Positions 1-64,000 of a stretch of DNA of 64,000 nucleotides are shown piece after piece; the stretch's first letter is position 1; each line of letters begins with the position of its first letter. The notes under the pieces were generated by a model. That model saw only the letters and a program-made list of their open reading frames with translations, was not told the origin of the DNA and searched no databases. The stretch comes from Erysipelotrichales bacterium (GTDB taxonomy: Bacteria; Bacillota_I; Bacilli_A; Erysipelotrichales; Erysipelotrichaceae): positions 62,001 to 126,000 of the forward strand of contig CAJTFG010000003.1 of assembly GCA_910575705.1 (NCBI GenBank). Direction: 5' to 3'. Both the position numbers and the translations under genes were made by a program.

Positions 1-75
1 AGCAACTGTACACATTATAAAAAAAGAAGAAGGAAAAGTCTATAAAAATCGATAGAAATCCCCTTCTGTTATTCA

Positions 76-89
76 TGTAACCGATTACA
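76..89. promoter_or_regulatory. CcpA cre-type operator
   Basis: The 14 bases TGTAACCGATTACA fit the catabolite-responsive element consensus TGWAANCGNTNWCA at every position. The same site, read on the other strand, lies before ppdK at 47578. It sits just past the end of asnA (minus strand), so it probably controls a gene that lies left of the window. Function is inferred from the consensus only. Confidence 0.6.
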
Positions 90-100
90 AACACAGTTCC

Positions 101-1114
101 CTATAAGAGATGGATACCTGCCTCTTCACAGCTTTGAATCATATCCTCACTCCAGGCGCTTACCTGTACTTCTCCGATATGCGCTTTATTTAAAAGCACA
201 AGGCAAATACGGGATTGCCCGATACCGCCGCCCATGGTAAGCGGCAGTTCCCCATGGAGAAGCATCTGATGAAAAGGAAGCTGCTCCCTATCCAAGCAAT
301 CCGATTTCATCAATTGCTCATGCAGCTTTTCCGCATCTACCCGAATTCCCATACTGCTTAATTCCACACATGCATCCAATATCGGATAATATATCAAAAT
401 ATCCCCATTCAACGTCCAGTCATCATAATCCGGAGCGCGTCCGTCATGTTTCTGTCCGCTTTTCATCACATCTCCGATCTGCATGAGAAAAACGCTCTTA
501 TATTTTTTTACGATCTCATACTCGCGTTCCTTAACAGAAAGATCCGGATACATATCTTCCAGTTCCTGCGTTGTGATAAAATGGATATCCTGATGAATGA
601 ACGGCGTTAGATTTTCAAATACCTTGATCAGCTCAGACTGTGTTTCAGTAAGAGCCTTCATGATATTTCTCACCGTTTGTTCCAGCATTTCTCTATTGCG
701 GTTATGACGGGATATGATCTTCTCCCAATCCCATTGATCAACATATACAGAATGCAGATTGTCCAGTTCTTCATCCCGACGGATCGCATTCATATCCGTA
801 TAAATCCCCTTATTTACTTCCAGGTGATAGCGTTTCAGCGCCATTCGTTTCCATTTAGCGAGCGAGTGTACGATCTCCACATCATCTGCCAGCTCCCGAA
901 TATCAAAAGATACCGGACGCTCCGTACCATTCAGATTATCATTGAGCCCGCTGGCGGCAGATACATACAGCGGCGCGGATATACGCATCAGATTCAGATG
1001 ATGTGCCAGACGTTTTTCAAACAGATCCTTCACATATTTAATGGCAATTTCCGTCGCGACAATATCCAATTTATTCTCATAAATAGCAGGTAACATCAGT
1101 TTTCTGTCTTTCAT
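101..1114 (-). CDS. asnA: Aspartate--ammonia ligase (asparagine synthetase A)
   Basis: AsnA makes asparagine from aspartate, ammonia and ATP in the cytoplasm, by a class II aminoacyl-tRNA-synthetase-like fold. The 337-residue length is normal for the family. Recognisable family stretches are the N-terminal VKDLFEKRLAHHLNL with RISAPLYVSAASGLNDNLNG, the central QWDWEK, and the C-terminal MGGGIGQSR, the motif-3-like nucleotide-binding segment. The gene stands alone. A TATAAT box lies at 1145-1150 with only a weak -35, and an AGGAG site precedes the ATG. Downstream (1-100) there is only an imperfect inverted repeat with a T-run on the minus strand, possibly a weak terminator, plus a cre box. The identification is firm. 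Confidence 0.95.
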   Translation of the reverse strand: MKDRKLMLPAIYENKLDIVATEIAIKYVKDLFEKRLAHHLNLMRISAPLYVSAASGLNDNLNGTERPVSFDIRELADDVEIVHSLAKWKRMALKRYHLEVNKGIYTDMNAIRRDEELDNLHSVYVDQWDWEKIISRHNRNREMLEQTVRNIMKALTETQSELIKVFENLTPFIHQDIHFITTQELEDMYPDLSVKEREYEIVKKYKSVFLMQIGDVMKSGQKHDGRAPDYDDWTLNGDILIYYPILDACVELSSMGIRVDAEKLHEQLMKSDCLDREQLPFHQMLLHGELPLTMGGGIGQSRICLVLLNKAHIGEVQVSAWSEDMIQSCEEAGIHLL

Positions 1115-1187
1115 ACACTTTCACTCCTAATGTAAATATCTTTCATTATAGCTTATTTCTGAATGAAAATACAGTTAAATTTTTATT

Positions 1188-1649
1188 TCATCTATAAAGA
1201 TGATACACTCGAATATCATCGGCATATTCCTTACATACAAATCCATTATGCAGCAATACTTTTTGAGAAGCGATGTTTTTTTCCTCTACTCTCGCATAGA
1301 TCATGAAAACGGGAAATTGCCGAAACACGCGGCTGCACATTTGCCGTACGGCACAAGAAGCGATACCCTGATTCCAATATTCGTGGCCGATCCAATACGA
1401 GATTTCACCGCTGTAATCATTCTTTTTCTCAAACTGAATAAATCCGCATACCTTCTCCTGACTCGTTACCGCTTGAATACAGAATTTTTGTTTATCGGCA
1501 TCTCGATAAGTTTCCAATATCGTGACCGTATTTAAAAACGTATCCGGATATAAGTACTGTTTCAACCGCCTAGAGGCGAAGTAAGGATCCGTAGATAATA
1601 AGTGAAACTCCAATGCATCGTCAATTTTCCAGTCTCTGATCGTCGTCAT
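1188..1649 (-). CDS. GNAT family N-acetyltransferase
   Basis: A 153-residue single-domain GNAT protein. The core is visible as GEISYWIGHEYWNQGIASCAVRQ (acetyl-CoA pyrophosphate loop around residues 80-102) followed by the C-terminal ARVEEKNIASQKVLLHNGF, typical of the RimJ/RimL-like branch that acetylates protein N-termini or small amines. An AGGTGATTGT ribosome site precedes the ATG. It lies alone between asnA and the end of the rnf operon. The acceptor substrate cannot be read from the sequence. Confidence 0.85.
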   Translation of the reverse strand: MTTIRDWKIDDALEFHLLSTDPYFASRRLKQYLYPDTFLNTVTILETYRDADKQKFCIQAVTSQEKVCGFIQFEKKNDYSGEISYWIGHEYWNQGIASCAVRQMCSRVFRQFPVFMIYARVEEKNIASQKVLLHNGFVCKEYADDIRVYHLYR

Positions 1650-1743
1650 ACAATCACCTGCCTTATGCTATGCCGCTTATAGAAAATTGCTATGTTTAGC
1701 ATCTGTTTTTTTTACTCTTTTATACCGCATCCTTTCGATTTAA

Positions 1744-1774
1744 CAAAAAAAGACTCCCAGATATGGGAATCTTT
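1744..1774 (-). terminator. Intrinsic terminator of the rnf operon
   Basis: An AGA-C-TCCC / GGGA-A-TCT stem with a 4-5 base loop is followed on the minus strand by a run of seven T residues. It starts directly after the rnfB stop codon, which shows that rnfB really ends here. Confidence 0.85.
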
Positions 1775-2092
1775 TTACACCTTTACATGCAGGCAAGTAC
1801 CATCCGGTCCCGGCGTCGTGTTCAGATATTCTGCAATTCTCTCTTTTTTATCCGCTTTACACGGTTTACATGTTCCGACGGTCGTCACTTCACCATCCAC
1901 CAAAGCCTGCGCCAGACCGGCACAGCCGGCATAGCCGCAGCCTCCGCAGTTATAATTGGGAAGCATCGCCGTTACCGCCTCTACACGTTCATCTACTTCT
2001 ACAGCCAAGTATTTATCGGCAATTCCAAGTCCCAGTCCCAGCAAAGCACCGAGAACCAGCATCATCGCAATTGCAATCAGCATTCCATCCAT
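1775..2092 (-). CDS. rnfB: Rnf complex subunit B, short form (FeS domain only)
   Basis: RnfB normally passes electrons from ferredoxin into the membrane Rnf complex. This protein has only 105 residues: one N-terminal membrane segment (residues about 4-26) and the 4Fe-4S domain with NCGGCGYAGCAG and GTCKPC (CX2CX4C...C, about residues 48-80). The whole C-terminal polyferredoxin part, which makes most RnfB proteins about 190-280 residues long, is missing. There is no sign of a frameshift: the stop codon is followed at once by the operon terminator. A strong AAGGAAGG site precedes the ATG. It is the last gene of the operon. Function in Rnf is firm from context; electron entry must differ from the classical form. 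Confidence 0.88.
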   Translation of the reverse strand: MDGMLIAIAMMLVLGALLGLGLGIADKYLAVEVDERVEAVTAMLPNYNCGGCGYAGCAGLAQALVDGEVTTVGTCKPCKADKKERIAEYLNTTPGPDGTCLHVKV

Positions 2093-2107
2093 AGTGACCT
2101 TCCTTTC

Positions 2108-2269
2108 TTACGCATCGTGTGCAGGATGATTCGCACATCCTATATCCTTGCAGCCGCTGCATTCCGCTTTCAGATTTTCACAGCCTTCCGGAAGAGGTGT
2201 TTTATGATTGCAGTAATACAACAATGCATACAATCCTCCCAGCACTGCAAACAGCAATACGGCATACAT
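2108..2269 (-). CDS. Small Cys-rich membrane protein inside the rnf operon
   Basis: An unlisted small gene of 53 codons begins one base after the rnfA stop and ends just inside the rnfB ribosome site, so it is packed exactly between the two. The protein has a hydrophobic N-terminal helix (residues 2-19, MYAVLLFAVLGGLYALLYY), then a short tail with four spaced cysteines: C30, C37, C40 and C45, as ECSGCKDIGC, ending in NHPAHDA with two His. The layout resembles small FeoB-associated Cys-rich membrane proteins. I know no named Rnf subunit of this kind. Spacing, the single-helix topology and the metal- or cluster-type Cys set suggest an accessory electron-transfer or cluster-supply subunit; this is inference. 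Confidence 0.75.
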   Translation of the reverse strand: MYAVLLFAVLGGLYALLYYCNHKTPLPEGCENLKAECSGCKDIGCANHPAHDA

Positions 2270-2270
2270 G

Positions 2271-2852
2271 TTATACAAGTCCCATCAGACCGCTGAATGC
2301 CAAAGCCATCATAGCTGCGACGATCAAAGCGATCGGATTTCCGCGGAAGGCTGCCGGCGTCTTTGCCGCGTCCAACCGTTCACGTATGGTTGAAAAAATA
2401 TATAAGACAAGGGTAAATCCAATAGGGATCGCAAAGGAATACGTCAGCATTTCCGCAAAGTCATATCCTTGCTTGATATTTTCCAATGCTACCATCAATA
2501 CAGCACAGTTTGTCGTAATCAACGGAAGGTATACACCTAAAGCCTTATAAAGAGAAGGACTGGTCTTCTTTATGATCATCTCTGTCAGTTGAACCAAAGA
2601 TGCGATAACCAAGATAAAGGTAATCAAATCCATATACTCGATATGCAGCGGTGCGAGCACACCGTGATAAAGACCATAGGTCACTATGGCAGCGGCAACG
2701 ATAACAAAGGTCACTGCCCCTCCCATACCGATCGCAGAACTGCTCTTTTTGGAAACCCCCATGAACGGGCACATACCCAAAAACTGATTTAAGATAACAT
2801 TGTTGATAAGAACAGCTGTCACAAAGATCGTAAATAGATTTCCGATATCCAT
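2271..2852 (-). CDS. rnfA: Rnf complex integral membrane subunit A
   Basis: A 193-residue polytopic protein with about six membrane helices, the usual size. Together RnfA and RnfE form the membrane core and hold an intramembrane [2Fe-2S] cluster through conserved Cys. Here these are seen as NQFLGMCPFMG (C28) and LPLITTNCAV (about C112). The start codon lies two bases after the rnfE stop, and the AAGGAGG site lies inside rnfE. It is followed by the 53-aa Cys protein and rnfB. Confidence 0.96.
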   Translation of the reverse strand: MDIGNLFTIFVTAVLINNVILNQFLGMCPFMGVSKKSSSAIGMGGAVTFVIVAAAIVTYGLYHGVLAPLHIEYMDLITFILVIASLVQLTEMIIKKTSPSLYKALGVYLPLITTNCAVLMVALENIKQGYDFAEMLTYSFAIPIGFTLVLYIFSTIRERLDAAKTPAAFRGNPIALIVAAMMALAFSGLMGLV

Positions 2853-2853
2853 T

Positions 2854-3546
2854 CTATTTCGCCTCCTTTGCTAAAGCTGCCTGTGCAGCCTCTTGCGCTT
2901 TTTTCTTCTTTTCCGCTTTTGCCGTCTTGGCATTTTTATAACCGGCCAGCGCCGCTGCCAGCAACGCAAACGTCACAAAGGCTCCAAACGGCTGATTAAA
3001 TACGGATATGACATAATCTTCGGGAATGATGCGGAACTCAAAGATCATCTGTGTCGCATCAAAGGGATTTGTAAAATTCAAAACCCCGGTAGAAATGACC
3101 TGACGGATAACGGACATCACGATCAGGGAACACGTATATCCAAGCCCCATTCCCAAACCATCAAGTGCAGAATCAAATACGTTGTTTTTGCTGGCAAAAG
3201 ATTCCGCTCTTCCTAAAATGATACAGTTTACGACAATCAGCGGGATAAATACCCCCAATGCCGTATCCAGACTGGCCGCATATGCTTTGATCAACATCTG
3301 AATGATCTTAACAAGAGTGGCAATAACAACGATATAAACCGGAATGCGGATCTCATTCGGTGTGATATTACGAATCAATGAGATGATCACATTGGACATG
3401 ATCAATACGGCAATAACCGCAACCCCCATACCGATCGCATTATTCAATGTCGTTGTAATAGCCAGTGTCGAACAAATTCCCAAGTACAATGAGAAGACAG
3501 GATTTTCACGGATGAACCCTGCCGTAAAATTTTCTTTACGATTCAT
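2854..3546 (-). CDS. rnfE: Rnf complex integral membrane subunit E
   Basis: A 230-residue homologue of RnfA with six predicted membrane helices. The paired Cys positions are present as LGICSTLAITTTL (about C25) and PLIVVNCIILGRAE (about C108). The last 35 residues are a Lys/Ala-rich cytoplasmic tail (KNAKTAKAEKKKKAQ), longer than in most RnfE proteins. An AGGAGGG site precedes the ATG. It lies between rnfG and rnfA in the standard C-D-G-E-A-B order. Confidence 0.96.
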   Translation of the reverse strand: MNRKENFTAGFIRENPVFSLYLGICSTLAITTTLNNAIGMGVAVIAVLIMSNVIISLIRNITPNEIRIPVYIVVIATLVKIIQMLIKAYAASLDTALGVFIPLIVVNCIILGRAESFASKNNVFDSALDGLGMGLGYTCSLIVMSVIRQVISTGVLNFTNPFDATQMIFEFRIIPEDYVISVFNQPFGAFVTFALLAAALAGYKNAKTAKAEKKKKAQEAAQAALAKEAK

Positions 3547-3558
3547 GCTTCATCCCTC

Positions 3559-4071
3559 CTATTCCATATTGTCTGCAAAATATTGTGCAGCTTCGTTGAT
3601 TCCGTCGACGACCGGTGTAGAAGAAATCGTCGCTCCGGAAATCGTATCTAATTTTTCATTTCCCTTTTTACCGATCAAGCTGTCCGCAAAGGAATCATCA
3701 GCGACTTTTGATCCGATCCCCTGCGTATCGCCGTTAGAAATAACGGCATAATGCGTAATGGTTCCGGATTCATCAAACGCCACCATAAAACTCGTTCCAT
3801 CCTTATAACCGGTAACTTGCAGTTTAAAAATCGTCTCCGTACCTGCTACCGTAAAGATCTTTTCAATCGTCTTACTGTTTCCCTTTACATCGATCTGCTG
3901 GAAATCGCTGTCAGCAGCATCCGGAAACATCAGTTTCAGATTTTCTTTTTCTGCTGCCAATGCATTTTCCGCGATGATCGGCGCTGTCAGATTATTGGCA
4001 AAAGCCAGTGCTCCGCCGCTGATGGCAGCTACAAGAGCCAAGAAAATCGTTAAATGAAGTATTTTTTTCAT
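3559..4071 (-). CDS. rnfG: Rnf complex FMN-binding subunit G
   Basis: A 170-residue protein with one N-terminal membrane anchor (residues 4-27) and an extracytoplasmic FMN-binding domain. The covalent flavin motif is DTISGATISS at residues 142-151, so T148 is the expected FMN-phosphothreonine, attached by ApbE (the gene at 7048). GIGSKVADDSF around residue 118 is the usual family loop. A GGAGGG site precedes the start. It lies directly after rnfD, which carries a second domain of the same type. Confidence 0.95.
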   Translation of the reverse strand: MKKILHLTIFLALVAAISGGALAFANNLTAPIIAENALAAEKENLKLMFPDAADSDFQQIDVKGNSKTIEKIFTVAGTETIFKLQVTGYKDGTSFMVAFDESGTITHYAVISNGDTQGIGSKVADDSFADSLIGKKGNEKLDTISGATISSTPVVDGINEAAQYFADNME

Positions 4072-4083
4072 AACGTTTCCCTC

Positions 4084-5583
4084 CTAAAAGCCAAGTGCAT
4101 TGCGCACTTCCAAAACAGCACGTACAACAGATTTAGTAGTGTAAGTCGCACCAGTAACAGCATCGTTCACTTCGATCTCAAACTCACTGGCCAAAGATAA
4201 TCCCTCAAACTGTGATAAGAACTTCGGACTTTCCACCTTATCACCGATGTACTCCGTATCGCTCATCTTCGTTACCCGCACGCTTTTTACTGTATTATCA
4301 CTGCGGTTGACAATGATCTCATAAACATTCGGATCGGTAGGATGATCGTAATTCGGCATATTCGGTCCTTCCACAGCGGCAAATCCTTGGGCCGTTACAA
4401 TATATGTCGTCGTACCGTCACCATTATCCACCGTCGAATCAATATTCGCCTGTAAAGTACTCAGATATGGATCATCCAGTTTCACAAAAACCTTCTCTTT
4501 TACTTTTTCCTTTGCCGGCTCAATAACACTGGCCGCAAGACTGACGCATCCTGCTCCCAACGCCGCAATGACAGCGAAGATGACCGCTGATTTTTTACGA
4601 ACTACCAGCTGTTTGCCATCCGTTGCTTTTTCAATCATCGGCGTCAACATATTCATGATCAATATAGAGTATAAAACACCTTCCGGATAGTTTCCTTTAA
4701 CACGGATCAAAACCGTGAGGATCGCCGCTCCTAAAGCAAAGATACATTTCCCCTGAGCACTTGTCGGTGATGTAACGGGATCGGTAAGCATAAATACCGC
4801 TCCAAACATAACACCGCCGCTGAACAGATGAAACAGCGGGTACCACAGCCAGTCACTCATGCCTGCGGTGATCGCGATAACACTGGCAAAGACAAAGACA
4901 GCACACAGATAGATGACCGGTATTCTCCAGTCGATCACCTTTCGCAATGCCAAGATCACGCCTACGATCATGATCATCAAAGCGCTGGTCTCTCCGATCG
5001 CTCCTGGATAAAAACCTACAAACAGATTGTCCAAACCTCCTACCTGCGTCATCAGCTTGGATATCATATTCGGATCTACAACCAACCAATTATATTCCGT
5101 AGCCATAAGTGTCGTCGGCGTTACCGCTGTGATCACATCGGTAGTAGCGCCGGCAAAGGAAGCGAAGATAACCGCCCTTCCGAATGCTGCCGGATTAAAA
5201 ATGTTTTGTCCGAAACCGCCGAACAGCAGCTTTCCGATAAAAATACTGAAAAACGTAGCGATTCCCAAAGCATACGGCGTAATGGTAACCGGACACATCA
5301 TCGTAAGGATGATGGCCGTAATCCAACCAAACGAACCGCTTAAAAACGGAATCAGTTTTTGACGTGTAAACAACGCCCACAGCGTTTCGGTAACCAAAGC
5401 CACCGCAAGGGAAATCAGCATGAGCAAAACGCACTGCAAGGCTACATCTGTCCCATATTCATCGTAATAAAAATAAACGGAAAACGCAAACACGGCCAGC
5501 AATCCCAGCATGAGTTCCAGCATGATACGCTTCGTACTCTGCTTCTGGCGTAAGTTAGGCGCTGGATTAAATGTAAATTTCAT
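4084..5583 (-). CDS. rnfD: Rnf subunit D fused to a C-terminal FMN-binding (RnfG-like) domain
   Basis: RnfD is a polytopic subunit with a covalent FMN; family members are usually 300-350 residues, but this one has 499. Residues 1 to about 325 are the RnfD membrane part, with the flavin-site region DVITAVTPTTLM (about residue 150) and GGVMFGAVFMLTDPVTSPTS near 260. A further membrane helix (about 331-352) then leads to an outside domain of about 145 residues ending in NDAVTGATYTTKSVV, where T480 fits the ApbE flavinylation site. The Rnf complex here should thus carry three covalent FMN groups. There is no frameshift, and the GGAGGG start site is good. Confidence 0.93.
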   Translation of the reverse strand: MKFTFNPAPNLRQKQSTKRIMLELMLGLLAVFAFSVYFYYDEYGTDVALQCVLLMLISLAVALVTETLWALFTRQKLIPFLSGSFGWITAIILTMMCPVTITPYALGIATFFSIFIGKLLFGGFGQNIFNPAAFGRAVIFASFAGATTDVITAVTPTTLMATEYNWLVVDPNMISKLMTQVGGLDNLFVGFYPGAIGETSALMIMIVGVILALRKVIDWRIPVIYLCAVFVFASVIAITAGMSDWLWYPLFHLFSGGVMFGAVFMLTDPVTSPTSAQGKCIFALGAAILTVLIRVKGNYPEGVLYSILIMNMLTPMIEKATDGKQLVVRKKSAVIFAVIAALGAGCVSLAASVIEPAKEKVKEKVFVKLDDPYLSTLQANIDSTVDNGDGTTTYIVTAQGFAAVEGPNMPNYDHPTDPNVYEIIVNRSDNTVKSVRVTKMSDTEYIGDKVESPKFLSQFEGLSLASEFEIEVNDAVTGATYTTKSVVRAVLEVRNALGF

Positions 5584-5594
5584 AAAGACCCTCC

Positions 5595-6887
5595 TTACTT
5601 CTTAGCCAGCTGCATCTGGCGCTTGGCTTTGCGGACATTTTCCGTCACATCCAGACGAGACGGACATACATACGTACATAAACCACATTCAATACAATCC
5701 ATGACAGACAGCCGTTCCATCATCGCTTTATCTTTAGCATTCAAAGACTGCGCAATGCGCACAGGCTGTAATCCGGCAGGACAGTGATCGGAGCACTGAC
5801 CGCAGCGAAGGCAGGCAACATCCTTGTATGGAACTATTTTCAAAACTGTCAGCGCATCGCTGGCACGGTCGACAACGAACTGGTCATTGACGATCGTTTT
5901 CCCCATCATCGGACCGCCGGCGATCAATTTTACTTCCTCATCGGTATACCCGCCGCAAGCCTCTGTAATTTCTTTTACCTGCATACCGACCGGAACTCGC
6001 ACATTGCATGGTTCTTTAATACCGTCCCCGGATACCGTCACCGTCTTCTCGATGATCGGCATTCCGTTGATCAAGGCATTTCCAAATGCGATCGCGGTCG
6101 TTGCATTATTGACAATCGCTCCGATCTCACTTGGCAATCTCTTATAATCCGCTTGCATCAAATGACGTACTAAGGTCCTTTCCCATCCCATAGGATACAC
6201 ATCCGGCACGGAAACAACCGTGACATCGGCAATATTCGCTACCGCTTCCTGCACTTGCTTGATAAGCTCCGGATGCGTTTTCTTGATAGCGATCACACAT
6301 GACTGTGCCTGTGCCATTTTCTTCATCGCCAAAACGCCGGTAACCATAAGATCCAGATTGCTCTGAACCATTTTATAATCCGCCGTAATGTACGGTTCAC
6401 ATTCCACCGCATTGATGATCAGCTTCTTAATATCCTTTACATTTTTATATTTCATATATGCAGGGAAACCGGCACCACCGCACCCGACGATACCTGCATT
6501 CATCATGAATTCCACCAGTTCCTCTTTGCCTGCTCTTTGATAATCCAAAGGCGCAAAGGCCTGCCTCATCTCATATTTTCCATCACTTTCAATAATCAGA
6601 TGATCCTGCGTTTTCAATGTAGCATGCATGAGCTTCTGCACACCTCTGACCGTACCGGATACACTGGCATAAATCGGTACTACTATACGATCATTGCATA
6701 CCGCTATCTTCGTTCCAGCATATACGTGTTCTCCCTCATGGACCAGTATTTCAAAATCTGTTGAATGTCCCGCATATAACGGAATATATACCCACTGTTG
6801 CGGTTTCAACACTCTGACTTCTTTGGTTTCTGTCAGATCCTTATGTCCCGGGATATGCTGATGCATCGGTCCTTTGAACAATGACAT
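5595..6887 (-). CDS. rnfC: Rnf complex soluble subunit C (NADH/FMN, two 4Fe-4S clusters)
   Basis: RnfC is the peripheral cytoplasmic subunit that handles NADH and FMN. It starts with MSLFKGPMHQHIPGHKDLTE, the usual N-terminal barrel; the flavin/NADH segment GCGGAGFPAYMKYK is in the middle, and two clusters near the end are bound by CLRCGQCSDHC and CIECGLCTYVC. An upstream ATG at 6935 would leave about eight bases of leader from the promoter and has no ribosome site. The ATG at 6887 has AAGGTG six bases upstream, so I chose it (430 residues). With RnfB reduced, RnfC holds most of the recognisable cytosolic FeS clusters of the complex. Confidence 0.95.
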   Translation of the reverse strand: MSLFKGPMHQHIPGHKDLTETKEVRVLKPQQWVYIPLYAGHSTDFEILVHEGEHVYAGTKIAVCNDRIVVPIYASVSGTVRGVQKLMHATLKTQDHLIIESDGKYEMRQAFAPLDYQRAGKEELVEFMMNAGIVGCGGAGFPAYMKYKNVKDIKKLIINAVECEPYITADYKMVQSNLDLMVTGVLAMKKMAQAQSCVIAIKKTHPELIKQVQEAVANIADVTVVSVPDVYPMGWERTLVRHLMQADYKRLPSEIGAIVNNATTAIAFGNALINGMPIIEKTVTVSGDGIKEPCNVRVPVGMQVKEITEACGGYTDEEVKLIAGGPMMGKTIVNDQFVVDRASDALTVLKIVPYKDVACLRCGQCSDHCPAGLQPVRIAQSLNAKDKAMMERLSVMDCIECGLCTYVCPSRLDVTENVRKAKRQMQLAKK

Positions 6888-6949
6888 TGCATTCACCTTT
6901 CCTTTCGTTCCACCCTTTAACTTTGTAAACTGCATAACACAGCAAAGAT

Positions 6950-6978
6950 ATTATAAACATTTTCTTAAAGCAATACAA
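6950..6978 (-). promoter_or_regulatory. rnf operon promoter
   Basis: On the minus strand TTGTAT (6973-6978) and TATAAT (6950-6955) are 17 bases apart. It faces away from the apbE promoter, so the flavin acceptor operon and the flavin transferase gene share one 160-base control region. Confidence 0.65.
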
Positions 6979-7003
6979 TAAAAAAGGAATTTTTTATTAT
7001 CTT

Positions 7004-7032
7004 TTTACGTTCATCACGCACTATGCTATAAT
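7004..7032 (+). promoter_or_regulatory. apbE promoter
   Basis: TTTACG (7004-7009) and TATAAT (7027-7032) are 17 bases apart, directly before the GGTGATAAT ribosome site of apbE. Confidence 0.6.
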
Positions 7033-7047
7033 AACGGCGGTGATAAT

Positions 7048-8163
7048 ATGAAAAAAGCGATGATAACATGTTTGCTCCTGTTTCTATTTACAGGATGCAG
7101 TAAAACAGAAAATACAGAAAAATACAGTTCTCAGATGACCGATGTCGGTTTTGATACCTTTGTCAGTCTAACGCTGTATACTACCGATGAAGATACTTAC
7201 AACTCCTATGAATCCATGGTAAAAGAAAGTTTTCTTCATTATCACAAACTGTTTGATAAATATCACGCTTATGAAGGCGTAAATAACATTTATACGATCA
7301 ATCAGAAAGCAGGGATAGAACCGGTAAAAGTCGATCCCGAAATCATCGAATTGCTGAAGATGTCAGAATCTTTTTCCATAAAAACAAAATATCAATTTGA
7401 CATTACCATGGGATCGGTTTTAGAAATCTGGCATACCTACCGCGATATGGGAACGAAAGCGAATAACGAAGGAACCGAAAGTCAATTACCTCCTTTGGAA
7501 GACTTGCAGAAAGCGGCAAGCTGCAGCGGCTGGGATAATGTAGAGATCAATGAAGAAGAACAAACCGTATTTTTGAAAAAATCATGTGCAAGCCTCGATG
7601 TGGGAAGCGTGGCAAAAGGATATGCAACCGAAAAAACCGCCCTTCTTTTAGAAGAACAGGGAATCTCCTCAGGTATCTTGAACGCAGGCGGGAATGTCCG
7701 TCTGATCGGAAGCAAGCCGGATGGCAGCGATTGGAAGGTGGGCATCCAAGTCCCGGATATCGTTTCCAGCACGACAGACTCTCTGGCAACCGTTTCTCTC
7801 CCCTCTGCGGCTTCCTTTGTAACCAGCGGCGATTATCAGCGTTACTACTTACATAACGATCAACTGATCCACCATATCATCGATCCGAGCACACTGTTTC
7901 CTGCCGACTATTTCCGAGCCATTACCGTCATTGATTATGACAGCAGCAGCGAAGCGGACATCCTGTCTACATCCCTCTATACTTTAAGCTTTGAAGAAGG
8001 CATCCAGCTGATCGATTCCTTACAAAAGGAAGGACATAAAATAGAAGCTATCTGGGTTTTTGATGATAAAAACGAGCTTCCACAAAACACAAAGCTGATC
8101 AAAGCTGGAAAATATACGATCGCCGCTACCGACGGCATCCGCGAGCATATACAAATAAAATAA
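7048..8163 (+). CDS. apbE: FAD:protein FMN transferase, lipoprotein
   Basis: ApbE moves FMN from FAD onto Thr of target proteins on the outer face of the membrane. The 371-residue protein has a lipoprotein signal with lipobox LFTGC (lipid Cys at residue 17). Family motifs are FDITMGSVLEIWH (about 112-124), SLDVGSVAKGYATEK (about 183-197), SSGILNAGGNVRLIG (FAD-binding, about 206-220) and HHIIDPSTLFPA (in place of the usual HIIDPxTG), followed by the metal-site region DSSSEADILSTSLY. It is divergent from the rnf operon, whose RnfD and RnfG carry its target motifs. The two lipoproteins at 27.3-28.2 kb are further likely targets. Confidence 0.95.
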   Translation: MKKAMITCLLLFLFTGCSKTENTEKYSSQMTDVGFDTFVSLTLYTTDEDTYNSYESMVKESFLHYHKLFDKYHAYEGVNNIYTINQKAGIEPVKVDPEIIELLKMSESFSIKTKYQFDITMGSVLEIWHTYRDMGTKANNEGTESQLPPLEDLQKAASCSGWDNVEINEEEQTVFLKKSCASLDVGSVAKGYATEKTALLLEEQGISSGILNAGGNVRLIGSKPDGSDWKVGIQVPDIVSSTTDSLATVSLPSAASFVTSGDYQRYYLHNDQLIHHIIDPSTLFPADYFRAITVIDYDSSSEADILSTSLYTLSFEEGIQLIDSLQKEGHKIEAIWVFDDKNELPQNTKLIKAGKYTIAATDGIREHIQIK

Positions 8164-8170
8164 TGATGAA

Positions 8171-8194
8171 AAAAAACGGCAATCGCCGTTTTTT
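8171..8194. terminator. Bidirectional terminator between apbE and pgi
   Basis: A CGGC/GCCG stem is flanked by six A residues on one side and six T on the other, so it can end both converging genes. Confidence 0.85.
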
Positions 8195-8199
8195 GTTTT

Positions 8200-9474
8200 C
8201 TATTCCTTACCTAGCAAACGGAACATATTCTTTTTATATACTTCTACACCCGGTTGATTAAACGGATTGATATCCAGTAAATAACATGTCATTCCACATG
8301 CACGGAAAAAGAAATAGCACATATAGCCGAACGTTTCCGCTGACATATCCGGAAGCGTCAGAATTAAATTTGGAACATTACCGGTTACTTCATGTGCTTC
8401 CAAAGTACCTTGACATGCCATTTTATTTACCCAATCAATGGATTTTCCCGCCAGATAGTTCATGCCGTCTTCATTCGCCGCATCACTTGGGAATTCCATA
8501 TCTTCCATCGGCTTCTCTACCAAAAGCAACGTTTCATACAAAACCTTCTTGCCTTCTTGGATAAACTGACCGAGAGAATGCAGATCCGTTGAAAAATTCG
8601 CACTGCACGGAAGAATACCTTTCCCTTCCTTGCCTTCGCTTTCTCCAAACAGTTGCTTCCACCACTCGGCAACCATCGCCATACTCGGTTCATAGCTGAC
8701 TAACATCTCCGCATCCTTACCTTGATTTTGTAAGATACGGCGGCATACTGCATAAGCATACGCCGGATTTGCGTCAAGATCTGCCGTATTCATATCGTCA
8801 TATGCTTTTTTCAAACCTGTCATAATAGCATCGATATCAATACCGGCAACCGCGATCGGCAACAAACCAACAGGAGTGATCACGGAATAGCGTCCGCCGA
8901 TATCATCCGGAATCACAAATGTTTCATAATGCTCTTTATCCGCGATCGTCTTCAAGGTTCCTCTGGCTTTATCCGTCGTCGCAACGATGCGTTTTGCGGC
9001 TTCTTCTTTTCCGTATTTTTCTTCCATAAACTGCTTCAATAACCGAAAAGCCAATGCCGTTTCCGTCGTCGTACCAGATTTGGAGATCACGTTCACGCAT
9101 ACTTCTTTATCCTTGATATACTTCATGACATGTGAAATATATGTGGAAGAAAACGTATTCCCCATAAAGATGATCTCCGGCTTCGTATTCGCATACAAAC
9201 CATTCAGCATTTCAATAGCGGCTCTTGCACCCAAATAAGATCCACCGATACCGCAGACGATAAAGACCTCACATTTCTCACGCAGGTCGGCAGCCGTCTT
9301 CTTGATCCTAGAAAATTCTTCACGATCATAAGCGTTCGGCCATTCTACCCATCCGACATAATCGTTTCCTTTTCCCGTCTTCTTCATCAAATATTCATGG
9401 CAGGTATCCACCTGTGACTGATACGCATGAATATCTTCTTGTAAAAAAGCATGTTCCATATTGATTTTTATCAT
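8200..9474 (-). CDS. pgi: Glucose-6-phosphate isomerase
   Basis: Interconverts glucose-6-phosphate and fructose-6-phosphate in glycolysis. The 424-residue protein shows the signatures VCGIGGSYLGARAAIE (about 73-88), VISKSGTTTETALAFR (about 130-145), the catalytic GGRYSVITPVGLLP near residue 192 and a C-terminal NQPGVEVYKKN with the catalytic Lys. The size fits the short Firmicute form. The ATG overlaps the stop of the upstream S1 gene as ATGA, so the two are translationally coupled, a pairing also known near yugI/pgi in Bacillus. Confidence 0.97.
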   Translation of the reverse strand: MIKINMEHAFLQEDIHAYQSQVDTCHEYLMKKTGKGNDYVGWVEWPNAYDREEFSRIKKTAADLREKCEVFIVCGIGGSYLGARAAIEMLNGLYANTKPEIIFMGNTFSSTYISHVMKYIKDKEVCVNVISKSGTTTETALAFRLLKQFMEEKYGKEEAAKRIVATTDKARGTLKTIADKEHYETFVIPDDIGGRYSVITPVGLLPIAVAGIDIDAIMTGLKKAYDDMNTADLDANPAYAYAVCRRILQNQGKDAEMLVSYEPSMAMVAEWWKQLFGESEGKEGKGILPCSANFSTDLHSLGQFIQEGKKVLYETLLLVEKPMEDMEFPSDAANEDGMNYLAGKSIDWVNKMACQGTLEAHEVTGNVPNLILTLPDMSAETFGYMCYFFFRACGMTCYLLDINPFNQPGVEVYKKNMFRLLGKE

Positions 9475-9836
9475 AGCAGTTCCTCCTTATCTGCTGCATC
9501 AGCTATCCATCGATCCAGCTGTTTTCTCAATGAGGCAAATCCGATCACCATAGGCGGCAGGGCTTTTTCATGACGTTTTTTCCGATACCGCGGTTTCTTA
9601 CAGGAAACAGCTTTCAAAGAAAGCTTCAGCTGCGCGTGTTCTTCATCGACATCTAGCACCTTTACCTTTACCCGATCATGAAGCTTTACATAACAGTGTA
9701 CATCCCGAACGTAATAGTCGCTGATCTCCGATATATGAATCAAACCTCGGTGAGCGGTATCCAAAGAGACAAAGGCACCGTAAGGCTGAATCCCCGTTAC
9801 CGTCCCTTCCACAATATCCCCTACCATATAGCGCAT
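9471..9836 (-). CDS. S1-domain RNA-binding protein (YugI/CvfD type)
   Basis: A 121-residue protein with one S1 RNA-binding domain at its N terminus (GDIVEGTVTGIQPYGAFVSL ... RGLIHISEISD ... VKVKVLDVDEEHAQLKLSLK, residues about 6-74) and a basic linker KKPRYRKKRHEK followed by a short helix. This is the layout of general stress protein 13 / CvfD, which binds ribosomes or mRNA. A GTG at 9854 opens the frame earlier, but AGAGGTG lies five bases before the ATG at 9836, so I use that start. It forms an operon with pgi. Confidence 0.85.
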   Translation of the reverse strand: MRYMVGDIVEGTVTGIQPYGAFVSLDTAHRGLIHISEISDYYVRDVHCYVKLHDRVKVKVLDVDEEHAQLKLSLKAVSCKKPRYRKKRHEKALPPMVIGFASLRKQLDRWIADAADKEELL

Positions 9837-9927
9837 CCACACACCTCTTTTCACGTGATTTATTATAACATAAAATAGCAGATATATGGTATACTATTGA
9901 AGAAAGATACAATGAGGTGAAGTAGTG

Positions 9928-10389
9928 ATGAGTCACATGTTTCTTCTATGTGCTGCCCTGTTAGCCAATATCACGGCGCAGATCTTGAAGCCCGTGTTCC
10001 TTTATATGCGTACAAAAAAGTTCGATATCCGTGAAACGATCGCCTGCGGCGGTTTTCCCAGCTCCCATACAGCAACGGTGATCGCTCTGACGACAGCGGT
10101 GGCAATTACCGACGGCATTGACAGCAATATCTTTGCCGTTACCTGCATATTCTCTTTCATCGTTATTTATGATGCCGTGAATGTCCGTTATTATGCAGGG
10201 AAAAACATTCAGCTTACCAAGCAGTTGATCAGTGATCTGGAAGATATGGATAAGCTGGAATTTTCCGATCCTATCTATTTTGAAAAAATAAAAAGCGTTC
10301 TCGGGCATCGTTTAGCGGAAGCGATCGGCGGAATTGTCTGGGGATTCTCACTGACCGTTATACTCGCTCTTATGATAGGATTGTTATAA
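9928..10389 (+). CDS. Divergent PAP2 family membrane protein (YuiD type)
   Basis: A 153-residue protein with about four membrane helices. The motif ACGGFPSSHTATVIALT (about residues 37-53) and IYDAVNVRYYAGK (about 83-95) are the hallmarks of the DUF212/YuiD family, a remote relative of PAP2 lipid phosphatases that keeps the PSSHTA stretch. GAGGTGA lies seven bases before the ATG at 9928 and only four before an in-frame GTG at 9925. It leads a two-gene unit with the NifU protein. The real substrate is unknown. Confidence 0.88.
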   Translation: MSHMFLLCAALLANITAQILKPVFLYMRTKKFDIRETIACGGFPSSHTATVIALTTAVAITDGIDSNIFAVTCIFSFIVIYDAVNVRYYAGKNIQLTKQLISDLEDMDKLEFSDPIYFEKIKSVLGHRLAEAIGGIVWGFSLTVILALMIGLL

Positions 10390-10400
10390 CAGGAGGACAT

Positions 10401-10631
10401 ATGAAAACAAAAGAACAGGAAATTATCGATGTCATTGAAAAGATCCGTCCTTATATACAGCGGGACGGAGGAGATGTGGAATTCCTTTCCTTTCGGGAGG
10501 GTATCGTTACCGTAAGAATGCTGGGGGCCTGTCGGGACTGCCTCTCTTTGGATGCTACGATCAAGGATGGCATCGAAGCGATCCTGCTTGACGAAGTAGA
10601 AGGCGTTGCGGAAGTGCAAGTAGCAGCGTAA
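10401..10631 (+). CDS. NifU C-terminal-domain protein (Fe-S carrier)
   Basis: A 76-residue stand-alone NifU C-terminal domain. The cluster-binding pair is GACRDCLS at about residues 46-53 (CxxC), preceded by the typical RPYIQRDGGDVEF. Proteins of this type (YutI/NfuA-like) carry and deliver [4Fe-4S] clusters to target enzymes. An AGGAGG site precedes the ATG, eleven bases after the YuiD gene. It is well placed to supply the many FeS proteins of this strain, including Rnf, but that link is inference. Confidence 0.92.
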   Translation: MKTKEQEIIDVIEKIRPYIQRDGGDVEFLSFREGIVTVRMLGACRDCLSLDATIKDGIEAILLDEVEGVAEVQVAA

Positions 10632-10632
10632 G

Positions 10633-10656
10633 AAGAACTTTACAGTTCTTTTTTAA
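10633..10656 (+). terminator. Terminator of the yuiD-nifU unit
   Basis: An AAGAACT/AGTTCTT stem with a short loop is followed by TTTTTT. Confidence 0.8.
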
Positions 10657-10660
10657 TATG

Positions 10661-10685
10661 AAAAAAAAGGACAGTTCCCTGTCCT
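10661..10685 (-). terminator. Terminator of the phosphodiesterase gene
   Basis: An AGGACAG/CTGTCCT stem is followed on the minus strand by eight T residues. The stem includes the stop codon of the gene that ends at 10684. Confidence 0.8.
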
Positions 10686-11154
10686 AATCCTGTTTTTTAA
10701 GAAATTCAATATGGGCATGCACACCCTGCTCGCTCACTTCTAATATCGCATAAGAAGGACCTCGGGAATCTCTGCTTCTCCATAGCGATCCCGGGTTGAC
10801 GATCAAAATATCATCCAATTCTTCTAAAACAGCGATGTGGCTATGTCCGTAACAAGCAATATCACATCCGTGTTCCTTTGCTCTTTTCACCAATTCCTTA
10901 TGCCGACGATGAAAAGGCAACAGATGACCGTGCGTCATATAAATCTTATGTGCTTGAGCAGCAACGACCAGCTCCGAAGGCAGATCGAAAAAGAAATCAT
11001 TATTTCCAAGAACGATCTGGTACATAGGATGATCCGCCGGAGCATCTTCGATATCACCGCAATGCAGAAACATATCTGCATCCCGATGTTTGTCAACAAG
11101 CTGTTCAAGAATATCCGCTTTGCCATGCGAATCACTGACAACGATAATTTTCAT
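10684..11154 (-). CDS. YfcE/MJ0936-type metallophosphodiesterase (YsnB-like)
   Basis: A 156-residue calcineurin-like phosphodiesterase. Metal ligands are visible in order: D8 and H10 in VVSDSHG, D38 in HCGDIED, N57-N58-D59 in LGNNDFF, H81 region in YMTHGHLLPF and the final CYGHSHIA. It is the size of B. subtilis YsnB, which lies two genes from gerM there, as here. The physiological substrate of this group is not settled. Confidence 0.92.
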   Translation of the reverse strand: MKIIVVSDSHGKADILEQLVDKHRDADMFLHCGDIEDAPADHPMYQIVLGNNDFFFDLPSELVVAAQAHKIYMTHGHLLPFHRRHKELVKRAKEHGCDIACYGHSHIAVLEELDDILIVNPGSLWRSRDSRGPSYAILEVSEQGVHAHIEFLKKQD

Positions 11155-11201
11155 TATATCACCGCTATCATTTTAACAGAAAATGCAACGATGGAAAAGG
11201 G

Positions 11202-12191
11202 CTAATCGATTTCATTATAAACAAGTGAAGAAACTTGCATGATATCCTCGTTGGAACCATGAAGAGAAACTACTACATCGTCTACCTTTACCTGAATCTG
11301 ATCCACACCGAGGATCGTAGATAGTGACAGTACTAAGGTATCATATGTCTGTGCATTGACGCTGCTGTCATCCCCCAAAATATTAGAATTCACACTGACA
11401 GAAAGAACTCCCTTGTCTCTAGGCAAATCATATACGTCGATATTATCGTGGTAAAGCGGCTGATGCAGACCGCTGGAAGCAGATATATCGGCTACCATTT
11501 CTCTCACAATGTCTTCTGTCGTAGGATCGCCGGAAGCAATCCTCTTGCTTTTCGGAACATAAAACTCCCTGCCGTCAATCTCCTTGACATAATACACAGT
11601 GATCTCACTGGAATTATAGAGCGATACCGTCGCTGTTTCAAAATGATTGATGCCCATTGCCTTTGTCATATTCTCTTTTATCGGCGTATTTCCTAGAGGC
11701 ATCTTTGTAAGCAGTTCTTCATTCATCTTTAAATTTACGCGTTCAATTTCTGGAAACTGCGTAGCACCCCATACGATAGCTTCCAATACCCGCAGTTCTT
11801 TCTTTTCATCATATTGAGAAAACCCGTCGTCAAATTGCAAAGTAGCAGTGCCGTCCGCAATTTCAACATTAAGCAAATTACATTCACCGGTGAAAACAGG
11901 ATAAAAGCCTTCTGCCCGATTCGTACCATCCATGTAATCCATCATCATCTGCAAGCGTTCCTCTACCGTGGAAGACGGATCCATCTTAAAGGTAACCGGA
12001 ACCAAGGTATCATCCTTATCAAATAGATATACCTGTACAGCCTCGTGATCGGAATCCGCCATAACCGCCTCGGTTTTCGCCGAATGTAGAGGCAAAAAGC
12101 TGAATACCATATACGTCAATAAAGCGACACCGCCCAAAAGAAAAGCGATTTGCTGTTTATAGGGGAGTTTTTTCAAATGCATGTGCATCAC
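11202..12191 (-). CDS. gerM: GerM-like protein with two GerMN domains
   Basis: A 329-residue protein with an N-terminal membrane helix (about 17-33) and two GerMN repeats outside. The first covers about 50-175, with TVEERLQMMMDYMDG and ADGTATLQFDDGF; the second about 185-320, with TTEDIVREMVADI and SVSVNSNILGD. GerM of Bacillus has this two-repeat layout and serves in sporulation and germination, probably through cortex peptidoglycan. Neighbouring YsnB- and GerE-like genes repeat the Bacillus order. The symbol rests on domain layout and order, not on tested function. Confidence 0.8.
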   Translation of the reverse strand: MMHMHLKKLPYKQQIAFLLGGVALLTYMVFSFLPLHSAKTEAVMADSDHEAVQVYLFDKDDTLVPVTFKMDPSSTVEERLQMMMDYMDGTNRAEGFYPVFTGECNLLNVEIADGTATLQFDDGFSQYDEKKELRVLEAIVWGATQFPEIERVNLKMNEELLTKMPLGNTPIKENMTKAMGINHFETATVSLYNSSEITVYYVKEIDGREFYVPKSKRIASGDPTTEDIVREMVADISASSGLHQPLYHDNIDVYDLPRDKGVLSVSVNSNILGDDSSVNAQTYDTLVLSLSTILGVDQIQVKVDDVVVSLHGSNEDIMQVSSLVYNEID

Positions 12192-12218
12192 CTCAGTCCA
12201 CTATATGTCCATAAATAA

Positions 12219-12247
12219 AAAAATAGACTATCCGAAGATAATCTATT
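12219..12247 (-). terminator. Terminator of the VanY-like gene
   Basis: An AATAGA-TATC / GATA-TCTATT stem with loop CGAA and one mismatch is followed by seven T residues on the minus strand. Confidence 0.7.
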
Positions 12248-13247
12248 GTTCATGAAATACCATCTCATTCAGCGTCACTCCCTTATCTTGCATCTCCTTT
12301 GCAATATCATCGCCTACGTAACGCAAAATAAAGGAATTTCCCTCTTTGCCCGTCACCGCTTCCTTTCCTTGCGGATAGCGAATGACAAATCCATATTTAT
12401 ATGCATTTTCTTTCAACCACGTTTCCTGTTTCCGCACTTCTTCCTCATTCGCTTCTTCCGTAGAAGACAGCTGTACGGAATATCCTAATTGAAATTCACT
12501 TTGTCCCGGATAGTCGGCATATTTTAAAGCATCGTCTTGTCCATGCTCCAAAAGCGCCTGTTCATATAAAAATGTCTGATCCTCGTAGGAAAGATATCCG
12601 GTTGTTACAATCATATTTCCGCATGTTTGAGAATTGATTTCTGAAGCAGCATCACATAAGCGCGATAAAGGCTCCCGCACCTCGTTTTTTACATAGACTT
12701 CCGTACTTCCTTCCATAATGTTGGCAAACGGCACACCTGCGATCCGTTCCAAACCAGAAGGACGGAACGTATACAACGTATTTCTATTGATTATCACCAG
12801 ATGCTTAGCATTCGGGTTCGCAATGATAGCCGCCTCTTTTATGTATGAATCTCCTTTGCTGTAAAATTCACGTAGCGTTTCATAAGAATAAGAAGACAGC
12901 AAATAAGAAAGATCATCGAACGACATCCGATCGCGATATGCGTTAATGAAAGAAACGATGACCCCAGGATCACCGTCCTGCGCATTCTTTGCTTTGCTGT
13001 ACCACAGCGTATTATGTATATTGAATCCCTCTTCTTCAATAAAAGGAAGAAAATCTTTCGGTTCAATCTGCTGGGCCGTCAGATAATTTATATCATTCGT
13101 ATCAAGATATTTCAATATGATATCCCTGTTCTCTTCCGTGGCATACGGATAACGAGCCAGTTCGTTATAATCTCTGTTCATCTGATAGTAACAAAACACG
13201 AACAGAGCGATCAACGAACCGATAAAGATGAATCGCTTTGCTTTCAT
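12243..13247 (-). CDS. VanY-like (M15B) protein lacking the zinc site; probable pseudo-peptidase
   Basis: A 334-residue protein with an N-terminal anchor (about 7-22), a non-catalytic region, and a C-terminal domain that aligns by eye with VanY/DacB D-Ala-D-Ala carboxypeptidases: TGYLSYEDQTFLYEQAL, YPGQSEFQLGYSVQL, WLKENAYKYGFVIRYPQGK and FILRYVGDDIAKEM. The catalytic residues are gone. SEHQxGxxxD is SEFQLGYSVQ (F252 for His, Q259 for Asp), EPWHxRY is NSFILRY (I307 for His), and the Arg of YRS is L219. The fold is kept and the reading frame is clean, so it probably binds peptidoglycan or a partner rather than cutting. GAGGTG before the second ATG (13247) decides the start. Confidence 0.85.
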   Translation of the reverse strand: MKAKRFIFIGSLIALFVFCYYQMNRDYNELARYPYATEENRDIILKYLDTNDINYLTAQQIEPKDFLPFIEEEGFNIHNTLWYSKAKNAQDGDPGVIVSFINAYRDRMSFDDLSYLLSSYSYETLREFYSKGDSYIKEAAIIANPNAKHLVIINRNTLYTFRPSGLERIAGVPFANIMEGSTEVYVKNEVREPLSRLCDAASEINSQTCGNMIVTTGYLSYEDQTFLYEQALLEHGQDDALKYADYPGQSEFQLGYSVQLSSTEEANEEEVRKQETWLKENAYKYGFVIRYPQGKEAVTGKEGNSFILRYVGDDIAKEMQDKGVTLNEMVFHEQ

Positions 13248-13306
13248 AAGACACCTCATAAAGAATTATAGCATATTTTTTTTAAACTTTAAATTGAATA
13301 GAAAAT

Positions 13307-13330
13307 AAAAAGGCATCTCTGCCTTTTTAT
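13307..13330 (-). terminator. Terminator after gerE
   Basis: AAAAAGGCA/TGCCTTTTT with a 4-base loop, directly at the gerE stop. Confidence 0.85.
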
Positions 13331-13572
13331 AAATTCAATTCTCTGATTTTCAACAGTTCCACAACCGCCTGCGCCCTTCCCTTTACACCCAGCTTCAACA
13401 TAACATTGGATATATGATTGCGGACGGTCTTATCAGAAATTTCCATCTTCTGTGCAATTTCTTTTGTGCTGCAGTTCTGTATGAGTAATTCGAAAACTTG
13501 CTTTTCTCGCGGTGTCAAAATAGTCTGCGTATCCATACCCCCTATACATAACTTACAACTTATCCTATGCAT
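13327..13572 (-). CDS. gerE: GerE-like LuxR-type DNA-binding regulator
   Basis: An 81-residue (or 69-residue) protein that is almost only a LuxR-type helix-turn-helix domain. LTPREKQVFELLIQN, STKEIAQKMEISDKTVRNHI and KLGVKGRAQAVVELLK follow B. subtilis GerE (74 residues), the last mother-cell regulator of coat genes, almost position by position. There is no receiver domain. It follows uvrC with a TAATG overlap, suggesting coupling. An alternative ATG at 13536 is in frame, but its GGGGG site is only one base away. The Bacillus-like identity and the nearby gerM support a sporulation role; other short LuxR regulators cannot be excluded. Confidence 0.75.
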   Translation of the reverse strand: MHRISCKLCIGGMDTQTILTPREKQVFELLIQNCSTKEIAQKMEISDKTVRNHISNVMLKLGVKGRAQAVVELLKIRELNL

Positions 13573-15344
13573 TAATCAGAATTTTGCGAGTGCGTATGCA
13601 AAAGATTGTAAAGATTATGTGCCACCTTTTCGGGAAGGACCTCGCAAATTTCCTTTTCTGAAGCTTCTTTCAGGCGTTTCATCGTCTTAAATTTTTTCCA
13701 GATCTCCTTTTTGCGCATCTCGCCGATCCCTTCCACTTCATCGAGGATGGATTTTGTCATCGCTTTGCTGCGAAGTTTTTTATGATAACTGATGGCAAAC
13801 CGGTGAACCTCATCCTGCATCTGCGTCAGTAAAAAGAACAAGGAACTGTCCTTCCTAACAGGCATGATATTACCATAGCGATCCATCAGATTAGAAGTGC
13901 GGTGATAATCATCCTTCACAAGTCCGCAAAGAGTCATATCAATTTCCAGCGCATCCAAAATTTCTCTGGCTGCCTCGATCTGCAGCAGACCGCCGTCGAC
14001 AAGCAGCAGATCCGGAAATCTTCCGTTTTCTTTAAGAAGACGGACATAACGCCGGTAAACAGCCTCTTTCATAGAGTCCAAATCGCTGACATAGCTTCCG
14101 AGCTTAAACAAGCGATAATCGCTTTTTTTCGGTTCTCCATCCTGATATACTACCATACCGGATACGTTGAAAGCACCGGATATATGAGAGTTATCAAACA
14201 ATTCGATACGGTGGATATCTTTATGCAGCAGTTCGCTTAATTCTTCCATCGCTTCTATGCGGCGATGCTCCTTGCGCGATACAAGCTCAAATTTTTGTTC
14301 ATGAGCATTTCGGGCATTTGCCTGTACCATCGTTACTAGTTTCCATTTATCTCCGCGTACCGGCTGTAAAATTTTCGTATCCAGAATCTCACAAAGATGA
14401 CGGATATCCACATCGCGCGGAAGCAATATCTCACGAGGGATGGGATTGGATTGATAGTATTGCAAGATAAACGATAAAAAAGCTTCCTGCGGAGCCTCAT
14501 ATAACGGCGTCACGGAAAGAGTTCTTTCCAACAGCTTACCGCCGCGTATAAAAAATCCCTGAATGGAAATATACCCCTTATCAAAATAGTAGCCAAACGC
14601 ATCCCGATCTTTACGATCCTTAAAATCGATCTGCTGCTTCGCAACCACATGATGAATTGCCTGAATCAGTTCGTATTTCTCCTGCGCTTTCTCAAATTCC
14701 AACGCTTCACTCGCCTGTTCCATCTCTTTCGTAAGCTCATGCAGGATATCCTGTACATCCCCGTTTAAAAACTTTCGGATCGATGCTGCCATCGCACTGT
14801 AAACGTGTTCTTCCACCGGATGAATACACGGTCCCAGACACTGGTGCATATGATAATACAGACATTCTTTTTTAGGCAGTCTTCGACATTTGCGAAGCGG
14901 ATACAGACGATTCAGCAAAGTCATCGTCTGCCAGGCAGCCCCGCTATCCGGAAAAGGGCCAAAATATTCGGCTTTTCGATCTTTCGTATTGCGAACGACT
15001 TTTAAAACCGGAGCCTGTTCCTTGCTGAGCTTAATATACGGATAAGATTTATCATCCATAAACATGATATTGTACGGCGGCGTGTGTTTTTTTATCAAAT
15101 TGATCTCCAACAAAAGCGCTTCCTTTTCGCTTCCGGTAACGATAAACTCAAAATCATCAATGTTCGATACCAGCCGTGTCGTCTTAAAATCATGAGCTCC
15201 GACAAAATATTGGCGAACGCGATTTTTCAGCTTTTTCGCCTTTCCGACGTAAATGATATCGCCGTTCGCATTCTTCATCAAATAACAGCCTGGTAATGCA
15301 GGTAAAATTGCCAGCTTATCCTGGATCTTATCCATATTAGCCAT
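13572..15344 (-). CDS. uvrC: Excinuclease ABC subunit C
   Basis: UvrC makes the two incisions of nucleotide excision repair. The 590-residue protein shows the GIY-YIG nuclease (PGCYLMKNANGDIIYVGKAK, about 18-37), the Cys-rich KCRRLPKKECLYYHMHQCLGPC (about 152-173), a UVR helix pair (about 203-236), the RNase H-like C-terminal nuclease with DNSHISG and LLLVDGG, and terminal helix-hairpin-helices (ILDEVEGIGEMRKKEIWKKF). It overlaps mutS2 by eight bases. Confidence 0.97.
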   Translation of the reverse strand: MANMDKIQDKLAILPALPGCYLMKNANGDIIYVGKAKKLKNRVRQYFVGAHDFKTTRLVSNIDDFEFIVTGSEKEALLLEINLIKKHTPPYNIMFMDDKSYPYIKLSKEQAPVLKVVRNTKDRKAEYFGPFPDSGAAWQTMTLLNRLYPLRKCRRLPKKECLYYHMHQCLGPCIHPVEEHVYSAMAASIRKFLNGDVQDILHELTKEMEQASEALEFEKAQEKYELIQAIHHVVAKQQIDFKDRKDRDAFGYYFDKGYISIQGFFIRGGKLLERTLSVTPLYEAPQEAFLSFILQYYQSNPIPREILLPRDVDIRHLCEILDTKILQPVRGDKWKLVTMVQANARNAHEQKFELVSRKEHRRIEAMEELSELLHKDIHRIELFDNSHISGAFNVSGMVVYQDGEPKKSDYRLFKLGSYVSDLDSMKEAVYRRYVRLLKENGRFPDLLLVDGGLLQIEAAREILDALEIDMTLCGLVKDDYHRTSNLMDRYGNIMPVRKDSSLFFLLTQMQDEVHRFAISYHKKLRSKAMTKSILDEVEGIGEMRKKEIWKKFKTMKRLKEASEKEICEVLPEKVAHNLYNLLHTHSQNSD

Positions 15345-17664
15345 GATGCTTGCCTTTCTGTTTCAAGGTAACTACAGTAGCTCCCAGACCGCCTTCTCCT
15401 TGCACGCCTACACGATAGCTCTCCACACGGGAATTGCGTTTCAGATAATCATGAACACCTTGCCGCAGTGCCCCAGTACCGTTTCCATGAATGATACGTA
15501 CCTGATACACCTTTGCCAAAACAGCATTATCTAAATATTTATCAATGACGGGAATCGCCTCACCGACACGCATACCGATAACATTCAATTCCATGGAAAA
15601 AGAAGAAACGACCGTTTTCTGATAAGACGACGTTTGCTTTTTTTTCTTTGTCCTCTGTGCCGGTTGCAGTTTGGTAAAGGGAACCTTCATCTTCATTCCG
15701 TTTACATCCACGATCGCTTTATCTTTTGAAATCTCTATAATATCCCCATGGTAGCCATACTCTTCCAAACGTACGTAATCTCCTTTATGAAATTCATGGA
15801 TCGTCGGCCTTTCTTCATCACGAGGAGCTTCCATAACGGTCTCCAGCTCTTTTTTCAAGCGTATATATTCATGCGGCTTTGCGTCCTTATGCATCGCTTT
15901 CAGACGTTCGATGATCGCCTCTGCTTCCTCCATCTTTTCCATATATTCCCGCAAAGCTTCTTCCTTCACTTTCGACAGTGCTTTATCTTTCTGCAATGCC
16001 AGTTCCTGTTCTTGTCTTCGCAAAGAAATCTGCAATTCTTTCACATCCGCAAGACGCAGTTCCATCTTCTCTTTCAGTTGCTGATGTTCCGCAATCGTAT
16101 GCTCCATCGTTTCCATCAGGCGATCACTGTCACTTTTCTGTTGTTCCTTAAACGCTTTCGCATAAGCGATGATATCCTTTGAAAGTCCATAACGAGATGC
16201 AATTTCAAACGCATTGGAAGAACCGCTGATCCCTTCCTGATACACATAAGTAGGGCGCATCTGTTCCAAATCAAAAACAACGCTGGAAAGCAAAACATCC
16301 TCGTGCATAGCTCCGTATTTTTTCAATGCCGAATAATGCGTAGAAGCGGCACACATGACGCCTTTTTTGCGCAGTGCTTCCAATATGGCGACGGCGAGAG
16401 CTTCCCCTTCTTTCGGATCCGTACCGCTTCCTAATTCATCCAAGATGACAAAAGAGCGCTCCGTAGCATGCGCGCATATATAAGAAAGCTTGGAAATATG
16501 CGCTGAAAATGTTGATAATGATTCTTGAATGGATTGGGTGTCTCCGATATCGGCAAACAGTTGATCAAAAACAGGAAAAACGGCCTCTTCCGCGCAGACC
16601 GGCATACCGGCCATCGTCAATGCGGCAAAAAGGCCCATCGTTTTCAAAGCCACCGTCTTACCGCCGGTGTTGGAACCGGTGATGATCAATAACCGCTTGG
16701 GATCTCGTATCTCATAAGTATTAGCAACGACGCTCTTTCGATCAATCAGCGGATGACGGGCATTTTTTATATAGAGACGGTTTCCTTTCGAAAGAACACT
16801 GCCAATACAGCCATCCACGTCCTTGCACCACAATGCCTTCGCACATAAAGCATCCAACAAAGCAAACGTCTCCTGATTGCCTAAAAGGGTATCCCGATGT
16901 TTTTTTACCAACTGTGAAAGCTGAAACAAGATCCGCATCACCTCTTCTTGTTCCTTGCTACGCAAAGACTGCAGACGATTATTCAGCAACAGCAACCCTT
17001 CCGGCTCTAGATATACGGTTTGCCCCGATGCGCTCTCACCATGGATAAATCCTTTCAAAGAGTGCTTTTCTGAAGTTTTCACAAGAACGCAAATACGATC
17101 ATTTCGTTTTGTCGTAATCGTATCCATCAAAAGTGCACTGTGACGGGAAATAAAACGCTGAACCTCTTTCGCGATATCTCCTTCACATAAACGAATCTCC
17201 TTGCGGATGCGCTGTAATGCAGAAGACGCATGATCATAAAGGACGCAATCATGGGATATCGCTGCACTTACAGCAACGGATAATTCATCATCCATATGTA
17301 AGGATGTACACAATTCATCGATCTCCGGTGTATCTAATTCGCTTTCTTTTATATAGCGATATATATTCCTGCATACCTCACTCTGCTTTGCAATGCATAC
17401 GAGCTCCCGCTCATTCAAAGTACGATCCTTAGAAGCGGCGATCACCGCTTCCTCGATATCCGCAATGCCGAAAAACGGCATATTGCCACAATGCGTGATC
17501 AGTGCATATGCTTCCCTAGTACGTGCCAGCTCTCTTCTAATCCGCCATTCATCAAACATCGGTTTTGCTTCCACAATGATTGCTTTCCCTAAGGAAAAAG
17601 CGCAGTATGCAGCTACTGCGTCTTTTACCACATGAAATTCCAACATCTGATATTGTTCGTTCAT
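15337..17664 (-). CDS. mutS2: MutS2 endonuclease / ribosome-rescue ATPase
   Basis: A 775-residue MutS2 without the mismatch-binding domain of MutS. The Walker A motif is ITGSNTGGKTVALKTMG (about 329-345), followed by ILDELGSGTDPKEGEALA (Walker B), a long coiled coil (about 505-610) and a C-terminal Smr nuclease domain with VRIIHGNGTGALRQGVHDYL. MutS2 limits recombination and, in Bacillus, acts on collided ribosomes. It lies between cvpA and uvrC as in Bacillus relatives. Confidence 0.96.
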   Translation of the reverse strand: MNEQYQMLEFHVVKDAVAAYCAFSLGKAIIVEAKPMFDEWRIRRELARTREAYALITHCGNMPFFGIADIEEAVIAASKDRTLNERELVCIAKQSEVCRNIYRYIKESELDTPEIDELCTSLHMDDELSVAVSAAISHDCVLYDHASSALQRIRKEIRLCEGDIAKEVQRFISRHSALLMDTITTKRNDRICVLVKTSEKHSLKGFIHGESASGQTVYLEPEGLLLLNNRLQSLRSKEQEEVMRILFQLSQLVKKHRDTLLGNQETFALLDALCAKALWCKDVDGCIGSVLSKGNRLYIKNARHPLIDRKSVVANTYEIRDPKRLLIITGSNTGGKTVALKTMGLFAALTMAGMPVCAEEAVFPVFDQLFADIGDTQSIQESLSTFSAHISKLSYICAHATERSFVILDELGSGTDPKEGEALAVAILEALRKKGVMCAASTHYSALKKYGAMHEDVLLSSVVFDLEQMRPTYVYQEGISGSSNAFEIASRYGLSKDIIAYAKAFKEQQKSDSDRLMETMEHTIAEHQQLKEKMELRLADVKELQISLRRQEQELALQKDKALSKVKEEALREYMEKMEEAEAIIERLKAMHKDAKPHEYIRLKKELETVMEAPRDEERPTIHEFHKGDYVRLEEYGYHGDIIEISKDKAIVDVNGMKMKVPFTKLQPAQRTKKKKQTSSYQKTVVSSFSMELNVIGMRVGEAIPVIDKYLDNAVLAKVYQVRIIHGNGTGALRQGVHDYLKRNSRVESYRVGVQGEGGLGATVVTLKQKGKHHG

Positions 17665-17665
17665 A

Positions 17666-18340
17666 TCAATTCCTCAATTCACTCAGAAACTCCTGAATCT
17701 GCTGTTCGCTCATTTCCTGCGATTTCAGCCATTCCACGATCTTATCGATATCATCCTGATTCAACTGAGCAGAAGGTGTCAACAGCTTTTGAATGCTCTG
17801 CCACTGTGCCATCGGGTCTTCCATAAAAAACATAATGCTTTCCGTCAATGTGTTCGTCGTTTTTAAAACAGAATGCTCGATGACATCCGTACCGTTCACA
17901 AACAGCGGCGCACGGAAAATCAATGTGACGACCACAAGCAGGATAACGCCTTGCAGCAAGCCGAAAAGCACACCTAACAGCTTGTTGACCTCCGCAATGA
18001 TCGGGATGGCACTGATCTCACTGCAAATCGGTTTAATCAGCAATATCAAAAAGCTCAATACGACAAACAATACGATAAATACGGTAAACTTATTCAGCGT
18101 ATCATAGACATAAGGCGCTAAAAACGCAGCTGATAAGGGAATTACATCTCTTGGAAAAAGATCCAGTTTAGCAGCAACCACCGGGGCTGCCACCCATGAA
18201 ACGATCCCGATCAAAATGAATCCGATACACCCCAGCGCTTTCACGATAAAACCGTCACGGTAGCCGCTATATATGGAAAGCAGAAGAATCGCCAAAACCG
18301 CGATGTTCAGCCATAATATCTTATCTACAGGAAAAAGCAT
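17666..18340 (-). CDS. CvpA family membrane protein
   Basis: A 224-residue protein with four N-terminal membrane helices. The CvpA pattern is seen in NIAVLAILLLSIYSGYRDGFIV at the start and INKLLG-type ELNKLLGVLFGLLQGVILLVV near 115-135. The last 70 residues are soluble and Gln-rich (LNQDDIDKIVEWLKSQEMSEQQIQEFL). The gene lies directly before mutS2, the same place as yshB in Bacillus. The function is not firmly known for Firmicutes. Confidence 0.88.
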   Translation of the reverse strand: MLFPVDKILWLNIAVLAILLLSIYSGYRDGFIVKALGCIGFILIGIVSWVAAPVVAAKLDLFPRDVIPLSAAFLAPYVYDTLNKFTVFIVLFVVLSFLILLIKPICSEISAIPIIAEVNKLLGVLFGLLQGVILLVVVTLIFRAPLFVNGTDVIEHSVLKTTNTLTESIMFFMEDPMAQWQSIQKLLTPSAQLNQDDIDKIVEWLKSQEMSEQQIQEFLSELRN

Positions 18341-18527
18341 AACGTCACCTCATTCTATGTATATTATTCGATCCATCATCACATGGTATCCATGTTTTTT
18401 TATTTTACCATACTTCCGTCCAAATGTTTACTGTTTTCATACGCATCTTTCATCAGACATATTCGTTTTCTCATCTCGAACTGTCCCTTTCCTTGTGGTA
18501 TAATAAATCATACAAAAGGAGATATCT

Positions 18528-19433
18528 ATGAGCACTATAACCGTTCGTCTAAGCGATAAAGAACTGCAGGAACTGAAAGAGCGTTACCCGCAGGCAGAAT
18601 ACCGTAAAAAACCTCCTTACGGTTTATTTCAATTCAAATTGAGCGATTGCATGGTAACCGCCTATACGAGCCGAAAAGTCGTTTTCCAAGGAGAAGGTGC
18701 AGAATTCCATGCCAGCGGATACTTGCGGCTAAAAGAATCCAAAGATGCCGTATGGCAAAATGCGGCTCCGCAAAACATAAACACCTTCCCGCAATGCGGA
18801 AGCGATGAGGTCGGTACCGGTGATTATTTCGGACCGATCGTCGTCTGTGCCGCCTATATCAAAGAAGAAGACCTTCCCTTTCTGGCTTCCCTTCAGATCC
18901 AGGATTCCAAAGAGGTTCCAGATAAACGCATCCGTGAGTTAGGACCTATCCTAATGGAACGCCTCCCTCATAGCGTCTTGATCTTAGATAATAAGAAATA
19001 CAATGAAATCCATGAACATCAAAACATGGTAGCGATCAAAAGCAAACTGCACAATCAGGCTTATATCAATCTGGAACGCAAAGTGATCCGTCTTCCAGAA
19101 TATGTGATCGTCGATCAATTCGCACCATCCAACATTTATTTCCGCTATTTAAAAAAGGAAAAAAGGATCATTCGCTCCGTGTACTTTGAAACTAAAGCGG
19201 AAAACAAATACATATCCGTAGCATGCGCTTCCATCATCGCCCGCTACGCTTTCCTCATCTGCTTTGATGCGATGTGTGAAAAATACCAGTTTTCTTTCCG
19301 TAAAGGGGCGGGAACATATGTCGATGAAAACATAAAGGAATTTCTTCAGCAGTATCCTAAAAAAGAGCTTCGCAATGTAGCGAAACTTCATTTTGCCAAT
19401 ACGCTGAAAGCCGATGTCTTTTTTCCGCAATAA
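18528..19433 (+). CDS. rnhC: Ribonuclease HIII
   Basis: RNase HIII removes RNA from RNA-DNA hybrids and embedded ribonucleotides. The 301-residue protein has an N-terminal substrate-binding TBP-like domain (about 1-85) and a type 2 RNase H domain beginning at GSDEVGTGDYFGPIVVCAAY (catalytic D and E, about 88-107), with further acidic residues in VIVDQF and the late CFDAMCEK. Read away from cvpA. A GGAGATATCT ribosome site and a TATAAT box (about 18501-18506) lie upstream. Confidence 0.95.
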   Translation: MSTITVRLSDKELQELKERYPQAEYRKKPPYGLFQFKLSDCMVTAYTSRKVVFQGEGAEFHASGYLRLKESKDAVWQNAAPQNINTFPQCGSDEVGTGDYFGPIVVCAAYIKEEDLPFLASLQIQDSKEVPDKRIRELGPILMERLPHSVLILDNKKYNEIHEHQNMVAIKSKLHNQAYINLERKVIRLPEYVIVDQFAPSNIYFRYLKKEKRIIRSVYFETKAENKYISVACASIIARYAFLICFDAMCEKYQFSFRKGAGTYVDENIKEFLQQYPKKELRNVAKLHFANTLKADVFFPQ

Positions 19434-19435
19434 AT

Positions 19436-19459
19436 AAAAACAGGGGCAAATGCCCCTTT
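19436..19459. terminator. Bidirectional terminator between rnhC and the dCMP deaminase gene
   Basis: AGGGGCA/TGCCCCT with a two-base loop, A-run on one side and a short T-run on the other. Confidence 0.7.
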
Positions 19460-19940
19460 AATAATCCGTTTTAGATATTTCCAGCTTCATAGCGTAAGGA
19501 AGCTGCACAAGTTCCACACCAGCTGCCTTCAACATGCGCTTGCTGGCTTTCGTTCCATCTGTATCCGCATATTTATCCGATTCATACACAATACGGCTGA
19601 TCCCGCTTTGAATGATCGCTTTAGCACATTCGTTGCACGGAAACAGCGACACATATATGCTACAGCCGCTCAAATTTGTCGTACTGTTTAAAATCGCATT
19701 CAATTCCGCATGAACGACAAACGGATATTTGGTACAAGCGAAGTCCCCTTCTCTCTCCCATGGAAATTCATCGTCATCACAGCCATTTGGGAAACCGTTG
19801 TATCCGATACCTACAACACGGTGTTCCGGGCTTACGATCGCCGCGCCTACTTGCGTATTGGGGTCTTTGCTTCTCTTTGCGCTCAGATGCGCAAGCCCCA
19901 TAAAGTATTCATCCCAGCTCAATACATCGTTACGTTTCAT
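19458..19940 (-). CDS. Deoxycytidylate (dCMP) deaminase
   Basis: A 160-residue zinc deaminase that turns dCMP into dUMP for thymidylate synthesis. The zinc site is VVHAELNAIL (H and catalytic E) together with SLFPCNECAKAI (two Cys). KDPNTQVGAAIVSP and GIGYNGFPNGCDDDE are the nucleotide-binding stretches of the ComEB/DCTD group. Its ATG overlaps the rhomboid stop as ATGA. Confidence 0.93.
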   Translation of the reverse strand: MKRNDVLSWDEYFMGLAHLSAKRSKDPNTQVGAAIVSPEHRVVGIGYNGFPNGCDDDEFPWEREGDFACTKYPFVVHAELNAILNSTTNLSGCSIYVSLFPCNECAKAIIQSGISRIVYESDKYADTDGTKASKRMLKAAGVELVQLPYAMKLEISKTDY

Positions 19941-21181
19941 CTTACCATTCCTTTCTCATACATCCACTGAAAATTCGCTTCCATCGTTTCCGCATAGCCA
20001 TCCCAACCGGCTTCTTCAAAGCCTTGAATGATACGAGCGTCCAGTTCTTTATTTAACGGTTCCACACGCTGTATCCTGCCGGCAAAAAAGGCCAAGCATA
20101 CCGTTAAAAGAACAAACGATATCGCACTATGCAGTTTCAGGCTTTTCCATCGCTTCGCATTTCCCAGCATCACACCGAGAAATCCACCGGCTGCTACCGC
20201 TCCCACATTGCCGATCATCGATACATCCGGCACCATCATAAGGAACAAATTGAGAAGTCCCATGCGCAAGGCGCTGTTTCTCACCGCCGGTATCCGCAAA
20301 GAGCCGTTTCCTGCCAGTGCCGTAAAATAAGCCGCCGTCAGTCCGAAGATACCGCCGCCGATCCCCACATTTAAAATATTTCCGTCTGCACAAAAGGCGA
20401 ACATGTTACCGATCCACATCGACAGCAAAAAAATCGCAGCATAATGAAGCGGTTTATACAGCTTTTCACATAATACCCCAATGCTGTACAATACGGAAAG
20501 ATTCATCAGCAGATGAAAGATATCAACATGAAGAAATCCAGTTGTAAAGATCCTCCAATATTCCTTCATCGCCACAACGCTCATCTTATAATATGCTCCA
20601 CTGGCAATCAACCCTGTCGCTAGATCATCAAAATACATTACGCATGCTTGAACGGCAGCAAAACCGATGATACAAAGAATACCGATGCCTGCCGTGACCT
20701 TAGGCGTCCGTATCCGCATATTGCGGCGGACTTTTTTCAGCTGCTGCGCTTCGTATTCTTCTAATGAACGCATAAGAGAAGCGCATTCGCTCTGACGATC
20801 CTCTACATCAAATACCGCCTGCTCAATTCCCGAAAAGTTAGCCGCGGACGCGATATCTTTCATCGCATCGGGCACCGGATACTGAACAACATATTCCCTG
20901 TCAAAAGCAGTACTGGATGAATTCGTATTCAGAAGCAGCAATTTCCCTTCTCTTCCCACAGCATCCAAGATCGCCCGATGAACATTTCTAAGATACATCT
21001 CATCGACATATGTTTCATCGGATATGCAAATAACGGGATATTGGGCATGAGCCGGATTCAATAACCAGAAATCTTTTTTCTGATTTTGGATACGTACCAT
21101 CTGATACTGATATCGAGTTATAAAATAGTGCAGCAGCTGATATGCATACACATCACTTTTTGTATACTGCAAAAGCATCAT
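19937..21181 (-). CDS. Rhomboid-family membrane protein without the catalytic Ser-His pair
   Basis: A 414-residue protein: N-terminal soluble region (1 to about 155, as in YqgP/GluP), then a six- or seven-helix rhomboid domain. The fold markers are kept: YWRIFTTGFLHVDIFHLLMN (about 208-227) and LYSIGVLCEK. The active site is not: the GxSG motif reads GIGGGIFG, so G275 replaces Ser, and the HLGG helix reads GNVGAVAAGGFLG, with N325 where His is expected. It should not be a serine protease, but may still bind or guide membrane clients, as pseudorhomboids do. ATGA overlaps with rluD before and the deaminase gene after suggest one operon. Confidence 0.88.
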   Translation of the reverse strand: MMLLQYTKSDVYAYQLLHYFITRYQYQMVRIQNQKKDFWLLNPAHAQYPVICISDETYVDEMYLRNVHRAILDAVGREGKLLLLNTNSSSTAFDREYVVQYPVPDAMKDIASAANFSGIEQAVFDVEDRQSECASLMRSLEEYEAQQLKKVRRNMRIRTPKVTAGIGILCIIGFAAVQACVMYFDDLATGLIASGAYYKMSVVAMKEYWRIFTTGFLHVDIFHLLMNLSVLYSIGVLCEKLYKPLHYAAIFLLSMWIGNMFAFCADGNILNVGIGGGIFGLTAAYFTALAGNGSLRIPAVRNSALRMGLLNLFLMMVPDVSMIGNVGAVAAGGFLGVMLGNAKRWKSLKLHSAISFVLLTVCLAFFAGRIQRVEPLNKELDARIIQGFEEAGWDGYAETMEANFQWMYEKGMVR

Positions 21182-22095
21182 CTCTTTTCTTCTCTTAACG
21201 TTTGTAAAACATTCTGAAATATATCCGGTTCTTCCGCCTGAACAGTGATCGTTTCCTTCGTTGTCGGATGTACGAAACGCAATTCACAGGCATGGAGCAA
21301 TTGTCCGCCCGTTTGTATCGTACGGCGCATAGCATATTTCATATCGCCAACGACCGGATGCTTGATATATTGCATATGAACGCGTATTTGATGCGTTCGT
21401 CCTGTTTCTAAGCGGCATTCCACAAGCGTATATGCCGAAAAGCGTTCCAATACACGAAAATGCGTCCGCGCTTCTTTAGAATTCACAGCCGTTACCGTCA
21501 TCTTCTGACGATCTTTTTCATCTCTTCCGATCGGAGCGTCGATCGTTCCATAATCATGCTCCAAAACACCGTGCAGCAACGCATGATAGACACGGTAAAG
21601 CGTTTTATCCTTAAGCTGGGCCGACAATGCAGCATGCGCTTGATCGTTTTTCGCCACAACGATCAGGCCGCTCGTATCCTTATCAATGCGATGGACGATC
21701 CCCGGACGAAGTACGCCGTTGATACCCGACAGATCTTTACAATGATACAGCAGCGCGTTGACCAAGGTTCCGTCAGGATTCCCGTTCGCTGGATGTACGA
21801 CCATTCCACGCGGTTTATTAACAACGATGACATCTGCATCCTCATAGCGGATATCCAGGGGGATATCTTCTGGAAGGACTTGCAATTCCTCGTTATCCGG
21901 GATAGAAAAGCAAACCTCATCTCCCTTTTTTACCTTGAAATTGCATTTTCGTACCGTCCCGTTTACCTGTGCTTTTCCTTCCTCGATAAGCTGCTGCACT
22001 CTCGTTCTTGAAATATCATCTGCCAACATGCATACACACTTATCCAGCCTCATCATATGCTGCTCTTCTTCCATTATCCAAACATATTCCTTCAT
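21178..22095 (-). CDS. rluD: RluD-type 23S rRNA pseudouridine synthase
   Basis: A 305-residue enzyme with an N-terminal S4 RNA-binding domain (MRLDKCVCMLADDISRTRVQQLIEEGKAQVNG) and the catalytic domain with HRIDKDTSGLIVVAKND, whose Asp is the nucleophile. VNKPRGMVVHPANG and LETGRTHQIRVHM are further family motifs. I place the start at 22095, where ATGA overlaps the lspA stop; the frame stays open upstream, but that part lies inside lspA. The pairing lspA-rluD is common in Firmicutes. RluD modifies helix 69 positions in other species; exact sites are inferred. Confidence 0.94.
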   Translation of the reverse strand: MKEYVWIMEEEQHMMRLDKCVCMLADDISRTRVQQLIEEGKAQVNGTVRKCNFKVKKGDEVCFSIPDNEELQVLPEDIPLDIRYEDADVIVVNKPRGMVVHPANGNPDGTLVNALLYHCKDLSGINGVLRPGIVHRIDKDTSGLIVVAKNDQAHAALSAQLKDKTLYRVYHALLHGVLEHDYGTIDAPIGRDEKDRQKMTVTAVNSKEARTHFRVLERFSAYTLVECRLETGRTHQIRVHMQYIKHPVVGDMKYAMRRTIQTGGQLLHACELRFVHPTTKETITVQAEEPDIFQNVLQTLREEKR

Positions 22096-22586
22096 GTTCT
22101 GATTACTCCCATATGTTCCAACAGAATGTCCAACAAAAGCAGACCGACACCGATACACAAGAAACAATCTGCCACATTGAAAATCGGAAAATCATAACCG
22201 AATATGATAACATCCAGAAAATCACGGACATATTGAAACAGCAGACGATCGATAAAGTTTCCCAAAGCGCCTCCCATCATGAAAATGATAGCAAGCCGCG
22301 TCCATCTTTCTTCCATTTGCGTATTCTTATAAAAAAACCACAAGCCGACAACTGCCGCAATGGTAATCAGATAAAAAAAGATCATCCTTCCTTCCAAAAT
22401 ACTCCAAGCCGCTCCGGTATTTCTCGTATAGGTGATGAAAAACAACCCCCTGATCACCGGAATGCGCTGATGAAGCTCCATGCATGCATCAACGGCAAAT
22501 TTCGTGAGTTGATCAAACAGCAGGATAACTGCCAAAATACCTATATGCTTTTTCTCCATGCATACACACCTTTCAATAAACATCAT
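22092..22586 (-). CDS. lspA: Lipoprotein signal peptidase (signal peptidase II)
   Basis: LspA cleaves signal peptides of lipid-modified prolipoproteins. The 164-residue protein has four membrane helices and the catalytic Asp pair in GGALGNFIDRLLF (about 112-124) and FNVADCFLCIGV (about 135-146), with TRNTGAAWSIL as the third box. Several lipoproteins in this window (ApbE, the two PplA-like ones) would be its substrates. Confidence 0.96.
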   Translation of the reverse strand: MMFIERCVCMEKKHIGILAVILLFDQLTKFAVDACMELHQRIPVIRGLFFITYTRNTGAAWSILEGRMIFFYLITIAAVVGLWFFYKNTQMEERWTRLAIIFMMGGALGNFIDRLLFQYVRDFLDVIIFGYDFPIFNVADCFLCIGVGLLLLDILLEHMGVIRT

Positions 22587-22596
22587 TTATTATATC

Positions 22597-22643
22597 AAAA
22601 AAAAGCGCTGTGTACGCTTTTTTTATTTAATTTCCATAAGAAT
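22597..22643 (-). repeat. Terminator hairpin with shared 13-bp tag, copy 1
   Basis: AAAAGCG/CGCTTTT hairpin followed by Ts on the minus strand, preceded there by ATTCTTATGGAAA (plus 22631-22643). It lies downstream of the nim-type gene. Copy 2 is at 23378-23423 with the same tag at the same distance from the hairpin. Confidence 0.6.
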
Positions 22644-22699
22644 GTACCCATTGATAAACGTATGATAAACAAATTTTATACGTTTACAAAACATCGATA

Positions 22700-23326
22700 T
22701 CAGAAAATGTGTGCTTTCCCTATCATATAATCCACTTCTATTTCTAAAATATTCGTTGTCGTAACCATGTTATCATGATAAGGATGTTTAGGAGCCAGAT
22801 CATGTATCAGCGTCAATAATGCCGCCTTCTTCGTTTCCACATCTTCCACCTTTCGCAAGGTACCAAATACAGCAACGGAGCGATGATTGTGTGTGCCGAC
22901 ATTCAGATTGATCCCCAGATCTTCCGTTATTAAAAAAGACGCCCTCTTATCCACACCGTTTAATTTAAAACCGTTCTTCGCACAATGAAAAAATATACGG
23001 CCATCCAATAAGATATGGTTAATTCCCACACAGTAAGGGAACTCCTCACAGGTAATCGAAAGAACACCGTATTGTATCCTTCTCATCACTTCCTGACACT
23101 GCCGATAGGAAAGAAGTTTAGCAGGCATCCGTATTTTGGATGGGATCTTATGTTTTAACAAGGATTCAAAATCATCTCCGTAATGTTTAATCAGACACCC
23201 TTCTACATGTTCCCATTTGCATGTATCCTTCACAAGGATCAAATAATCTTCTTTTAAATCTTTACACTGATCTTTTCTAAAAACATATAATATCTGCTCT
23301 TGATCCAATTTCTTTATGCGCTCCAT
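22700..23326 (-). CDS. Pyridoxamine 5'-phosphate oxidase-like flavoprotein (Nim type)
   Basis: A 208-residue protein whose C-terminal half is a split-barrel flavin-binding fold: MRRIQYGVLSITCEEFPYCVGINHILLDGRIFFHCAKNGFKLN (about 90-130), followed by SVAVFGTLRKVED and the C-terminal PKHPYHDNMVTTTNILEIEVDYMIGKA. This matches the 5-nitroimidazole reductase (NimA)/PNPOx-like group. The first 75 residues are an extra N-terminal part with no recognised domain. AAGGAG lies before the ATG at 23326, so the longer upstream frame is not coding. Resistance function is not implied. Confidence 0.8.
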   Translation of the reverse strand: MERIKKLDQEQILYVFRKDQCKDLKEDYLILVKDTCKWEHVEGCLIKHYGDDFESLLKHKIPSKIRMPAKLLSYRQCQEVMRRIQYGVLSITCEEFPYCVGINHILLDGRIFFHCAKNGFKLNGVDKRASFLITEDLGINLNVGTHNHRSVAVFGTLRKVEDVETKKAALLTLIHDLAPKHPYHDNMVTTTNILEIEVDYMIGKAHIF

Positions 23327-23377
23327 AGTGATCTCCTTTTTTTCATAATACACTAAAACATTACATAGCGCAAGCAA

Positions 23378-23423
23378 AAAAAAGCGTATATATACGCTTT
23401 TCTTGGTCAGTTTCCATAAGAAT
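23378..23423 (-). repeat. Terminator hairpin with shared 13-bp tag, copy 2
   Basis: A perfect 22-base palindrome (23380-23401, AAAAGCGTATA and its complement) with a T-run on the minus strand. ATTCTTATGGAAA stands ten bases before it, as in copy 1. It closes the unit before the nim-type gene; the 23440-23579 stretch upstream is AT-rich and holds no supported gene. Confidence 0.6.
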
Positions 23424-23579
23424 ATGATCGGAAAGTTTATAAACAAGGAGGTACGAAAACAATAAATTTATCATATTCTTACGCAATGACGATGATTTCT
23501 TCTTGAAATACAAACAAAGTATAACATTAAATTTACATTTTAACAACACTTTTTTCAGTTTTTTTCTGAAAATTTTTCA

Positions 23580-24053
23580 TCAATCATATTCTACATGGAT
23601 TTTTCTACCTATCTCCGGACTGCAATGAATGATGATACGATTGTTTGAAAAGCCATTTACATTCACATAGATCTTCCTATCTTTCCAGCCTTCAACAAAA
23701 CGATCGAACATACTGTTGAAATACCGATAAGAATGATTAAAATGTTCATATCCTTCCAGATAGATCTTATTGTTTTTAATCTGTGTATTCACATGCAGCG
23801 GATACTGAATCACGATTTCATCGGATTTTTCGAGATCTTCCTGAATATCAACATATAAATAGGAATCTTCTAATAGGATTCGTATCTTATCATTGCGCAA
23901 CAGAGCTTCTGTGACTTCGACCGTCTGTTTGTTTACCGCTTCGTCATATTCCAATTCTACGATCTCAAATGTACGAAGTTCAAAAAGCATAGATGTAAAA
24001 CCGATCGTAATACAAGTAATGGAAACCGCCATACTCATCAAAAACTTTTTCAT
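23580..24053 (-). CDS. Membrane-anchored protein of the PadR/DUF1700 module
   Basis: A 157-residue protein with an N-terminal membrane anchor (KKFLMSMAVSITCITIGFTSMLF) and an outside domain rich in beta-strand patterns (DKIRILLEDSYLYVDIQE, RKIYVNVNGFSNNRIIIHC). In many Firmicutes the third gene of a PadR-DUF1700 unit encodes such a small or DUF4097-like adhesin domain; I cannot name this one with certainty. GGAGG and an ATGA overlap with the DUF1700 gene set the start at 24053. Confidence 0.7.
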   Translation of the reverse strand: MKKFLMSMAVSITCITIGFTSMLFELRTFEIVELEYDEAVNKQTVEVTEALLRNDKIRILLEDSYLYVDIQEDLEKSDEIVIQYPLHVNTQIKNNKIYLEGYEHFNHSYRYFNSMFDRFVEGWKDRKIYVNVNGFSNNRIIIHCSPEIGRKIHVEYD

Positions 24054-24994
24054 CTGAGGTTTCCTCCCTTCCATATCGTTCTATAAATCAACGAGATAAA
24101 CGCACTTGCCCCGATAATACAGCCGATAAGGATGAAATAGCCACCGACAAATATAACGCCGTGAAACGACAGTGCAACAAGTACGCCCAAGGCAATGCAT
24201 AACCCTACCATCGCCATGAAAAAGGGGATAAAAAGAAAGATGCTGAATATCTTTAAAATCATCTCGACAACAGAACCGGCCGTTTGCGCAGGCTCCTTGG
24301 AAGGCCGATACGGATGCTCCCGATATTCTTTTTTCTCTTCTTCCGTATGATGTTCCGCTTTGTCAAATGATTCAAATTCCGTATGCGGACGCTTTTCAAA
24401 ACGAAGGCTTTCCTTAAAATCCTCCATGAAATCACTGGTGCTTTCATGATTGCGGTAGCGATCAATACGTTTGCTGCACGTACTGAACAAAACAACGATG
24501 AAAATAACCGCATAAGCCAAGTTGATGATGATGCTCCATATCGCTGCAAATACACTCCCTACACCGAAACCGATAATATCGGAAAGCAAGGACGCTCCTA
24601 AAGAGGCAACAATAGAAAACGGAATTTTCAACAGCAGCAACAAGATCAGGATAACGAATACTTCAAAGATAAATTTCACAACATCATCTACATCCAAGGA
24701 AGTAAATGAACTGATAAATCTTTTAAACCGATCAAATACATTATCTAAAAAAGAGTTAAACTTTTCATCATAATTGCTTTTCTCACTGCTGGTATTGATC
24801 TTATAGGCATCCAGTATATCCTTTACCAATTCATCGATATCGCCAAAATCTTCGATGACTTCTTCTTCCGTTTTTCCTTCCTGCATCTTCATATCGATAT
24901 GATTGATATACTCATCAATGATATCCTGACGCTCATGCTCTTCTATGACATGCAGTTTTTTATGCATAGCCGCCACAAATTGTTCTTTATTCAT
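24050..24994 (-). CDS. DUF1700 (HAAS) family membrane protein
   Basis: A 314-residue protein. Residues 1-70 are the HAAS helical domain (MNKEQFVAAMHKKLHVIEEH ... EYINHID ... GKTEEEVIEDFGDIDELV), which in this family receives signals or binds partners. Then come two hydrophobic blocks (about 108-180 and 240-305) with about four to five membrane helices, joined by a charged loop (KEYREHPYRPSKEP). It sits between the padR gene and the small anchored protein, the classical envelope-stress module order. Confidence 0.85.
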   Translation of the reverse strand: MNKEQFVAAMHKKLHVIEEHERQDIIDEYINHIDMKMQEGKTEEEVIEDFGDIDELVKDILDAYKINTSSEKSNYDEKFNSFLDNVFDRFKRFISSFTSLDVDDVVKFIFEVFVILILLLLLKIPFSIVASLGASLLSDIIGFGVGSVFAAIWSIIINLAYAVIFIVVLFSTCSKRIDRYRNHESTSDFMEDFKESLRFEKRPHTEFESFDKAEHHTEEEKKEYREHPYRPSKEPAQTAGSVVEMILKIFSIFLFIPFFMAMVGLCIALGVLVALSFHGVIFVGGYFILIGCIIGASAFISLIYRTIWKGGNLR

Positions 24995-24997
24995 TTC

Positions 24998-25312
24998 CTA
25001 CACACTCTCCTTTATAAATGCATTGATACATTCATGAAATTCATTCCACTCTTTTAACAAGGTTTGTTTTTGCTGGCGTCCCAGCGCTGTCAACCGGTAA
25101 TACTTGCGCGGCGGGCCTTCCTTTGATTCTTCCAGATATGTCTCAAAATAATGCTCATTCGTCAACCTTTTTAACAACGGGTAAATCGTGCCTTCGTTCA
25201 CATTCACGACTTTAGACACTTCACTGACCAGCTCATACCCATACATATCTTTCTTATTCACAGATAATAGAACGATCAGTTCCAGCACTCCCTTTTTAAA
25301 TTGCGAGTTCAT
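24998..25312 (-). CDS. PadR family transcriptional repressor
   Basis: A 104-residue winged-helix protein. KKGVLELIVLLSVNKKDMYGYEL (about 6-28), VNVNEGTIYPLLKRLTNEHY (recognition helix and wing) and GPPRKYYRLTALGRQ are typical of short PadR-like (PadR-s1) regulators. It leads the operon with DUF1700 and the small anchored protein, three bases before the next start. A palindrome over its own promoter (25341-25367) suggests autorepression. Confidence 0.93.
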   Translation of the reverse strand: MNSQFKKGVLELIVLLSVNKKDMYGYELVSEVSKVVNVNEGTIYPLLKRLTNEHYFETYLEESKEGPPRKYYRLTALGRQQKQTLLKEWNEFHECINAFIKESV

Positions 25313-25331
25313 ACTATCACCTCACACTACT

Positions 25332-25367
25332 ATAATACAATTAGTACTATGCAATGTCAAGTACTAA
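25332..25367 (-). promoter_or_regulatory. padR operon promoter with overlapping inverted-repeat operator
   Basis: On the minus strand TTGACA (25355-25360) and TATTAT (25332-25337) are exactly 17 bases apart. TTAGTACT (25341-25348) and AGTACTAA (25360-25367) form an inverted repeat with an 11-base spacer; one arm abuts the -35 and the other lies in the spacer. A bound PadR dimer there would block RNA polymerase. Confidence 0.75.
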
Positions 25368-25389
25368 TATTAACATAATACTATAAAAT

Positions 25390-25418
25390 AAAAAATACAG
25401 ATCTAATAATCTGTATCT
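25390..25418 (-). terminator. Terminator of the dUTPase gene
   Basis: ATACAGAT/ATCTGTAT with a six-base loop and a T-run on the minus strand; the stop codon lies in the loop. Confidence 0.75.
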
Positions 25419-25900
25419 TGCCGATGATGGTTTTCTTCATTTTTCATAAGATAAGCGGAAACGATGTCTTCATTCGTAAATCCAAGCATCTCCGCAATTT
25501 CTAAATATGTTTCAAAAATATCCAAATACATTTCTTCGCAAAAATAATTTCTCAGCAAACAGCTCTTTTCATATACTGTGATAAACTGTTCGGTGATATC
25601 TGCCTGCTCCCCAGGATCTCCACATTCCAAATAATCCGGCATGACCTGAAGATCGATACCCAAAGAAAGCAAAAAATGAATACCGTCTACATACTCTTCC
25701 AGTATAACCGCTTTTTCACTCGGATCCTTACTGCTCCAAAATTTAAAACAGCGCGTTTCATTCGCCAATTCTCCTACCTCTACAAGCAAAGCCAAAATCC
25801 TGCGTATCGTAGTATCCTCTCTCGTCACATCATGATTCTCAAATATCCGTCTATCCAATGTATCTTGAATCTTATACAATTTTTTAGTTTCCAACCGCAT
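25403..25900 (-). CDS. Dimeric (all-alpha) dUTP diphosphatase
   Basis: A 165-residue protein of the dUTPase-2/MazG-like fold, which splits dUTP to dUMP and pyrophosphate. The metal-binding acidic residues stand in LLVEVGELANETRCFKFWSSK (about 36-56) and ILEEYVDGIHFLLSLGID (about 64-81). It is monocistronic, with its own terminator. Together with the dCMP deaminase at 19.5 kb it feeds the dUMP pool. Confidence 0.88.
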   Translation of the reverse strand: MRLETKKLYKIQDTLDRRIFENHDVTREDTTIRRILALLVEVGELANETRCFKFWSSKDPSEKAVILEEYVDGIHFLLSLGIDLQVMPDYLECGDPGEQADITEQFITVYEKSCLLRNYFCEEMYLDIFETYLEIAEMLGFTNEDIVSAYLMKNEENHHRQDTDY

Positions 25901-25950
25901 ATGATCACCTCGTACACTTATTTTAAATGATTTGCGTGCCGACTACAAGA

Positions 25951-25981
25951 AAAAGAATAGGCTTTTATGGCCTATTCTTTT
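25951..25981 (-). terminator. Terminator of the 38-residue gene
   Basis: AAAGAATAGGC/GCCTATTCTTT with a seven-base loop; T-run on the minus strand. The stop codon is part of the stem. Confidence 0.75.
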
Positions 25982-26088
25982 GACGGCTTTTCCTTTTTCT
26001 CATGCTGTCCGGTTATCGCCTGAATGATCTCTTCATCTACTCCCATTTCGAAAAGGACCTCTGCGATCCGGATCTGTTCTTTGTCCAT
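25972..26088 (-). CDS. Small acidic/helical protein, 38 residues
   Basis: An intergenic ORF with an AGGTG/AAGGA ribosome site, a TATAAT box (plus 26104-26109) and its own terminator. The product is MDKEQIRIAEVLFEMG followed by VDEEIIQAITGQHEKK and a Lys-rich end, so two short amphipathic helices and no membrane segment. I recognise no family. The clean start and stop signals argue that it is real. Confidence 0.55.
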   Translation of the reverse strand: MDKEQIRIAEVLFEMGVDEEIIQAITGQHEKKEKPSKE

Positions 26089-26131
26089 TCCTTATCACCT
26101 ACTATTATAAGTATGTGATTTATTTTTAAAA

Positions 26132-26386
26132 TTATACCGTTTTCCTATATTCTTTTAATGCCTTTGCGATCTGATCGGGACAAGATGTCTGTTTCCCGCC
26201 ACAACGCACACCTTCAAAAGAATCCAATACCTCATCAATATGCTTACCTCTCAAAATTCGAGAAATACCGAGCAAATTTCCGGCACAACCTCCGACAATG
26301 GTAACATTTTGAATAATATCCCCATCCATTTCAAAACGCATCTCCCTTGAGCAAACACCTTTCGGCTTATAAACAAATGTTTCCAT
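26132..26386 (-). CDS. TSCPD domain protein (TIGR03905 type)
   Basis: An 84-residue TSCPD-domain protein. FVYKPKGVCSREMRFEMDGD, GGCAGNLLGISRIL and GVRCGGKQTSCPDQIAKAL contain the conserved Cys residues and the TSCPD motif itself. The domain also occurs at the C terminus of ribonucleotide reductases; the stand-alone form has no settled role. It is the last gene after the NusG-II and Gx genes, 11 bases behind. Confidence 0.88.
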   Translation of the reverse strand: METFVYKPKGVCSREMRFEMDGDIIQNVTIVGGCAGNLLGISRILRGKHIDEVLDSFEGVRCGGKQTSCPDQIAKALKEYRKTV

Positions 26387-26397
26387 ACGATCCTCCT

Positions 26398-26889
26398 CTA
26401 TTTTATTCTATTCAATACAAGATTGCTGAGATACCCTACACCGATCCCCGTAGGAATTGCCAATAAAATCAAGACCGGCAGCAACGCTCCCATCAAAAAC
26501 TGCTGATAAATGATCGTAACGGCGATCATCTGGCCGATCACATGTGCCGTACTGCTGGCAACGCTTACCCCGTATATCGACATCGGCGTCTTTCTCTTTG
26601 CGATAACTGCCGCTGTACAGCTGAGCATAACCCCGCATAAAGACAACCAAAATCCGGTTCCAAAAATAATACCCCGCAACAAAGATGCAAGAAGAACCCG
26701 CATCAGATTGATGCCGATCATCGTCTTATCATCAAACATATAAAGAGCGATCAATCCTACAATATTTGCAAGTCCTAACTTAAATCCCGGCACCGGCAGG
26801 GGGATAGGGATCATTCCCTCTATCATATGAAATAAAATCGCAATTGCAGCCAACATGGTAACATATGTCATTTTTTTCGTTTTCATCAT
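26398..26889 (-). CDS. Gx transporter family membrane protein
   Basis: A 163-residue protein with about five membrane helices: MIEGMIPIPLPVPGFKLGLANIVGL (about 22-46) is the Gx/heptaprenyl-diphosphate-synthase-component-I (PF07456) signature, followed by LLRGIIFGTGFWLSLCGVMLS. Despite the old name these are membrane proteins, found next to NusG-II proteins, FMN-binding proteins and ApbE in anaerobic Firmicutes, including flavin-based extracellular electron transfer loci. It overlaps the NusG-II gene by four bases. Confidence 0.88.
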   Translation of the reverse strand: MMKTKKMTYVTMLAAIAILFHMIEGMIPIPLPVPGFKLGLANIVGLIALYMFDDKTMIGINLMRVLLASLLRGIIFGTGFWLSLCGVMLSCTAAVIAKRKTPMSIYGVSVASSTAHVIGQMIAVTIIYQQFLMGALLPVLILLAIPTGIGVGYLSNLVLNRIK

Positions 26890-27263
26890 TGAATCACCGT
26901 ATCCACATCACTGCCGGAGTCACTTGCCTTAATTTCGACAACGATATTATTCGGCAGACAGATGATCGGACGATTCGGCTGCGATACCCATCCCTGAATA
27001 GAACAAAGATGATACGGAGACGTTTCTTTCTCCACCCGCACAGCTTCATCCTGCACTTCCACATCGACCGGTCCCAACGTACCGTCAACCGTATATATAC
27101 CGTTTTTATTCAGATCGACTTCTAATATAACGTCATTTTTAAAACTCACGACAACTTCTTTTTTTCTGTCCCTATTCATAAAATCACTGAGCAAAAGAGG
27201 AACATAACTTAATACGGCACATACGATGACGATGCCTATAAATATTTTATCTGCCTTATTCAT
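26886..27263 (-). CDS. NusG domain II-containing membrane-anchored protein
   Basis: A 125-residue protein: one N-terminal membrane helix (about 6-24), then a small outside beta-domain (VVVSFKNDVILEVDLNKNGIY ... RVEKETSPYHLCSIQGWVSQPNRPIICLPNNIVVEI) of the NusG-II type. The two Cys around CSIQGW and ICLPN are typical. GGAGGATAT before the ATG at 27263 decides the start. These proteins pair with Gx proteins; in Gram-positive flavin-based electron transfer loci such pairs are thought to work with FMN-loaded lipoproteins. Confidence 0.88.
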   Translation of the reverse strand: MNKADKIFIGIVIVCAVLSYVPLLLSDFMNRDRKKEVVVSFKNDVILEVDLNKNGIYTVDGTLGPVDVEVQDEAVRVEKETSPYHLCSIQGWVSQPNRPIICLPNNIVVEIKASDSGSDVDTVIQ

Positions 27264-27311
27264 ATATCCTCCATTGCTTCTATTATACTTGTATACCACC
27301 ATAACGCAAAT

Positions 27312-27335
27312 AAAAAAATCTCATTTCTGAGATTC
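27312..27335 (-). terminator. Terminator of lipoprotein gene A
   Basis: AATCTCA/TGAGATT stem with TTTC loop and a seven-T tail on the minus strand. Confidence 0.8.
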
Positions 27336-27737
27336 TATATTCTGTTTAGCATCGTCGATCGCATATAGGAAACCGTCAATACGAATAGTGCATCCTGTTT
27401 TTATATCCTCGTTTACCGCTTTTCCTTCATCATCGATCTCGATCTTATCAATGCCGTTGTTTTGCACATACTGTTCAAAAAACTGCACCTGCTCATTCCA
27501 CTCCTTGCCGATCGCGCTTGCCGCTTTCATATGATAATTCTCCTGCAGATTTTTTTTAGTCGTATCTCCGCTTGTCTGATCGAGTTCAACTTCTTTCAGC
27601 TGCCCGTCCTGCATTTTAATCTTAGCAGTCGTTACTTCTTTGTCGGAATCCGTATACGTCCCTTCCCCTTCCTGAATTGCCGGCTCTGTACATCCGCACA
27701 ACAACAAAGCAATCAATATTACCATACTCACTTTCAT
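27321..27737 (-). CDS. PplA-like FMN-binding lipoprotein A (single domain)
   Basis: A 138-residue lipoprotein; the lipobox is LLLCGC with the lipid Cys at residue 16. The rest is one domain: TTAKIKMQDGQLKEVELD, YHMKAASAIGKEWNEQVQFFEQYV and DIKTGCTIRIDGFLYAI. IGKEWNEQ followed by a closing T-x-x-T motif is the pattern of FMN-binding domains of PplA, the extracellular electron-transfer flavoprotein. The usual SGAT is TGCT here, so the second Thr could still take FMN from ApbE. A 7-bp inverted repeat (27749-27771) overlaps the ribosome site. It is a tandem paralogue of the next gene upstream. Confidence 0.75.
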   Translation of the reverse strand: MKVSMVILIALLLCGCTEPAIQEGEGTYTDSDKEVTTAKIKMQDGQLKEVELDQTSGDTTKKNLQENYHMKAASAIGKEWNEQVQFFEQYVQNNGIDKIEIDDEGKAVNEDIKTGCTIRIDGFLYAIDDAKQNIESQK

Positions 27738-27786
27738 CGTTTCACTTCCTTTACCTAAAGTATGGGTAAAGAAGGCGTTTCTAAAC

Positions 27787-27815
27787 AAAAAAAAGAATAT
27801 CTTTCGATATTCTTA
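27787..27815 (-). terminator. Terminator of lipoprotein gene B
   Basis: AAGAATATC/GATATTCTT, loop TTTC, T-run on the minus strand. Confidence 0.85.
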
Positions 27816-28244
27816 TTTTGCAGCTTTTACAGCAGCATCTGCAGCATCCAGCATGTCTTTAACGGAAATCGTACATCCTGTCAGCACATCTTCGTTCGTC
27901 GGTACTCCCTCTTCATCAAGTTTAATGGAATCCAAACCATTCTTCACGATGTAATCCTCTAAGAATTCCACTTGTTCGTTCCATTCTTTCCCGATCGGAG
28001 AAGCACCCTTCATGTTGTAGTCAGGACCTAATGCTTTTTTCGTAGAATCTTTGTCAGGGTATGTTTCATCCAACGTGATCTTCGTGATCTTGTCTCCCTG
28101 CAAAGTAACTTCAGCAGTTGCTACCTGTCCTTTAGAATTTGCTTCGGATTCTGCCTTTCCTGTTTTTTCAGGTTCGCTAGAACCACCGTTAGAGCCGCAA
28201 GCAACGAGTGCGAAAGCAGCTAATACAAGAGCTAATTTTTTCAT
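27813..28244 (-). CDS. PplA-like FMN-binding lipoprotein B (single domain)
   Basis: A 143-residue lipoprotein with lipobox LVAC (lipid Cys 16) and a Gly/Ser/Glu-rich linker. The domain repeats that of lipoprotein A: ATAEVTLQGDKITKITLD, YNMKGASPIGKEWNEQVEFLEDYIVKNG and a final DVLTGCTISVKDML. The D-x-x-T-x-x-T spacing matches ApbE flavinylation sites (D-x-x-[ST]-G-A-T), with Cys for Ala as in its paralogue. CGGAGG precedes the ATG, with a strong promoter and a cre-like box upstream. FMN attachment is inferred, not shown. Confidence 0.78.
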   Translation of the reverse strand: MKKLALVLAAFALVACGSNGGSSEPEKTGKAESEANSKGQVATAEVTLQGDKITKITLDETYPDKDSTKKALGPDYNMKGASPIGKEWNEQVEFLEDYIVKNGLDSIKLDEEGVPTNEDVLTGCTISVKDMLDAADAAVKAAK

Positions 28245-28263
28245 TTTCTATACCTCCGTGCTA

Positions 28264-28308
28264 ATCATAACAAATAGCAAAGCAGGCGTCAACATGAAAA
28301 CGTATACA
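28264..28308 (-). promoter_or_regulatory. Promoter of lipoprotein gene B with adjacent cre-like box
   Basis: On the minus strand TTGACG (28287-28292) and TATGAT (28264-28269) are 17 bases apart. Directly upstream lies TGAAAACGTATACA (28295-28308, plus strand), which fits the core TGNAARCGNWWWCA. It is centred about 45 bases before the expected transcription start, a position compatible with activation or with control by CcpA. Confidence 0.6.
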
Positions 28309-28317
28309 AAGATGATT

Positions 28318-29799
28318 TCATTGAAATTTTATAGTGGAAAGAACCGCTTGCTTCCACCCATCCAGCTTTCTGCGGCGCACTTCTTCATCCATACCCGGCA
28401 CGAATCGCTTTCCGTATTGAAAATACGTTCGTATCTCCTCCTGATCTTTCCAAAAACCTACAGTCAAGCCAGCCAGATAAGCAGCACCTAACGCCGTTGT
28501 CTCACTGATCATAGAACGGCATACCTGCGTATTTAAAACATCGCTTTGGAACTGCATCAAAAAATCATTGCGGGAAGCTCCTCCATCCACTTGCAGCGTA
28601 CCGATCGATAACCCGCTGTCTTCCTGCATCGCATATAACACGTCATATGTTTGATATGCCAAAGACTCCAAAGTCGCACGAATGATGTGCTCCTGCGTCG
28701 TACCTCTTGTTAATCCAAACATAGCCCCTTTTACCTGCGGAATCCAATACGGCGCACCTAAACCGGTAAAAGCTGGAACTACATATACGCCTTCACTGTC
28801 ATCTATCTGCATTGCCCTTTTTTGCGATTCACCGCTTGTGCTTATGATCTTCAATCCATCCCGCAGCCATTGGACAGCGGCACCGGCAATAAAGACACTG
28901 CCTTCCATCACATAATCCACTTCATGATTCATACGCCATCCGACACAGGTAATCAACCCATGTCGGGAATGAATGATGTTTTCTTTCGTATTCATCAATA
29001 AGAAACAACCGGTTCCATATGTATTCTTAACATCTCCTTTTTGAAAACAAGTCTGTCCAAACAATGCCGCCTGCTGATCTCCGACAGCGGATGCAATCGG
29101 TATCGGCGTATCAAAGAGCGTACAATCACCGTAATAACAGCTCGTATCTTCAATATGCGGAAGTATGCACAAAGGAATATTCCATAACTGTAAAAGCTGC
29201 GGATCATACTCTAATGTATGCAGATTCATAAGCATCGTCCTGGAAGCGTTCGACACATCGGTAACATGCTTCTTTTTATTGGTAAGATTCCAAATCAGCC
29301 AACTGTCGATCGTCCCGCATAGCAATTCTCCATTCTCGGCTCTTTGCTGTGCACCTTCTACATGATCTAAGATCCAACGAATCTTGCTGGCACTGAAATA
29401 AGGATCCAGCAAAAGACCAGTCTTCTCTCTAATTAAAGGTTCCTTCCCCTCTTCTTTTAATTTAACGCAGTATTCATCGCTTTGGCGAGACTGCCAAACG
29501 ATCGCAAAATAAATCGGTTCTCCTGTTTTACGATCCCATACCACCGTTGTTTCCCGCTGATTCGTAATACCGATCGCCGCAATCTCCTCGGCCTTCACAT
29601 TATATTTCGCCGTAACTTCAAACATCACGGCTACCGTGCTTGCCCAGATCTCTTTGGCATTCTGTTCTACCCAGCCGGGATGCGGATAGAAGTTTTCCAA
29701 TTCTTTTTGCGCAATGCCGATCACATTACTGTCATGATCAAACAAGATCGCTCTCGTACTCGTTGTCCCTTGATCAATAGCCATAATATAGGATTTCAT
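28318..29799 (-). CDS. glpK: Glycerol kinase
   Basis: GlpK phosphorylates glycerol to glycerol-3-phosphate. The 493-residue FGGY-family kinase shows the N-terminal MAIDQGTTSTRAILFD, GITNQRETTVVWDRKTG, VGDQQAALFGQ (about 240-250) and LQVDGGASRNDFLMQFQSD near the end. In many Firmicutes a His before VPIAG is phosphorylated by HPr; the equivalent stretch here reads CTLFDTPIPIASAVGD, with no His, so PTS control at that site seems absent. No transporter or oxidase gene is next to it. Confidence 0.96.
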   Translation of the reverse strand: MKSYIMAIDQGTTSTRAILFDHDSNVIGIAQKELENFYPHPGWVEQNAKEIWASTVAVMFEVTAKYNVKAEEIAAIGITNQRETTVVWDRKTGEPIYFAIVWQSRQSDEYCVKLKEEGKEPLIREKTGLLLDPYFSASKIRWILDHVEGAQQRAENGELLCGTIDSWLIWNLTNKKKHVTDVSNASRTMLMNLHTLEYDPQLLQLWNIPLCILPHIEDTSCYYGDCTLFDTPIPIASAVGDQQAALFGQTCFQKGDVKNTYGTGCFLLMNTKENIIHSRHGLITCVGWRMNHEVDYVMEGSVFIAGAAVQWLRDGLKIISTSGESQKRAMQIDDSEGVYVVPAFTGLGAPYWIPQVKGAMFGLTRGTTQEHIIRATLESLAYQTYDVLYAMQEDSGLSIGTLQVDGGASRNDFLMQFQSDVLNTQVCRSMISETTALGAAYLAGLTVGFWKDQEEIRTYFQYGKRFVPGMDEEVRRRKLDGWKQAVLSTIKFQ

Positions 29800-29958
29800 A
29801 AATTCACCCCTGTTCTTTATTTAAGTATAGCATGCTCTGCTTTTCTTAGATATGTGCAAGCAAGATTCAATCTTCTGTCAAGGAATCATCGCTCAGGTAA
29901 ATAATATCCGATATATCTCTCAATCCACATCTGTGTATCATTTTCATTTTACAGCGAA

Positions 29959-30636
29959 TCAACATAAGTAAAAATATAATATCAAACAAAAAATAGCTAT
30001 TACTATATAAAGAAGTTTTATAGCACCTCGATAAGACTTCTCTTCATCAACCAGTTTTTGCAAAATAAGAAAAAACTCTTCTTCTTTATCGTCATAAGAA
30101 TTTCCCATATCCCGATAAAAAGACAACAATGCCTTAATAGAAAAAAAGGAGGGATCTTCTTCTTCCAGTAATTGTATAAAATAAATCATAAAGGGCTTTT
30201 GCATCATAATAATTCGCACTTCTTTTTGATTCAAATAATATTCCCACATTCCACAGCTCATCCATCTTTGACGAAACATATACTTTATATCCGAGAATAC
30301 TTCCTCCATCAATTTCTGCTGATTTTGATGATAATTCCATTCCGCCTCTTTAAAGTATTCCTGCATTTTCACAGACGAAAAGTCCTTTTTTGGTAATGCA
30401 TTGACCTCTTGTTTACTTTGATCAAATACATCAGCAGCAATCGAAATATCTGGCTGCTGTTTCTGCATTTTCGCAAAGCGCATCGCTTGCTGAAATGCCT
30501 CCTGCAGCTGCATGAAAGCTTCTGGATTTTCTTCAGGATGTGCATGTTTCGCCTGTTTGGCATATGCTTCTTTGATCAATGCTACATCGGTTGTCATATG
30601 GATCCCTAAAATCTCCCACATGTTTTTTTTATTCAT
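29959..30636 (-). CDS. Tail-anchored J-domain-like protein (HPE variant)
   Basis: A 225-residue protein. Residues 1-50 resemble a J domain: WEILGIHMTTDVALIKEAYAKQAK, then HAHPEENPEAFMQLQEAF. The HPD tripeptide is H33-P34-E35. The middle is helical and charged, and the last 18 residues (LLYIVIAIFCLILYFYLC) form a membrane tail, so it faces the cytoplasm. It lies 22 bases behind an HscC-like Hsp70 gene (ending before it in the same operon order), recalling the HscC-DjlC pair of E. coli. Partnership is inferred from adjacency. Confidence 0.75.
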   Translation of the reverse strand: MNKKNMWEILGIHMTTDVALIKEAYAKQAKHAHPEENPEAFMQLQEAFQQAMRFAKMQKQQPDISIAADVFDQSKQEVNALPKKDFSSVKMQEYFKEAEWNYHQNQQKLMEEVFSDIKYMFRQRWMSCGMWEYYLNQKEVRIIMMQKPFMIYFIQLLEEEDPSFFSIKALLSFYRDMGNSYDDKEEEFFLILQKLVDEEKSYRGAIKLLYIVIAIFCLILYFYLC

Positions 30637-30658
30637 GACAATCCCTCTTTACTGTCTT

Positions 30659-32362
30659 TTAATGGAATACCTGTGTATAAGGGTGAAGTTTCTTTTCCAA
30701 TTCATCAAGAACAGCTTCCAACTTCTCTCTTTCATGTTCTATCTGCAAAATATTTTGTTTTTCCAATAATGCTTCAAACTGCCTATTTAAGGACATAATA
30801 TACTCTCGCTGTTCAAATATGCTCTCTTTGTACAAACGCTCCAGTCGAGATAAAACTAATTTATTTCTATCGTTTTCACGAGGATGTATTTTCAGTTTTG
30901 CCAATTCCGCACGAGCAGTTTCCATTTCTTGTTCACTCATGGAAGAGGATTGGTTGGTAATCAATAAAGAAACTTCATTCAAACTTCCCGTATCCACGAT
31001 ATCAATGTCTAAAATACCGTTTATATCATAAGTAAATCGCACTTTAATCGGATATTCTCCCTTTTTTCCTTTTTTTACTTCAATACGTGTTTCTCCCAAT
31101 TTTAAATTATTTTTTGCATACATGGATTCTCCTTGATAAATTTCAAAATGAACCTCTTCCTGATCATCCATGATGGTAAAAAATACATGTTCTTTAGAAG
31201 AAGGCAAAGAAGAATTTCTTTCAATGATCGGGCTCATATAAGAATTCCCGGGATCACTTTCGTTATATGTACCAACTCCTAATGTAAAAGGACAAATATC
31301 CGCGAGAATGATATCTTTGATATCCTGAGCTCTTTCCTTAATTCCGGTATACATACCAATTCCCATTGCAACAACACATTCGGGATCTATATCATTATAG
31401 ATGGCGCACCCTAACTTCATTTCCAAATAGTTTTTTACTACCGGCATTTTTGATGATCCGCCAACAAGGATGATCCGATCCAGATCTCCCATGCCTATTT
31501 GCGCATCATGCATAGCTTTATGAACCGGAACCATCATACGTTCAAAAATATCCGGAGCAGCCAGAATCAACTTATGATTCGATAATGAAAAAGAATACGT
31601 TTTATCTGCCAGAGAAATCACAGAGGATACTGTTTCCTCTTTGGATAAAGCAATCTTCATCTCTTCGCATTGACGCAGTAAAATTTGCTGATTTTGAAAA
31701 GACAATTGTTCAAAAACTATCCTATTTTCTTCGCAAAACAAATCGGCAATCGCCTGATCAAAATCACTTCCTCCGAGATGATTATCTCCGCTGACCGCGA
31801 GAATCGTTATGATCTGATGAAAGCATTGAACAATGGAAATATCCAAAGTTCCGCCTCCGAAATCAAAAACAAGAAATGCAGCATCCTCCATATCACCTCT
31901 AGCATATAAAGCCGCCGCTGATGGTTCATTAATCAGTCTTTCTACTTTGACTCCTGCTAAAGTTCCCGCACGTTTTGTTGCACTCCTCTGCGCATCGTTA
32001 AAATAAGCAGGCACAGAGATAACAGCTTCTTCTATTTCTTCTTTTAAATATGCCTGAGCATCATCTACAAGCTGGCGAATGATAAAAGAAGACAATTCTT
32101 CACTGCGATATTTTTTCTTGCCAAGCTTATATGTCTGATCCGTCCCCATCGTACGCTTAAAAAGACAGACACTATTATCAGGATGCCCAATCAAACGCTC
32201 CTTGGCAATTTCTCCGGTATAAAAGGTCCCATCCTCATCTACACTGACAACACTCGGAGTCAATTCTTTTTGAAAACGATTAGGAATGATAACACATTTC
32301 CCTTCTTTCCATATGCACGCAAGAGAATTCGTCGTCCCTAAATCAATACCGATAACCGCCAC
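30659..32362 (-). CDS. Second Hsp70-family chaperone (HscC-like)
   Basis: A 567-residue Hsp70. The ATPase domain is complete: [68 protein letters not shown] and RIILVGGSSKMPVVKNYL. The substrate domain is present, but the C-terminal lid is short and lacks the acidic end of DnaK. It is only moderately similar to the DnaK at 35.6 kb. GAGAGGGG lies six bases before a GTG at 32362, but directly against an ATG at 32368, so I chose the GTG. The J-like protein downstream is the likely cochaperone. Confidence 0.9.
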   Translation of the reverse strand: MAVIGIDLGTTNSLACIWKEGKCVIIPNRFQKELTPSVVSVDEDGTFYTGEIAKERLIGHPDNSVCLFKRTMGTDQTYKLGKKKYRSEELSSFIIRQLVDDAQAYLKEEIEEAVISVPAYFNDAQRSATKRAGTLAGVKVERLINEPSAAALYARGDMEDAAFLVFDFGGGTLDISIVQCFHQIITILAVSGDNHLGGSDFDQAIADLFCEENRIVFEQLSFQNQQILLRQCEEMKIALSKEETVSSVISLADKTYSFSLSNHKLILAAPDIFERMMVPVHKAMHDAQIGMGDLDRIILVGGSSKMPVVKNYLEMKLGCAIYNDIDPECVVAMGIGMYTGIKERAQDIKDIILADICPFTLGVGTYNESDPGNSYMSPIIERNSSLPSSKEHVFFTIMDDQEEVHFEIYQGESMYAKNNLKLGETRIEVKKGKKGEYPIKVRFTYDINGILDIDIVDTGSLNEVSLLITNQSSSMSEQEMETARAELAKLKIHPRENDRNKLVLSRLERLYKESIFEQREYIMSLNRQFEALLEKQNILQIEHEREKLEAVLDELEKKLHPYTQVFH

Positions 32363-32554
32363 GTACATCCCCTCTCTTCTTGATAAAAACATTATATCAG
32401 AACCACGAAGGAAAAGAACCCTCTTTTCCAATAACACATAGTTAGTCTTACGGTATATATTTACAAATCATGTAAACAATACATTTTCCCAACACAAATA
32501 AATCATCAAGTTCTTACATTTTTAAAATACTATTCTTTTAAATTCTATTGATGC

Positions 32555-32579
32555 AAAAAAAGACCCTTTCCGGTCTTTA
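32555..32579 (-). terminator. Terminator of spx
   Basis: AAAGACC/GGTCTTT stem with a T-run on the minus strand, at the stop codon. Confidence 0.8.
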
Positions 32580-33005
32580 TTCTTTACGGATCTTTCCGCA
32601 TATCGTGTAATTGGGACATGTATCATTGCATGCATGCAAAGCGGCAATACGGAGCTGCGGCGGAACTAGCGCTGTGATTTCATCTTCATCATATCCTACG
32701 ACAAAGCTCTTTTCATTAATGATGATCGGCCGCTTCATCACCGACGGATTTTTTTGGATAAACTCCACAAGTTCTTTTAAAGATAGATCTTCCAAATTTA
32801 TCTTTAATGACTGAAAAGCTTTGGATCTGGTGGAGATCAGATCTTCTGTACCGTTCTCAGAGCGCTGCAATAAATATTTGATCTCATCCTCTTTCAATAA
32901 AGTCGTAAATATATTTTTTTCAATAAACTGCATATCATTATCTTTCAACCACTGTTTTGCCTTACGGCAGCTGGCACAACCCGGGGATGTATAAAGTATG
33001 ATCAT
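32577..33005 (-). CDS. Spx/ArsC-family thiol-redox regulator with extra C-terminal Cys
   Basis: A 142-residue Spx-type protein, which in Firmicutes binds RNA polymerase alpha under thiol stress. The redox switch is C10-A-S-C13 in LYTSPGCASCRKAKQWL. RSKAFQSLKINLEDLSLKELVEFIQKNPSVMKRPIIINEKSFVVGYDEDEI follows the family. Spx usually has about 131 residues; here a tail with CNDTCPNYTIC (C126, C130, C136) and a basic end is added, which could bind a metal or form a second switch. Stands alone. Confidence 0.85.
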   Translation of the reverse strand: MIILYTSPGCASCRKAKQWLKDNDMQFIEKNIFTTLLKEDEIKYLLQRSENGTEDLISTRSKAFQSLKINLEDLSLKELVEFIQKNPSVMKRPIIINEKSFVVGYDEDEITALVPPQLRIAALHACNDTCPNYTICGKIRKE

Positions 33006-33121
33006 CGAATATCAACTCCTTTTTAGAAATTATATAATAAACGATCAATTTAGAAAAGTAATACAACAAAATAATATTACCTCTTGCACAATCTTTTTAT
33101 TCATAGTACCATATATTCAAT

Positions 33122-33325
33122 CATACGATGACAAAGTATAGTAAGCATTGTTTCTTCCGCTCAGAGAACAGACGGCTGGTGAAAGTCTGTAAGGAACAAC
33201 TGCCGAATTGGGGCTTTCGAGTATTTCAGCTGTATGCTGAACGGTCATGCCGTTATCCATAAGAGGTCTGTTGCAGACAAGTCGGGTGGTACCACGTGAA
33301 AGCGTCCCTTCATCGGACTTTTTTT
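33122..33325 (+). promoter_or_regulatory. T-box riboswitch leader of trpS
   Basis: The T-box core TGGTACCACG lies at 33287-33296, inside GGGTGGTACCACG. The 5' part has the AGTA-type stem I sequences (GATGACAAAGTATAGTAAG) and a likely specifier TGG at 33209-33211 in GAATTGGGGC, matching Trp. The competing terminator is GTCC/GGAC with a run of seven T (33304-33325). A possible promoter is TTGCAC (33084) with TACCAT (33107). Uncharged tRNA-Trp would stabilise the antiterminator and switch trpS on. Confidence 0.92.
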
Positions 33326-33346
33326 ATTTTCAAGGAGGTAATTCAT

Positions 33347-34336
33347 ATGAAACGAATGCTTAGCGGAATCAAGCCAACCGGAGGGTTGACATTAGGAAAT
33401 TATATCGGAGCGATCTCCCAATTCATCAAATATCAGGATGAATATGAAATGTATGTATTTATCGCCAATCTGCACTCTATCACGGTTGCGCAAGATCCCA
33501 AAGAACTGCGTCAAAACACAAAAGATCTGATTGCGCTTTATCTGGCAGCGGGATTAGATCCGCAAAAGGTAACGCTGTTTCTGCAATCCGATATCAGCGC
33601 ACATGCGGAATTGGGATGGATTTTAACTTGTCATTCCTATATGGGAGAGCTGCAGCGAATGACACAATATAAAGATAAGACCGCAAAAGGAGAAACCAAC
33701 ATCACCGCTGGTCTGTTTACCTATCCTTCTTTGATGGCGGCGGACATCCTCTTGTATGATGCGGATTATGTCCCTGTCGGCATCGATCAAAAGCAGCATG
33801 TAGAACTGACGCGAAACATCGCAGAACGCTTCAACAACAAATACGGAGAGACCTTTATCATACCGGAACCCGTAATTCCCAAAGTCGGAGCTAAGATCAT
33901 GTCTTTACAAGATCCGACCAAGAAAATGTCGAAATCCGATGAAACGACCAAAGGAGCCATTTATCTTTTGGATGAACCGGCAGTTGCCAGAAAGAAAATC
34001 ATGAGCGCTGTCACGGATTCTATCGGTATAATTCGATACGATGAAGTCAACCAGCCAGGCATCGCTAATTTGCTGACCATCCATTCCGTATTGAGCAAAG
34101 AATCCATTGAAGATATCGTAGAGCGTTTTTCCAATCATGGATACGGCGATCTGAAAAAAGAGATCGGTCAGCTCGTATTTGACTTCTTAAGCGAACTGCA
34201 AGACCGATTTAAAGAGATCAAAAACAGCGGTATCGTCGATGAAGTCCTGCGTCAAGGAAAAGAACAAGCGGAACAAATCGCCTATAAAAAGATAAGAAAA
34301 GTAAAACGCAAAGTAGGGTTTGAAATTGTAAAATAA
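33347..34336 (+). CDS. trpS: Tryptophan--tRNA ligase
   Basis: A 329-residue class I tRNA synthetase. Motifs: MLSGIKPTGGLTLGNYIGAI (the HIGH-type signature, TLGNY) and KIMSLQDPTKKMSKSDE (KMSKS). PSLMAADILLYDADYVPVGIDQKQHVELTRNIAERFN is a strong TrpRS stretch. CAAGGAGG lies before the ATG at 33347; the upstream in-frame codons belong to the T-box terminator. The T-box leader controls it. Confidence 0.97.
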   Translation: MKRMLSGIKPTGGLTLGNYIGAISQFIKYQDEYEMYVFIANLHSITVAQDPKELRQNTKDLIALYLAAGLDPQKVTLFLQSDISAHAELGWILTCHSYMGELQRMTQYKDKTAKGETNITAGLFTYPSLMAADILLYDADYVPVGIDQKQHVELTRNIAERFNNKYGETFIIPEPVIPKVGAKIMSLQDPTKKMSKSDETTKGAIYLLDEPAVARKKIMSAVTDSIGIIRYDEVNQPGIANLLTIHSVLSKESIEDIVERFSNHGYGDLKKEIGQLVFDFLSELQDRFKEIKNSGIVDEVLRQGKEQAEQIAYKKIRKVKRKVGFEIVK

Positions 34337-34352
34337 GCTATTCTGACAAACG

Positions 34353-34376
34353 AAAAGCGGTCATGACCGCTTTTTT
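34353..34376. terminator. Bidirectional terminator between trpS and dnaJ
   Basis: A perfect 22-base palindrome of AAAAGCGGTCA and its complement, with a T-run. Confidence 0.85.
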
Positions 34377-34385
34377 ATTTATAAG

Positions 34386-35486
34386 CTACTTAAACGCTCT
34401 TTTAAACTTTTCAAAGGGAGATTCATGCGTCTTATGGGAACGTATCTTTTCATACATCTCTTTTTCTTCTTTGGTAATTTTGGAAGGGATCTCTACCTTG
34501 ACTTCCACATATTGATCGCCCTGTTCTCCACGCGGTGATTTTACACCTTTTCCTCGCAGACGAAACTGCTGTCCATATTGTGTTCCTGCCGGAATCGTCA
34601 ATTCCACATCGCCATAGACTGTCGGCACTTCCACTTTAGTACCGAGTACGGCATCTAAAGCATCAATAGGGATCGTTATGCGAATATCATTGCCATCACG
34701 AACAAATTGTTTATGACGTCCTACCAAAATTTCAATATACAGATCACCGTTAGGACCGCCGTTCATGCCTCGTTCGCCTTTATTGGCAACTCGAACCTGC
34801 TGACCGGACTGAATGCCTGCCGGAATCTTAATATCCAGCTTTACACGTTTATGCTCATAACCGCGTCCGTGACATTTCGGACATTTATTCTTAATGGTTT
34901 TTCCGGTCCCGCCGCATTCCGGACAAACCGACTGCGACTGAAATACACCGAAAGGCGTACGCTGCTGCTGGGTAACCGTCCCGCTTCCCTGACAGCGCGG
35001 ACATACCTGAACGTCACTTTTGCTTTTTGCGCCGCTTCCCAGACATTCGCTGCATTGTTCATCCACTTCGATCGTGATCTCTTCATTTTTTCCAAATACC
35101 GCATCCATAAAATCAATGCGCATCTGCATGAAGCGATCGTTTCCTTTACGTGGACCATTGCTTTGTCTGCGCTGACCACCGCCAAAACCGCCTCCAAAAA
35201 AAGATCCGAAAATATCCCCGAAGTCCTCAAAACCGCCAAAACCGCCGCCGGAGAAATTCGCTCCATCCATTCCTGCATGACCAAACTGATCATAAGTCGC
35301 TTTTTTCTGCGGATCTCCCAGAACTTCGTAAGCTTCATTGACCTCTTTAAATCTTTCTTCCGCGCCTGGCTCCTTATTTACATCGGGATGATATTTTTTC
35401 GCCATCTTGCGATATGCTTTTTTTATCTCATCGTCGCTTGCGCCTTTCTGCAGACCAAGGACTTCATAGTAATCTCTTTTACTCAT
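34386..35486 (-). CDS. dnaJ: Chaperone protein DnaJ
   Basis: DnaJ stimulates DnaK ATPase and hands over unfolded proteins. The 366-residue protein has a J domain with HPD ([12 protein letters not shown], about 31-42), a Gly/Phe-rich part ([20 protein letters not shown], about 78-97), four CxxCxGxG zinc repeats ([32 protein letters not shown]) and the C-terminal substrate domains. A GTG at 35495 is in frame, but GGAAGG points to the ATG at 35486. Last gene of the hrcA operon. Confidence 0.97.
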
Positions 35487-35542
35487 GCAGCTCACCTTCC
35501 TAATCCTTCATACAAACTTCTCTGCTAAAGAGAAGCATGAAC

Positions 35543-35576
35543 AGACAAAACCTAGCGCAAACACTAGGCATTGTCT
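35543..35576 (-). other. Intergenic hairpin between dnaK and dnaJ
   Basis: AGACAA-CCTAG / CTAGG-TTGTCT makes an interrupted 11-base-pair stem. No T-run follows on the minus strand, so it looks like a processing or stability element that lowers dnaJ relative to dnaK output rather than a full terminator. Confidence 0.5.
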
Positions 35577-35582
35577 CACATA

Positions 35583-37406
<1,824 letters not shown>

Positions 37407-37410
37407 TTAT

Positions 37411-38016
37411 CTACTCACTTACTTTTACGAGTGCTGCGCGCAATACGCGATCTTTCAGCATATATCCCTTTTGTAAAACCTCAATGACAATACCCGGTTC
37501 TACATTCTCTTTTTTCTCCTGCATCAATGCCTGCTGATAATTTGCATCAAACGGCTTATCCAGCGCATCGATCTCCTTCACACCTTCTTTTTCAAGAACC
37601 GCGATCAACTGCTGATAAATCATTTCAAAGCCTTTTACATAACCGGCGATCACTTCATCATCGGGATGAGCCTCCAAGGCTCTTTCCAGATTATCCAACA
37701 CCGGAAGTATCTCACTGGCAAAACTTTGAATACGGTATTTCCTTGTATTCTCCGCTTCCGCATGCAATCTTTTTTTCAGATTCTCCGTATCGGCATATGC
37801 TTTAAAATAAGCGTTCTTGCTCGTCGCTAACTCTTCTTTCAAACGAATGATCTCTTCTTCCAGCTCTTCTATTTTCTTCTTTTTGCCGGCTTTAGGCTCC
37901 TTCGCTTCCTGTTTAGCTTCCTTTTTTTCTTTTTTATCCGTATGCTTCTCGGTCTTTTTCGTCTCTTTTGTTTCCTGCTCAGAAGCATCCGGTGTCTTTT
38001 TTTCTTTTTCGTCCAT
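37411..38016 (-). CDS. grpE: Nucleotide exchange factor GrpE
   Basis: A 201-residue protein. An acidic/Lys-rich N-terminal tail (EKKTPDASEQETKETKK, KEPKAGKKKKIEELEEE) leads into a long coiled coil (about 55-115) and the beta-wing domain with FEMIYQQLIAVLEKEGVKEIDALDKPFDANYQQALMQE. It exchanges ADP for ATP on DnaK. AGGGAGG before the ATG at 38016 sets the start, two bases past the hrcA stop. Confidence 0.96.
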   Translation of the reverse strand: MDEKEKKTPDASEQETKETKKTEKHTDKKEKKEAKQEAKEPKAGKKKKIEELEEEIIRLKEELATSKNAYFKAYADTENLKKRLHAEAENTRKYRIQSFASEILPVLDNLERALEAHPDDEVIAGYVKGFEMIYQQLIAVLEKEGVKEIDALDKPFDANYQQALMQEKKENVEPGIVIEVLQKGYMLKDRVLRAALVKVSE

Positions 38017-38017
38017 A

Positions 38018-39046
38018 TTAGCCTCCCTGTTCATCCTTATACATCTGCTCGATAGCCTTACTCATATATTCCATTAATGCGATCACGCGATTATATTGCA
38101 TCCTCGTAGGACCAACGATCATCAGTTGTCCTTCTTCATGATCGCTAAGCTTAAAGGTCCTGGCTACGACCGCAACATCATCCAGCTGCAGCAGTTGATT
38201 AGAACCGGTATCGTTTCCGATACGTATAGCGACATCGCCTTCATGATTGGCCAACTGTCGCCAAAGCGAAGAATCTTCCAGCATCTGCATCAGTTTTTTC
38301 AGCTTTTCGATATCCGCAAATTCCGGCTGATAAAGCATATTGCTTTGTCCGCTGCAGTATACCTGATCGCTGGCAAATTTCACAAAAGCGCTGACAAATG
38401 CTTCAAATAAAACTTCGTGGCGAGATATATGTGCAGCCAGCAAAGGCTGTATTTCCTTCATGCGCTCTAAAACATCACAAATCGGCGTACCGGACAATTT
38501 CTCATTCAGCAGATTACAGCAAGTCTGAATATCCTCTACACTGACATTCTCCTCAAACTGAAACGTTTTATTCACGGTATACCCCGTATCGGTAATAAAG
38601 ATCGCCACAGCGCTTTTTTCCGATATCGGTATCAGCTGAATATGCTGCAATGTCTGACAATGGCTGTCCGGGCCTAATACGACAGACGTCAGCTTCGTCA
38701 TCTGCGAAAGTATATCACAGCTCTTTTTTACGATTTCATCCATAGAGTAATGACGTTCACTGAAAACCATCTGAAGAGAATTTTTCACTTCCTCATCAAG
38801 TTGGCGCTCCATCAGATTCTCCACATAATAGCGGTATCCTTTACTGCTGGGAATACGTCCGCTGGATGTATGTGTCTTTTCCAATAGTCCCAATTCTTCC
38901 AAAGCAGCCATCTCATTGCGTATGGTAGCGGAAGAACAAGATATATCAAGAAGATTCATCAATGTTTTGGAACCGACCGGCTCGGCAGTTCTCGTAAACT
39001 CATCAACGATCGTTTTAAAAATGATGATCTGGCGATTTGTCAGCAC
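38018..39046 (-). CDS. hrcA: Heat-inducible transcription repressor HrcA
   Basis: HrcA represses heat-shock operons by binding CIRCE. The 342-residue protein starts with LTNRQIIIFKTIVDEFTRTAEPVGSKTL and a winged helix with SSATIRNEMAALEELGLLEKTHTSSGRIPSSKGYRYYV. GGAG lies eight bases before the GTG at 39046; the earlier in-frame ATG at 39073 lies within the operator itself. First gene of its operon, so it represses itself. Confidence 0.96.
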   Translation of the reverse strand: MLTNRQIIIFKTIVDEFTRTAEPVGSKTLMNLLDISCSSATIRNEMAALEELGLLEKTHTSSGRIPSSKGYRYYVENLMERQLDEEVKNSLQMVFSERHYSMDEIVKKSCDILSQMTKLTSVVLGPDSHCQTLQHIQLIPISEKSAVAIFITDTGYTVNKTFQFEENVSVEDIQTCCNLLNEKLSGTPICDVLERMKEIQPLLAAHISRHEVLFEAFVSAFVKFASDQVYCSGQSNMLYQPEFADIEKLKKLMQMLEDSSLWRQLANHEGDVAIRIGNDTGSNQLLQLDDVAVVARTFKLSDHEEGQLMIVGPTRMQYNRVIALMEYMSKAIEQMYKDEQGG

Positions 39047-39062
39047 GATGAACACTCCTTTC

Positions 39063-39089
39063 TTAGCACTCATTATCTATGTCTGCTAA
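39063..39089. promoter_or_regulatory. CIRCE element 1 (downstream of the hrcA promoter)
   Basis: TTAGCACTC, nine bases, then GTCTGCTAA. The left arm is the consensus; the right arm differs at two of nine positions. It lies over the transcription start and leader. Confidence 0.8.
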
Positions 39090-39090
39090 C

Positions 39091-39119
39091 AGTATATGCT
39101 TTTTTGTTAGCACTGTCAA
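39091..39119 (-). promoter_or_regulatory. hrcA operon promoter
   Basis: TTGACA (39114-39119) and TATACT (39091-39096), 17 bases apart on the minus strand, lie between and partly within the two CIRCE elements. Confidence 0.85.
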
Positions 39120-39133
39120 CACTTTAGTGCTAA
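39107..39133. promoter_or_regulatory. CIRCE element 2 (over the -35 box)
   Basis: TTAGCACTG, nine bases, then TAGTGCTAA; each arm differs from consensus at one position. It covers the -35 box, so HrcA here would block polymerase entry. Confidence 0.88.
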
Positions 39134-39282
39134 ATTCGTTATTTTATTTATATTTTATCATCATTGACAATTCTCATGAAAACATTATAAACTTTACGTG
39201 AATAAAATAAAAAAAGCTCTCCATAATTGAATCAAGTCATATAGATACAGCATACATTACATTATGAGAAAGAAGGAATATT

Positions 39283-40044
39283 ATGAAACTGATCACTTGG
39301 ATCAACGATAACGAATGGATCGGAGGAACTTGTCTGCGCAATTCTGACTGGAAAGAACACGGCAATCTCGCTTTGCATGTAGGCGGAGATATCAATGCCA
39401 TTATCAACAATCGGAAAAAGTGCAGCGAAGCATTGAATATCCCCCTTCAAAACTGGGTCTTTCCTCAACAGACGCATTCTGACCATCTAAAAAAAGTGAC
39501 CGCAGAAGACTGCGGAAAAGGTGTTTTCACATATGAAAGCGGTATTCCCGATTGTGATGCCTTATATACAAAAGAGCGTCAAGTCGCATTAGGCGTTTTC
39601 CATGCAGACTGTGTTCCAGTCCTCCTATATGACCCTATCGAAGGTATCGTATGTGCCATTCATTCCGGATGGCAAGGTACCGTTAAGGAGATCACGCGAA
39701 AAGTACTCGGACAGCTCATCCGCGATGAAAACGTCCGACCGGAAAACATACGTGCGTTTATCGGACCAGCCATCGGTTACAACAGCTTTGAAATAGGTCA
39801 GGATGTCATTGATAAAGTACATGCCATGAGCTTTGATACATCTTCTTTCATCATGATGAAAGCAAATGGAAAAGCATATGTCGACGGTAAGGGATTAAAT
39901 AAGAAAATGCTGCTTGACGCAGGTGTATGCAATGAAAATATCACCGTTGATAAAAATGATACGTTTACAGATAACGATACGTTGTTTTCTTTTAGAAGAG
40001 ATGCTAAATGCGGAAGACATATTTCCTTCATCATGAAAAAATAA
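39283..40044 (+). CDS. pgeF: Laccase-domain protein / peptidoglycan editing factor PgeF
   Basis: A 253-residue protein of the YfiH/PgeF family. The metal site residues are H in FPQQTHSDHL (about 70), C and H in FHADCVPVLL (about 108) and H in CAIHSGWQGTVKEI (about 125). SFRRDAKCGRHISFIMKK ends the protein, in line with the usual SxRRD-x(n)-GR end. In E. coli the enzyme removes faulty amino acids from muropeptides. AAGAAGGA precedes the start; it is monocistronic. Confidence 0.92.
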   Translation: MKLITWINDNEWIGGTCLRNSDWKEHGNLALHVGGDINAIINNRKKCSEALNIPLQNWVFPQQTHSDHLKKVTAEDCGKGVFTYESGIPDCDALYTKERQVALGVFHADCVPVLLYDPIEGIVCAIHSGWQGTVKEITRKVLGQLIRDENVRPENIRAFIGPAIGYNSFEIGQDVIDKVHAMSFDTSSFIMMKANGKAYVDGKGLNKKMLLDAGVCNENITVDKNDTFTDNDTLFSFRRDAKCGRHISFIMKK

Positions 40045-40066
40045 AATCGCCCTGTGGCGATTTTTT
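40043..40066. terminator. Bidirectional terminator between pgeF and the cation exporter
   Basis: AAAATCGCC/GGCGATTTT, loop CTGT, T-run on both strands. Confidence 0.85.
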
Positions 40067-41232
40067 TACATCATGATACGATCAAAGGTAATGACCAGAA
40101 AATATTCCGGATGATCTTTTTTCACTTCTTTTTCAAGAGCATCAAATAAATCCTGATTGCTTTGCTTTACCTCGTACGGTACAGAAACATCAAAAATCAA
40201 ATTGGTATGCGTATGCCCGCTTACAAGACGAAAATCATGAACGGTCAGCGATGGATGGATCGCGGCGGCAACTAACGCAACATAACTTCTTAAATGATTT
40301 GTCAATTCATCATCCATATTGATGGGATCCATATGGATGACGAGAGATATCTTAAATTTCCGCTGCACATCCCGCTCAATATTATCGATCATGTCATGCG
40401 ATTCAAATACATCCTTATTCCCATCCACTTCCACATGCACAGAAGCAAAGGTACGCTGCGGCCCGTAATTATGAACCATCAGATCATGGATTCCCAATAC
40501 GCCTTCATAAGAACTGATGTGGTGTACAAGCGCATTGACAAATTCTTTGTCCGGCGCCTTACCGAGCAAATCATCCAAGGCGTCCTTGATAATATCATAT
40601 CCCGTCTTCATGATAAAACAAGCAACGACAATCCCCATATAGCCATCTAACTGCACATGCAGAAGCGGTGATAAAATCGTAGAGATCAAAACAGCACCCG
40701 TAGCCATAACGTCGGATATCGAATCAGCAGCGGTCGCTTCCAGCATACTGGAAGACAATATGTTCGCATATTTCTTATTGTAAGAATACATCCAAAACTT
40801 TACCAAAATAGAAACCGACAACATCCCTACACTGATCGCCGAAAAGGAGATCGCTTCCGGACGGACGATCTTATCCCAGCTTCCCTGAACGAGTTCCAAT
40901 CCTAAAACTAGGATCATAACCGCCACAAGCATGGACGCGATCGTTTCATATCTCGCATGCCCATACGGATGCTCCTTATCTGCCGGCTTGCTGGATAACT
41001 TAAAACTAACGAGCGAAATGATAGAACTGCCCGCATCCGATAAGTTGTTGATCGCATCAGCTCGTATCGATACACTGTTTACAAGAATACCGGTCAAAAA
41101 CTTCCCCGCAAATAAAAACACATTGGCCAATATGCCAACGATACTCGTCAATCTTCCATATCGTTCTCTTACCGTCTCATCTTCTATATTTTCATGATCA
41201 TGTATGAAATGCCGAATTAAAAAAGATATCAT
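40066..41232 (-). CDS. Cation diffusion facilitator family transporter
   Basis: A 388-residue CDF transporter exporting divalent metal ions such as Zn, Mn or Fe against protons. Six membrane helices (about 30-210) carry the metal sites SIRADAINNLSDAGSSIISL (helix 2) and EATAADSISDVMATGAVL (helix 5); between them ADKEHPYGHARYETIASM. The cytoplasmic C-terminal domain has VLGIHDLMVHNYGPQRTFASVHVEVDG. A long extra C-terminal region (about 310-388, LTVHDFRLVSGHTHTN) is more than most family members have. The metal cannot be told. Confidence 0.93.
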   Translation of the reverse strand: MISFLIRHFIHDHENIEDETVRERYGRLTSIVGILANVFLFAGKFLTGILVNSVSIRADAINNLSDAGSSIISLVSFKLSSKPADKEHPYGHARYETIASMLVAVMILVLGLELVQGSWDKIVRPEAISFSAISVGMLSVSILVKFWMYSYNKKYANILSSSMLEATAADSISDVMATGAVLISTILSPLLHVQLDGYMGIVVACFIMKTGYDIIKDALDDLLGKAPDKEFVNALVHHISSYEGVLGIHDLMVHNYGPQRTFASVHVEVDGNKDVFESHDMIDNIERDVQRKFKISLVIHMDPINMDDELTNHLRSYVALVAAAIHPSLTVHDFRLVSGHTHTNLIFDVSVPYEVKQSNQDLFDALEKEVKKDHPEYFLVITFDRIMM

Positions 41233-41336
41233 ACTTCCACCTCATATCGCTGTATAGTGTAACATAAACCGCAAAGAATTGCATTGCTTTTTCATGAAGT
41301 TTACCTTCCTATCATATGATGGAAACAGGTGATATT

Positions 41337-42233
41337 GTGAAAAAATGGATGCTATCGATCTTGTTTTGTCTGTTTATCATGATCCTGTTTATGGGCGGCA
41401 CATCCGTATCTTATACCAAAGAAGCTCTGGCCATATGGTTTGAAAAACTAGTACCTTCCATGTTCATATGCATGGTCATGGTTCGTCTGTTTTACGACCA
41501 GCAATACTTCCCATTACTATTACGGCCTTTACAACGAGGTATACATTTCCTGTTCCATATAGATGCCGCCGGATTTTCCCTTGTTTTCAGCACGCTTCTG
41601 CTCGGTTTTCCTACAGGAGCCGTTCTCATTGATGAACAAGTAAAAAAAGAACGCCTTACCGCAGCACCGGCAAAGCGATTGCTTTATACGTGCAGCTTTG
41701 CGACACCGGGGTTTATCCTTTTGACATGCGGCAGCGTATTATACGGTTCCCTGTACGTAGGGCTCAAGCTCCTGCTCATACAGTGGCTTTGCGGCATCGT
41801 TTTTCTTTTGCTTACCAGAAAACAAGAAGTATATATAGAAGAAGAAAGAAAAGCGATCCCTCCTTTTCTCTCCTCTTTAACAAACGCCCTATGGGAAAGC
41901 GGGAAAACGCTTTATATGATCGGCGGCTATCTGATGCTGTTCATGACAGTTACTTCGGTCCTGATGGATATCATCCCAGCTTCTCTGGCACTGCCTTTAT
42001 CCATATTCAGCGAATTTTCCAACGGTATCCTTACCATCCATACGCAGCCGTGGCCTTTTCTTACCCAAATGGTACTAACAAGCATGGTTCTAGGATTCGG
42101 GGGATTTTGCGTACACATGCAAATTCTAGGTATGACATCACACCTGAATTATCGTTATACCGTCTATCTTTTCTGGCGGATCTTGCAGATGCTGTTAAGC
42201 GCCCTTTTCGCCTATCTCATATTTTCTTTATAG
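41337..42233 (+). CDS. YlbJ-like sporulation membrane protein
   Basis: A 298-residue protein with about eight membrane helices. LLLGFPTGAVLIDEQVKKERLT (about 93-114), CSFATPGFILLTCGSVLYGS (about 123-142) and MVLGFGGFCVHMQILGMTSHLNYRYTVYLFWRIL near the end match the nucleoside-recognition/gate-type fold of YlbJ, which Bacillus needs for spore cortex. ACAGGTG lies five bases before a GTG at 41337; upstream in-frame ATGs have no ribosome site. Its end overlaps the converging next gene by six bases. Confidence 0.8.
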   Translation: MKKWMLSILFCLFIMILFMGGTSVSYTKEALAIWFEKLVPSMFICMVMVRLFYDQQYFPLLLRPLQRGIHFLFHIDAAGFSLVFSTLLLGFPTGAVLIDEQVKKERLTAAPAKRLLYTCSFATPGFILLTCGSVLYGSLYVGLKLLLIQWLCGIVFLLLTRKQEVYIEEERKAIPPFLSSLTNALWESGKTLYMIGGYLMLFMTVTSVLMDIIPASLALPLSIFSEFSNGILTIHTQPWPFLTQMVLTSMVLGFGGFCVHMQILGMTSHLNYRYTVYLFWRILQMLLSALFAYLIFSL

Positions 42234-43031
42234 TCGAATATCACAATACAGAAAATTATGATCCGAAAAAGCCGATGACAGCACATCGGCCTGCATTGCC
42301 TGCAGGTTATCCGAATAAAAAATGTTATCAGGAAAACCAAAATCACGAAACGTGATAAAATGCTGATCCGCTCGATTGATGGAATGCATATTTTCAATAT
42401 CAAAAAAATCCGCATCCGAAAATATATTAAAATCCCCCATCAATATCGTGTCTTTTTTTCCTTTCAGATATTCTCCAATAAAAGCAACCTGCTTTTTGCG
42501 CATCTCTCGATCTTTATAGCTGACATGTGTGTTGTAAATATGCAGAACTCTGTCACCGATGAGAATATCCGCTTGTACCAAAATACGCGGTTCACTCATC
42601 CAGCCATTCGGTAAACGCATAGAAGATACCTTTATCAGCGGATAACGGCTTAAAATTCCCAAACCGTAATATCCATCTACCATCCACATACTCGGAAAAA
42701 AATAATAATACGGATACCCTGCCGCCTGCGCCATGCTTTTTACCATATCCAGCCGATGAGAACGCGATGCGTTTTGATCCACTTCCTGCAAACATACTAC
42801 ATCAACAAAAAGCGATGACATCTCTTTTGTAAACGAATCCAATCCTTCTCCCATATTTAATGATTTTATATTATATGTACCAACACGGATCTTTTGAACA
42901 GCCGGAGAGTCTACAACATTTTCAAATACTTTTGTATAATCGCTGATATGTACATTCCGAAAATAAAACAGCAGCAAAAAAGATAACAGCAAACATATGA
43001 ATGTCACAGCGATCCATCCCTTACGCTTCAT
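42228..43031 (-). CDS. Membrane-anchored endonuclease/exonuclease/phosphatase family protein
   Basis: A 267-residue protein: N-terminal membrane helix (about 5-24), then an outside DNase I-like fold. Catalytic landmarks: VGTYNIKSLN (about 50), VVCLQEVDQN (E, about 82), IYNTHVSYKDREMRKKQ (H), ILMGDFNIFSD (D and N) and FSDHNFLYCDI (D-H). The substrate could be a nucleic acid, a phosphoinositide or a sphingolipid; the sequence does not decide. Its position outside the membrane favours an extracellular substrate. Confidence 0.88.
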   Translation of the reverse strand: MKRKGWIAVTFICLLLSFLLLFYFRNVHISDYTKVFENVVDSPAVQKIRVGTYNIKSLNMGEGLDSFTKEMSSLFVDVVCLQEVDQNASRSHRLDMVKSMAQAAGYPYYYFFPSMWMVDGYYGLGILSRYPLIKVSSMRLPNGWMSEPRILVQADILIGDRVLHIYNTHVSYKDREMRKKQVAFIGEYLKGKKDTILMGDFNIFSDADFFDIENMHSINRADQHFITFRDFGFPDNIFYSDNLQAMQADVLSSAFSDHNFLYCDIRL

Positions 43032-43070
43032 ACATGTTCTCCTCTCTTACCATGTAACAGTATAGCATAT

Positions 43071-43098
43071 AAAAAGAACATGAACCGTTCATGTTCTT
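43071..43098 (-). terminator. Terminator of femAB
   Basis: GAACATGAA/TTCATGTTC with a three-base loop and T-run on the minus strand; the stop codon lies in the stem. Confidence 0.75.
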
Positions 43099-44357
43099 CC
43101 CATATGTTTGATCTTACGAAGGAAATTATACAGACGGTAGTATCTCGGACGCACAACATAAGTAAATTCTCCGATCAATTCTACTACCTTCCCGCCAAAT
43201 CCCCGCTTAAACTCATAAACGCCATAATCCGGGGCAGATTTACGGAAATCTCCGGAAATGCCGTAAAAATTATAGCTGTGATATCCATGTTCAATAGCAT
43301 ACTGAAACATATGCCATTGAAGCGCATAAGAGCCGTGAAAGCGCAGATATTCACGATATGCCCCGCTGTACAAATAAACGACTTCTTTCCCTGTTATCAT
43401 GAAGATCGCCGCTGCTAAAGGCAATACATCGCCTTGTTTTCGCAATTCTTCACTTTCTTTATGCTGTTTATGTATCTGTTGTAGCTGATCTTCGATATCT
43501 TTCTTTCGCTTATTATATTTTTTGCTTCCCGGCTGTTTTTCCAACAATTCCAATACCGTTTGCAAATCATCGTTCTGCTTTTGAATGTCTCTCTCCAGAC
43601 GCTTTTGATATTCCGCAACATCCAACTCAGCAAACAACATCTTCATATTGCCGGTTTTGCCAAAGGTAGCTAGTAAACTTTCATAATACCGTTCATCTCG
43701 ATCATCAAATTCTCTTCGCTGTGCCGTATGATCCATAATTTTTTTAAATTCAGCTAAATCCTTCAAGCCGCCTTCACGAATCGTAATACCGCTCTTTACC
43801 GACTTACGGATGCTCCAACGTGTCTGATGATCAAACTCTTTCAATAACTGATCTTCATTTGCCGATTCGATATCTCTCACAAACATCCATCCCGGCTCCC
43901 GATCGGTTCCGCTTCCTACCACACTCGCTTCATAGGTATAGCCCATATCCTTCATTTCGGCAATCAAAAAACGATTGTCCAAACCATCTTCCACCAATTT
44001 TCCATCAATATCCCGTTCCTGTAAAAGTACATAAGGATCCATACGGAAATACATACAGTTCAACGATCTCAAATACTTCATCAGAGCATTATGGAAAAAA
44101 CAAAGAAGCTCGGTATCGCGGTAATCGATATAAAATCCGCGCACAGCCTGTACATATGTCTTTCCTAAAAACACCTTGCAATAAGACAACATAACGGCTG
44201 CCTGCAGCCTGTTTTCTTTTTGAACACCTGCATAAGCAATCTGCCATCCGAGACGCTGACGAAGATGAGCCATATCAACGGATTGCCAAAAATTCTCATT
44301 CTTTTGCTGCTTCGCAAAGCCGTCAAATTCATCTTCTGTTAAAATAACAAATTCCAT
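43089..44357 (-). CDS. FemAB-family peptidyltransferase (interpeptide bridge synthesis)
   Basis: A 422-residue FemA/FemB/MurM-like protein that adds amino acids from tRNA to the cell-wall side chain. Two GNAT-like domains (about 5-145 and 150-235, 315-400) are interrupted by a coiled-coil arm (about 250-315, ERDIQKQNDDLQTVLELLEK). Family stretches are QTRWSIRKSVKSGITIREGG, VYLYSGAYREYLRFHGSYALQWHMFQYAIEHGY and YNFYGISGDFRKSAPDYGVYEFKRGFGG. The amino acid it adds is not evident. Monocistronic. Confidence 0.93.
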   Translation of the reverse strand: MEFVILTEDEFDGFAKQQKNENFWQSVDMAHLRQRLGWQIAYAGVQKENRLQAAVMLSYCKVFLGKTYVQAVRGFYIDYRDTELLCFFHNALMKYLRSLNCMYFRMDPYVLLQERDIDGKLVEDGLDNRFLIAEMKDMGYTYEASVVGSGTDREPGWMFVRDIESANEDQLLKEFDHQTRWSIRKSVKSGITIREGGLKDLAEFKKIMDHTAQRREFDDRDERYYESLLATFGKTGNMKMLFAELDVAEYQKRLERDIQKQNDDLQTVLELLEKQPGSKKYNKRKKDIEDQLQQIHKQHKESEELRKQGDVLPLAAAIFMITGKEVVYLYSGAYREYLRFHGSYALQWHMFQYAIEHGYHSYNFYGISGDFRKSAPDYGVYEFKRGFGGKVVELIGEFTYVVRPRYYRLYNFLRKIKHMGRT

Positions 44358-44624
44358 CCTGAATTCCTCCTGATACTATTTTACTAGAATTCCCGTATTA
44401 TGTCTTGCATAAACGTACATAATCGTAAATTCTATCACGTTTTCTTCAGATATAAAAAAGTACACCGCCATCGCGATGCACGCCCCTTCATTTAATACCG
44501 AAATCAAAAAATCATCTATCTGTTATTTGCCGCCAACGCACAATCCCATTCTTGATGAATAAAAAAGGCAAAAATCAAGCAATTTAATATGTTGCATCAC
44601 TATATCATCATTTAGAGATCTTTA
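44358..44624. other. AT-rich intergenic stretch
   Basis: Between femAB and the 26-residue peptide I see no convincing gene, RNA or terminator. The femAB ribosome site and start region occupy 44358-44380. Confidence 0.5.
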
Positions 44625-44705
44625 TTATAAAAGTGTTATGGCAGCCGCAACAGCTATTCCTATAAGAAGAATAATATTACCAACAAGTTTCTTTTTATCT
44701 TTCAT
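44625..44705 (-). CDS. Small membrane peptide, 26 residues
   Basis: MKDKKK followed by LVGNIILLIGIAVAAAITLL is a basic start plus one complete membrane helix. GGGAG stands about nine bases before the ATG and a TATAAT box about 60 bases before it, both on the minus strand. The form is that of small single-helix regulators or type I toxin-like peptides. No family is recognised; the chance that it is random remains. Confidence 0.5.
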   Translation of the reverse strand: MKDKKKLVGNIILLIGIAVAAAITLL

Positions 44706-44837
44706 TTGTCATGTCTCCCTTTCAGCAATTTATTATTCTATTTAGTGAATTAATTATATCATAATTATCCGGACTTATATGTATTTGCTTTTATTTTTTT
44801 CGTTTTTTAAATACTTTCAAAGTTCCATCGCATCAAT

Positions 44838-44874
44838 AAAAAAAGACTAAGATTTATCATCCTAGTCTTTAAAA
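44838..44874 (-). terminator. Terminator downstream of ppdK
   Basis: AAAGACTA/TAGTCTTT stem with a T-run on the minus strand, some 60 bases after the ppdK stop. Confidence 0.7.
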
Positions 44875-44931
44875 ATCATTTATTTCTTGTAATCGTAGAA
44901 ATCAAAGCGATCCTTGCTTTAAATCACTCAT

Positions 44932-47559
44932 TCATCCTTGTTTGATAGCCGCCTGCGCCGCTGCCAAACGTGCGATAGGCACACGGAACGGTGAACAAGA
45001 TACATAAGTCAGCCCCACTCTATGACAAAACTCAATACTCGTCGGATCTCCGCCATGCTCACCGCAAATACCGAGTTTGATATCACCGCGAGTTTTGCGT
45101 CCAAGTTCTACTGCCATCTTGATCAGCTTTCCGACACCCTTTTGATCCACACGGGCAAAAGGATCCTGCTCATAGATCTTCTTTTCATAATAATTGCTCA
45201 AGAACCCGCCGGCATCGTCACGTGAGAATCCGAATGTCATCTGTGTCAAGTCGTTCGTTCCAAAAGAGAAGAATTCTGCTTCTTCCGCAATTTCATCCGC
45301 TAATAACGCGGCACGCGGTATTTCGATCATCGTACCAACATGATACGTCAATTCTGCCTGTTCACGGGCAATGATATCGTCTGCCACATGCGTTACGATA
45401 TTTTTAACAAATACAAGTTCGCTCTTATCACCGATCAGCGGAATCATGATTTCCGGAACGATCTTCCATTCCGGATGTCTTTTATTTACCGCGATCGCCG
45501 CCTGAATAACAGCGGTCGTCTGCATTTCCGCAATTTCCGGATAAGAAATCGCAAGACGGCATCCGCGATGTCCCATCATCGGGTTAAATTCATGCAGTCC
45601 GCTGATAACCGTTTCCAATTCGCTTCGCTCTATTTTCATCTCTTCTGCGAGCTGTTCAATATCACTGGAATTTGTTGGAAGGAATTCATGCAAAGGCGGG
45701 TCCAAATAACGAATGGTGACCGGACGGCCTTCCATCGCTTCATAGATGCCTTCAAAATCGCTCTGCTGCATCGGCAATATCTTTGCCAGTGCTGTACGTC
45801 TTTGATCTTCTGTTTTTGAAACGATCATCTCACGTACGGCTTTAATGCGATCTCCTTCAAAGAACATATGCTCGGTCCTTACCAAACCGATACCCTCTGC
45901 TCCGAATTTTACCGCCTGTACCGCATCTTTCGGTGTATCCGCATTTGTTCTGACTTTCAAAACACGCGTTTCATCCGCCCATTTCATGAAGCGGTCAAAA
46001 TCTCCGGAAATTTCGGCAGGAACCGTCTTCACAGCTTCCCCGTACACCTTTCCCGTTGACCCATCCAAAGAGATGAAATCACCGCGGCGATACTCTTTTC
46101 CACTGATCGTAAAATATCCTTCTTCTTCATGTATATCGATACTGCCGCAACCGGATACACAGCATGTTCCCATACCGCGGGCAACAACTGCCGCATGAGA
46201 AGTCATACCACCGCGTACGGTTAAGATACCTTCCGATACGTGCATACCTTCAATATCTTCCGGTGATGTTTCCAAACGCACTAACACGACTTTCTGTCCT
46301 TGCTGCGTTTTTTCGATCGCCTCTTCGGCAGAGAATACGATCTGCCCGCAGGCAGCACCCGGAGAAGCAGGAAGAGCAGTCGCAATTACCTTCGCTTCCT
46401 TCAGCGCCTTATCATCAAAGCGAGGATGAAGCAGAGAATCCAACTGTTTCGGTTCCACCATCATCAGCGCTTCTTCTTTCGTGATCATATGTTCATCTAC
46501 CATATCGCAGGCGATCTTAAGAGCCGCCGCTGCCGTACGTTTTCCATTACGTGTCTGCAGCATGAATAAATTTCCTTTTTCAATGGTAAATTCCATATCC
46601 TGCATATTCTTATAATGCTTTTCCAAGCGTCCGCATATCGCCACAAACTTTTCATATGCCTGCGGTGCGATCTCTTTCAGCTGATCGATCGTCTGCGGAG
46701 TACGGATACCGGCAACCACATCTTCTCCCTGCGCATTCATTAGGAATTCCCCATATAGTTTATTTTCACCAGTACTTGGATTTCTCGTAAAGGCAACCCC
46801 CGTACCGCAGTCATTTCCCATATTACCGAATACCATCATCTGCACGTTGACAGCTGTGCCCCAGCTGCTTGGAATGTCATTCATCTTACGGTAGAAAATA
46901 GCGCGCTGATTATTCCAAGAGCGGAACACCGCCTCCACGGCACGGATCAGCTGATCGCTAGGGTCAGATGGGAAATCTTCATGCAGAGATTCTTTGTAGA
47001 ACGTTTTAAAACGTACGACAAGATCTTTCAGATCATCTGCATCTAATTCCGTATCCAGTTCCACACCTTTTGCTTTTTTTACCTCTTCGATGATAACTTC
47101 AAATTTTGATTTATCCAGTTCCATAACGACATCGGAGAACATTTGAATAAAGCGACGATAAGAATCATATGCAAAGCGCTCATTTTGCGTAAGTTCGGCG
47201 ATCCCCTTTACCACTTCATCATTTAAACCAAGATTCAGGATAGTATCCATCATTCCCGGCATGGAAGCACGTGCACCGGAACGTACAGATACCAGCAATG
47301 GATTAGCGGGATCTCCGAATTTTTTATTAGCTTGCTCTTCCAAGGTCTTCAAATAAGCAAAAATCTCATCATGAATCCCCTGATTGATCGTCTCTCCATC
47401 TGCATAGTACTGATTGCATGCTTCTGTAGTTACGGTAAAGCCATATGGCACCGGCATTCCAAGATTCATCATTTCTGCCAGATTAGCACCTTTTCCCCCC
47501 AGAAGTTCACGCATATTTTCATTTCCTTCTGAAAATAGATATACATACTTTTTACTCAT
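44932..47559 (-). CDS. ppdK: Pyruvate, phosphate dikinase
   Basis: PPDK interconverts pyruvate, ATP and phosphate with PEP, AMP and pyrophosphate; in anaerobes it often works in glycolysis. The 875-residue protein shows GGKGANLAEM at the start, ATP-grasp domain with QTRNGKRTAAAALKIA, the phosphohistidine site ILTVRGGMTSHAAVVARGMGTCCVSG (His about 454), and the TIM barrel with GAEGIGLVRTEHMFF, HEFNPMMGHRGCRL and FGTNDLTQMTFGFSRDD, ending in CGEHGGDPTS. AAGGAGG precedes the ATG and a perfect cre box stands 19 bases upstream. Confidence 0.97.
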   Translation of the reverse strand: MSKKYVYLFSEGNENMRELLGGKGANLAEMMNLGMPVPYGFTVTTEACNQYYADGETINQGIHDEIFAYLKTLEEQANKKFGDPANPLLVSVRSGARASMPGMMDTILNLGLNDEVVKGIAELTQNERFAYDSYRRFIQMFSDVVMELDKSKFEVIIEEVKKAKGVELDTELDADDLKDLVVRFKTFYKESLHEDFPSDPSDQLIRAVEAVFRSWNNQRAIFYRKMNDIPSSWGTAVNVQMMVFGNMGNDCGTGVAFTRNPSTGENKLYGEFLMNAQGEDVVAGIRTPQTIDQLKEIAPQAYEKFVAICGRLEKHYKNMQDMEFTIEKGNLFMLQTRNGKRTAAAALKIACDMVDEHMITKEEALMMVEPKQLDSLLHPRFDDKALKEAKVIATALPASPGAACGQIVFSAEEAIEKTQQGQKVVLVRLETSPEDIEGMHVSEGILTVRGGMTSHAAVVARGMGTCCVSGCGSIDIHEEEGYFTISGKEYRRGDFISLDGSTGKVYGEAVKTVPAEISGDFDRFMKWADETRVLKVRTNADTPKDAVQAVKFGAEGIGLVRTEHMFFEGDRIKAVREMIVSKTEDQRRTALAKILPMQQSDFEGIYEAMEGRPVTIRYLDPPLHEFLPTNSSDIEQLAEEMKIERSELETVISGLHEFNPMMGHRGCRLAISYPEIAEMQTTAVIQAAIAVNKRHPEWKIVPEIMIPLIGDKSELVFVKNIVTHVADDIIAREQAELTYHVGTMIEIPRAALLADEIAEEAEFFSFGTNDLTQMTFGFSRDDAGGFLSNYYEKKIYEQDPFARVDQKGVGKLIKMAVELGRKTRGDIKLGICGEHGGDPTSIEFCHRVGLTYVSCSPFRVPIARLAAAQAAIKQG

Positions 47560-47577
47560 CCATCGTTCCTCCTTGTA

Positions 47578-47591
47578 TGTAATCGGTTACA
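47578..47591. promoter_or_regulatory. CcpA cre box before ppdK
   Basis: TGTAATCGGTTACA matches the cre consensus in full and is the exact reverse complement of the site at 76-89. It lies between the ppdK ribosome site and TATAAT boxes at about 47595-47610, in a position that would block or stall transcription. Confidence 0.7.
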
Positions 47592-47654
47592 ATTATACAC
47601 GATTATTATACATGATTTCCCGTCTTTTTCCTAGAGCTGTCGGATATTTCTATA

Positions 47655-48512
47655 TTATTTTTTCCTGCGTAGCCAGATCAGAAAAAGAAAAAGCAAAGCT
47701 GTCGCAAGAAGGATAAAAATATTGCCAAAGTTATTACAGAACACATCTCCATAGTGAAAATCAAGGCCGAAGTTTATACGAAACGCTTCCAGCTGCTGGG
47801 AAGGAAGTCCATAAAATATGCGTTCCATCGGATCCGCCATCATCGCTCTGCGCAACAACGCGGCTCCGTGAGAAGGCGGAAATAAGCGAATCAATGTCTG
47901 CAGCGTCTGTGGCAAGGCACCGATCGGAACATAGATCCCCATCAGAAAACCGGATAGTGTCCCAATGATCGTCGTAATATTGGAAAAGGCATGCGTACTA
48001 TGGAAAAAAGAAAGGATAAAATATAAGATGCTGACACAGTACAAAATATCTATGCATAAAATACCGGCGATTTGGAAAAAAGTCGACCATGATATCCATC
48101 TGCCGCCATAATAAGTGATATATAATTCCGCAATGACCAATGTAACCATGCATACGAGAAAGGTGATCAGAAACGTAGACAAAAAATATGCCGCGATCAT
48201 ATGGTCCTTTTTCAAGGGCGTAATCATAAAATCATCGAAGATGCGGCGGCTGCGATCTTCTATGATGATCTCCATCACACTTAACGATGTCGTGAGACAA
48301 ACGGTACCCAAAGTTCCTGCCATGATCCATGTATCACTCAATTCTCTTGCCTGTTCTCCCAAAGTTTCCCGCAAAGGCCGGATCATAAAATCTCCCAAAA
48401 AAGCAACATACAGTCCTAATACGACAAAGACCGCCATCAAAGAAAAGAAAACCGCACTTTTATCTTTAAAGAACAGCAGCATATTTCGTTTCACCAGCAT
48501 CCATATCATCAT
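47655..48512 (-). CDS. ABC-2 type transporter permease
   Basis: A 285-residue protein with six membrane helices in the ABC-2 pattern: the first (about 20-42, SAVFFSLMAVFVVLGLYVAFL), a loop with RPLRETLGEQARELSDTWIMAGTLGT, then five more. The motif GIYVPIGALPQTLQTLIRLFPPSHGAALLRRAM near residue 215 is typical of DrrB-like drug or lipid exporters. It overlaps the end of the ATPase gene by 47 bases. GGAAGG sets the ATG at 48512. Substrate unknown. Confidence 0.9.
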   Translation of the reverse strand: MMIWMLVKRNMLLFFKDKSAVFFSLMAVFVVLGLYVAFLGDFMIRPLRETLGEQARELSDTWIMAGTLGTVCLTTSLSVMEIIIEDRSRRIFDDFMITPLKKDHMIAAYFLSTFLITFLVCMVTLVIAELYITYYGGRWISWSTFFQIAGILCIDILYCVSILYFILSFFHSTHAFSNITTIIGTLSGFLMGIYVPIGALPQTLQTLIRLFPPSHGAALLRRAMMADPMERIFYGLPSQQLEAFRINFGLDFHYGDVFCNNFGNIFILLATALLFLFLIWLRRKK

Positions 48513-49422
48513 GGCAATCACCACCTTCCATCAGCGTTAAAAAAGCATCATCAAGCGTTCCGCTTTCATATTCAAACCCGGAAATAAACTTCTCTGTACG
48601 CTTTAATACGGAAAGCGCATGCATGCTGTCAGATGTCCACACATCCAGATGATCGATATGATCGACATAAGCGATACGGATGCTTTGCAGCTGTTTTTTC
48701 AACTGTGATAAAGCAGAAGAATAAAGATGAAGCCGGTTTTTAGCATATGTATCCCGAATATGCTTCGGTGTCCCCTGAGCGATGATACGTCCCTCTTTCA
48801 ACACACACAAGGCATCCGCCTGTTTTGCTTCCTCCAAATAATGCGTTGTTAAAAATACGGTCATCTTCTTTTCATTTTGCAGATGATGGATCATTGACCA
48901 AATCTGAGCACGGCTGGAAAGATCCAAACCGGTCGTAGGCTCATCCAGTATAAGGATATTCGGATCAGCAAGCAAAGCTCTTGCAATATCTACACGGCGG
49001 CGCTGTCCCCCGGAAAGCGTGGCTGTCGTCTGGTGCAAAATATCCCGCAGTCCAACCATCGCATCCAACTCGTCAATCCGCTGTTGAACATGATGATGAA
49101 ACAGCTGGTAACAACTGCCTCGGCTTCGCAGATTTTCCTCGACACTCAACAAATCATCCAACATACTGTTTTGAAAAACAACACCGATCTTTTGGCATAT
49201 CGCCGCATCCTGCTTCCCCGCGGTATATCCACCGATTTTCACGATCCCTCTATCCGCTTTGCGCAATGTACATAAAATATCGATCAGCGTCGACTTTCCT
49301 GCCCCGTTTTGTCCTAATAGCGCAAACATCGAAGACTCTTCAACACCAAAACTCACACCTTTCAGCGCTTGTTTGCTGCCATATGCTTTCGATACACCGC
49401 AAACCTCTATACCATAGTTCAT
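48466..49422 (-). CDS. ABC transporter ATP-binding protein (DrrA-like)
   Basis: A 318-residue ATPase: Walker A GQNGAGKST (about 36-44), Q-loop VVFQNSMLDDLLSVEENL, signature LSGGQRRRVDIARALLADP (about 135-153), Walker B ILILDEPTTGLDL and the H-loop TTHYLEEAKQAD. The C-terminal 90 residues are the extra domain of DrrA-type proteins. It forms a two-gene exporter with the permease that follows. Confidence 0.95.
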   Translation of the reverse strand: MNYGIEVCGVSKAYGSKQALKGVSFGVEESSMFALLGQNGAGKSTLIDILCTLRKADRGIVKIGGYTAGKQDAAICQKIGVVFQNSMLDDLLSVEENLRSRGSCYQLFHHHVQQRIDELDAMVGLRDILHQTTATLSGGQRRRVDIARALLADPNILILDEPTTGLDLSSRAQIWSMIHHLQNEKKMTVFLTTHYLEEAKQADALCVLKEGRIIAQGTPKHIRDTYAKNRLHLYSSALSQLKKQLQSIRIAYVDHIDHLDVWTSDSMHALSVLKRTEKFISGFEYESGTLDDAFLTLMEGGDCHDDMDAGETKYAAVL

Positions 49423-49555
49423 ATCCTCACCCTGCTACAGTATAAAAAAATACCCGCCTACATATTCGAAAAAGAATTCGACAAATTATTCTCTCATCCG
49501 CACTTTCCGAGTTTGTTTGTCTTTGCTATAATAAAAAAAGAAAGGTGGATGCCTT

Positions 49556-49888
49556 ATGTCCTCTAGCAAAGAATACGTTTCCTATATTTTAGAACAGCTT
49601 CATGATCTGGAAGGAATCACCTGTCGTTCCATGATGGGGGAATACATCATCTATTACAAAACAAAGATCGCCGCTTATATATGCGATGACCGGTTCCTCG
49701 TAAAACCGGTAGAATCTGCCAAAAGACTTTTGCCTCATGCCGTTTATGAACCTCCGTATCCGGGAGCAAAAGATATGCTTTTAGTAGAAGACATCGATAA
49801 CCGTGAATTCTTATGCGATCTATTGGAAGCGATGTATGATGAACTGCCGATGCCAAAACCGAAGAAAAAGAAAAAAAGCGATTCATAG
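49556..49888 (+). CDS. TfoX/Sxy N-terminal domain protein
   Basis: A 110-residue protein with the TfoX N-terminal domain: SYILEQLHDLEGITCRSMMGEYIIYYKTKIAAYICDDRFLVKPV ... YPGAKDMLLVEDIDNREFLCDLLEAMYDELP. The end is Lys-rich (KPKKKKKSDS). Full TfoX/Sxy proteins regulate competence in Gammaproteobacteria; stand-alone N domains in Firmicutes are uncharacterised. AAAGGTGG precedes the ATG and a TATAAT box lies at about 49528. Confidence 0.88.
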   Translation: MSSSKEYVSYILEQLHDLEGITCRSMMGEYIIYYKTKIAAYICDDRFLVKPVESAKRLLPHAVYEPPYPGAKDMLLVEDIDNREFLCDLLEAMYDELPMPKPKKKKKSDS

Positions 49889-49931
49889 CTTTTTCCCATG
49901 TCCGTGTATGTGAACATCATTTTTATAATAC

Positions 49932-50005
49932 AAAGACGCCGATATCAGAAACTTAAAAGTCATAGGATGAAGATCCTCGTCACAATAAGAACTTGAAGCG
50001 TCTTT
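49932..50005. other. Long inverted repeat (74 nt) between tfoX and the cassette array
   Basis: AAAGACGC (49932-49939) pairs with GCGTCTTT (49998-50005); inside is a second small hairpin AGGAT-GAAG-ATCCT. T-rich on both outer edges, so it can work as a terminator in either direction, or be a small structured RNA or the left boundary of the array. Confidence 0.5.
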
Positions 50006-50069
50006 TTATATCCTCAATCATTCCTTTCCCACCAGAACCTTTTCTGGTTTCTCTTAGGATTTCTACATT

Positions 50070-50312
50070 GAGCCGGACGCTGATAAGAATGTACAAGACT
50101 GGCTAGATGGTCCATACAAGCATAGCCAGGGCCTGTAGGTCCAAAAAAGTGAAGATTGGTAACAGGAGTAGAACCAACAGGAAGCAGATACCAAAGGTTT
50201 GTATTATCCACCCCTACAAAGTGCAAGGTATTGATATGACTGCCTGCTGTAACGCCTCCAGTACAATTACCGCATGCAATAACAACCGTTTGATATCCTA
50301 CAGAAATCGTGC
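50070..50312 (-). pseudogene. Cassette 1 of the silent C-terminal cassette array
   Basis: On the minus strand it runs from the 11-bp start core (50302-50312) to the 17-bp end core (50070-50086), 243 bp. It encodes STISVGYQTVVIACGNCTGG ... PVGSTPVTNLHFFGPTGPGY ... HSYQRPA. It is a close copy of cassette 3 (same length, scattered changes, about half of them altering amino acids). There is no start codon at the left edge. Unlike the others, the frame runs on after YQRPA for 17 more residues (QCRNPKRNQKRFWWERN...), because the sequence after the core is different. Confidence 0.7.
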
Positions 50313-50538
50313 TATAGCTGATCCAAGTACTTGGGATTGATGATGCTATATCCTACCTTTTTCTATATCATAACAGAAAACATAGATAGTATCCTTAACA
50401 ATATATGAAAACTATTATATAGGAAGATCGAATATATCGTTTGATTAAATCTTGTATATAAAATAATTCTATATAAAAACATTACAAACTACTGCATACC
50501 AAATACGTAATATTCTTTTCCCTCTGTATCTTATATAC

Positions 50539-50560
50539 AACTATGATATATACCATAGTT
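50539..50560. repeat. AACTATG/CATAGTT inverted repeat after cassette 2
   Basis: AACTATGATATATACCATAGTT, with 7-base arms. An identical copy follows cassette 4 at 51452-51473 and a decayed one follows cassette 3 at about 51012-51033. On the minus strand it lies 10-20 bases past the YQRPAL stop codon, so it is part of the repeating unit. Confidence 0.75.
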
Positions 50561-50574
50561 TCCTAACATTTACA

Positions 50575-50841
50575 GAGCCGGACGCTGATAAATAATAGCG
50601 GTAGGGGTGGTTACAACATATGCGCTGCTATTGATGCAGTTATAACCGGACTGGCCGTAGTAAATAGGATTGGTAGATGCAAAAGAATGGTTTCCGGAAG
50701 ATGAACTCCAGTTTAATTCCCACTTTACTCCTAGGATCGAAGGGTAATAAAAAGCGGGGTTTAGATTGCCGGTGCATTCGTACAGAGCAGTACAACCAGT
50801 TGAATGGGTAACCGATATTTTCTGATGAGAAGAAATCGTGC
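50575..50841 (-). pseudogene. Cassette 2 of the silent C-terminal cassette array
   Basis: From the start core (50831-50841) to the end core (50575-50591), 267 bp. It encodes GTISSHQKISVTHSTGC ... SILGVKWELNWSSSSGN ... TTPTAIIYQRPAL and stop. The interior is unlike cassettes 1, 3 and 4. An ORF of 104 residues can be opened at 50884, but the 14 codons before the core are not conserved in frame with the other cassettes. Confidence 0.7.
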
Positions 50842-50925
50842 CCATTACAATGGAACTCCTACCCTCATTTTCCTTTCCTACCATTCCTCACCATTTAATG
50901 AAACTCTAATCTCATGATCATTTTT

Positions 50926-51020
50926 TTACCTACCTTTATATAAAGGATACCAGATACTATGGAAATAGTTGCTAGCAATATTGGATATGAAAACCTCTGT
51001 ATTTTATATAGAACTATGAT
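50926..51020. repeat. Conserved intercassette spacer, copy 1
   Basis: About 95 bp (from TACCTACCTTTATA through ATACTATGGAAATAGTTG and GATATGAAAACCTCTGTATTTT) is repeated at 51364-51460 with roughly 90 percent or more identity by eye. It lies between cassettes 3 and 2. Confidence 0.75.
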
Positions 51021-51047
51021 GCTTACCTCAGTTATCTAATCTATACA

Positions 51048-51290
51048 GAGCCGGACGCTGATAAGAATGTATAAGATTGGCTCGATGGTCCATACAAGCA
51101 TATCCAGGACCTGTAGGTCCAAAGTAATAAAGATTGGTAACAGGAGTAGAACCAACAGGAAGCAGATCCCAACGGTTTGTATTATCCACTGCTACAAAAT
51201 GCAAGGTATTGATATGACTGCCTGCTGTAACGCCTCCAGTACAATTACCGCATGCAATAACAACCGTTTGATATCCTACAGAAATCGTGC
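51048..51290 (-). pseudogene. Cassette 3 of the silent C-terminal cassette array
   Basis: From the start core (51280-51290) to the end core (51048-51064), 243 bp. It encodes WCTISVGYQTVVIACGNCTG ... VDNTNRWDLLPVGSTPVTNL ... HRANLIHSYQRPALYRLDN. It is the twin of cassette 1. The frame can be opened back through the spacer to 51417, but that leader is spacer sequence and not a plausible protein start. Confidence 0.7.
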
Positions 51291-51363
51291 ACCATAGAAA
51301 CGAACTAACATTATAATGGAACCCCGATCCTCTCCATAGCAAACGAATCTCGGTCCAATGGTT

Positions 51364-51460
51364 TTTACCTACCTTTATAGAAAGGATACCAGATACTATG
51401 GAAATAGTTGTTAGCAAATATTGGATATGAAAACCTCTGTATTTTGCATAGAACTATGAT
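51364..51460. repeat. Conserved intercassette spacer, copy 2
   Basis: The second copy of the 95-bp spacer, between cassettes 4 and 3. It differs from copy 1 by a few substitutions and one base of length. Confidence 0.75.
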
Positions 51461-51473
51461 ATATACCATAGTT
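51452..51473. repeat. AACTATG/CATAGTT inverted repeat after cassette 4
   Basis: Identical over 22 bases to the repeat at 50539-50560. Confidence 0.75.
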
Positions 51474-51487
51474 TCCCAACATTCACA

Positions 51488-51745
51488 GAGCCGGACGCTG
51501 ATAAAGTCCCCATGTAGAATGTATAATATCTATTGTACGGCTAGTAGTATCAACACGTCCCTTGGAGAGAATCGTTGCCGCCTGTTTAGAACCACTTGGA
51601 CTGGAATCCCAAACTTCTTCCCATGATTTATCCGGCATGACACGAGGCCATGAAATAGCAGGTAACGCAGGATCTTTGCAGTTATTTTCGGAAGTAGTAC
51701 ATGTGTTTTGCACAGGAAGGATATATCCATGTGCAGAAATCGTGC
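51488..51745 (-). pseudogene. Cassette 4 of the silent C-terminal cassette array
   Basis: From the start core (51735-51745) to the end core (51488-51504), 258 bp. It encodes WGTISAHGYILPVQNTC ... PRVMPDKSWEEVWDSSPSGS ... IDIIHSTWGLYQRPAL and stop. The interior is unrelated to the others. An ATG at 51797 with AAAGAAAATG before it opens a 104-residue frame; GACTGGGATTCGTT upstream resembles the region before cassette 3, so the leaders are also homologous but decayed. Confidence 0.7.
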
Positions 51746-51900
51746 CCCATAGAATTCCACACCTATCCCGCAATAGTGAACGAATCCCAGTCCTCATTTT
51801 CTTTCTCTTTCAACCTGCCTTTGCAATCCTTTCTCTCTTACCCACTACCTTTTATCTAGCATAGCAGCTAAAACTGTCATATTCAACTACAGAAAAAGAA

Positions 51901-51926
51901 AATAAAATCGTTAATAACGATCTTAT
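51901..51926 (-). terminator. Terminator of valS
   Basis: ATCGTTA/TAACGAT hairpin with a T-rich tail on the minus strand. Confidence 0.75.
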
Positions 51927-54550
51927 TTCTTATTCTTCAATTCTTTTAAACGCTCGCAAGCCATATGATGCTGTGCCTTATAATTCTCCAATTTCTCTTT
52001 TTCGCTGTCAATTTTCATCTGCGGTGCTTTTGCGATAAAATTCTCATTTTTCAGCATTCCTTCCCCGCGTTTGATTTCTCCCTCCAGCTTTTGGATCTCT
52101 TTTTCTGTCTTCTGAATTTCTTCTTCTATGTTCATGACAGAAGCCAGAGGTACGGATACCGTACCATTGAGAATAGAACGACTTACCATTTCTTCCTCTG
52201 TTTCCTCACATATCCAATCCGCATGGCACATCTTCGCAAGAATGGCATGTATTGCCGGATATCCTGTGTTTAACCGTCCATCCATATCTTTTACGATAAT
52301 ACTGATATCCGTACTCGGTTTTAAATGATAATCCTTTTTAATTTCACGAACGGCGGAAATCATCGTTAACAGCTGCTGCATATCCGCAATGGTCTGCGTA
52401 TCGATATCGACAGCTATCTGGGTCGGCCACGCTTCTAAATTAATAGATTCTTTTTCATGCGGCATAGCAAGGTAAATCTCTTCGCTGACAAACGGCATAA
52501 ACGGATGCAGCAAACGGACAATACCGCTTAACACCGTTACCAGCGTAGAGCGAGTTGCACATTTGATATCATCGTCTTCGCTCTGCAAGCCGGCCTTGGA
52601 AAGTTCGATATACCAGCTGCAGAAATCATCCCAAATAAAGCTGTATAGCTCATTTCCGACAAGGGCAAATTCATATTTTTCCATATTTGCCGTTACATTT
52701 TTCAATACCTGATCGAATCGATAGAGGATCCACTTATCCACCATGGAAACATGTGACAGATCAATATCCGCACAGGTCATTCCTTCTTCCACATTCATCA
52801 AGACAAAACGCGCGGCATTCCATATCTTATTGATAAAATTCCAGCTGGACTCCACCTTCTCTTCAATAAAGCGAAGATCCTGTCCCGGCGTACTGTTCGT
52901 CGTCAGAAAAAAGCGCATCGCATCGCAGCCGTACGTTTTAATAACGTCCATCGGATCAATGCCGTTCCCTAAAGACTTGCTCATCTTTCTTCCTTGCGCA
53001 TCACGGACAAGTCCGTGAATCAGCACATCCTTAAAAGGACGATCATGCATGCAGTAACGTGTCTGAAAAGCCATACGCGCTACCCAGAAAAAGATGATAT
53101 CATACCCGGTAACTAACACATCGTTAGGAAAATATCTCTCAAGATCTTCTGTTTTCTGCGGCCATCCAAGGGTAGAAAACGGCCATAAAGCACTGGAAAA
53201 CCATGTATCCAATACATCTTCATCCTGGATCCAGTTTTCGATATCCCGCGGTGCCTCTTCACCGACATATATCTCGCCTGTATCCTTGTGATACCATGCG
53301 GGAATGCGGTGTCCCCACCACAACTGACGAGAGATACACCAATCTTCGATATTTTCCAGCCATTGATGGAACGTCTTTTCAAAGCGGTTCGGATAAAAAT
53401 GAATCTTCTGATCTTCTATCTTTTGATTTTTCAAAACTTCTTCTGCCAAAGGCTTCATCTTAACAAACCATTGTTTTGACAAATATGGCTCTACGATGAC
53501 ATCCGTGCGTTCGCTGTGTCCGACCTGATGCATATGCTTTTCGATTTTGATAAGACTGCCTTGCGCTTCCATATCTTTTATCAGCTGCTTGCGGCATTCA
53601 AAACGATCCATTCCGACATATTTGCCGGCCTTTTCATTCATCGTGCCATCCGGATTCATACATATGATCTTCTCCAGATGATGACGCTCACCGATCGCAA
53701 AATCATTCGGGTCATGAGCCGGTGTACACTTCATAGCACCGGTTCCAAAACCGATCTCAATATAATCATCAGCAATGATCGGAAGATGATCACCGTTTAC
53801 AGGATTTATCGCATGTTTGCCAATGATAGCCTGATAACGCTCATCATCTGGATGAACAACGACGCATACATCGCCGAACATCGTTTCCGGCCGGGTAGTC
53901 GCAACTTCCAAAAGCTGTCCTGTTTCCACGACTTCATAAGTAAACGTATACATGGCGCCTTCGATCTCCTTATGGATAACCTCGATATTGGATAGCGCCG
54001 TCTTAGCTTTTGGATCCCAATTGATGATACGCTCGCCCTGATAGATCAAACCCTCTTTATATAAATCGATAAATACCTTTTTAACAGCTTCGCTCAATCC
54101 CTCATCCAACGTAAAGCGCTCTCTGGAATAATCCAAAGAAAGACCTAGCTTTGCCCACTGCTTGCGGATGGTAGAAGCATATTCCTCCTTCCATTCCCAT
54201 GCCCGTTCCAAGAATTTCTCACGTCCGATATCATAACGGGATATCCCCTCTTGTTTTAACCGTTCGTCTACCTTTGCCTGTGTCGCGATGCCTGCATGAT
54301 CCATTCCGGATACCCACAGCATATCATACCCTTGCATACGCTTGTAGCGGGCAATGATATCTTGAAGGGTCGTATCCCAGGCATGCCCCAAGTGCAGCTT
54401 ACCGGTTACATTCGGCGGCGGGATCACGATGCAAAACGGATCCTTGCTTTTATCCCCGGCAGTAAAATATCCCTGCTGCACCCAATCCTGATAAACATGT
54501 TCCTTTTCTACTTCTAAATGGTCATATTTAGCGGCTAATTCTTTTTTCAT
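51923..54550 (-). CDS. valS: Valine--tRNA ligase
   Basis: An 875-residue class I synthetase: [21 protein letters not shown] (HIGH signature), the editing domain with [48 protein letters not shown] (KMSKS), anticodon-binding helices and a C-terminal coiled coil [22 protein letters not shown]. The size is normal. It overlaps the upstream GNAT gene by four bases, so both are under the T-box leader at 55.1-55.3 kb. Confidence 0.98.
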
Positions 54551-55107
54551 CTCTTTACCTCCTGAAACTCCTCCTGCAAGATGCTGTAAACAGCAAGATC
54601 GTGATATTTACCGTCATTCAGCATTTTATATTTTCGCAAAATGCCCTCTTTCTGAAATCCATTCGCCGTTAACGCTTTGCAGCTTCCTATATTGTCCGGA
54701 TCTATCCACGCCTCTATGCGTTGAAATCCGATATGCCGAAATCCAAGATATACCATGGCGGAAATCGCTTCTTTCATATACCCCTGCTTCCAGTAAGCAT
54801 GATGAAGCAAGTACCCCAATTCTCCTATACCATCACTCACACTATGGAAATCGATGATTCCGATAACCTTCCCCGTCGTTTTCAATTCCATTACCATTGC
54901 CTGGGGAACTCCGCGGCGATGATATGCCATAAAGTAGTTCTTAATGGAGCCGAGCATCTCATCCAAGCTTGTAAATGGCTGCATAGCTAAGCTTCCATGC
55001 AGAACACGAGGATCTTTATAAACCACAAACAGATCTGCGGCATCCGCTTCCTCCACCGGTCGTATCCAAAGGCGCTTTGTTTCCCATAAAGGCATCTCTA
55101 AATTCAT
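54547..55107 (-). CDS. RimJ/RimL-type GNAT acetyltransferase
   Basis: A 186-residue GNAT protein: [27 protein letters not shown] at the start, [29 protein letters not shown] (acetyl-CoA loop) and [31 protein letters not shown]. This is the pattern of the ribosomal-protein N-terminal acetyltransferase branch. It lies between the T-box leader and valS, with AGGAGG before the ATG, so its amount will rise with valine starvation. The acceptor is unknown. Confidence 0.88.
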
Positions 55108-55123
55108 ATCGCTACCTCCTATA

Positions 55124-55335
55124 AAAAAAGCATCCCTAAGGACGCTCTTGACGTGATACCACCTTATTTCGCACGTTGTGCCTCAAATCCTTAACGACGG
55201 ATAACGTATTTTCCTACTATGATTTCAGAAAATCCACTCCTAGACTACCTTCCTTTTAACAGCCTGCTTCCTCGCACCAGACGAAAGCTCTCTTAAAAGC
55301 TGAGTAAAAGTACTCCTTCTATTCTTTGTGTTTTT
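55124..55335 (-). promoter_or_regulatory. T-box riboswitch leader of the GNAT-valS operon
   Basis: On the minus strand the T-box core TGGTATCACG lies at 55152-55161, within AAGGTGGTATCACG. A terminator follows (GCGTCC-TTA-GGGATGC with seven T, about 55124-55147), then the AGGAGG of the GNAT gene. Stem I-like sequences begin at about 55320. The specifier was not fixed by me; a Val codon (GTA or GTC in GGAAGGTAGTC) is likely given valS. Confidence 0.88.
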
Positions 55336-55338
55336 TAT

Positions 55339-55367
55339 ATTATAAAAGATAGCGGTATGAATTTCAA
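55339..55367 (-). promoter_or_regulatory. Promoter of the T-box-GNAT-valS unit
   Basis: TTGAAA (55362-55367) and TATAAT (55339-55344), 17 bases apart on the minus strand, just before the T-box leader. Confidence 0.8.
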
Positions 55368-55438
55368 CCGTTTTTTCAAAACTCCTGTGATTTCCTATGG
55401 ATAGACCATATAAAAAGCATACCCTTTCAGATATGCCG

Positions 55439-56098
55439 CTATTCTTTCTTCGCTGTGTGGGCATAAGGAAGAATGACCAATGTTTTCGCCTGAATCTCCT
55501 TATTGGCATTCGTAGATCGCAGTTCTTCCTCTCCTACCTGATAACGAGAAGCGATTGATGCATACGTATCATCAGGTTTCGCTACGATGATACGATAGGA
55601 CGTATACACGTTATTGGCATCTTCAAACAAATCCTCAATGACTGCCGGATCGCTTCCTTCCACAGCTTTATTTTCTTCTGCCGGTATCGAAACGGTTTCC
55701 GTTTCCTCCGCAGACGGAATATTTTCTGCTGTTGGCGTCGGTCTCGCCGGTATCGGTGCCGATGCTTCCGTTTTCTCTTCTTCCATCAAACCGTGAATGT
55801 TGATCGTGATCATGAGATCAATACCCTCATCGCTCGGCGTACCGCGGAATTCCCCTACTTCTAAATAAAAATTCTCTCCGCTAAGTTTTTCCTTCGGTGC
55901 CAACACATCCATTTCCAGTATTTCCTGAAATTTGTGCTGCTCGTCATTTTCATATACGCCGCGAACGAACAGCGGTCCTGTAGCACGGATACCATCTTCT
56001 TCCTGCTTATACGTTAAACCCTCGGTTACCTTCAATGTCAGTACTTTATGAACAGGATCTTGGAATGATAAACTTTTCTCTATTCTCATCTTTCTCAT
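55439..56098 (-). CDS. SpoVID-like spore coat morphogenetic protein with C-terminal LysM
   Basis: A 219-residue protein in three parts. Residues 1-105 form a beta-rich domain (FQDPVHKVLTLKVTEGLTYK, IRATGPLFVRGVYEND) resembling the N-terminal domain of SpoVID. About 106-160 are an acidic, Pro-rich linker. About 165-212 are a LysM-type domain (YRIIVAKPDDTYASIASRYQVGEEELRSTN). SpoVID of Bacillus has this order but is far longer (575 residues), and it lies next to valS and near engB-lon, as here. I call it SpoVID-like from layout and synteny; other LysM proteins are possible. Confidence 0.68.
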   Translation of the reverse strand: MRKMRIEKSLSFQDPVHKVLTLKVTEGLTYKQEEDGIRATGPLFVRGVYENDEQHKFQEILEMDVLAPKEKLSGENFYLEVGEFRGTPSDEGIDLMITINIHGLMEEEKTEASAPIPARPTPTAENIPSAEETETVSIPAEENKAVEGSDPAVIEDLFEDANNVYTSYRIIVAKPDDTYASIASRYQVGEEELRSTNANKEIQAKTLVILPYAHTAKKE

Positions 56099-56103
56099 AA
56101 AAA

Positions 56104-56123
56104 ATACCCTCCTAAGAGAGTAT
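56104..56123 (-). terminator. Hairpin holding the spoVID-like gene's ribosome site; also terminator-like
   Basis: On the minus strand ATACTCTC pairs with GAGGGTAT (one mismatch) around TTAG and is followed by TTTTTT. The 3' arm contains AGGAGGG, the ribosome site of the gene starting at 56098. The same element can end the membrane-protein transcript upstream and hide the start site of the next gene. Confidence 0.6.
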
Positions 56124-56146
56124 ATGTATTTGCATGAATGAATATG

Positions 56147-57046
56147 TTATGCGGATTGCAGCTGATGCAGAAGCTCTGCAGCACCGCTGTGATGCGCATT
56201 ATCCGCTCTATGAAGGTAAAAGACCGCAGCCTCCATACCGCCGTAAAACTCACTGGATAAATATACATTTGCCAGATCAAATTGAGCATAGATATTTCCC
56301 TCATCGGCTGCCGCTTCCATGCTTCGCACCGCATCAGAGAGATGATCCGCAAGATTTTCCGGCAAAAATGCATACCGTTCTTTTAACAAAAAGCGAATGA
56401 TATCACGTGTTCTGGGATCCAAAAGCATATCCAGATGATATTGCTGCGGCACGCTGAGATGTACCTTATAAGACTCATATAAACGTTTTTCATGGTGTAC
56501 ATGATACAGTTCCAGCTTAGCAAATATCAAATAGATTTCCACACAGGATAAAGACAGCTTTTCATTGATCATCTCCTTCATCAGCTTCATCAGCAGATCG
56601 TGAATGATATAAAGCTCTCGCTCCTGCTGCGTCAGATCTTTGAGTTCCTGTTCCAAATCACGAATATACACATTCAGCTCATATTTTGCTTTCTCATAAT
56701 ACTGCCGCATACCTTCTACTTTCCATGCGGCAACTTCATTTTCGGCAACCGGTTTAACGATCTCTTTTTGTTTCTTCTCTTCTACGCTCTCTTTTTTTAC
56801 TTTGCGGCGAAGAGGCGCTTTCATGGAAGAATGGGAATTACCCTTTTCTTTATAATACGTAATGATCAGTAAAAGACATCCCACAATCAACAGCATTATC
56901 CATACGCCGTTGGGAACCGATGATGTGTTGACCGGATGATTCAATTCTTCTAAAAAACGATACAGCAAAAAACAGCAGCTGACAATGACAGCAGCTGCGC
57001 CTATATACTGCATCCATTTATAAAGCGATCTTTTTTCTTTATCCAC
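56147..57046 (-). CDS. Membrane protein of unknown function with C-terminal helical domain
   Basis: A 299-residue protein. Two membrane helices (about 11-32 and 46-64) are followed by a Lys-rich segment (KAPLRRKVKKESVEEKKQKE), a coiled coil (about 112-150, YYEKAKYELNVYIRDLEQEL) and a helical C-terminal part. Near the end AADEGNIYAQFDLANVYLSSEFYGGMEAAVFYLHRAD has the look of a single Sel1/TPR-type repeat. The start is a GTG with a weak ribosome site. I do not recognise a family. Confidence 0.7.
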   Translation of the reverse strand: MDKEKRSLYKWMQYIGAAAVIVSCCFLLYRFLEELNHPVNTSSVPNGVWIMLLIVGCLLLIITYYKEKGNSHSSMKAPLRRKVKKESVEEKKQKEIVKPVAENEVAAWKVEGMRQYYEKAKYELNVYIRDLEQELKDLTQQERELYIIHDLLMKLMKEMINEKLSLSCVEIYLIFAKLELYHVHHEKRLYESYKVHLSVPQQYHLDMLLDPRTRDIIRFLLKERYAFLPENLADHLSDAVRSMEAAADEGNIYAQFDLANVYLSSEFYGGMEAAVFYLHRADNAHHSGAAELLHQLQSA

Positions 57047-57090
57047 GCTATCCCATCTTTCTTTTTTATTATAACACCAAAGAAAAATGA

Positions 57091-57118
57091 AAAAAAGGTA
57101 TCATTTATGATTCCTTTT
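57091..57118 (-). terminator. Terminator of the MATE gene
   Basis: AAAAGG-ATCAT / ATGAT-CCTTTT with one mismatch and a T-run on the minus strand; covers the stop codon. Confidence 0.75.
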
Positions 57119-58508
57119 CCTTCTCGCCGTTTTCTTTTAACTGCTTCGCATGCAAGAGGCGCATCTCTTTGACAATAAAGATCACCGCTAACAGAAACGC
57201 CGCTCCATCGGCGACCGGTCCTGCATACATAACGCCGTCGATTCCCATGATCATCGGCAATGCGACAAGCAAAGGCAACAAAAAGATGATCTGTCTGGTA
57301 AGAGATAAAAAGACACCTTTTATAGACTTTCCGATAGATGTAAAGAAATTGGACGTTACCGGCTGAATACCGTTTAAAAATGTAAAAAATAGGAAGATGT
57401 GAAAATACCTCTGGGAGAAGATAAAATATTCCTCGCTTCCTTCTCCGAAGACCGATATGATCTGTCTTGGAAATAATTGAAAAACCGCAAAGCTGATAAT
57501 GGAAATTACCGTTGCGATCATAACGGCCAACTTATACGTATCTTGTACGCGCCGGTAATTTTTCGCACCGTAGTTAAATCCGATGATCGGCTGCGTCCCT
57601 TGCGAAATACCGATGATAAAAGACATGAAAATCATATTTACCTTTGCGATGATCCCCGCGCAGGCAAGTGGTATCTCCGCTCCGTATATCGATAATCCGC
57701 CATAGTATTTCAACGTATTGTTCATCACGATCTGTACGATCGTCATAGCCAGCTGATTGAAACAGTTAGCAGCTCCCAATGCCGCAATGCTTTTCACATA
57801 TGAAAGATCCAGACGCATGTCGCTTTTCGTTAAACGAATATGCTGAAAGTTCTTTATGTAATACAACGAAAATAAGCAGGATATAAACTGACCGATAATG
57901 GTTGCCCATGCAGCACCGGCAATTCCCATATGAAATCCGAAGATAAACAGAGGATCTAATATCGTATTGATAATCGCCCCTGCCAGCATGGAAAACATCG
58001 AATATTTCGGGCTTCCGTCTGCACGTATGATACTTCCCAAACCATTGGAAAAAATCAGCAGCGGCATGCCAAACGCCGTAATTCTGGTATATGTCATAGC
58101 ATAATCGAGAATATCCGATGTAGCCCCGAAAAAGATCAGCAGCGGCTTTAAAAATATCACGACGACCACACATAGGATTACCCCTGATAAAGCTAATAAA
58201 CTGATGGCATTGCCAACTGCCTTTGCCGCATGATCTTCTTTCGCAGCTCCCAGTTCTAAAGAAAAACGCGTGCTTCCGCCGATACCGAACAAAAGACCTA
58301 ATGCGATGCAAATCGTAGACAACGGAAAGGCGATATTGGTTGCCGCATTCCCCAGTACGCCGACACCCTGACCGATAAATATCTGGTCTACGATATTATA
58401 TAAGGCACTGACGAGCATGGCTATAATGCTCGGCACGGCATATTTTTTCAGCAATTTCGATATTTTTTCATATCCCAACGGATTTTTTATGCACTGTTCC
58501 TTATTCAT
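57105..58508 (-). CDS. MATE family efflux transporter
   Basis: A 467-residue protein with twelve membrane helices in two halves. VPSIIAMLVSALYNIVDQIFIGQGVG (helix 1, about 30-55), GIGGSTRFSLELGA and GISQGTQPIIGFNYGAKNYRR are MATE signatures of the NorM/DinF-like type. It exports drugs or other organic cations using sodium or protons. The marR gene precedes it and overlaps by eight bases. Confidence 0.95.
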   Translation of the reverse strand: MNKEQCIKNPLGYEKISKLLKKYAVPSIIAMLVSALYNIVDQIFIGQGVGVLGNAATNIAFPLSTICIALGLLFGIGGSTRFSLELGAAKEDHAAKAVGNAISLLALSGVILCVVVVIFLKPLLIFFGATSDILDYAMTYTRITAFGMPLLIFSNGLGSIIRADGSPKYSMFSMLAGAIINTILDPLFIFGFHMGIAGAAWATIIGQFISCLFSLYYIKNFQHIRLTKSDMRLDLSYVKSIAALGAANCFNQLAMTIVQIVMNNTLKYYGGLSIYGAEIPLACAGIIAKVNMIFMSFIIGISQGTQPIIGFNYGAKNYRRVQDTYKLAVMIATVISIISFAVFQLFPRQIISVFGEGSEEYFIFSQRYFHIFLFFTFLNGIQPVTSNFFTSIGKSIKGVFLSLTRQIIFLLPLLVALPMIMGIDGVMYAGPVADGAAFLLAVIFIVKEMRLLHAKQLKENGEKEKES

Positions 58509-58935
58509 AGCGTTCCTCCTTCATAAAAGTCACCGCATGAGCTCCCAATTTCTTCAACAGCATATCCAGCTCTTCTTGTTCCTTTTTATCAAGCACATGC
58601 AGAAAGTCTTCTTCCCATTGTTTTTGGATCGCCCTGATCTGCACATACGCATCCTTCGCTTTTTCCGTCGGATACAGATGATACGTCCTTCGATCCCGCA
58701 TGTTTTGTTTCTTTGTAAGAAAGCCGCCTTTTTCCAAATACGCGACTGCCCTTGTGACATTGCTGGGATTCACATGAACGATCGATAACAGATGATCCTG
58801 CGTAATACCGGGCTCTTTACAAATCTGTAAAATATAAAAGTACTGTCCGCTATTTAGTTGCAGTTTGGCTAATGCTTTATCTAAATACATCCGGCTGTAA
58901 CGATCGTTGATCGTCAGCCATTTCAACAGTTCCAT
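58501..58935 (-). CDS. MarR family transcriptional regulator
   Basis: A 144-residue winged-helix protein: LNSGQYFYILQICKEPGITQDHLLSIVHVNPSNVTRAVAYLEKGGFLTKKQNMRDRRTYHLYPTEKAKD is the complete MarR core with recognition helix and wing (DRRTYHLYPT). AGGTGG before the ATG at 58935 sets the start; a slightly earlier ATG has no ribosome site. It presumably represses itself and the MATE gene through the palindromes at 58947-58978. Confidence 0.93.
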   Translation of the reverse strand: MELLKWLTINDRYSRMYLDKALAKLQLNSGQYFYILQICKEPGITQDHLLSIVHVNPSNVTRAVAYLEKGGFLTKKQNMRDRRTYHLYPTEKAKDAYVQIRAIQKQWEEDFLHVLDKKEQEELDMLLKKLGAHAVTFMKEERYE

Positions 58936-58946
58936 ACACCACCTCA

Positions 58947-58978
58947 TTGCGCGCGCAAAATTCTATTTGCGTACGCAA
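58947..58978. promoter_or_regulatory. Twin palindromic MarR operators
   Basis: TTGCGCGCGCAA (58947-58958) and TTGCGTACGCAA (58967-58978) are both perfect 12-base palindromes with the same outer TTGCG/CGCAA arms, 20 bases centre to centre (about two DNA turns). They lie between the -10 box and the start codon. Confidence 0.8.
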
Positions 58979-58981
58979 TGA

Positions 58982-59010
58982 ATTATATAAAAATCTTACA
59001 TCGATGTCAA
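58982..59010 (-). promoter_or_regulatory. marR-MATE promoter
   Basis: TTGACA (59005-59010) and TATAAT (58982-58987), a perfect consensus pair 17 bases apart on the minus strand. Confidence 0.88.
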
Positions 59011-59039
59011 ATAAAAAGTGATAGAAATATCACTTTTTT
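59011..59039 (-). terminator. Terminator of the lon-engB unit
   Basis: AAAAAGTGATA/TATCACTTTTT with GAAA loop; the engB stop codon lies in it. Confidence 0.85.
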
Positions 59040-59623
59040 TGAAATATCTTTAACAGAGCTTCCCAGATCGCATCGGTATCGCATGGTTCTACAGCTGAGA
59101 ACCGAAACAGCGGTTCATGATCATCCAGCTGCAGCGTCTCTTTGATCACTTTCATATGCTTAAGCAGCTGCGAACGCTTCACCTTATCCGTCTTCGTCGC
59201 CACAACGACGATAGGAAGTTCATAATAGCGTGCAAAATCTAACATCAGACAATCATCCTCTGTCGGCTGATGACGGGCATCCACCAATAAAACGATCCCC
59301 TTGTTCTGCTTGCGCTCACGAAAATAATCTTCCATCATCTCGCCGAACTGGATCAGCTGCCTTTTGGAAATATTCGCATAACCATAGCCCGGCACATCGA
59401 CAAACATGTACTTATCGTCCAAGTTATAGAAATTAAGCAGCCTTGTTTTTCCCGGTGTATTTCCGACATATGCCAGCTTTTTACGCCCTGTCATCGTGTT
59501 GATAAAGCTGCTTTTCCCTACATTGGAACGGCCCGCTAAAGCGATTTCCGGAAGATCGCTGTTTGGCCATTCTTTTTTAGAAGGCGCGGAAAGGATCAGC
59601 TCCGCTTTCTGAAATACCGCCAT
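59030..59623 (-). CDS. engB: Ribosome biogenesis GTPase EngB (YsxC/YihA)
   Basis: A 197-residue GTPase needed for 50S assembly. G1 AGRSNVGKSSFIN (about 30-42), G2/G3 TPGKTRLLNFY and FVDVPGYGYA, G4 VATKTDK and G5 FSAVEP are all visible. Its ATG overlaps the lon stop as TAATG. lon-engB in one operon is the Bacillus arrangement. Confidence 0.97.
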   Translation of the reverse strand: MAVFQKAELILSAPSKKEWPNSDLPEIALAGRSNVGKSSFINTMTGRKKLAYVGNTPGKTRLLNFYNLDDKYMFVDVPGYGYANISKRQLIQFGEMMEDYFRERKQNKGIVLLVDARHQPTEDDCLMLDFARYYELPIVVVATKTDKVKRSQLLKHMKVIKETLQLDDHEPLFRFSAVEPCDTDAIWEALLKIFQKK

Positions 59624-61932
59624 TATTTTACCAGCGCAACATCCAGCACCTGAGAAACACGTTCTACCGGTACAAACTGCATGCTTTCCTTCACCATATC
59701 GGGAATATCATCGATATCTTTCACATTTCCCTTCGGTATCACTACCGTTTTGATACCGCAGCGATGTGCAGCCATCGATTTTTCCTTTAAACCGCCGATC
59801 GGCAACACATTACCGCGCAGCGTCACTTCCCCTGTCATCGCCAGATCCGCTTTGACAGGCACATTGCTCAAGGATGACACCAAAGCCGTTGTCAACGTAA
59901 CTCCGGCACTAGGTCCGTCTTTAGGAACCGCACCTTCCGGTACATGAATATGAATATCATTATGCTCGAAAATATCGGGTTTAATGTGATAACGCTTAGC
60001 ATTTGCACGAACATAATCGTACGCGATGGTCGCAGATTCCTTCATGACATCACCAAGCTGACCAGTAATGACTAGTTTGCCTTTCCCTTCAAAGTGGTTG
60101 ACTTCCACCTGAAGTACATCACCGCCAAAAGAAGTATAAGCCAAACCGGTTACCGTGCCTACCTGATCTTTTTTCTCACGTTTGCCATAATCGTAAACGA
60201 TATTGCCAAGCCATTCTTTTATCAGCTTTTTCGTCACCTTCACACTTCGTTTCTTCTCTTTTAAAATCGCTAACACTGTCTTTCGGCAGATCGTCGCTAT
60301 CACACGTTCCAGCTGACGAACACCGCTTTCCCTCGTATAGTAACGAATGAGATAAGACAACATCGCTTCATCGATCTTCAGCTGCCCCTCTTTCAGTCCG
60401 TTTTCTTTCAGCTGCTTCGGCAACAAATGACGAACCGCAATATTCAGCTTTTCCAGTTCCGTGTAAGATGATAACTGAATGATCTCCAAACGGTCACGCA
60501 AAGCAGCCGGAATGCCTTCCAGATAATTCGCGGTCGCAATAAACAATACCTTACTTAAATCATATGCTTCTTCCAAATAATGATCGGAAAAAACAGAGTT
60601 TTGCTCCGGATCCAATACCTCCAGCATCGCACTGGCAGGATCTCCTTTATAATCCGAAGCCATCTTGTCGATCTCATCGATCAAAAAGACCGGATTGATC
60701 GTACCTGCTTTTTTCATCGCCTGAATGAATCGCCCCGGCAAACTGCCGAGATACGTACGGCGATGTCCGCGTATCTCCGACTCATCTTTAACACCACCCA
60801 AAGAAATTTTCACGAATTTTCGATCCAAAGCTCTGGCTACGGATTTCGCCAATGATGTCTTACCGACTCCCGGAGGACCTACCAAACAAATGATCGGAGC
60901 TTTCAAAGAGTTTGTCATCTGCTTTACCGCAAGATACTCCAGAATTCTCTCTTTTACTTTTTCCAAACCGTAATGATCTTCATTCAAAATATCTCCGGCA
61001 AGCTGAAGATCATCGTTATCTTTTGACTCCTGCCACCAAGGAAGAGCCATCAACCAATCGATATACGTTTTGATCACACCGGATTCCCCAGCTGCAGACG
61101 GCAGCATCTCATAACGGGCAAGCTCTTCTTTTACCTTTTCTTTGATCGCTTCCGGATATGGATATTCTTCTAATTTACGGCGGATCTCGTCCACTTCCTT
61201 CTCACTGTCGCCAACATCGCCTAGTTCTTCTTTTATCGCACGCATTTTCTCGCGCAGATAATACTCTTTCTGGCTTTCCTCAATGCGGTTTTTCACTTTG
61301 TCATTGATCTTGTTTTCAATAGCGCTTAATTCCTTCTCACTTTCAATTTCCCGAAGGATAAGCAAAAGACGATCATTGATTCCAAGCGTTTCTAAAATTT
61401 CCTGACGGCGCTCCAGCGTAAAAGGAAATACTTGCGCGATCTGATCTGTCAGCTGTTTTGCGGATACACCTTTTGCCAATTCCGCGATCATATCCTTAGG
61501 AATGTTATTCGCTACCGCTTCGATCTGTTCAAACTGCTTGGCGATCTTTCGTACGAGCGCAACCTCTTCCATCGGATCCTGTTGAACATCTTCACAAATA
61601 ACAGCATCTGCCGACATCATCTGTTCATCATCCAAGATCATCGGCAGCTCTACGCGCTTTAATCCTTTAAACTTAACTCTCAGATAGCCGTCAAGACGAC
61701 GCACATGACGGATCTCACATAATGTTCCGAATGCATACAACTGCTGTGCATCCGGTTCTTCCAAAGCGAGATCTCTTTGAGCGACCAGACATACATGCGA
61801 TTCATAATTCAGCTGTGATTCTTCAATTGCCTTTACCGATTTCGGACGTCCCACATCAATGATGACTTCCTGCTCCGGGAAAATAATCACGCCGCGGGTA
61901 CAGACAAGAGGATAATGCAATACATTTTCCAT
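59623..61932 (-). CDS. lon: ATP-dependent protease Lon
   Basis: A 769-residue Lon: N-terminal substrate domain (about 1-195), AAA+ module with Walker A VGPPGVGKTSLAKSVA (about 347-362) and FLIDEIDKMASDYKGDPASAM, and the C-terminal Ser-Lys protease with VPEGAVPKDGPSAGVTLTTAL (catalytic Ser, about 668) and VLPIGGLKEKSMAAHR (Lys). AAAGGAG before the ATG at 61932 sets the start. It is separated from tig by a terminator. Confidence 0.97.
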   Translation of the reverse strand: MENVLHYPLVCTRGVIIFPEQEVIIDVGRPKSVKAIEESQLNYESHVCLVAQRDLALEEPDAQQLYAFGTLCEIRHVRRLDGYLRVKFKGLKRVELPMILDDEQMMSADAVICEDVQQDPMEEVALVRKIAKQFEQIEAVANNIPKDMIAELAKGVSAKQLTDQIAQVFPFTLERRQEILETLGINDRLLLILREIESEKELSAIENKINDKVKNRIEESQKEYYLREKMRAIKEELGDVGDSEKEVDEIRRKLEEYPYPEAIKEKVKEELARYEMLPSAAGESGVIKTYIDWLMALPWWQESKDNDDLQLAGDILNEDHYGLEKVKERILEYLAVKQMTNSLKAPIICLVGPPGVGKTSLAKSVARALDRKFVKISLGGVKDESEIRGHRRTYLGSLPGRFIQAMKKAGTINPVFLIDEIDKMASDYKGDPASAMLEVLDPEQNSVFSDHYLEEAYDLSKVLFIATANYLEGIPAALRDRLEIIQLSSYTELEKLNIAVRHLLPKQLKENGLKEGQLKIDEAMLSYLIRYYTRESGVRQLERVIATICRKTVLAILKEKKRSVKVTKKLIKEWLGNIVYDYGKREKKDQVGTVTGLAYTSFGGDVLQVEVNHFEGKGKLVITGQLGDVMKESATIAYDYVRANAKRYHIKPDIFEHNDIHIHVPEGAVPKDGPSAGVTLTTALVSSLSNVPVKADLAMTGEVTLRGNVLPIGGLKEKSMAAHRCGIKTVVIPKGNVKDIDDIPDMVKESMQFVPVERVSQVLDVALVK

Positions 61933-61956
61933 ATTAACTGCTCCTTTCATAAGGTT

Positions 61957-61980
61957 AAAAAAGACGCGCGATGCGTCTTA
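61957..61980 (-). terminator. Terminator between tig and lon
   Basis: AAGACGC/GCGTCTT with a 5-base loop and a six-T tail on the minus strand. Confidence 0.8.
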
Positions 61981-61985
61981 TCTGA

Positions 61986-63263
61986 TTACTTACCAGCAGA
62001 TTCCTTGATAAGTTCCAATGCTTTACGCATCCGCAGATCATAAGAAACTGCATCATTTGAAACCATCTGTTTGATCTTATCGATCTCCATATTGTACATC
62101 TTGGAAATGCTTTCCATCTCTTCTTCAATCTCTTTTTCGCTGACTTCCAGTTTTTCTGCATCCGCAATAGCTTCCAATACCAGACGAACCGTCACTTTCT
62201 TATCTGCATCTTTGGCCATCTCATTACGAATACTTTCTTCGCTCATCCCGGTAATCTGTAAATACTGTTCCAAGCCGAAGCCCTGTGATTGAAGTCTCTG
62301 CGCAAAATCGTGATACATATTGTCAGTTTCTTCATCGATCATGACCTGAGGCACATCTACGCTCGCATTATCAACGACCTTCGTTAACAATTCATTTGTA
62401 AAATCTTCCTCAGCTTTATTTTCTTTCTGTTTCTTTAACTCTTCTTTCGTATGTTCTTTAAACGCATCCAGCGTTTCGATATCTTTCATCTCTGCCTGCT
62501 TGATCAGTTCATCATCCGCTGCCGGCAATTCCTTCGTCTTGATCTCATGGACGGTTACTTTGAATGTTGCTTCCTGTCCGGCCAGATCCGCAGCCTGATA
62601 ATTTTCCGGGAACGTAACCTTGATCTCTCTTGTTTCCTCTGCCTTCATTCCGATCAGCTGCTCTTCAAATCCCGGTATGAATGATCCGCTTCCGATCTCC
62701 AACGGATAATTTTCTCCTTTACCGCCTTCGAAAGCAACACCGTCTTTGAAGCCTTCAAAATCAATAACGGCAGTATCTTTCTCCTCTACCGCTCCGTCTT
62801 CTTTTACAACCAGTTCCGCATAGCGTTCCTGCAATCTGGTAACTTCTGCAGCTACATCCTCATCCGTTACAGAAGCATCTGCCTTTTTTACATCTAAATT
62901 CTTATATTCTCCTAATGTCACTTCCGGTTTTACCGTAATGATGAATTTAAAATCCACTTTCTCTTCATCGATCCCATCAAAATCCAGCTGCGGACGAGCT
63001 ACCAGCTGCAGATCATGTTCTTCCACACCATCCATCAACGCCTTGCCAGCCACTTCTTCTACAGCCTCCATCAGGATACTCTGTGTACTGATGTGCTTTT
63101 TAATCAAGCTCTCCGGAGCCTGCCCTTTACGAAACCCTGGCAGCTCCACATTCTTCGCCAATTTTTTAAATGCCTTATTCTGTGCTTTTTTCCACGTATC
63201 TCCTGATACCGTCGTCGTCAATTCACCTACGGAATGTTCCTTCAATTCCCATTTTGAGCTCAT
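61986..63263 (-). CDS. tig: Trigger factor
   Basis: A 425-residue ribosome-bound chaperone. The ribosome-binding signature is NVELPGFRKGQAPESLIKKH (about 37-56). The PPIase domain is about 150-240 (DTAVIDFEGFKDGVAFEGGK, LEIGSGSFIPGFEEQLIGMK), followed by the helical C-terminal arms. It lies upstream of lon, as in Bacillus. Confidence 0.97.
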   Translation of the reverse strand: MSSKWELKEHSVGELTTTVSGDTWKKAQNKAFKKLAKNVELPGFRKGQAPESLIKKHISTQSILMEAVEEVAGKALMDGVEEHDLQLVARPQLDFDGIDEEKVDFKFIITVKPEVTLGEYKNLDVKKADASVTDEDVAAEVTRLQERYAELVVKEDGAVEEKDTAVIDFEGFKDGVAFEGGKGENYPLEIGSGSFIPGFEEQLIGMKAEETREIKVTFPENYQAADLAGQEATFKVTVHEIKTKELPAADDELIKQAEMKDIETLDAFKEHTKEELKKQKENKAEEDFTNELLTKVVDNASVDVPQVMIDEETDNMYHDFAQRLQSQGFGLEQYLQITGMSEESIRNEMAKDADKKVTVRLVLEAIADAEKLEVSEKEIEEEMESISKMYNMEIDKIKQMVSNDAVSYDLRMRKALELIKESAGK

Positions 63264-63317
63264 TATTCATACCTCCTAGTACGTCTTCGATCATATTTTC
63301 AGCAAACAGCATTCCTA

Positions 63318-63986
63318 TCAAATGCCGTACTTATATAATAATAATTCAAAACCACCTGTTTGCGCAAGTGCTTTTTCACGAATAAATGCCGTAAAGCCAC
63401 TTTTATTCCCGTTTGCTTCAAACACATATCCCGCGATTGCCGCCGCAGCAAAAACGCCTTCATCTTCTTCTATGGCAAATGGCATTCGCAGATATGCTTC
63501 TTTCACAAGACTTTCCATACACATTCTAAGAAAAGAGGGATCTTCATTTTCAAACCACTCATGCAACATTTCCGCAGCTATCACAGCCCCTTCACTATCC
63601 ATCGGCATGTCCAATGCACATGGAAGAAACGTGATGTCCATCCCTTCATAGCACATGTGTATTTCTTCTGTCACATGCTGTTCCATCATCGCTTCTATCA
63701 GATAAGAGCGGATCAGCACATGCACATCTTTGCATAAGCATGCTTCAACCACATCCAGATGCTTCCGAATATTGCTGTTTTTCAATAGTTCCACAGCAGC
63801 CAGCTGCTCTTCAAAAGAACCATCCAACAACCGGGCGATGTCCTCCTCATCATAAGAACGCTGTACCTTGTTCAATTCCAGCGCATGACGACACTCATTA
63901 TAAAGAGAGATCAATTCCTCCTCACTGTCCTTGGGAATATAGGGCATAGCCAGTTCCGCCTCTAAAACAGCATATGCTTCCTGCAT
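63318..63986 (-). CDS. Helical protein at the ysoA position, unknown function
   Basis: A 222-residue acidic, mainly helical protein without signal or membrane segment: MQEAYAVLEAELAMPYIPKDSEEELISLYNEC, LLDGSFEEQLAAVELLKNSN and a C-terminal AAAIAGYVFEANGNKSG. The pattern agrees with TPR/HEAT-like helical-repeat proteins, as expected for YsoA, which stands beside tig in Bacillus (DUF3196-type proteins are another option). A GGAG site is just visible before the ATG, so the gene is complete although it ends 14 bases from the window edge. Confidence 0.65.
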   Translation of the reverse strand: MQEAYAVLEAELAMPYIPKDSEEELISLYNECRHALELNKVQRSYDEEDIARLLDGSFEEQLAAVELLKNSNIRKHLDVVEACLCKDVHVLIRSYLIEAMMEQHVTEEIHMCYEGMDITFLPCALDMPMDSEGAVIAAEMLHEWFENEDPSFLRMCMESLVKEAYLRMPFAIEEDEGVFAAAAIAGYVFEANGNKSGFTAFIREKALAQTGGFELLLYKYGI

Positions 63987-64000
63987 ATTTTTTTTCTCCA

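Follow-up and report, generated by a model that had tools for sequence, protein, structure and literature searches.

A genome-wide library of silent cassettes that probably serves one slot in a giant surface protein of an Erysipelotrichales bacterium, with a possible role of a DGR-type reverse transcriptase

Introduction

A row of short minus-strand reading frames with common edges and differing interiors occurs in the genome of an Erysipelotrichales bacterium. Such a locus raises the question of which expressed gene the fragments serve and by which route their contents would reach it. The window, i.e. the whole stretch of 64,000 nucleotides analyzed, corresponds to C3:62001-126000, where C1, C2 and C3 denote three of the 11 contigs that make up the 1.85 Mb genome. 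The original prediction considered the frames a shufflon- or gene-conversion-like silent reservoir of four members, exchanging the C-terminal end of one expressed surface protein.

The cassette array in the window

Positions and edge cores of four minus-strand cassettes (243, 267, 243 and 258 bp) were confirmed, and a credible start codon is absent from all four, as had been noted. The array had been assigned to 49889-51900; positions 49889-50010 lie outside it. It comprises the following features:

50011-50082, minus strand: RNA-like hairpin 3' of cassette 1, overlapping its 3' core (model R1, 42.3 bits, E 2e-8; this copy is also part of the R1 training alignment)
50070-50312, minus strand: silent cassette 1 (TISVGYQTVV...HSYQRPA), 243 bp
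50070-50084, minus strand: 3' core of cassette 1
50302-50312, minus strand: 5' core of cassette 1
50313-50574, no strand assigned: spacer 5' of cassette 1, hairpin 2 included, ending in CCCAAGTACTTGGATCAGCTATA
50520-50587, minus strand: RNA-like hairpin 3' of cassette 2 (R1, 81.0 bits, E 2.6e-18)
50575-50841, minus strand: silent cassette 2 (TISSHQKISVTHS...IIYQRPA), 267 bp, 89% identity to C1:600325
50993-51060, minus strand: RNA-like hairpin 3' of cassette 3 (R1, 80.4 bits, E 3.8e-18)
51048-51290, minus strand: silent cassette 3, 243 bp, a 93-94% near copy of cassette 1
51433-51500, minus strand: RNA-like hairpin 3' of cassette 4 (R1, 76.0 bits, E 5.1e-17)
51488-51745, minus strand: silent cassette 4 (TISAHGYILPVQN...GLYQRPA), 258 bp, 80% identity to C1:346640

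On the coding strand, the window cassettes start with GCACGATTTCT (TIS) and end with CAGCGTCCGGCTC(TG) (QRPAL). Cassettes 1 and 3 are indeed near copies (93% identity over 251 nt), with no comparable match to cassettes 2 and 4. On its 5' side, cassette 1 shares 34 bp with the expressed gene described below, core counted in, and CCCAAGTACTTGGATCAGCTATA at the spacer end equals the sequence immediately upstream of the expressed slot. A 17-bp right core had been proposed. A conserved core is present there; the trailing ATAA of the 17-mer is not conserved genome-wide, and the full 17-mer occurs 11 times in the genome. The reported 22-bp inverted repeat is real; it is the inner of the two stems of a conserved hairpin beginning inside the right core. 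An Rfam search of the array yielded chance matches only, and a plasmid BLAST yielded no match.

The spacers between cassettes, e.g. at window positions 50850-50990 and 51300-51430, contain recurrent modules, each ~28 nt long (GAGGAnnGGGGTTCCATTATAAGGTG and the like). In about 40 cases, they also carry a promoter-like block, TATCTGGTATCCTTTCTATAAAGGTAGG.

The genome-wide library

A whole-genome search for the two cores, which the original prediction had named as a check, revealed that they recur throughout the genome. The 5' core AGAAATCGTGC has 128 copies (2 for a reversed-pattern control), the 3' core CAGCGTCCGGCTCTG (15 bp, coding strand) 110 (0 for the control). A cassette has a 5' core of 11 bp (GCACGATTTCT) at one edge and a 3' core of 12-15 bp (CAGCGTCCGGCTCTG) at the other; the near-invariant 3' part genome-wide is CAGCGTCCGGCT, usually followed by CTG. 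An in-frame 3' core lies 162-276 bp downstream of the 5' core in 126 of the 128 cassettes. Sequence conservation falls off sharply beyond either core, the perfect 5' core being partly a matter of construction as it was the search key, which the 3' core was not. Scanning genome stretches for the 3' core added about ten cassettes with one 5'-core mismatch, and another is located at C1:713121. Together, the exact 5' cores and the one-mismatch variants amount to at least 139 cassettes rather than a reservoir of four. The 128 are grouped into 62 arrays with one to seven members each, dispersed over the chromosome on both strands, and the library of at least 139 donors occupies, spacers included, about 3% of the chromosome. 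The interiors fall into 72 clusters at a 50% similarity cut and have TIS, a GS/SS pattern, QRPAL and little else in common.

The lack of starts would suit decaying pseudogene fragments of an old gene family, without any switching, as would four degenerate cassettes among the 128 (stops, a frameshift or a damaged 3' core). However, the remaining 124 frames are intact, whereas a stop is present in 127 of 128 equal-length stretches immediately 3' of the cassettes. The cores are nearly invariant, a silent cassette matches the expressed copy exactly (see below), and dN/dS is 0.10-0.65 in 15 of 16 near-copy pairs and 1.07 in the remaining pair. The probability of mere decay is close to nil. Judged by these ratios, the silent cassettes are under purifying selection, which would hardly be explicable unless they are sometimes expressed.

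The assignment of the cassettes to DUF6273 was rejected: the likeness is at the motif level only, and the profile comparison was not significant. Segmental chimeras between cassettes are few and lack a clear polarity. In viral contigs, a search for the 3' core plus TA gave two chance matches in unrelated sequence.

The origin of replication was placed at C1 ~510.2 kb (DnaA boxes, rpmH, GC-skew switch). Within 250 kb of it, equal to 27% of the genome, lie 84 of the 128 cassettes, of which 69 run counter to replication and 15 along with it. In the rest of the genome, 34 are oriented with replication and 10 against (Fisher p 1e-10, near vs elsewhere). The expressed surface gene is co-directional with replication.

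The expressed gene

A single one of the 128 cassettes lies inside a long open reading frame, C3:197065-176531 on the minus strand. The expressed partner is located outside the window, as anticipated, about 50-70 kb past its end. The encoded protein has 6,844 residues and begins with MKKFMPK. By eye, its N-terminus resembles a signal peptide, long regions are rich in repeats and a membrane segment lies at the C-terminus; the protein is predicted to be a secreted, membrane-anchored surface protein. Residues 311-386 come from the cassette, whose place is internal and close to the N-terminus. The complete gene with a cassette that had been looked for does exist; it does not end in the cassette, and the proposed exchange of a C-terminal end is contradicted. 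Pfam and NCBIfam yielded no significant match to the N-terminal 522 aa. A contig scan with the expressed N-terminus gave a sole weak match in another phylum, at a calcium-loop-like motif.

The pair of a sigma factor gene and the giant gene also occurs in another genus of the family (G086), in which the counterpart of the cassette stretch reads PTWIDYQTI...STRAGG...VIRPALYF. An RT similar to that of the cassette genome was not found in G086 at E 1e-20. In both genera, the sigma factor gene is of the ECF type, has a C-terminal extension and is located directly upstream of the giant gene (L082:16182-17258 (-); L088:1969-2946 (-)).

Evidence for copying

The expressed cassette and silent C1:633032 are 100% identical over all 230 bp, and the two loci share 26 bp on the 5' side and 17 bp on the 3' side, cores counted in. 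Complete identity is likewise found in three pairs of distant silent cassettes. Two of these pairs have flanks that are unrelated on both sides beyond the cores, with 11-13 bp (5') and 15 bp (3') in common outside the interior. The third, C1:489765/C1:622202, has the 3' hairpin in common and differs in the 5' flank. Transfer proceeds by copying, because donor and copy both persist. On the evidence of the identical pairs, cassettes are copied between silent sites as well. With one genome of the genus as the comparison base, we infer that copying runs from silent to expressed sites and that switching takes place in living cells. The cassettes very probably form a silent library serving one expressed surface-protein slot. 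The idea of a reservoir has thus withstood the tests that could be applied to it, because the expressed copy matches a silent donor and the cores recur genome-wide.

Gene conversion of the RecA type, in the style of pilS/pilE or vls/vlsE, would treat the cores as minimal homology and the RT-Avd operon described below as unrelated or as a decayed DGR remnant. Similar silent-cassette systems are well known, the donor is retained in the present genome, and conversion accounts for the donor-to-slot copy with its 26 and 17 bp of common sequence. Donor homology to the expressed gene is mostly 11-17 bp (5') and 12-18 bp (3'). At least 26 bp of 5' identity is found in 15 silent cassettes; this could suffice for RecA and is a counterpoint to a route via reverse transcription. 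Against conversion stand the two identical silent pairs limited to 11-13 and 15 bp. Homology of 11-15 bp is very short for RecA.

A probable structured RNA element at the donors

A hairpin of 68 nt follows nearly every silent cassette on its 3' side and starts inside the 3' core. It consists of an outer 7-bp stem, an inner 9-bp stem and a 4-nt loop, most commonly AAGY. Among 61 diverse copies, 92.7% of the cells are paired and 14 of 16 pairs show compensatory changes, the alignment being partly selected by outer-stem pairing and the unselected inner stem providing the cleaner evidence. None of 500 shuffles reached the observed values, and sliding the partners abolished the signal. On the coding strand, the inner stems contain 93 G.U vs 18 A.C combinations (65 vs 15 in the 61-copy set); in both cases the copies are related and the counts are not independent. 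G.U is tolerated in RNA, while a DNA cruciform would treat G.U and A.C alike. The G.U excess on the coding strand therefore suggests selection on the hairpin as a sense RNA.

A terminator-type T run is absent from the hairpin. Neither inspection nor a search with model R1 revealed a hairpin after the expressed 3' core, and R1 gave no significant match near the RT-Avd operon. RecA-type conversion does not explain why an RNA-selected hairpin accompanies nearly every silent cassette and is missing at the expressed one. It is the main rival to the reverse-transcription route and is regarded as possible, if rather doubtful.

Reverse transcriptase and recombinases

The genome contains one reverse transcriptase, with a small gene directly upstream (C2 ~179.0-180.7 kb). 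The best solved relative of the RT is the Bordetella phage DGR enzyme (3.6e-43 vs 1e-14 for the next family); the structure, 8ub7, we take to be this enzyme, its table entry reading reverse transcriptase only. The RT has GxxxSQ and YMDD motifs. The small gene is Avd according to Pfam bAvd (46.5 bits, cut-off 40); NCBIfam DivGenRetAVD matches it at 8e-11, under its cut-off. The operon is solitary among housekeeping genes, and no template/variable repeat pair was found within the 8 kb examined around it. Close relatives of the RT are absent from 273 genomes of the family, in which the best match is that of a canonical DGR at 41% identity, and from 392 genomes of the phylum (best 37%). A 10-bp inverted repeat (TGTGTGAATC...GATTCACACA), recognized by eye in the avd-RT leader (L101 ~2945-2890 (-)), is possibly regulatory.

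Just before GxxxSQ, at the position of bRT I181, the enzyme has a Gln that is unique among 89 aligned RTs; the others have mostly Val, Ile or Leu. Replacing I181 of bRT reduces misincorporation at adenine, and accurate RTs typically have Gln at this place. Differences between near-copy cassettes involve A in 58, C in 65, G in 55 and T in 74 cases, and these even changes agree with an accurate RT of the Gln type.

Adenine mutagenesis among the cassettes was rejected since no A-bias is present, while the positive-control DGR shows it clearly. In a canonical DGR of a same-family genome (G234:C20, L111), whose RT is the closest found (41%), 39 of 51 template-to-target changes are from A.

Three tyrosine and three serine recombinases are encoded in the genome, and both cassette edges are short, constant and sharp, as expected if such an enzyme exchanged cassettes site-specifically at the two cores. 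A recombinase beside the expressed copy had been suggested as a check; PF00589 and PF00239 searches of the whole genome gave no match close to C3:176-197 kb. At least two tyrosine enzymes are Xer-sized (housekeeping), and the longer ones resemble mobile-element integrases. Moreover, the cores are not inverted repeats, and retention of the donor would be left unexplained. Exchange by a recombinase is therefore highly improbable. A shufflon, integron or invertase was judged unlikely, the recombinases all being far from the expressed gene.

Proposed mechanism

RT-Avd is the presumed copying machine, on account of its character and its co-residence in one genome with the cassettes, without physical linkage. 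A silent cassette would be transcribed in sense together with its 3' hairpin, and this RNA would correspond to the template RNA of a DGR plus the spacer on its 3' side. RT-Avd would recognize the hairpin and start reverse transcription near the 3' core, yielding a cassette cDNA. In the giant gene, this cDNA would take the place of the cassette residing between the two short cores, while the donor stays. Silent sites would be overwritten likewise, hence the identical silent pairs. As adenine mutagenesis is lacking, the outcome would be a library switch rather than random mutation, and its role would presumably be the variation of a surface ligand or antigen. In DGR homing, about 8 bp of 5' identity is enough (PMC3240598), and homing rebuilt in E. 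coli is RecA-independent (PMC12875486); both properties suit edges of 11 and about 15 bp. The full reading, in which RT-Avd copies cassettes into the slot via RNA in a non-mutagenic exchange, is considered fairly probable. That a DGR-descended RT faithfully copies at least 139 hairpin-tagged, dispersed RNA templates into one slot, probably without RecA, has slightly better than even prospects.

A counterpoint to the RT route is the position of the hairpin, which is found next to silent cassettes but not next to the slot in the expressed gene, whereas the DNA hairpin of BPP-1 lies 3' of the target with its IMH. Because the BPP-1 hairpin stands beside the recipient, the flow might be reversed: RT-Avd would use RNA from the expressed cassette to overwrite silent sites marked by the hairpin, which would serve as an archive, with recall by another route. 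Identical cassettes in differing silent flanks, which indicate overwriting of silent sites, speak for this reading. However, the hairpin appears selected as RNA and yet is missing from the expressed mRNA. In addition, DGR targets in E. coli have a preferred orientation, which the expressed gene shares; most cassettes near oriC face the other way. An archive is accordingly deemed very improbable, and copying by RT-Avd from silent donors into the expressed slot is preferred.

Comparison with known systems

Shufflons and integrons likewise have interchangeable gene segments with constant edges, and the hairpin at the cassette end recalls attC. Unlike them, the present system has no dedicated recombinase near the expressed gene and no inverted core sites, copies instead of inverting or excising, and has cassettes dispersed on both strands.

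Further parallels are vls/vlsE of Borrelia, pilS/pilE of Neisseria and msp2 of Anaplasma, with one expressed gene, many promoterless partial copies, retention of the donor in copying and a surface protein as product. In those systems, the donors form one or few arrays with about 90% identity, whereas here they are distributed round the whole chromosome, have unrelated interiors and mostly offer homology restricted to 11 bp and about 15 bp. The system also differs in the DGR-type RT encoded in the genome and in the RNA-selected hairpin that accompanies almost all donors. The vls array of Borrelia B31 comprises 15 cassettes (PMC3585125); the repertoire of at least 139 donors is much larger. The system is a silent-cassette system of unusually large size and a new variant of that type. 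No precedent was found in the open-access literature searched, the coverage of which is incomplete.

DGRs of the BPP-1 type share the type of RT (closest solved relative bRT) plus Avd, the replacement of a short segment between short ends, a GC-rich element at the 3' end and a structured element just 3' of the repeat. In a DGR of the same family, the target segment (DUF6273) also ends in an RPAL-like motif. DGRs have one or few template repeats, in contrast to at least 139 dispersed donors here, none of which lies by RT-Avd. Here, moreover, adenine mutagenesis is lacking, Gln occupies the bRT I181 position, the hairpin is beside the donors and not the target, and the exchanged segment is inside a giant protein and not at a C-terminus. 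Tests for adenine mutagenesis and for a linked template/target pair, both of them defining features, were negative, and for this reason the system was not filed as a DGR; it may still work like one.

If the RT route is true, the bacterium switches cassettes faithfully by means of RNA templates drawn from a library spread over the genome, a combination not found described. Silent-cassette switching and DGRs, two textbook modes of surface variation, would be joined in one system, and a DGR enzyme could change from mutator to library reader. Antigen or ligand switching would be programmed, without mutagenesis and probably without RecA. Short cores, an RNA tag and an enzyme suggest a compact RNA-programmed tool for segment replacement, and the residues or RNA parts deciding between faithful and mutagenic retrohoming become testable.

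In the canonical DGR of the same-family genome (L111; repeats at 1-110, 2549-2671 and 3015-3137), a single template accompanies two variable repeats, which lie in DUF6273 genes. At least one of these target genes has a TIR-like N-terminus.
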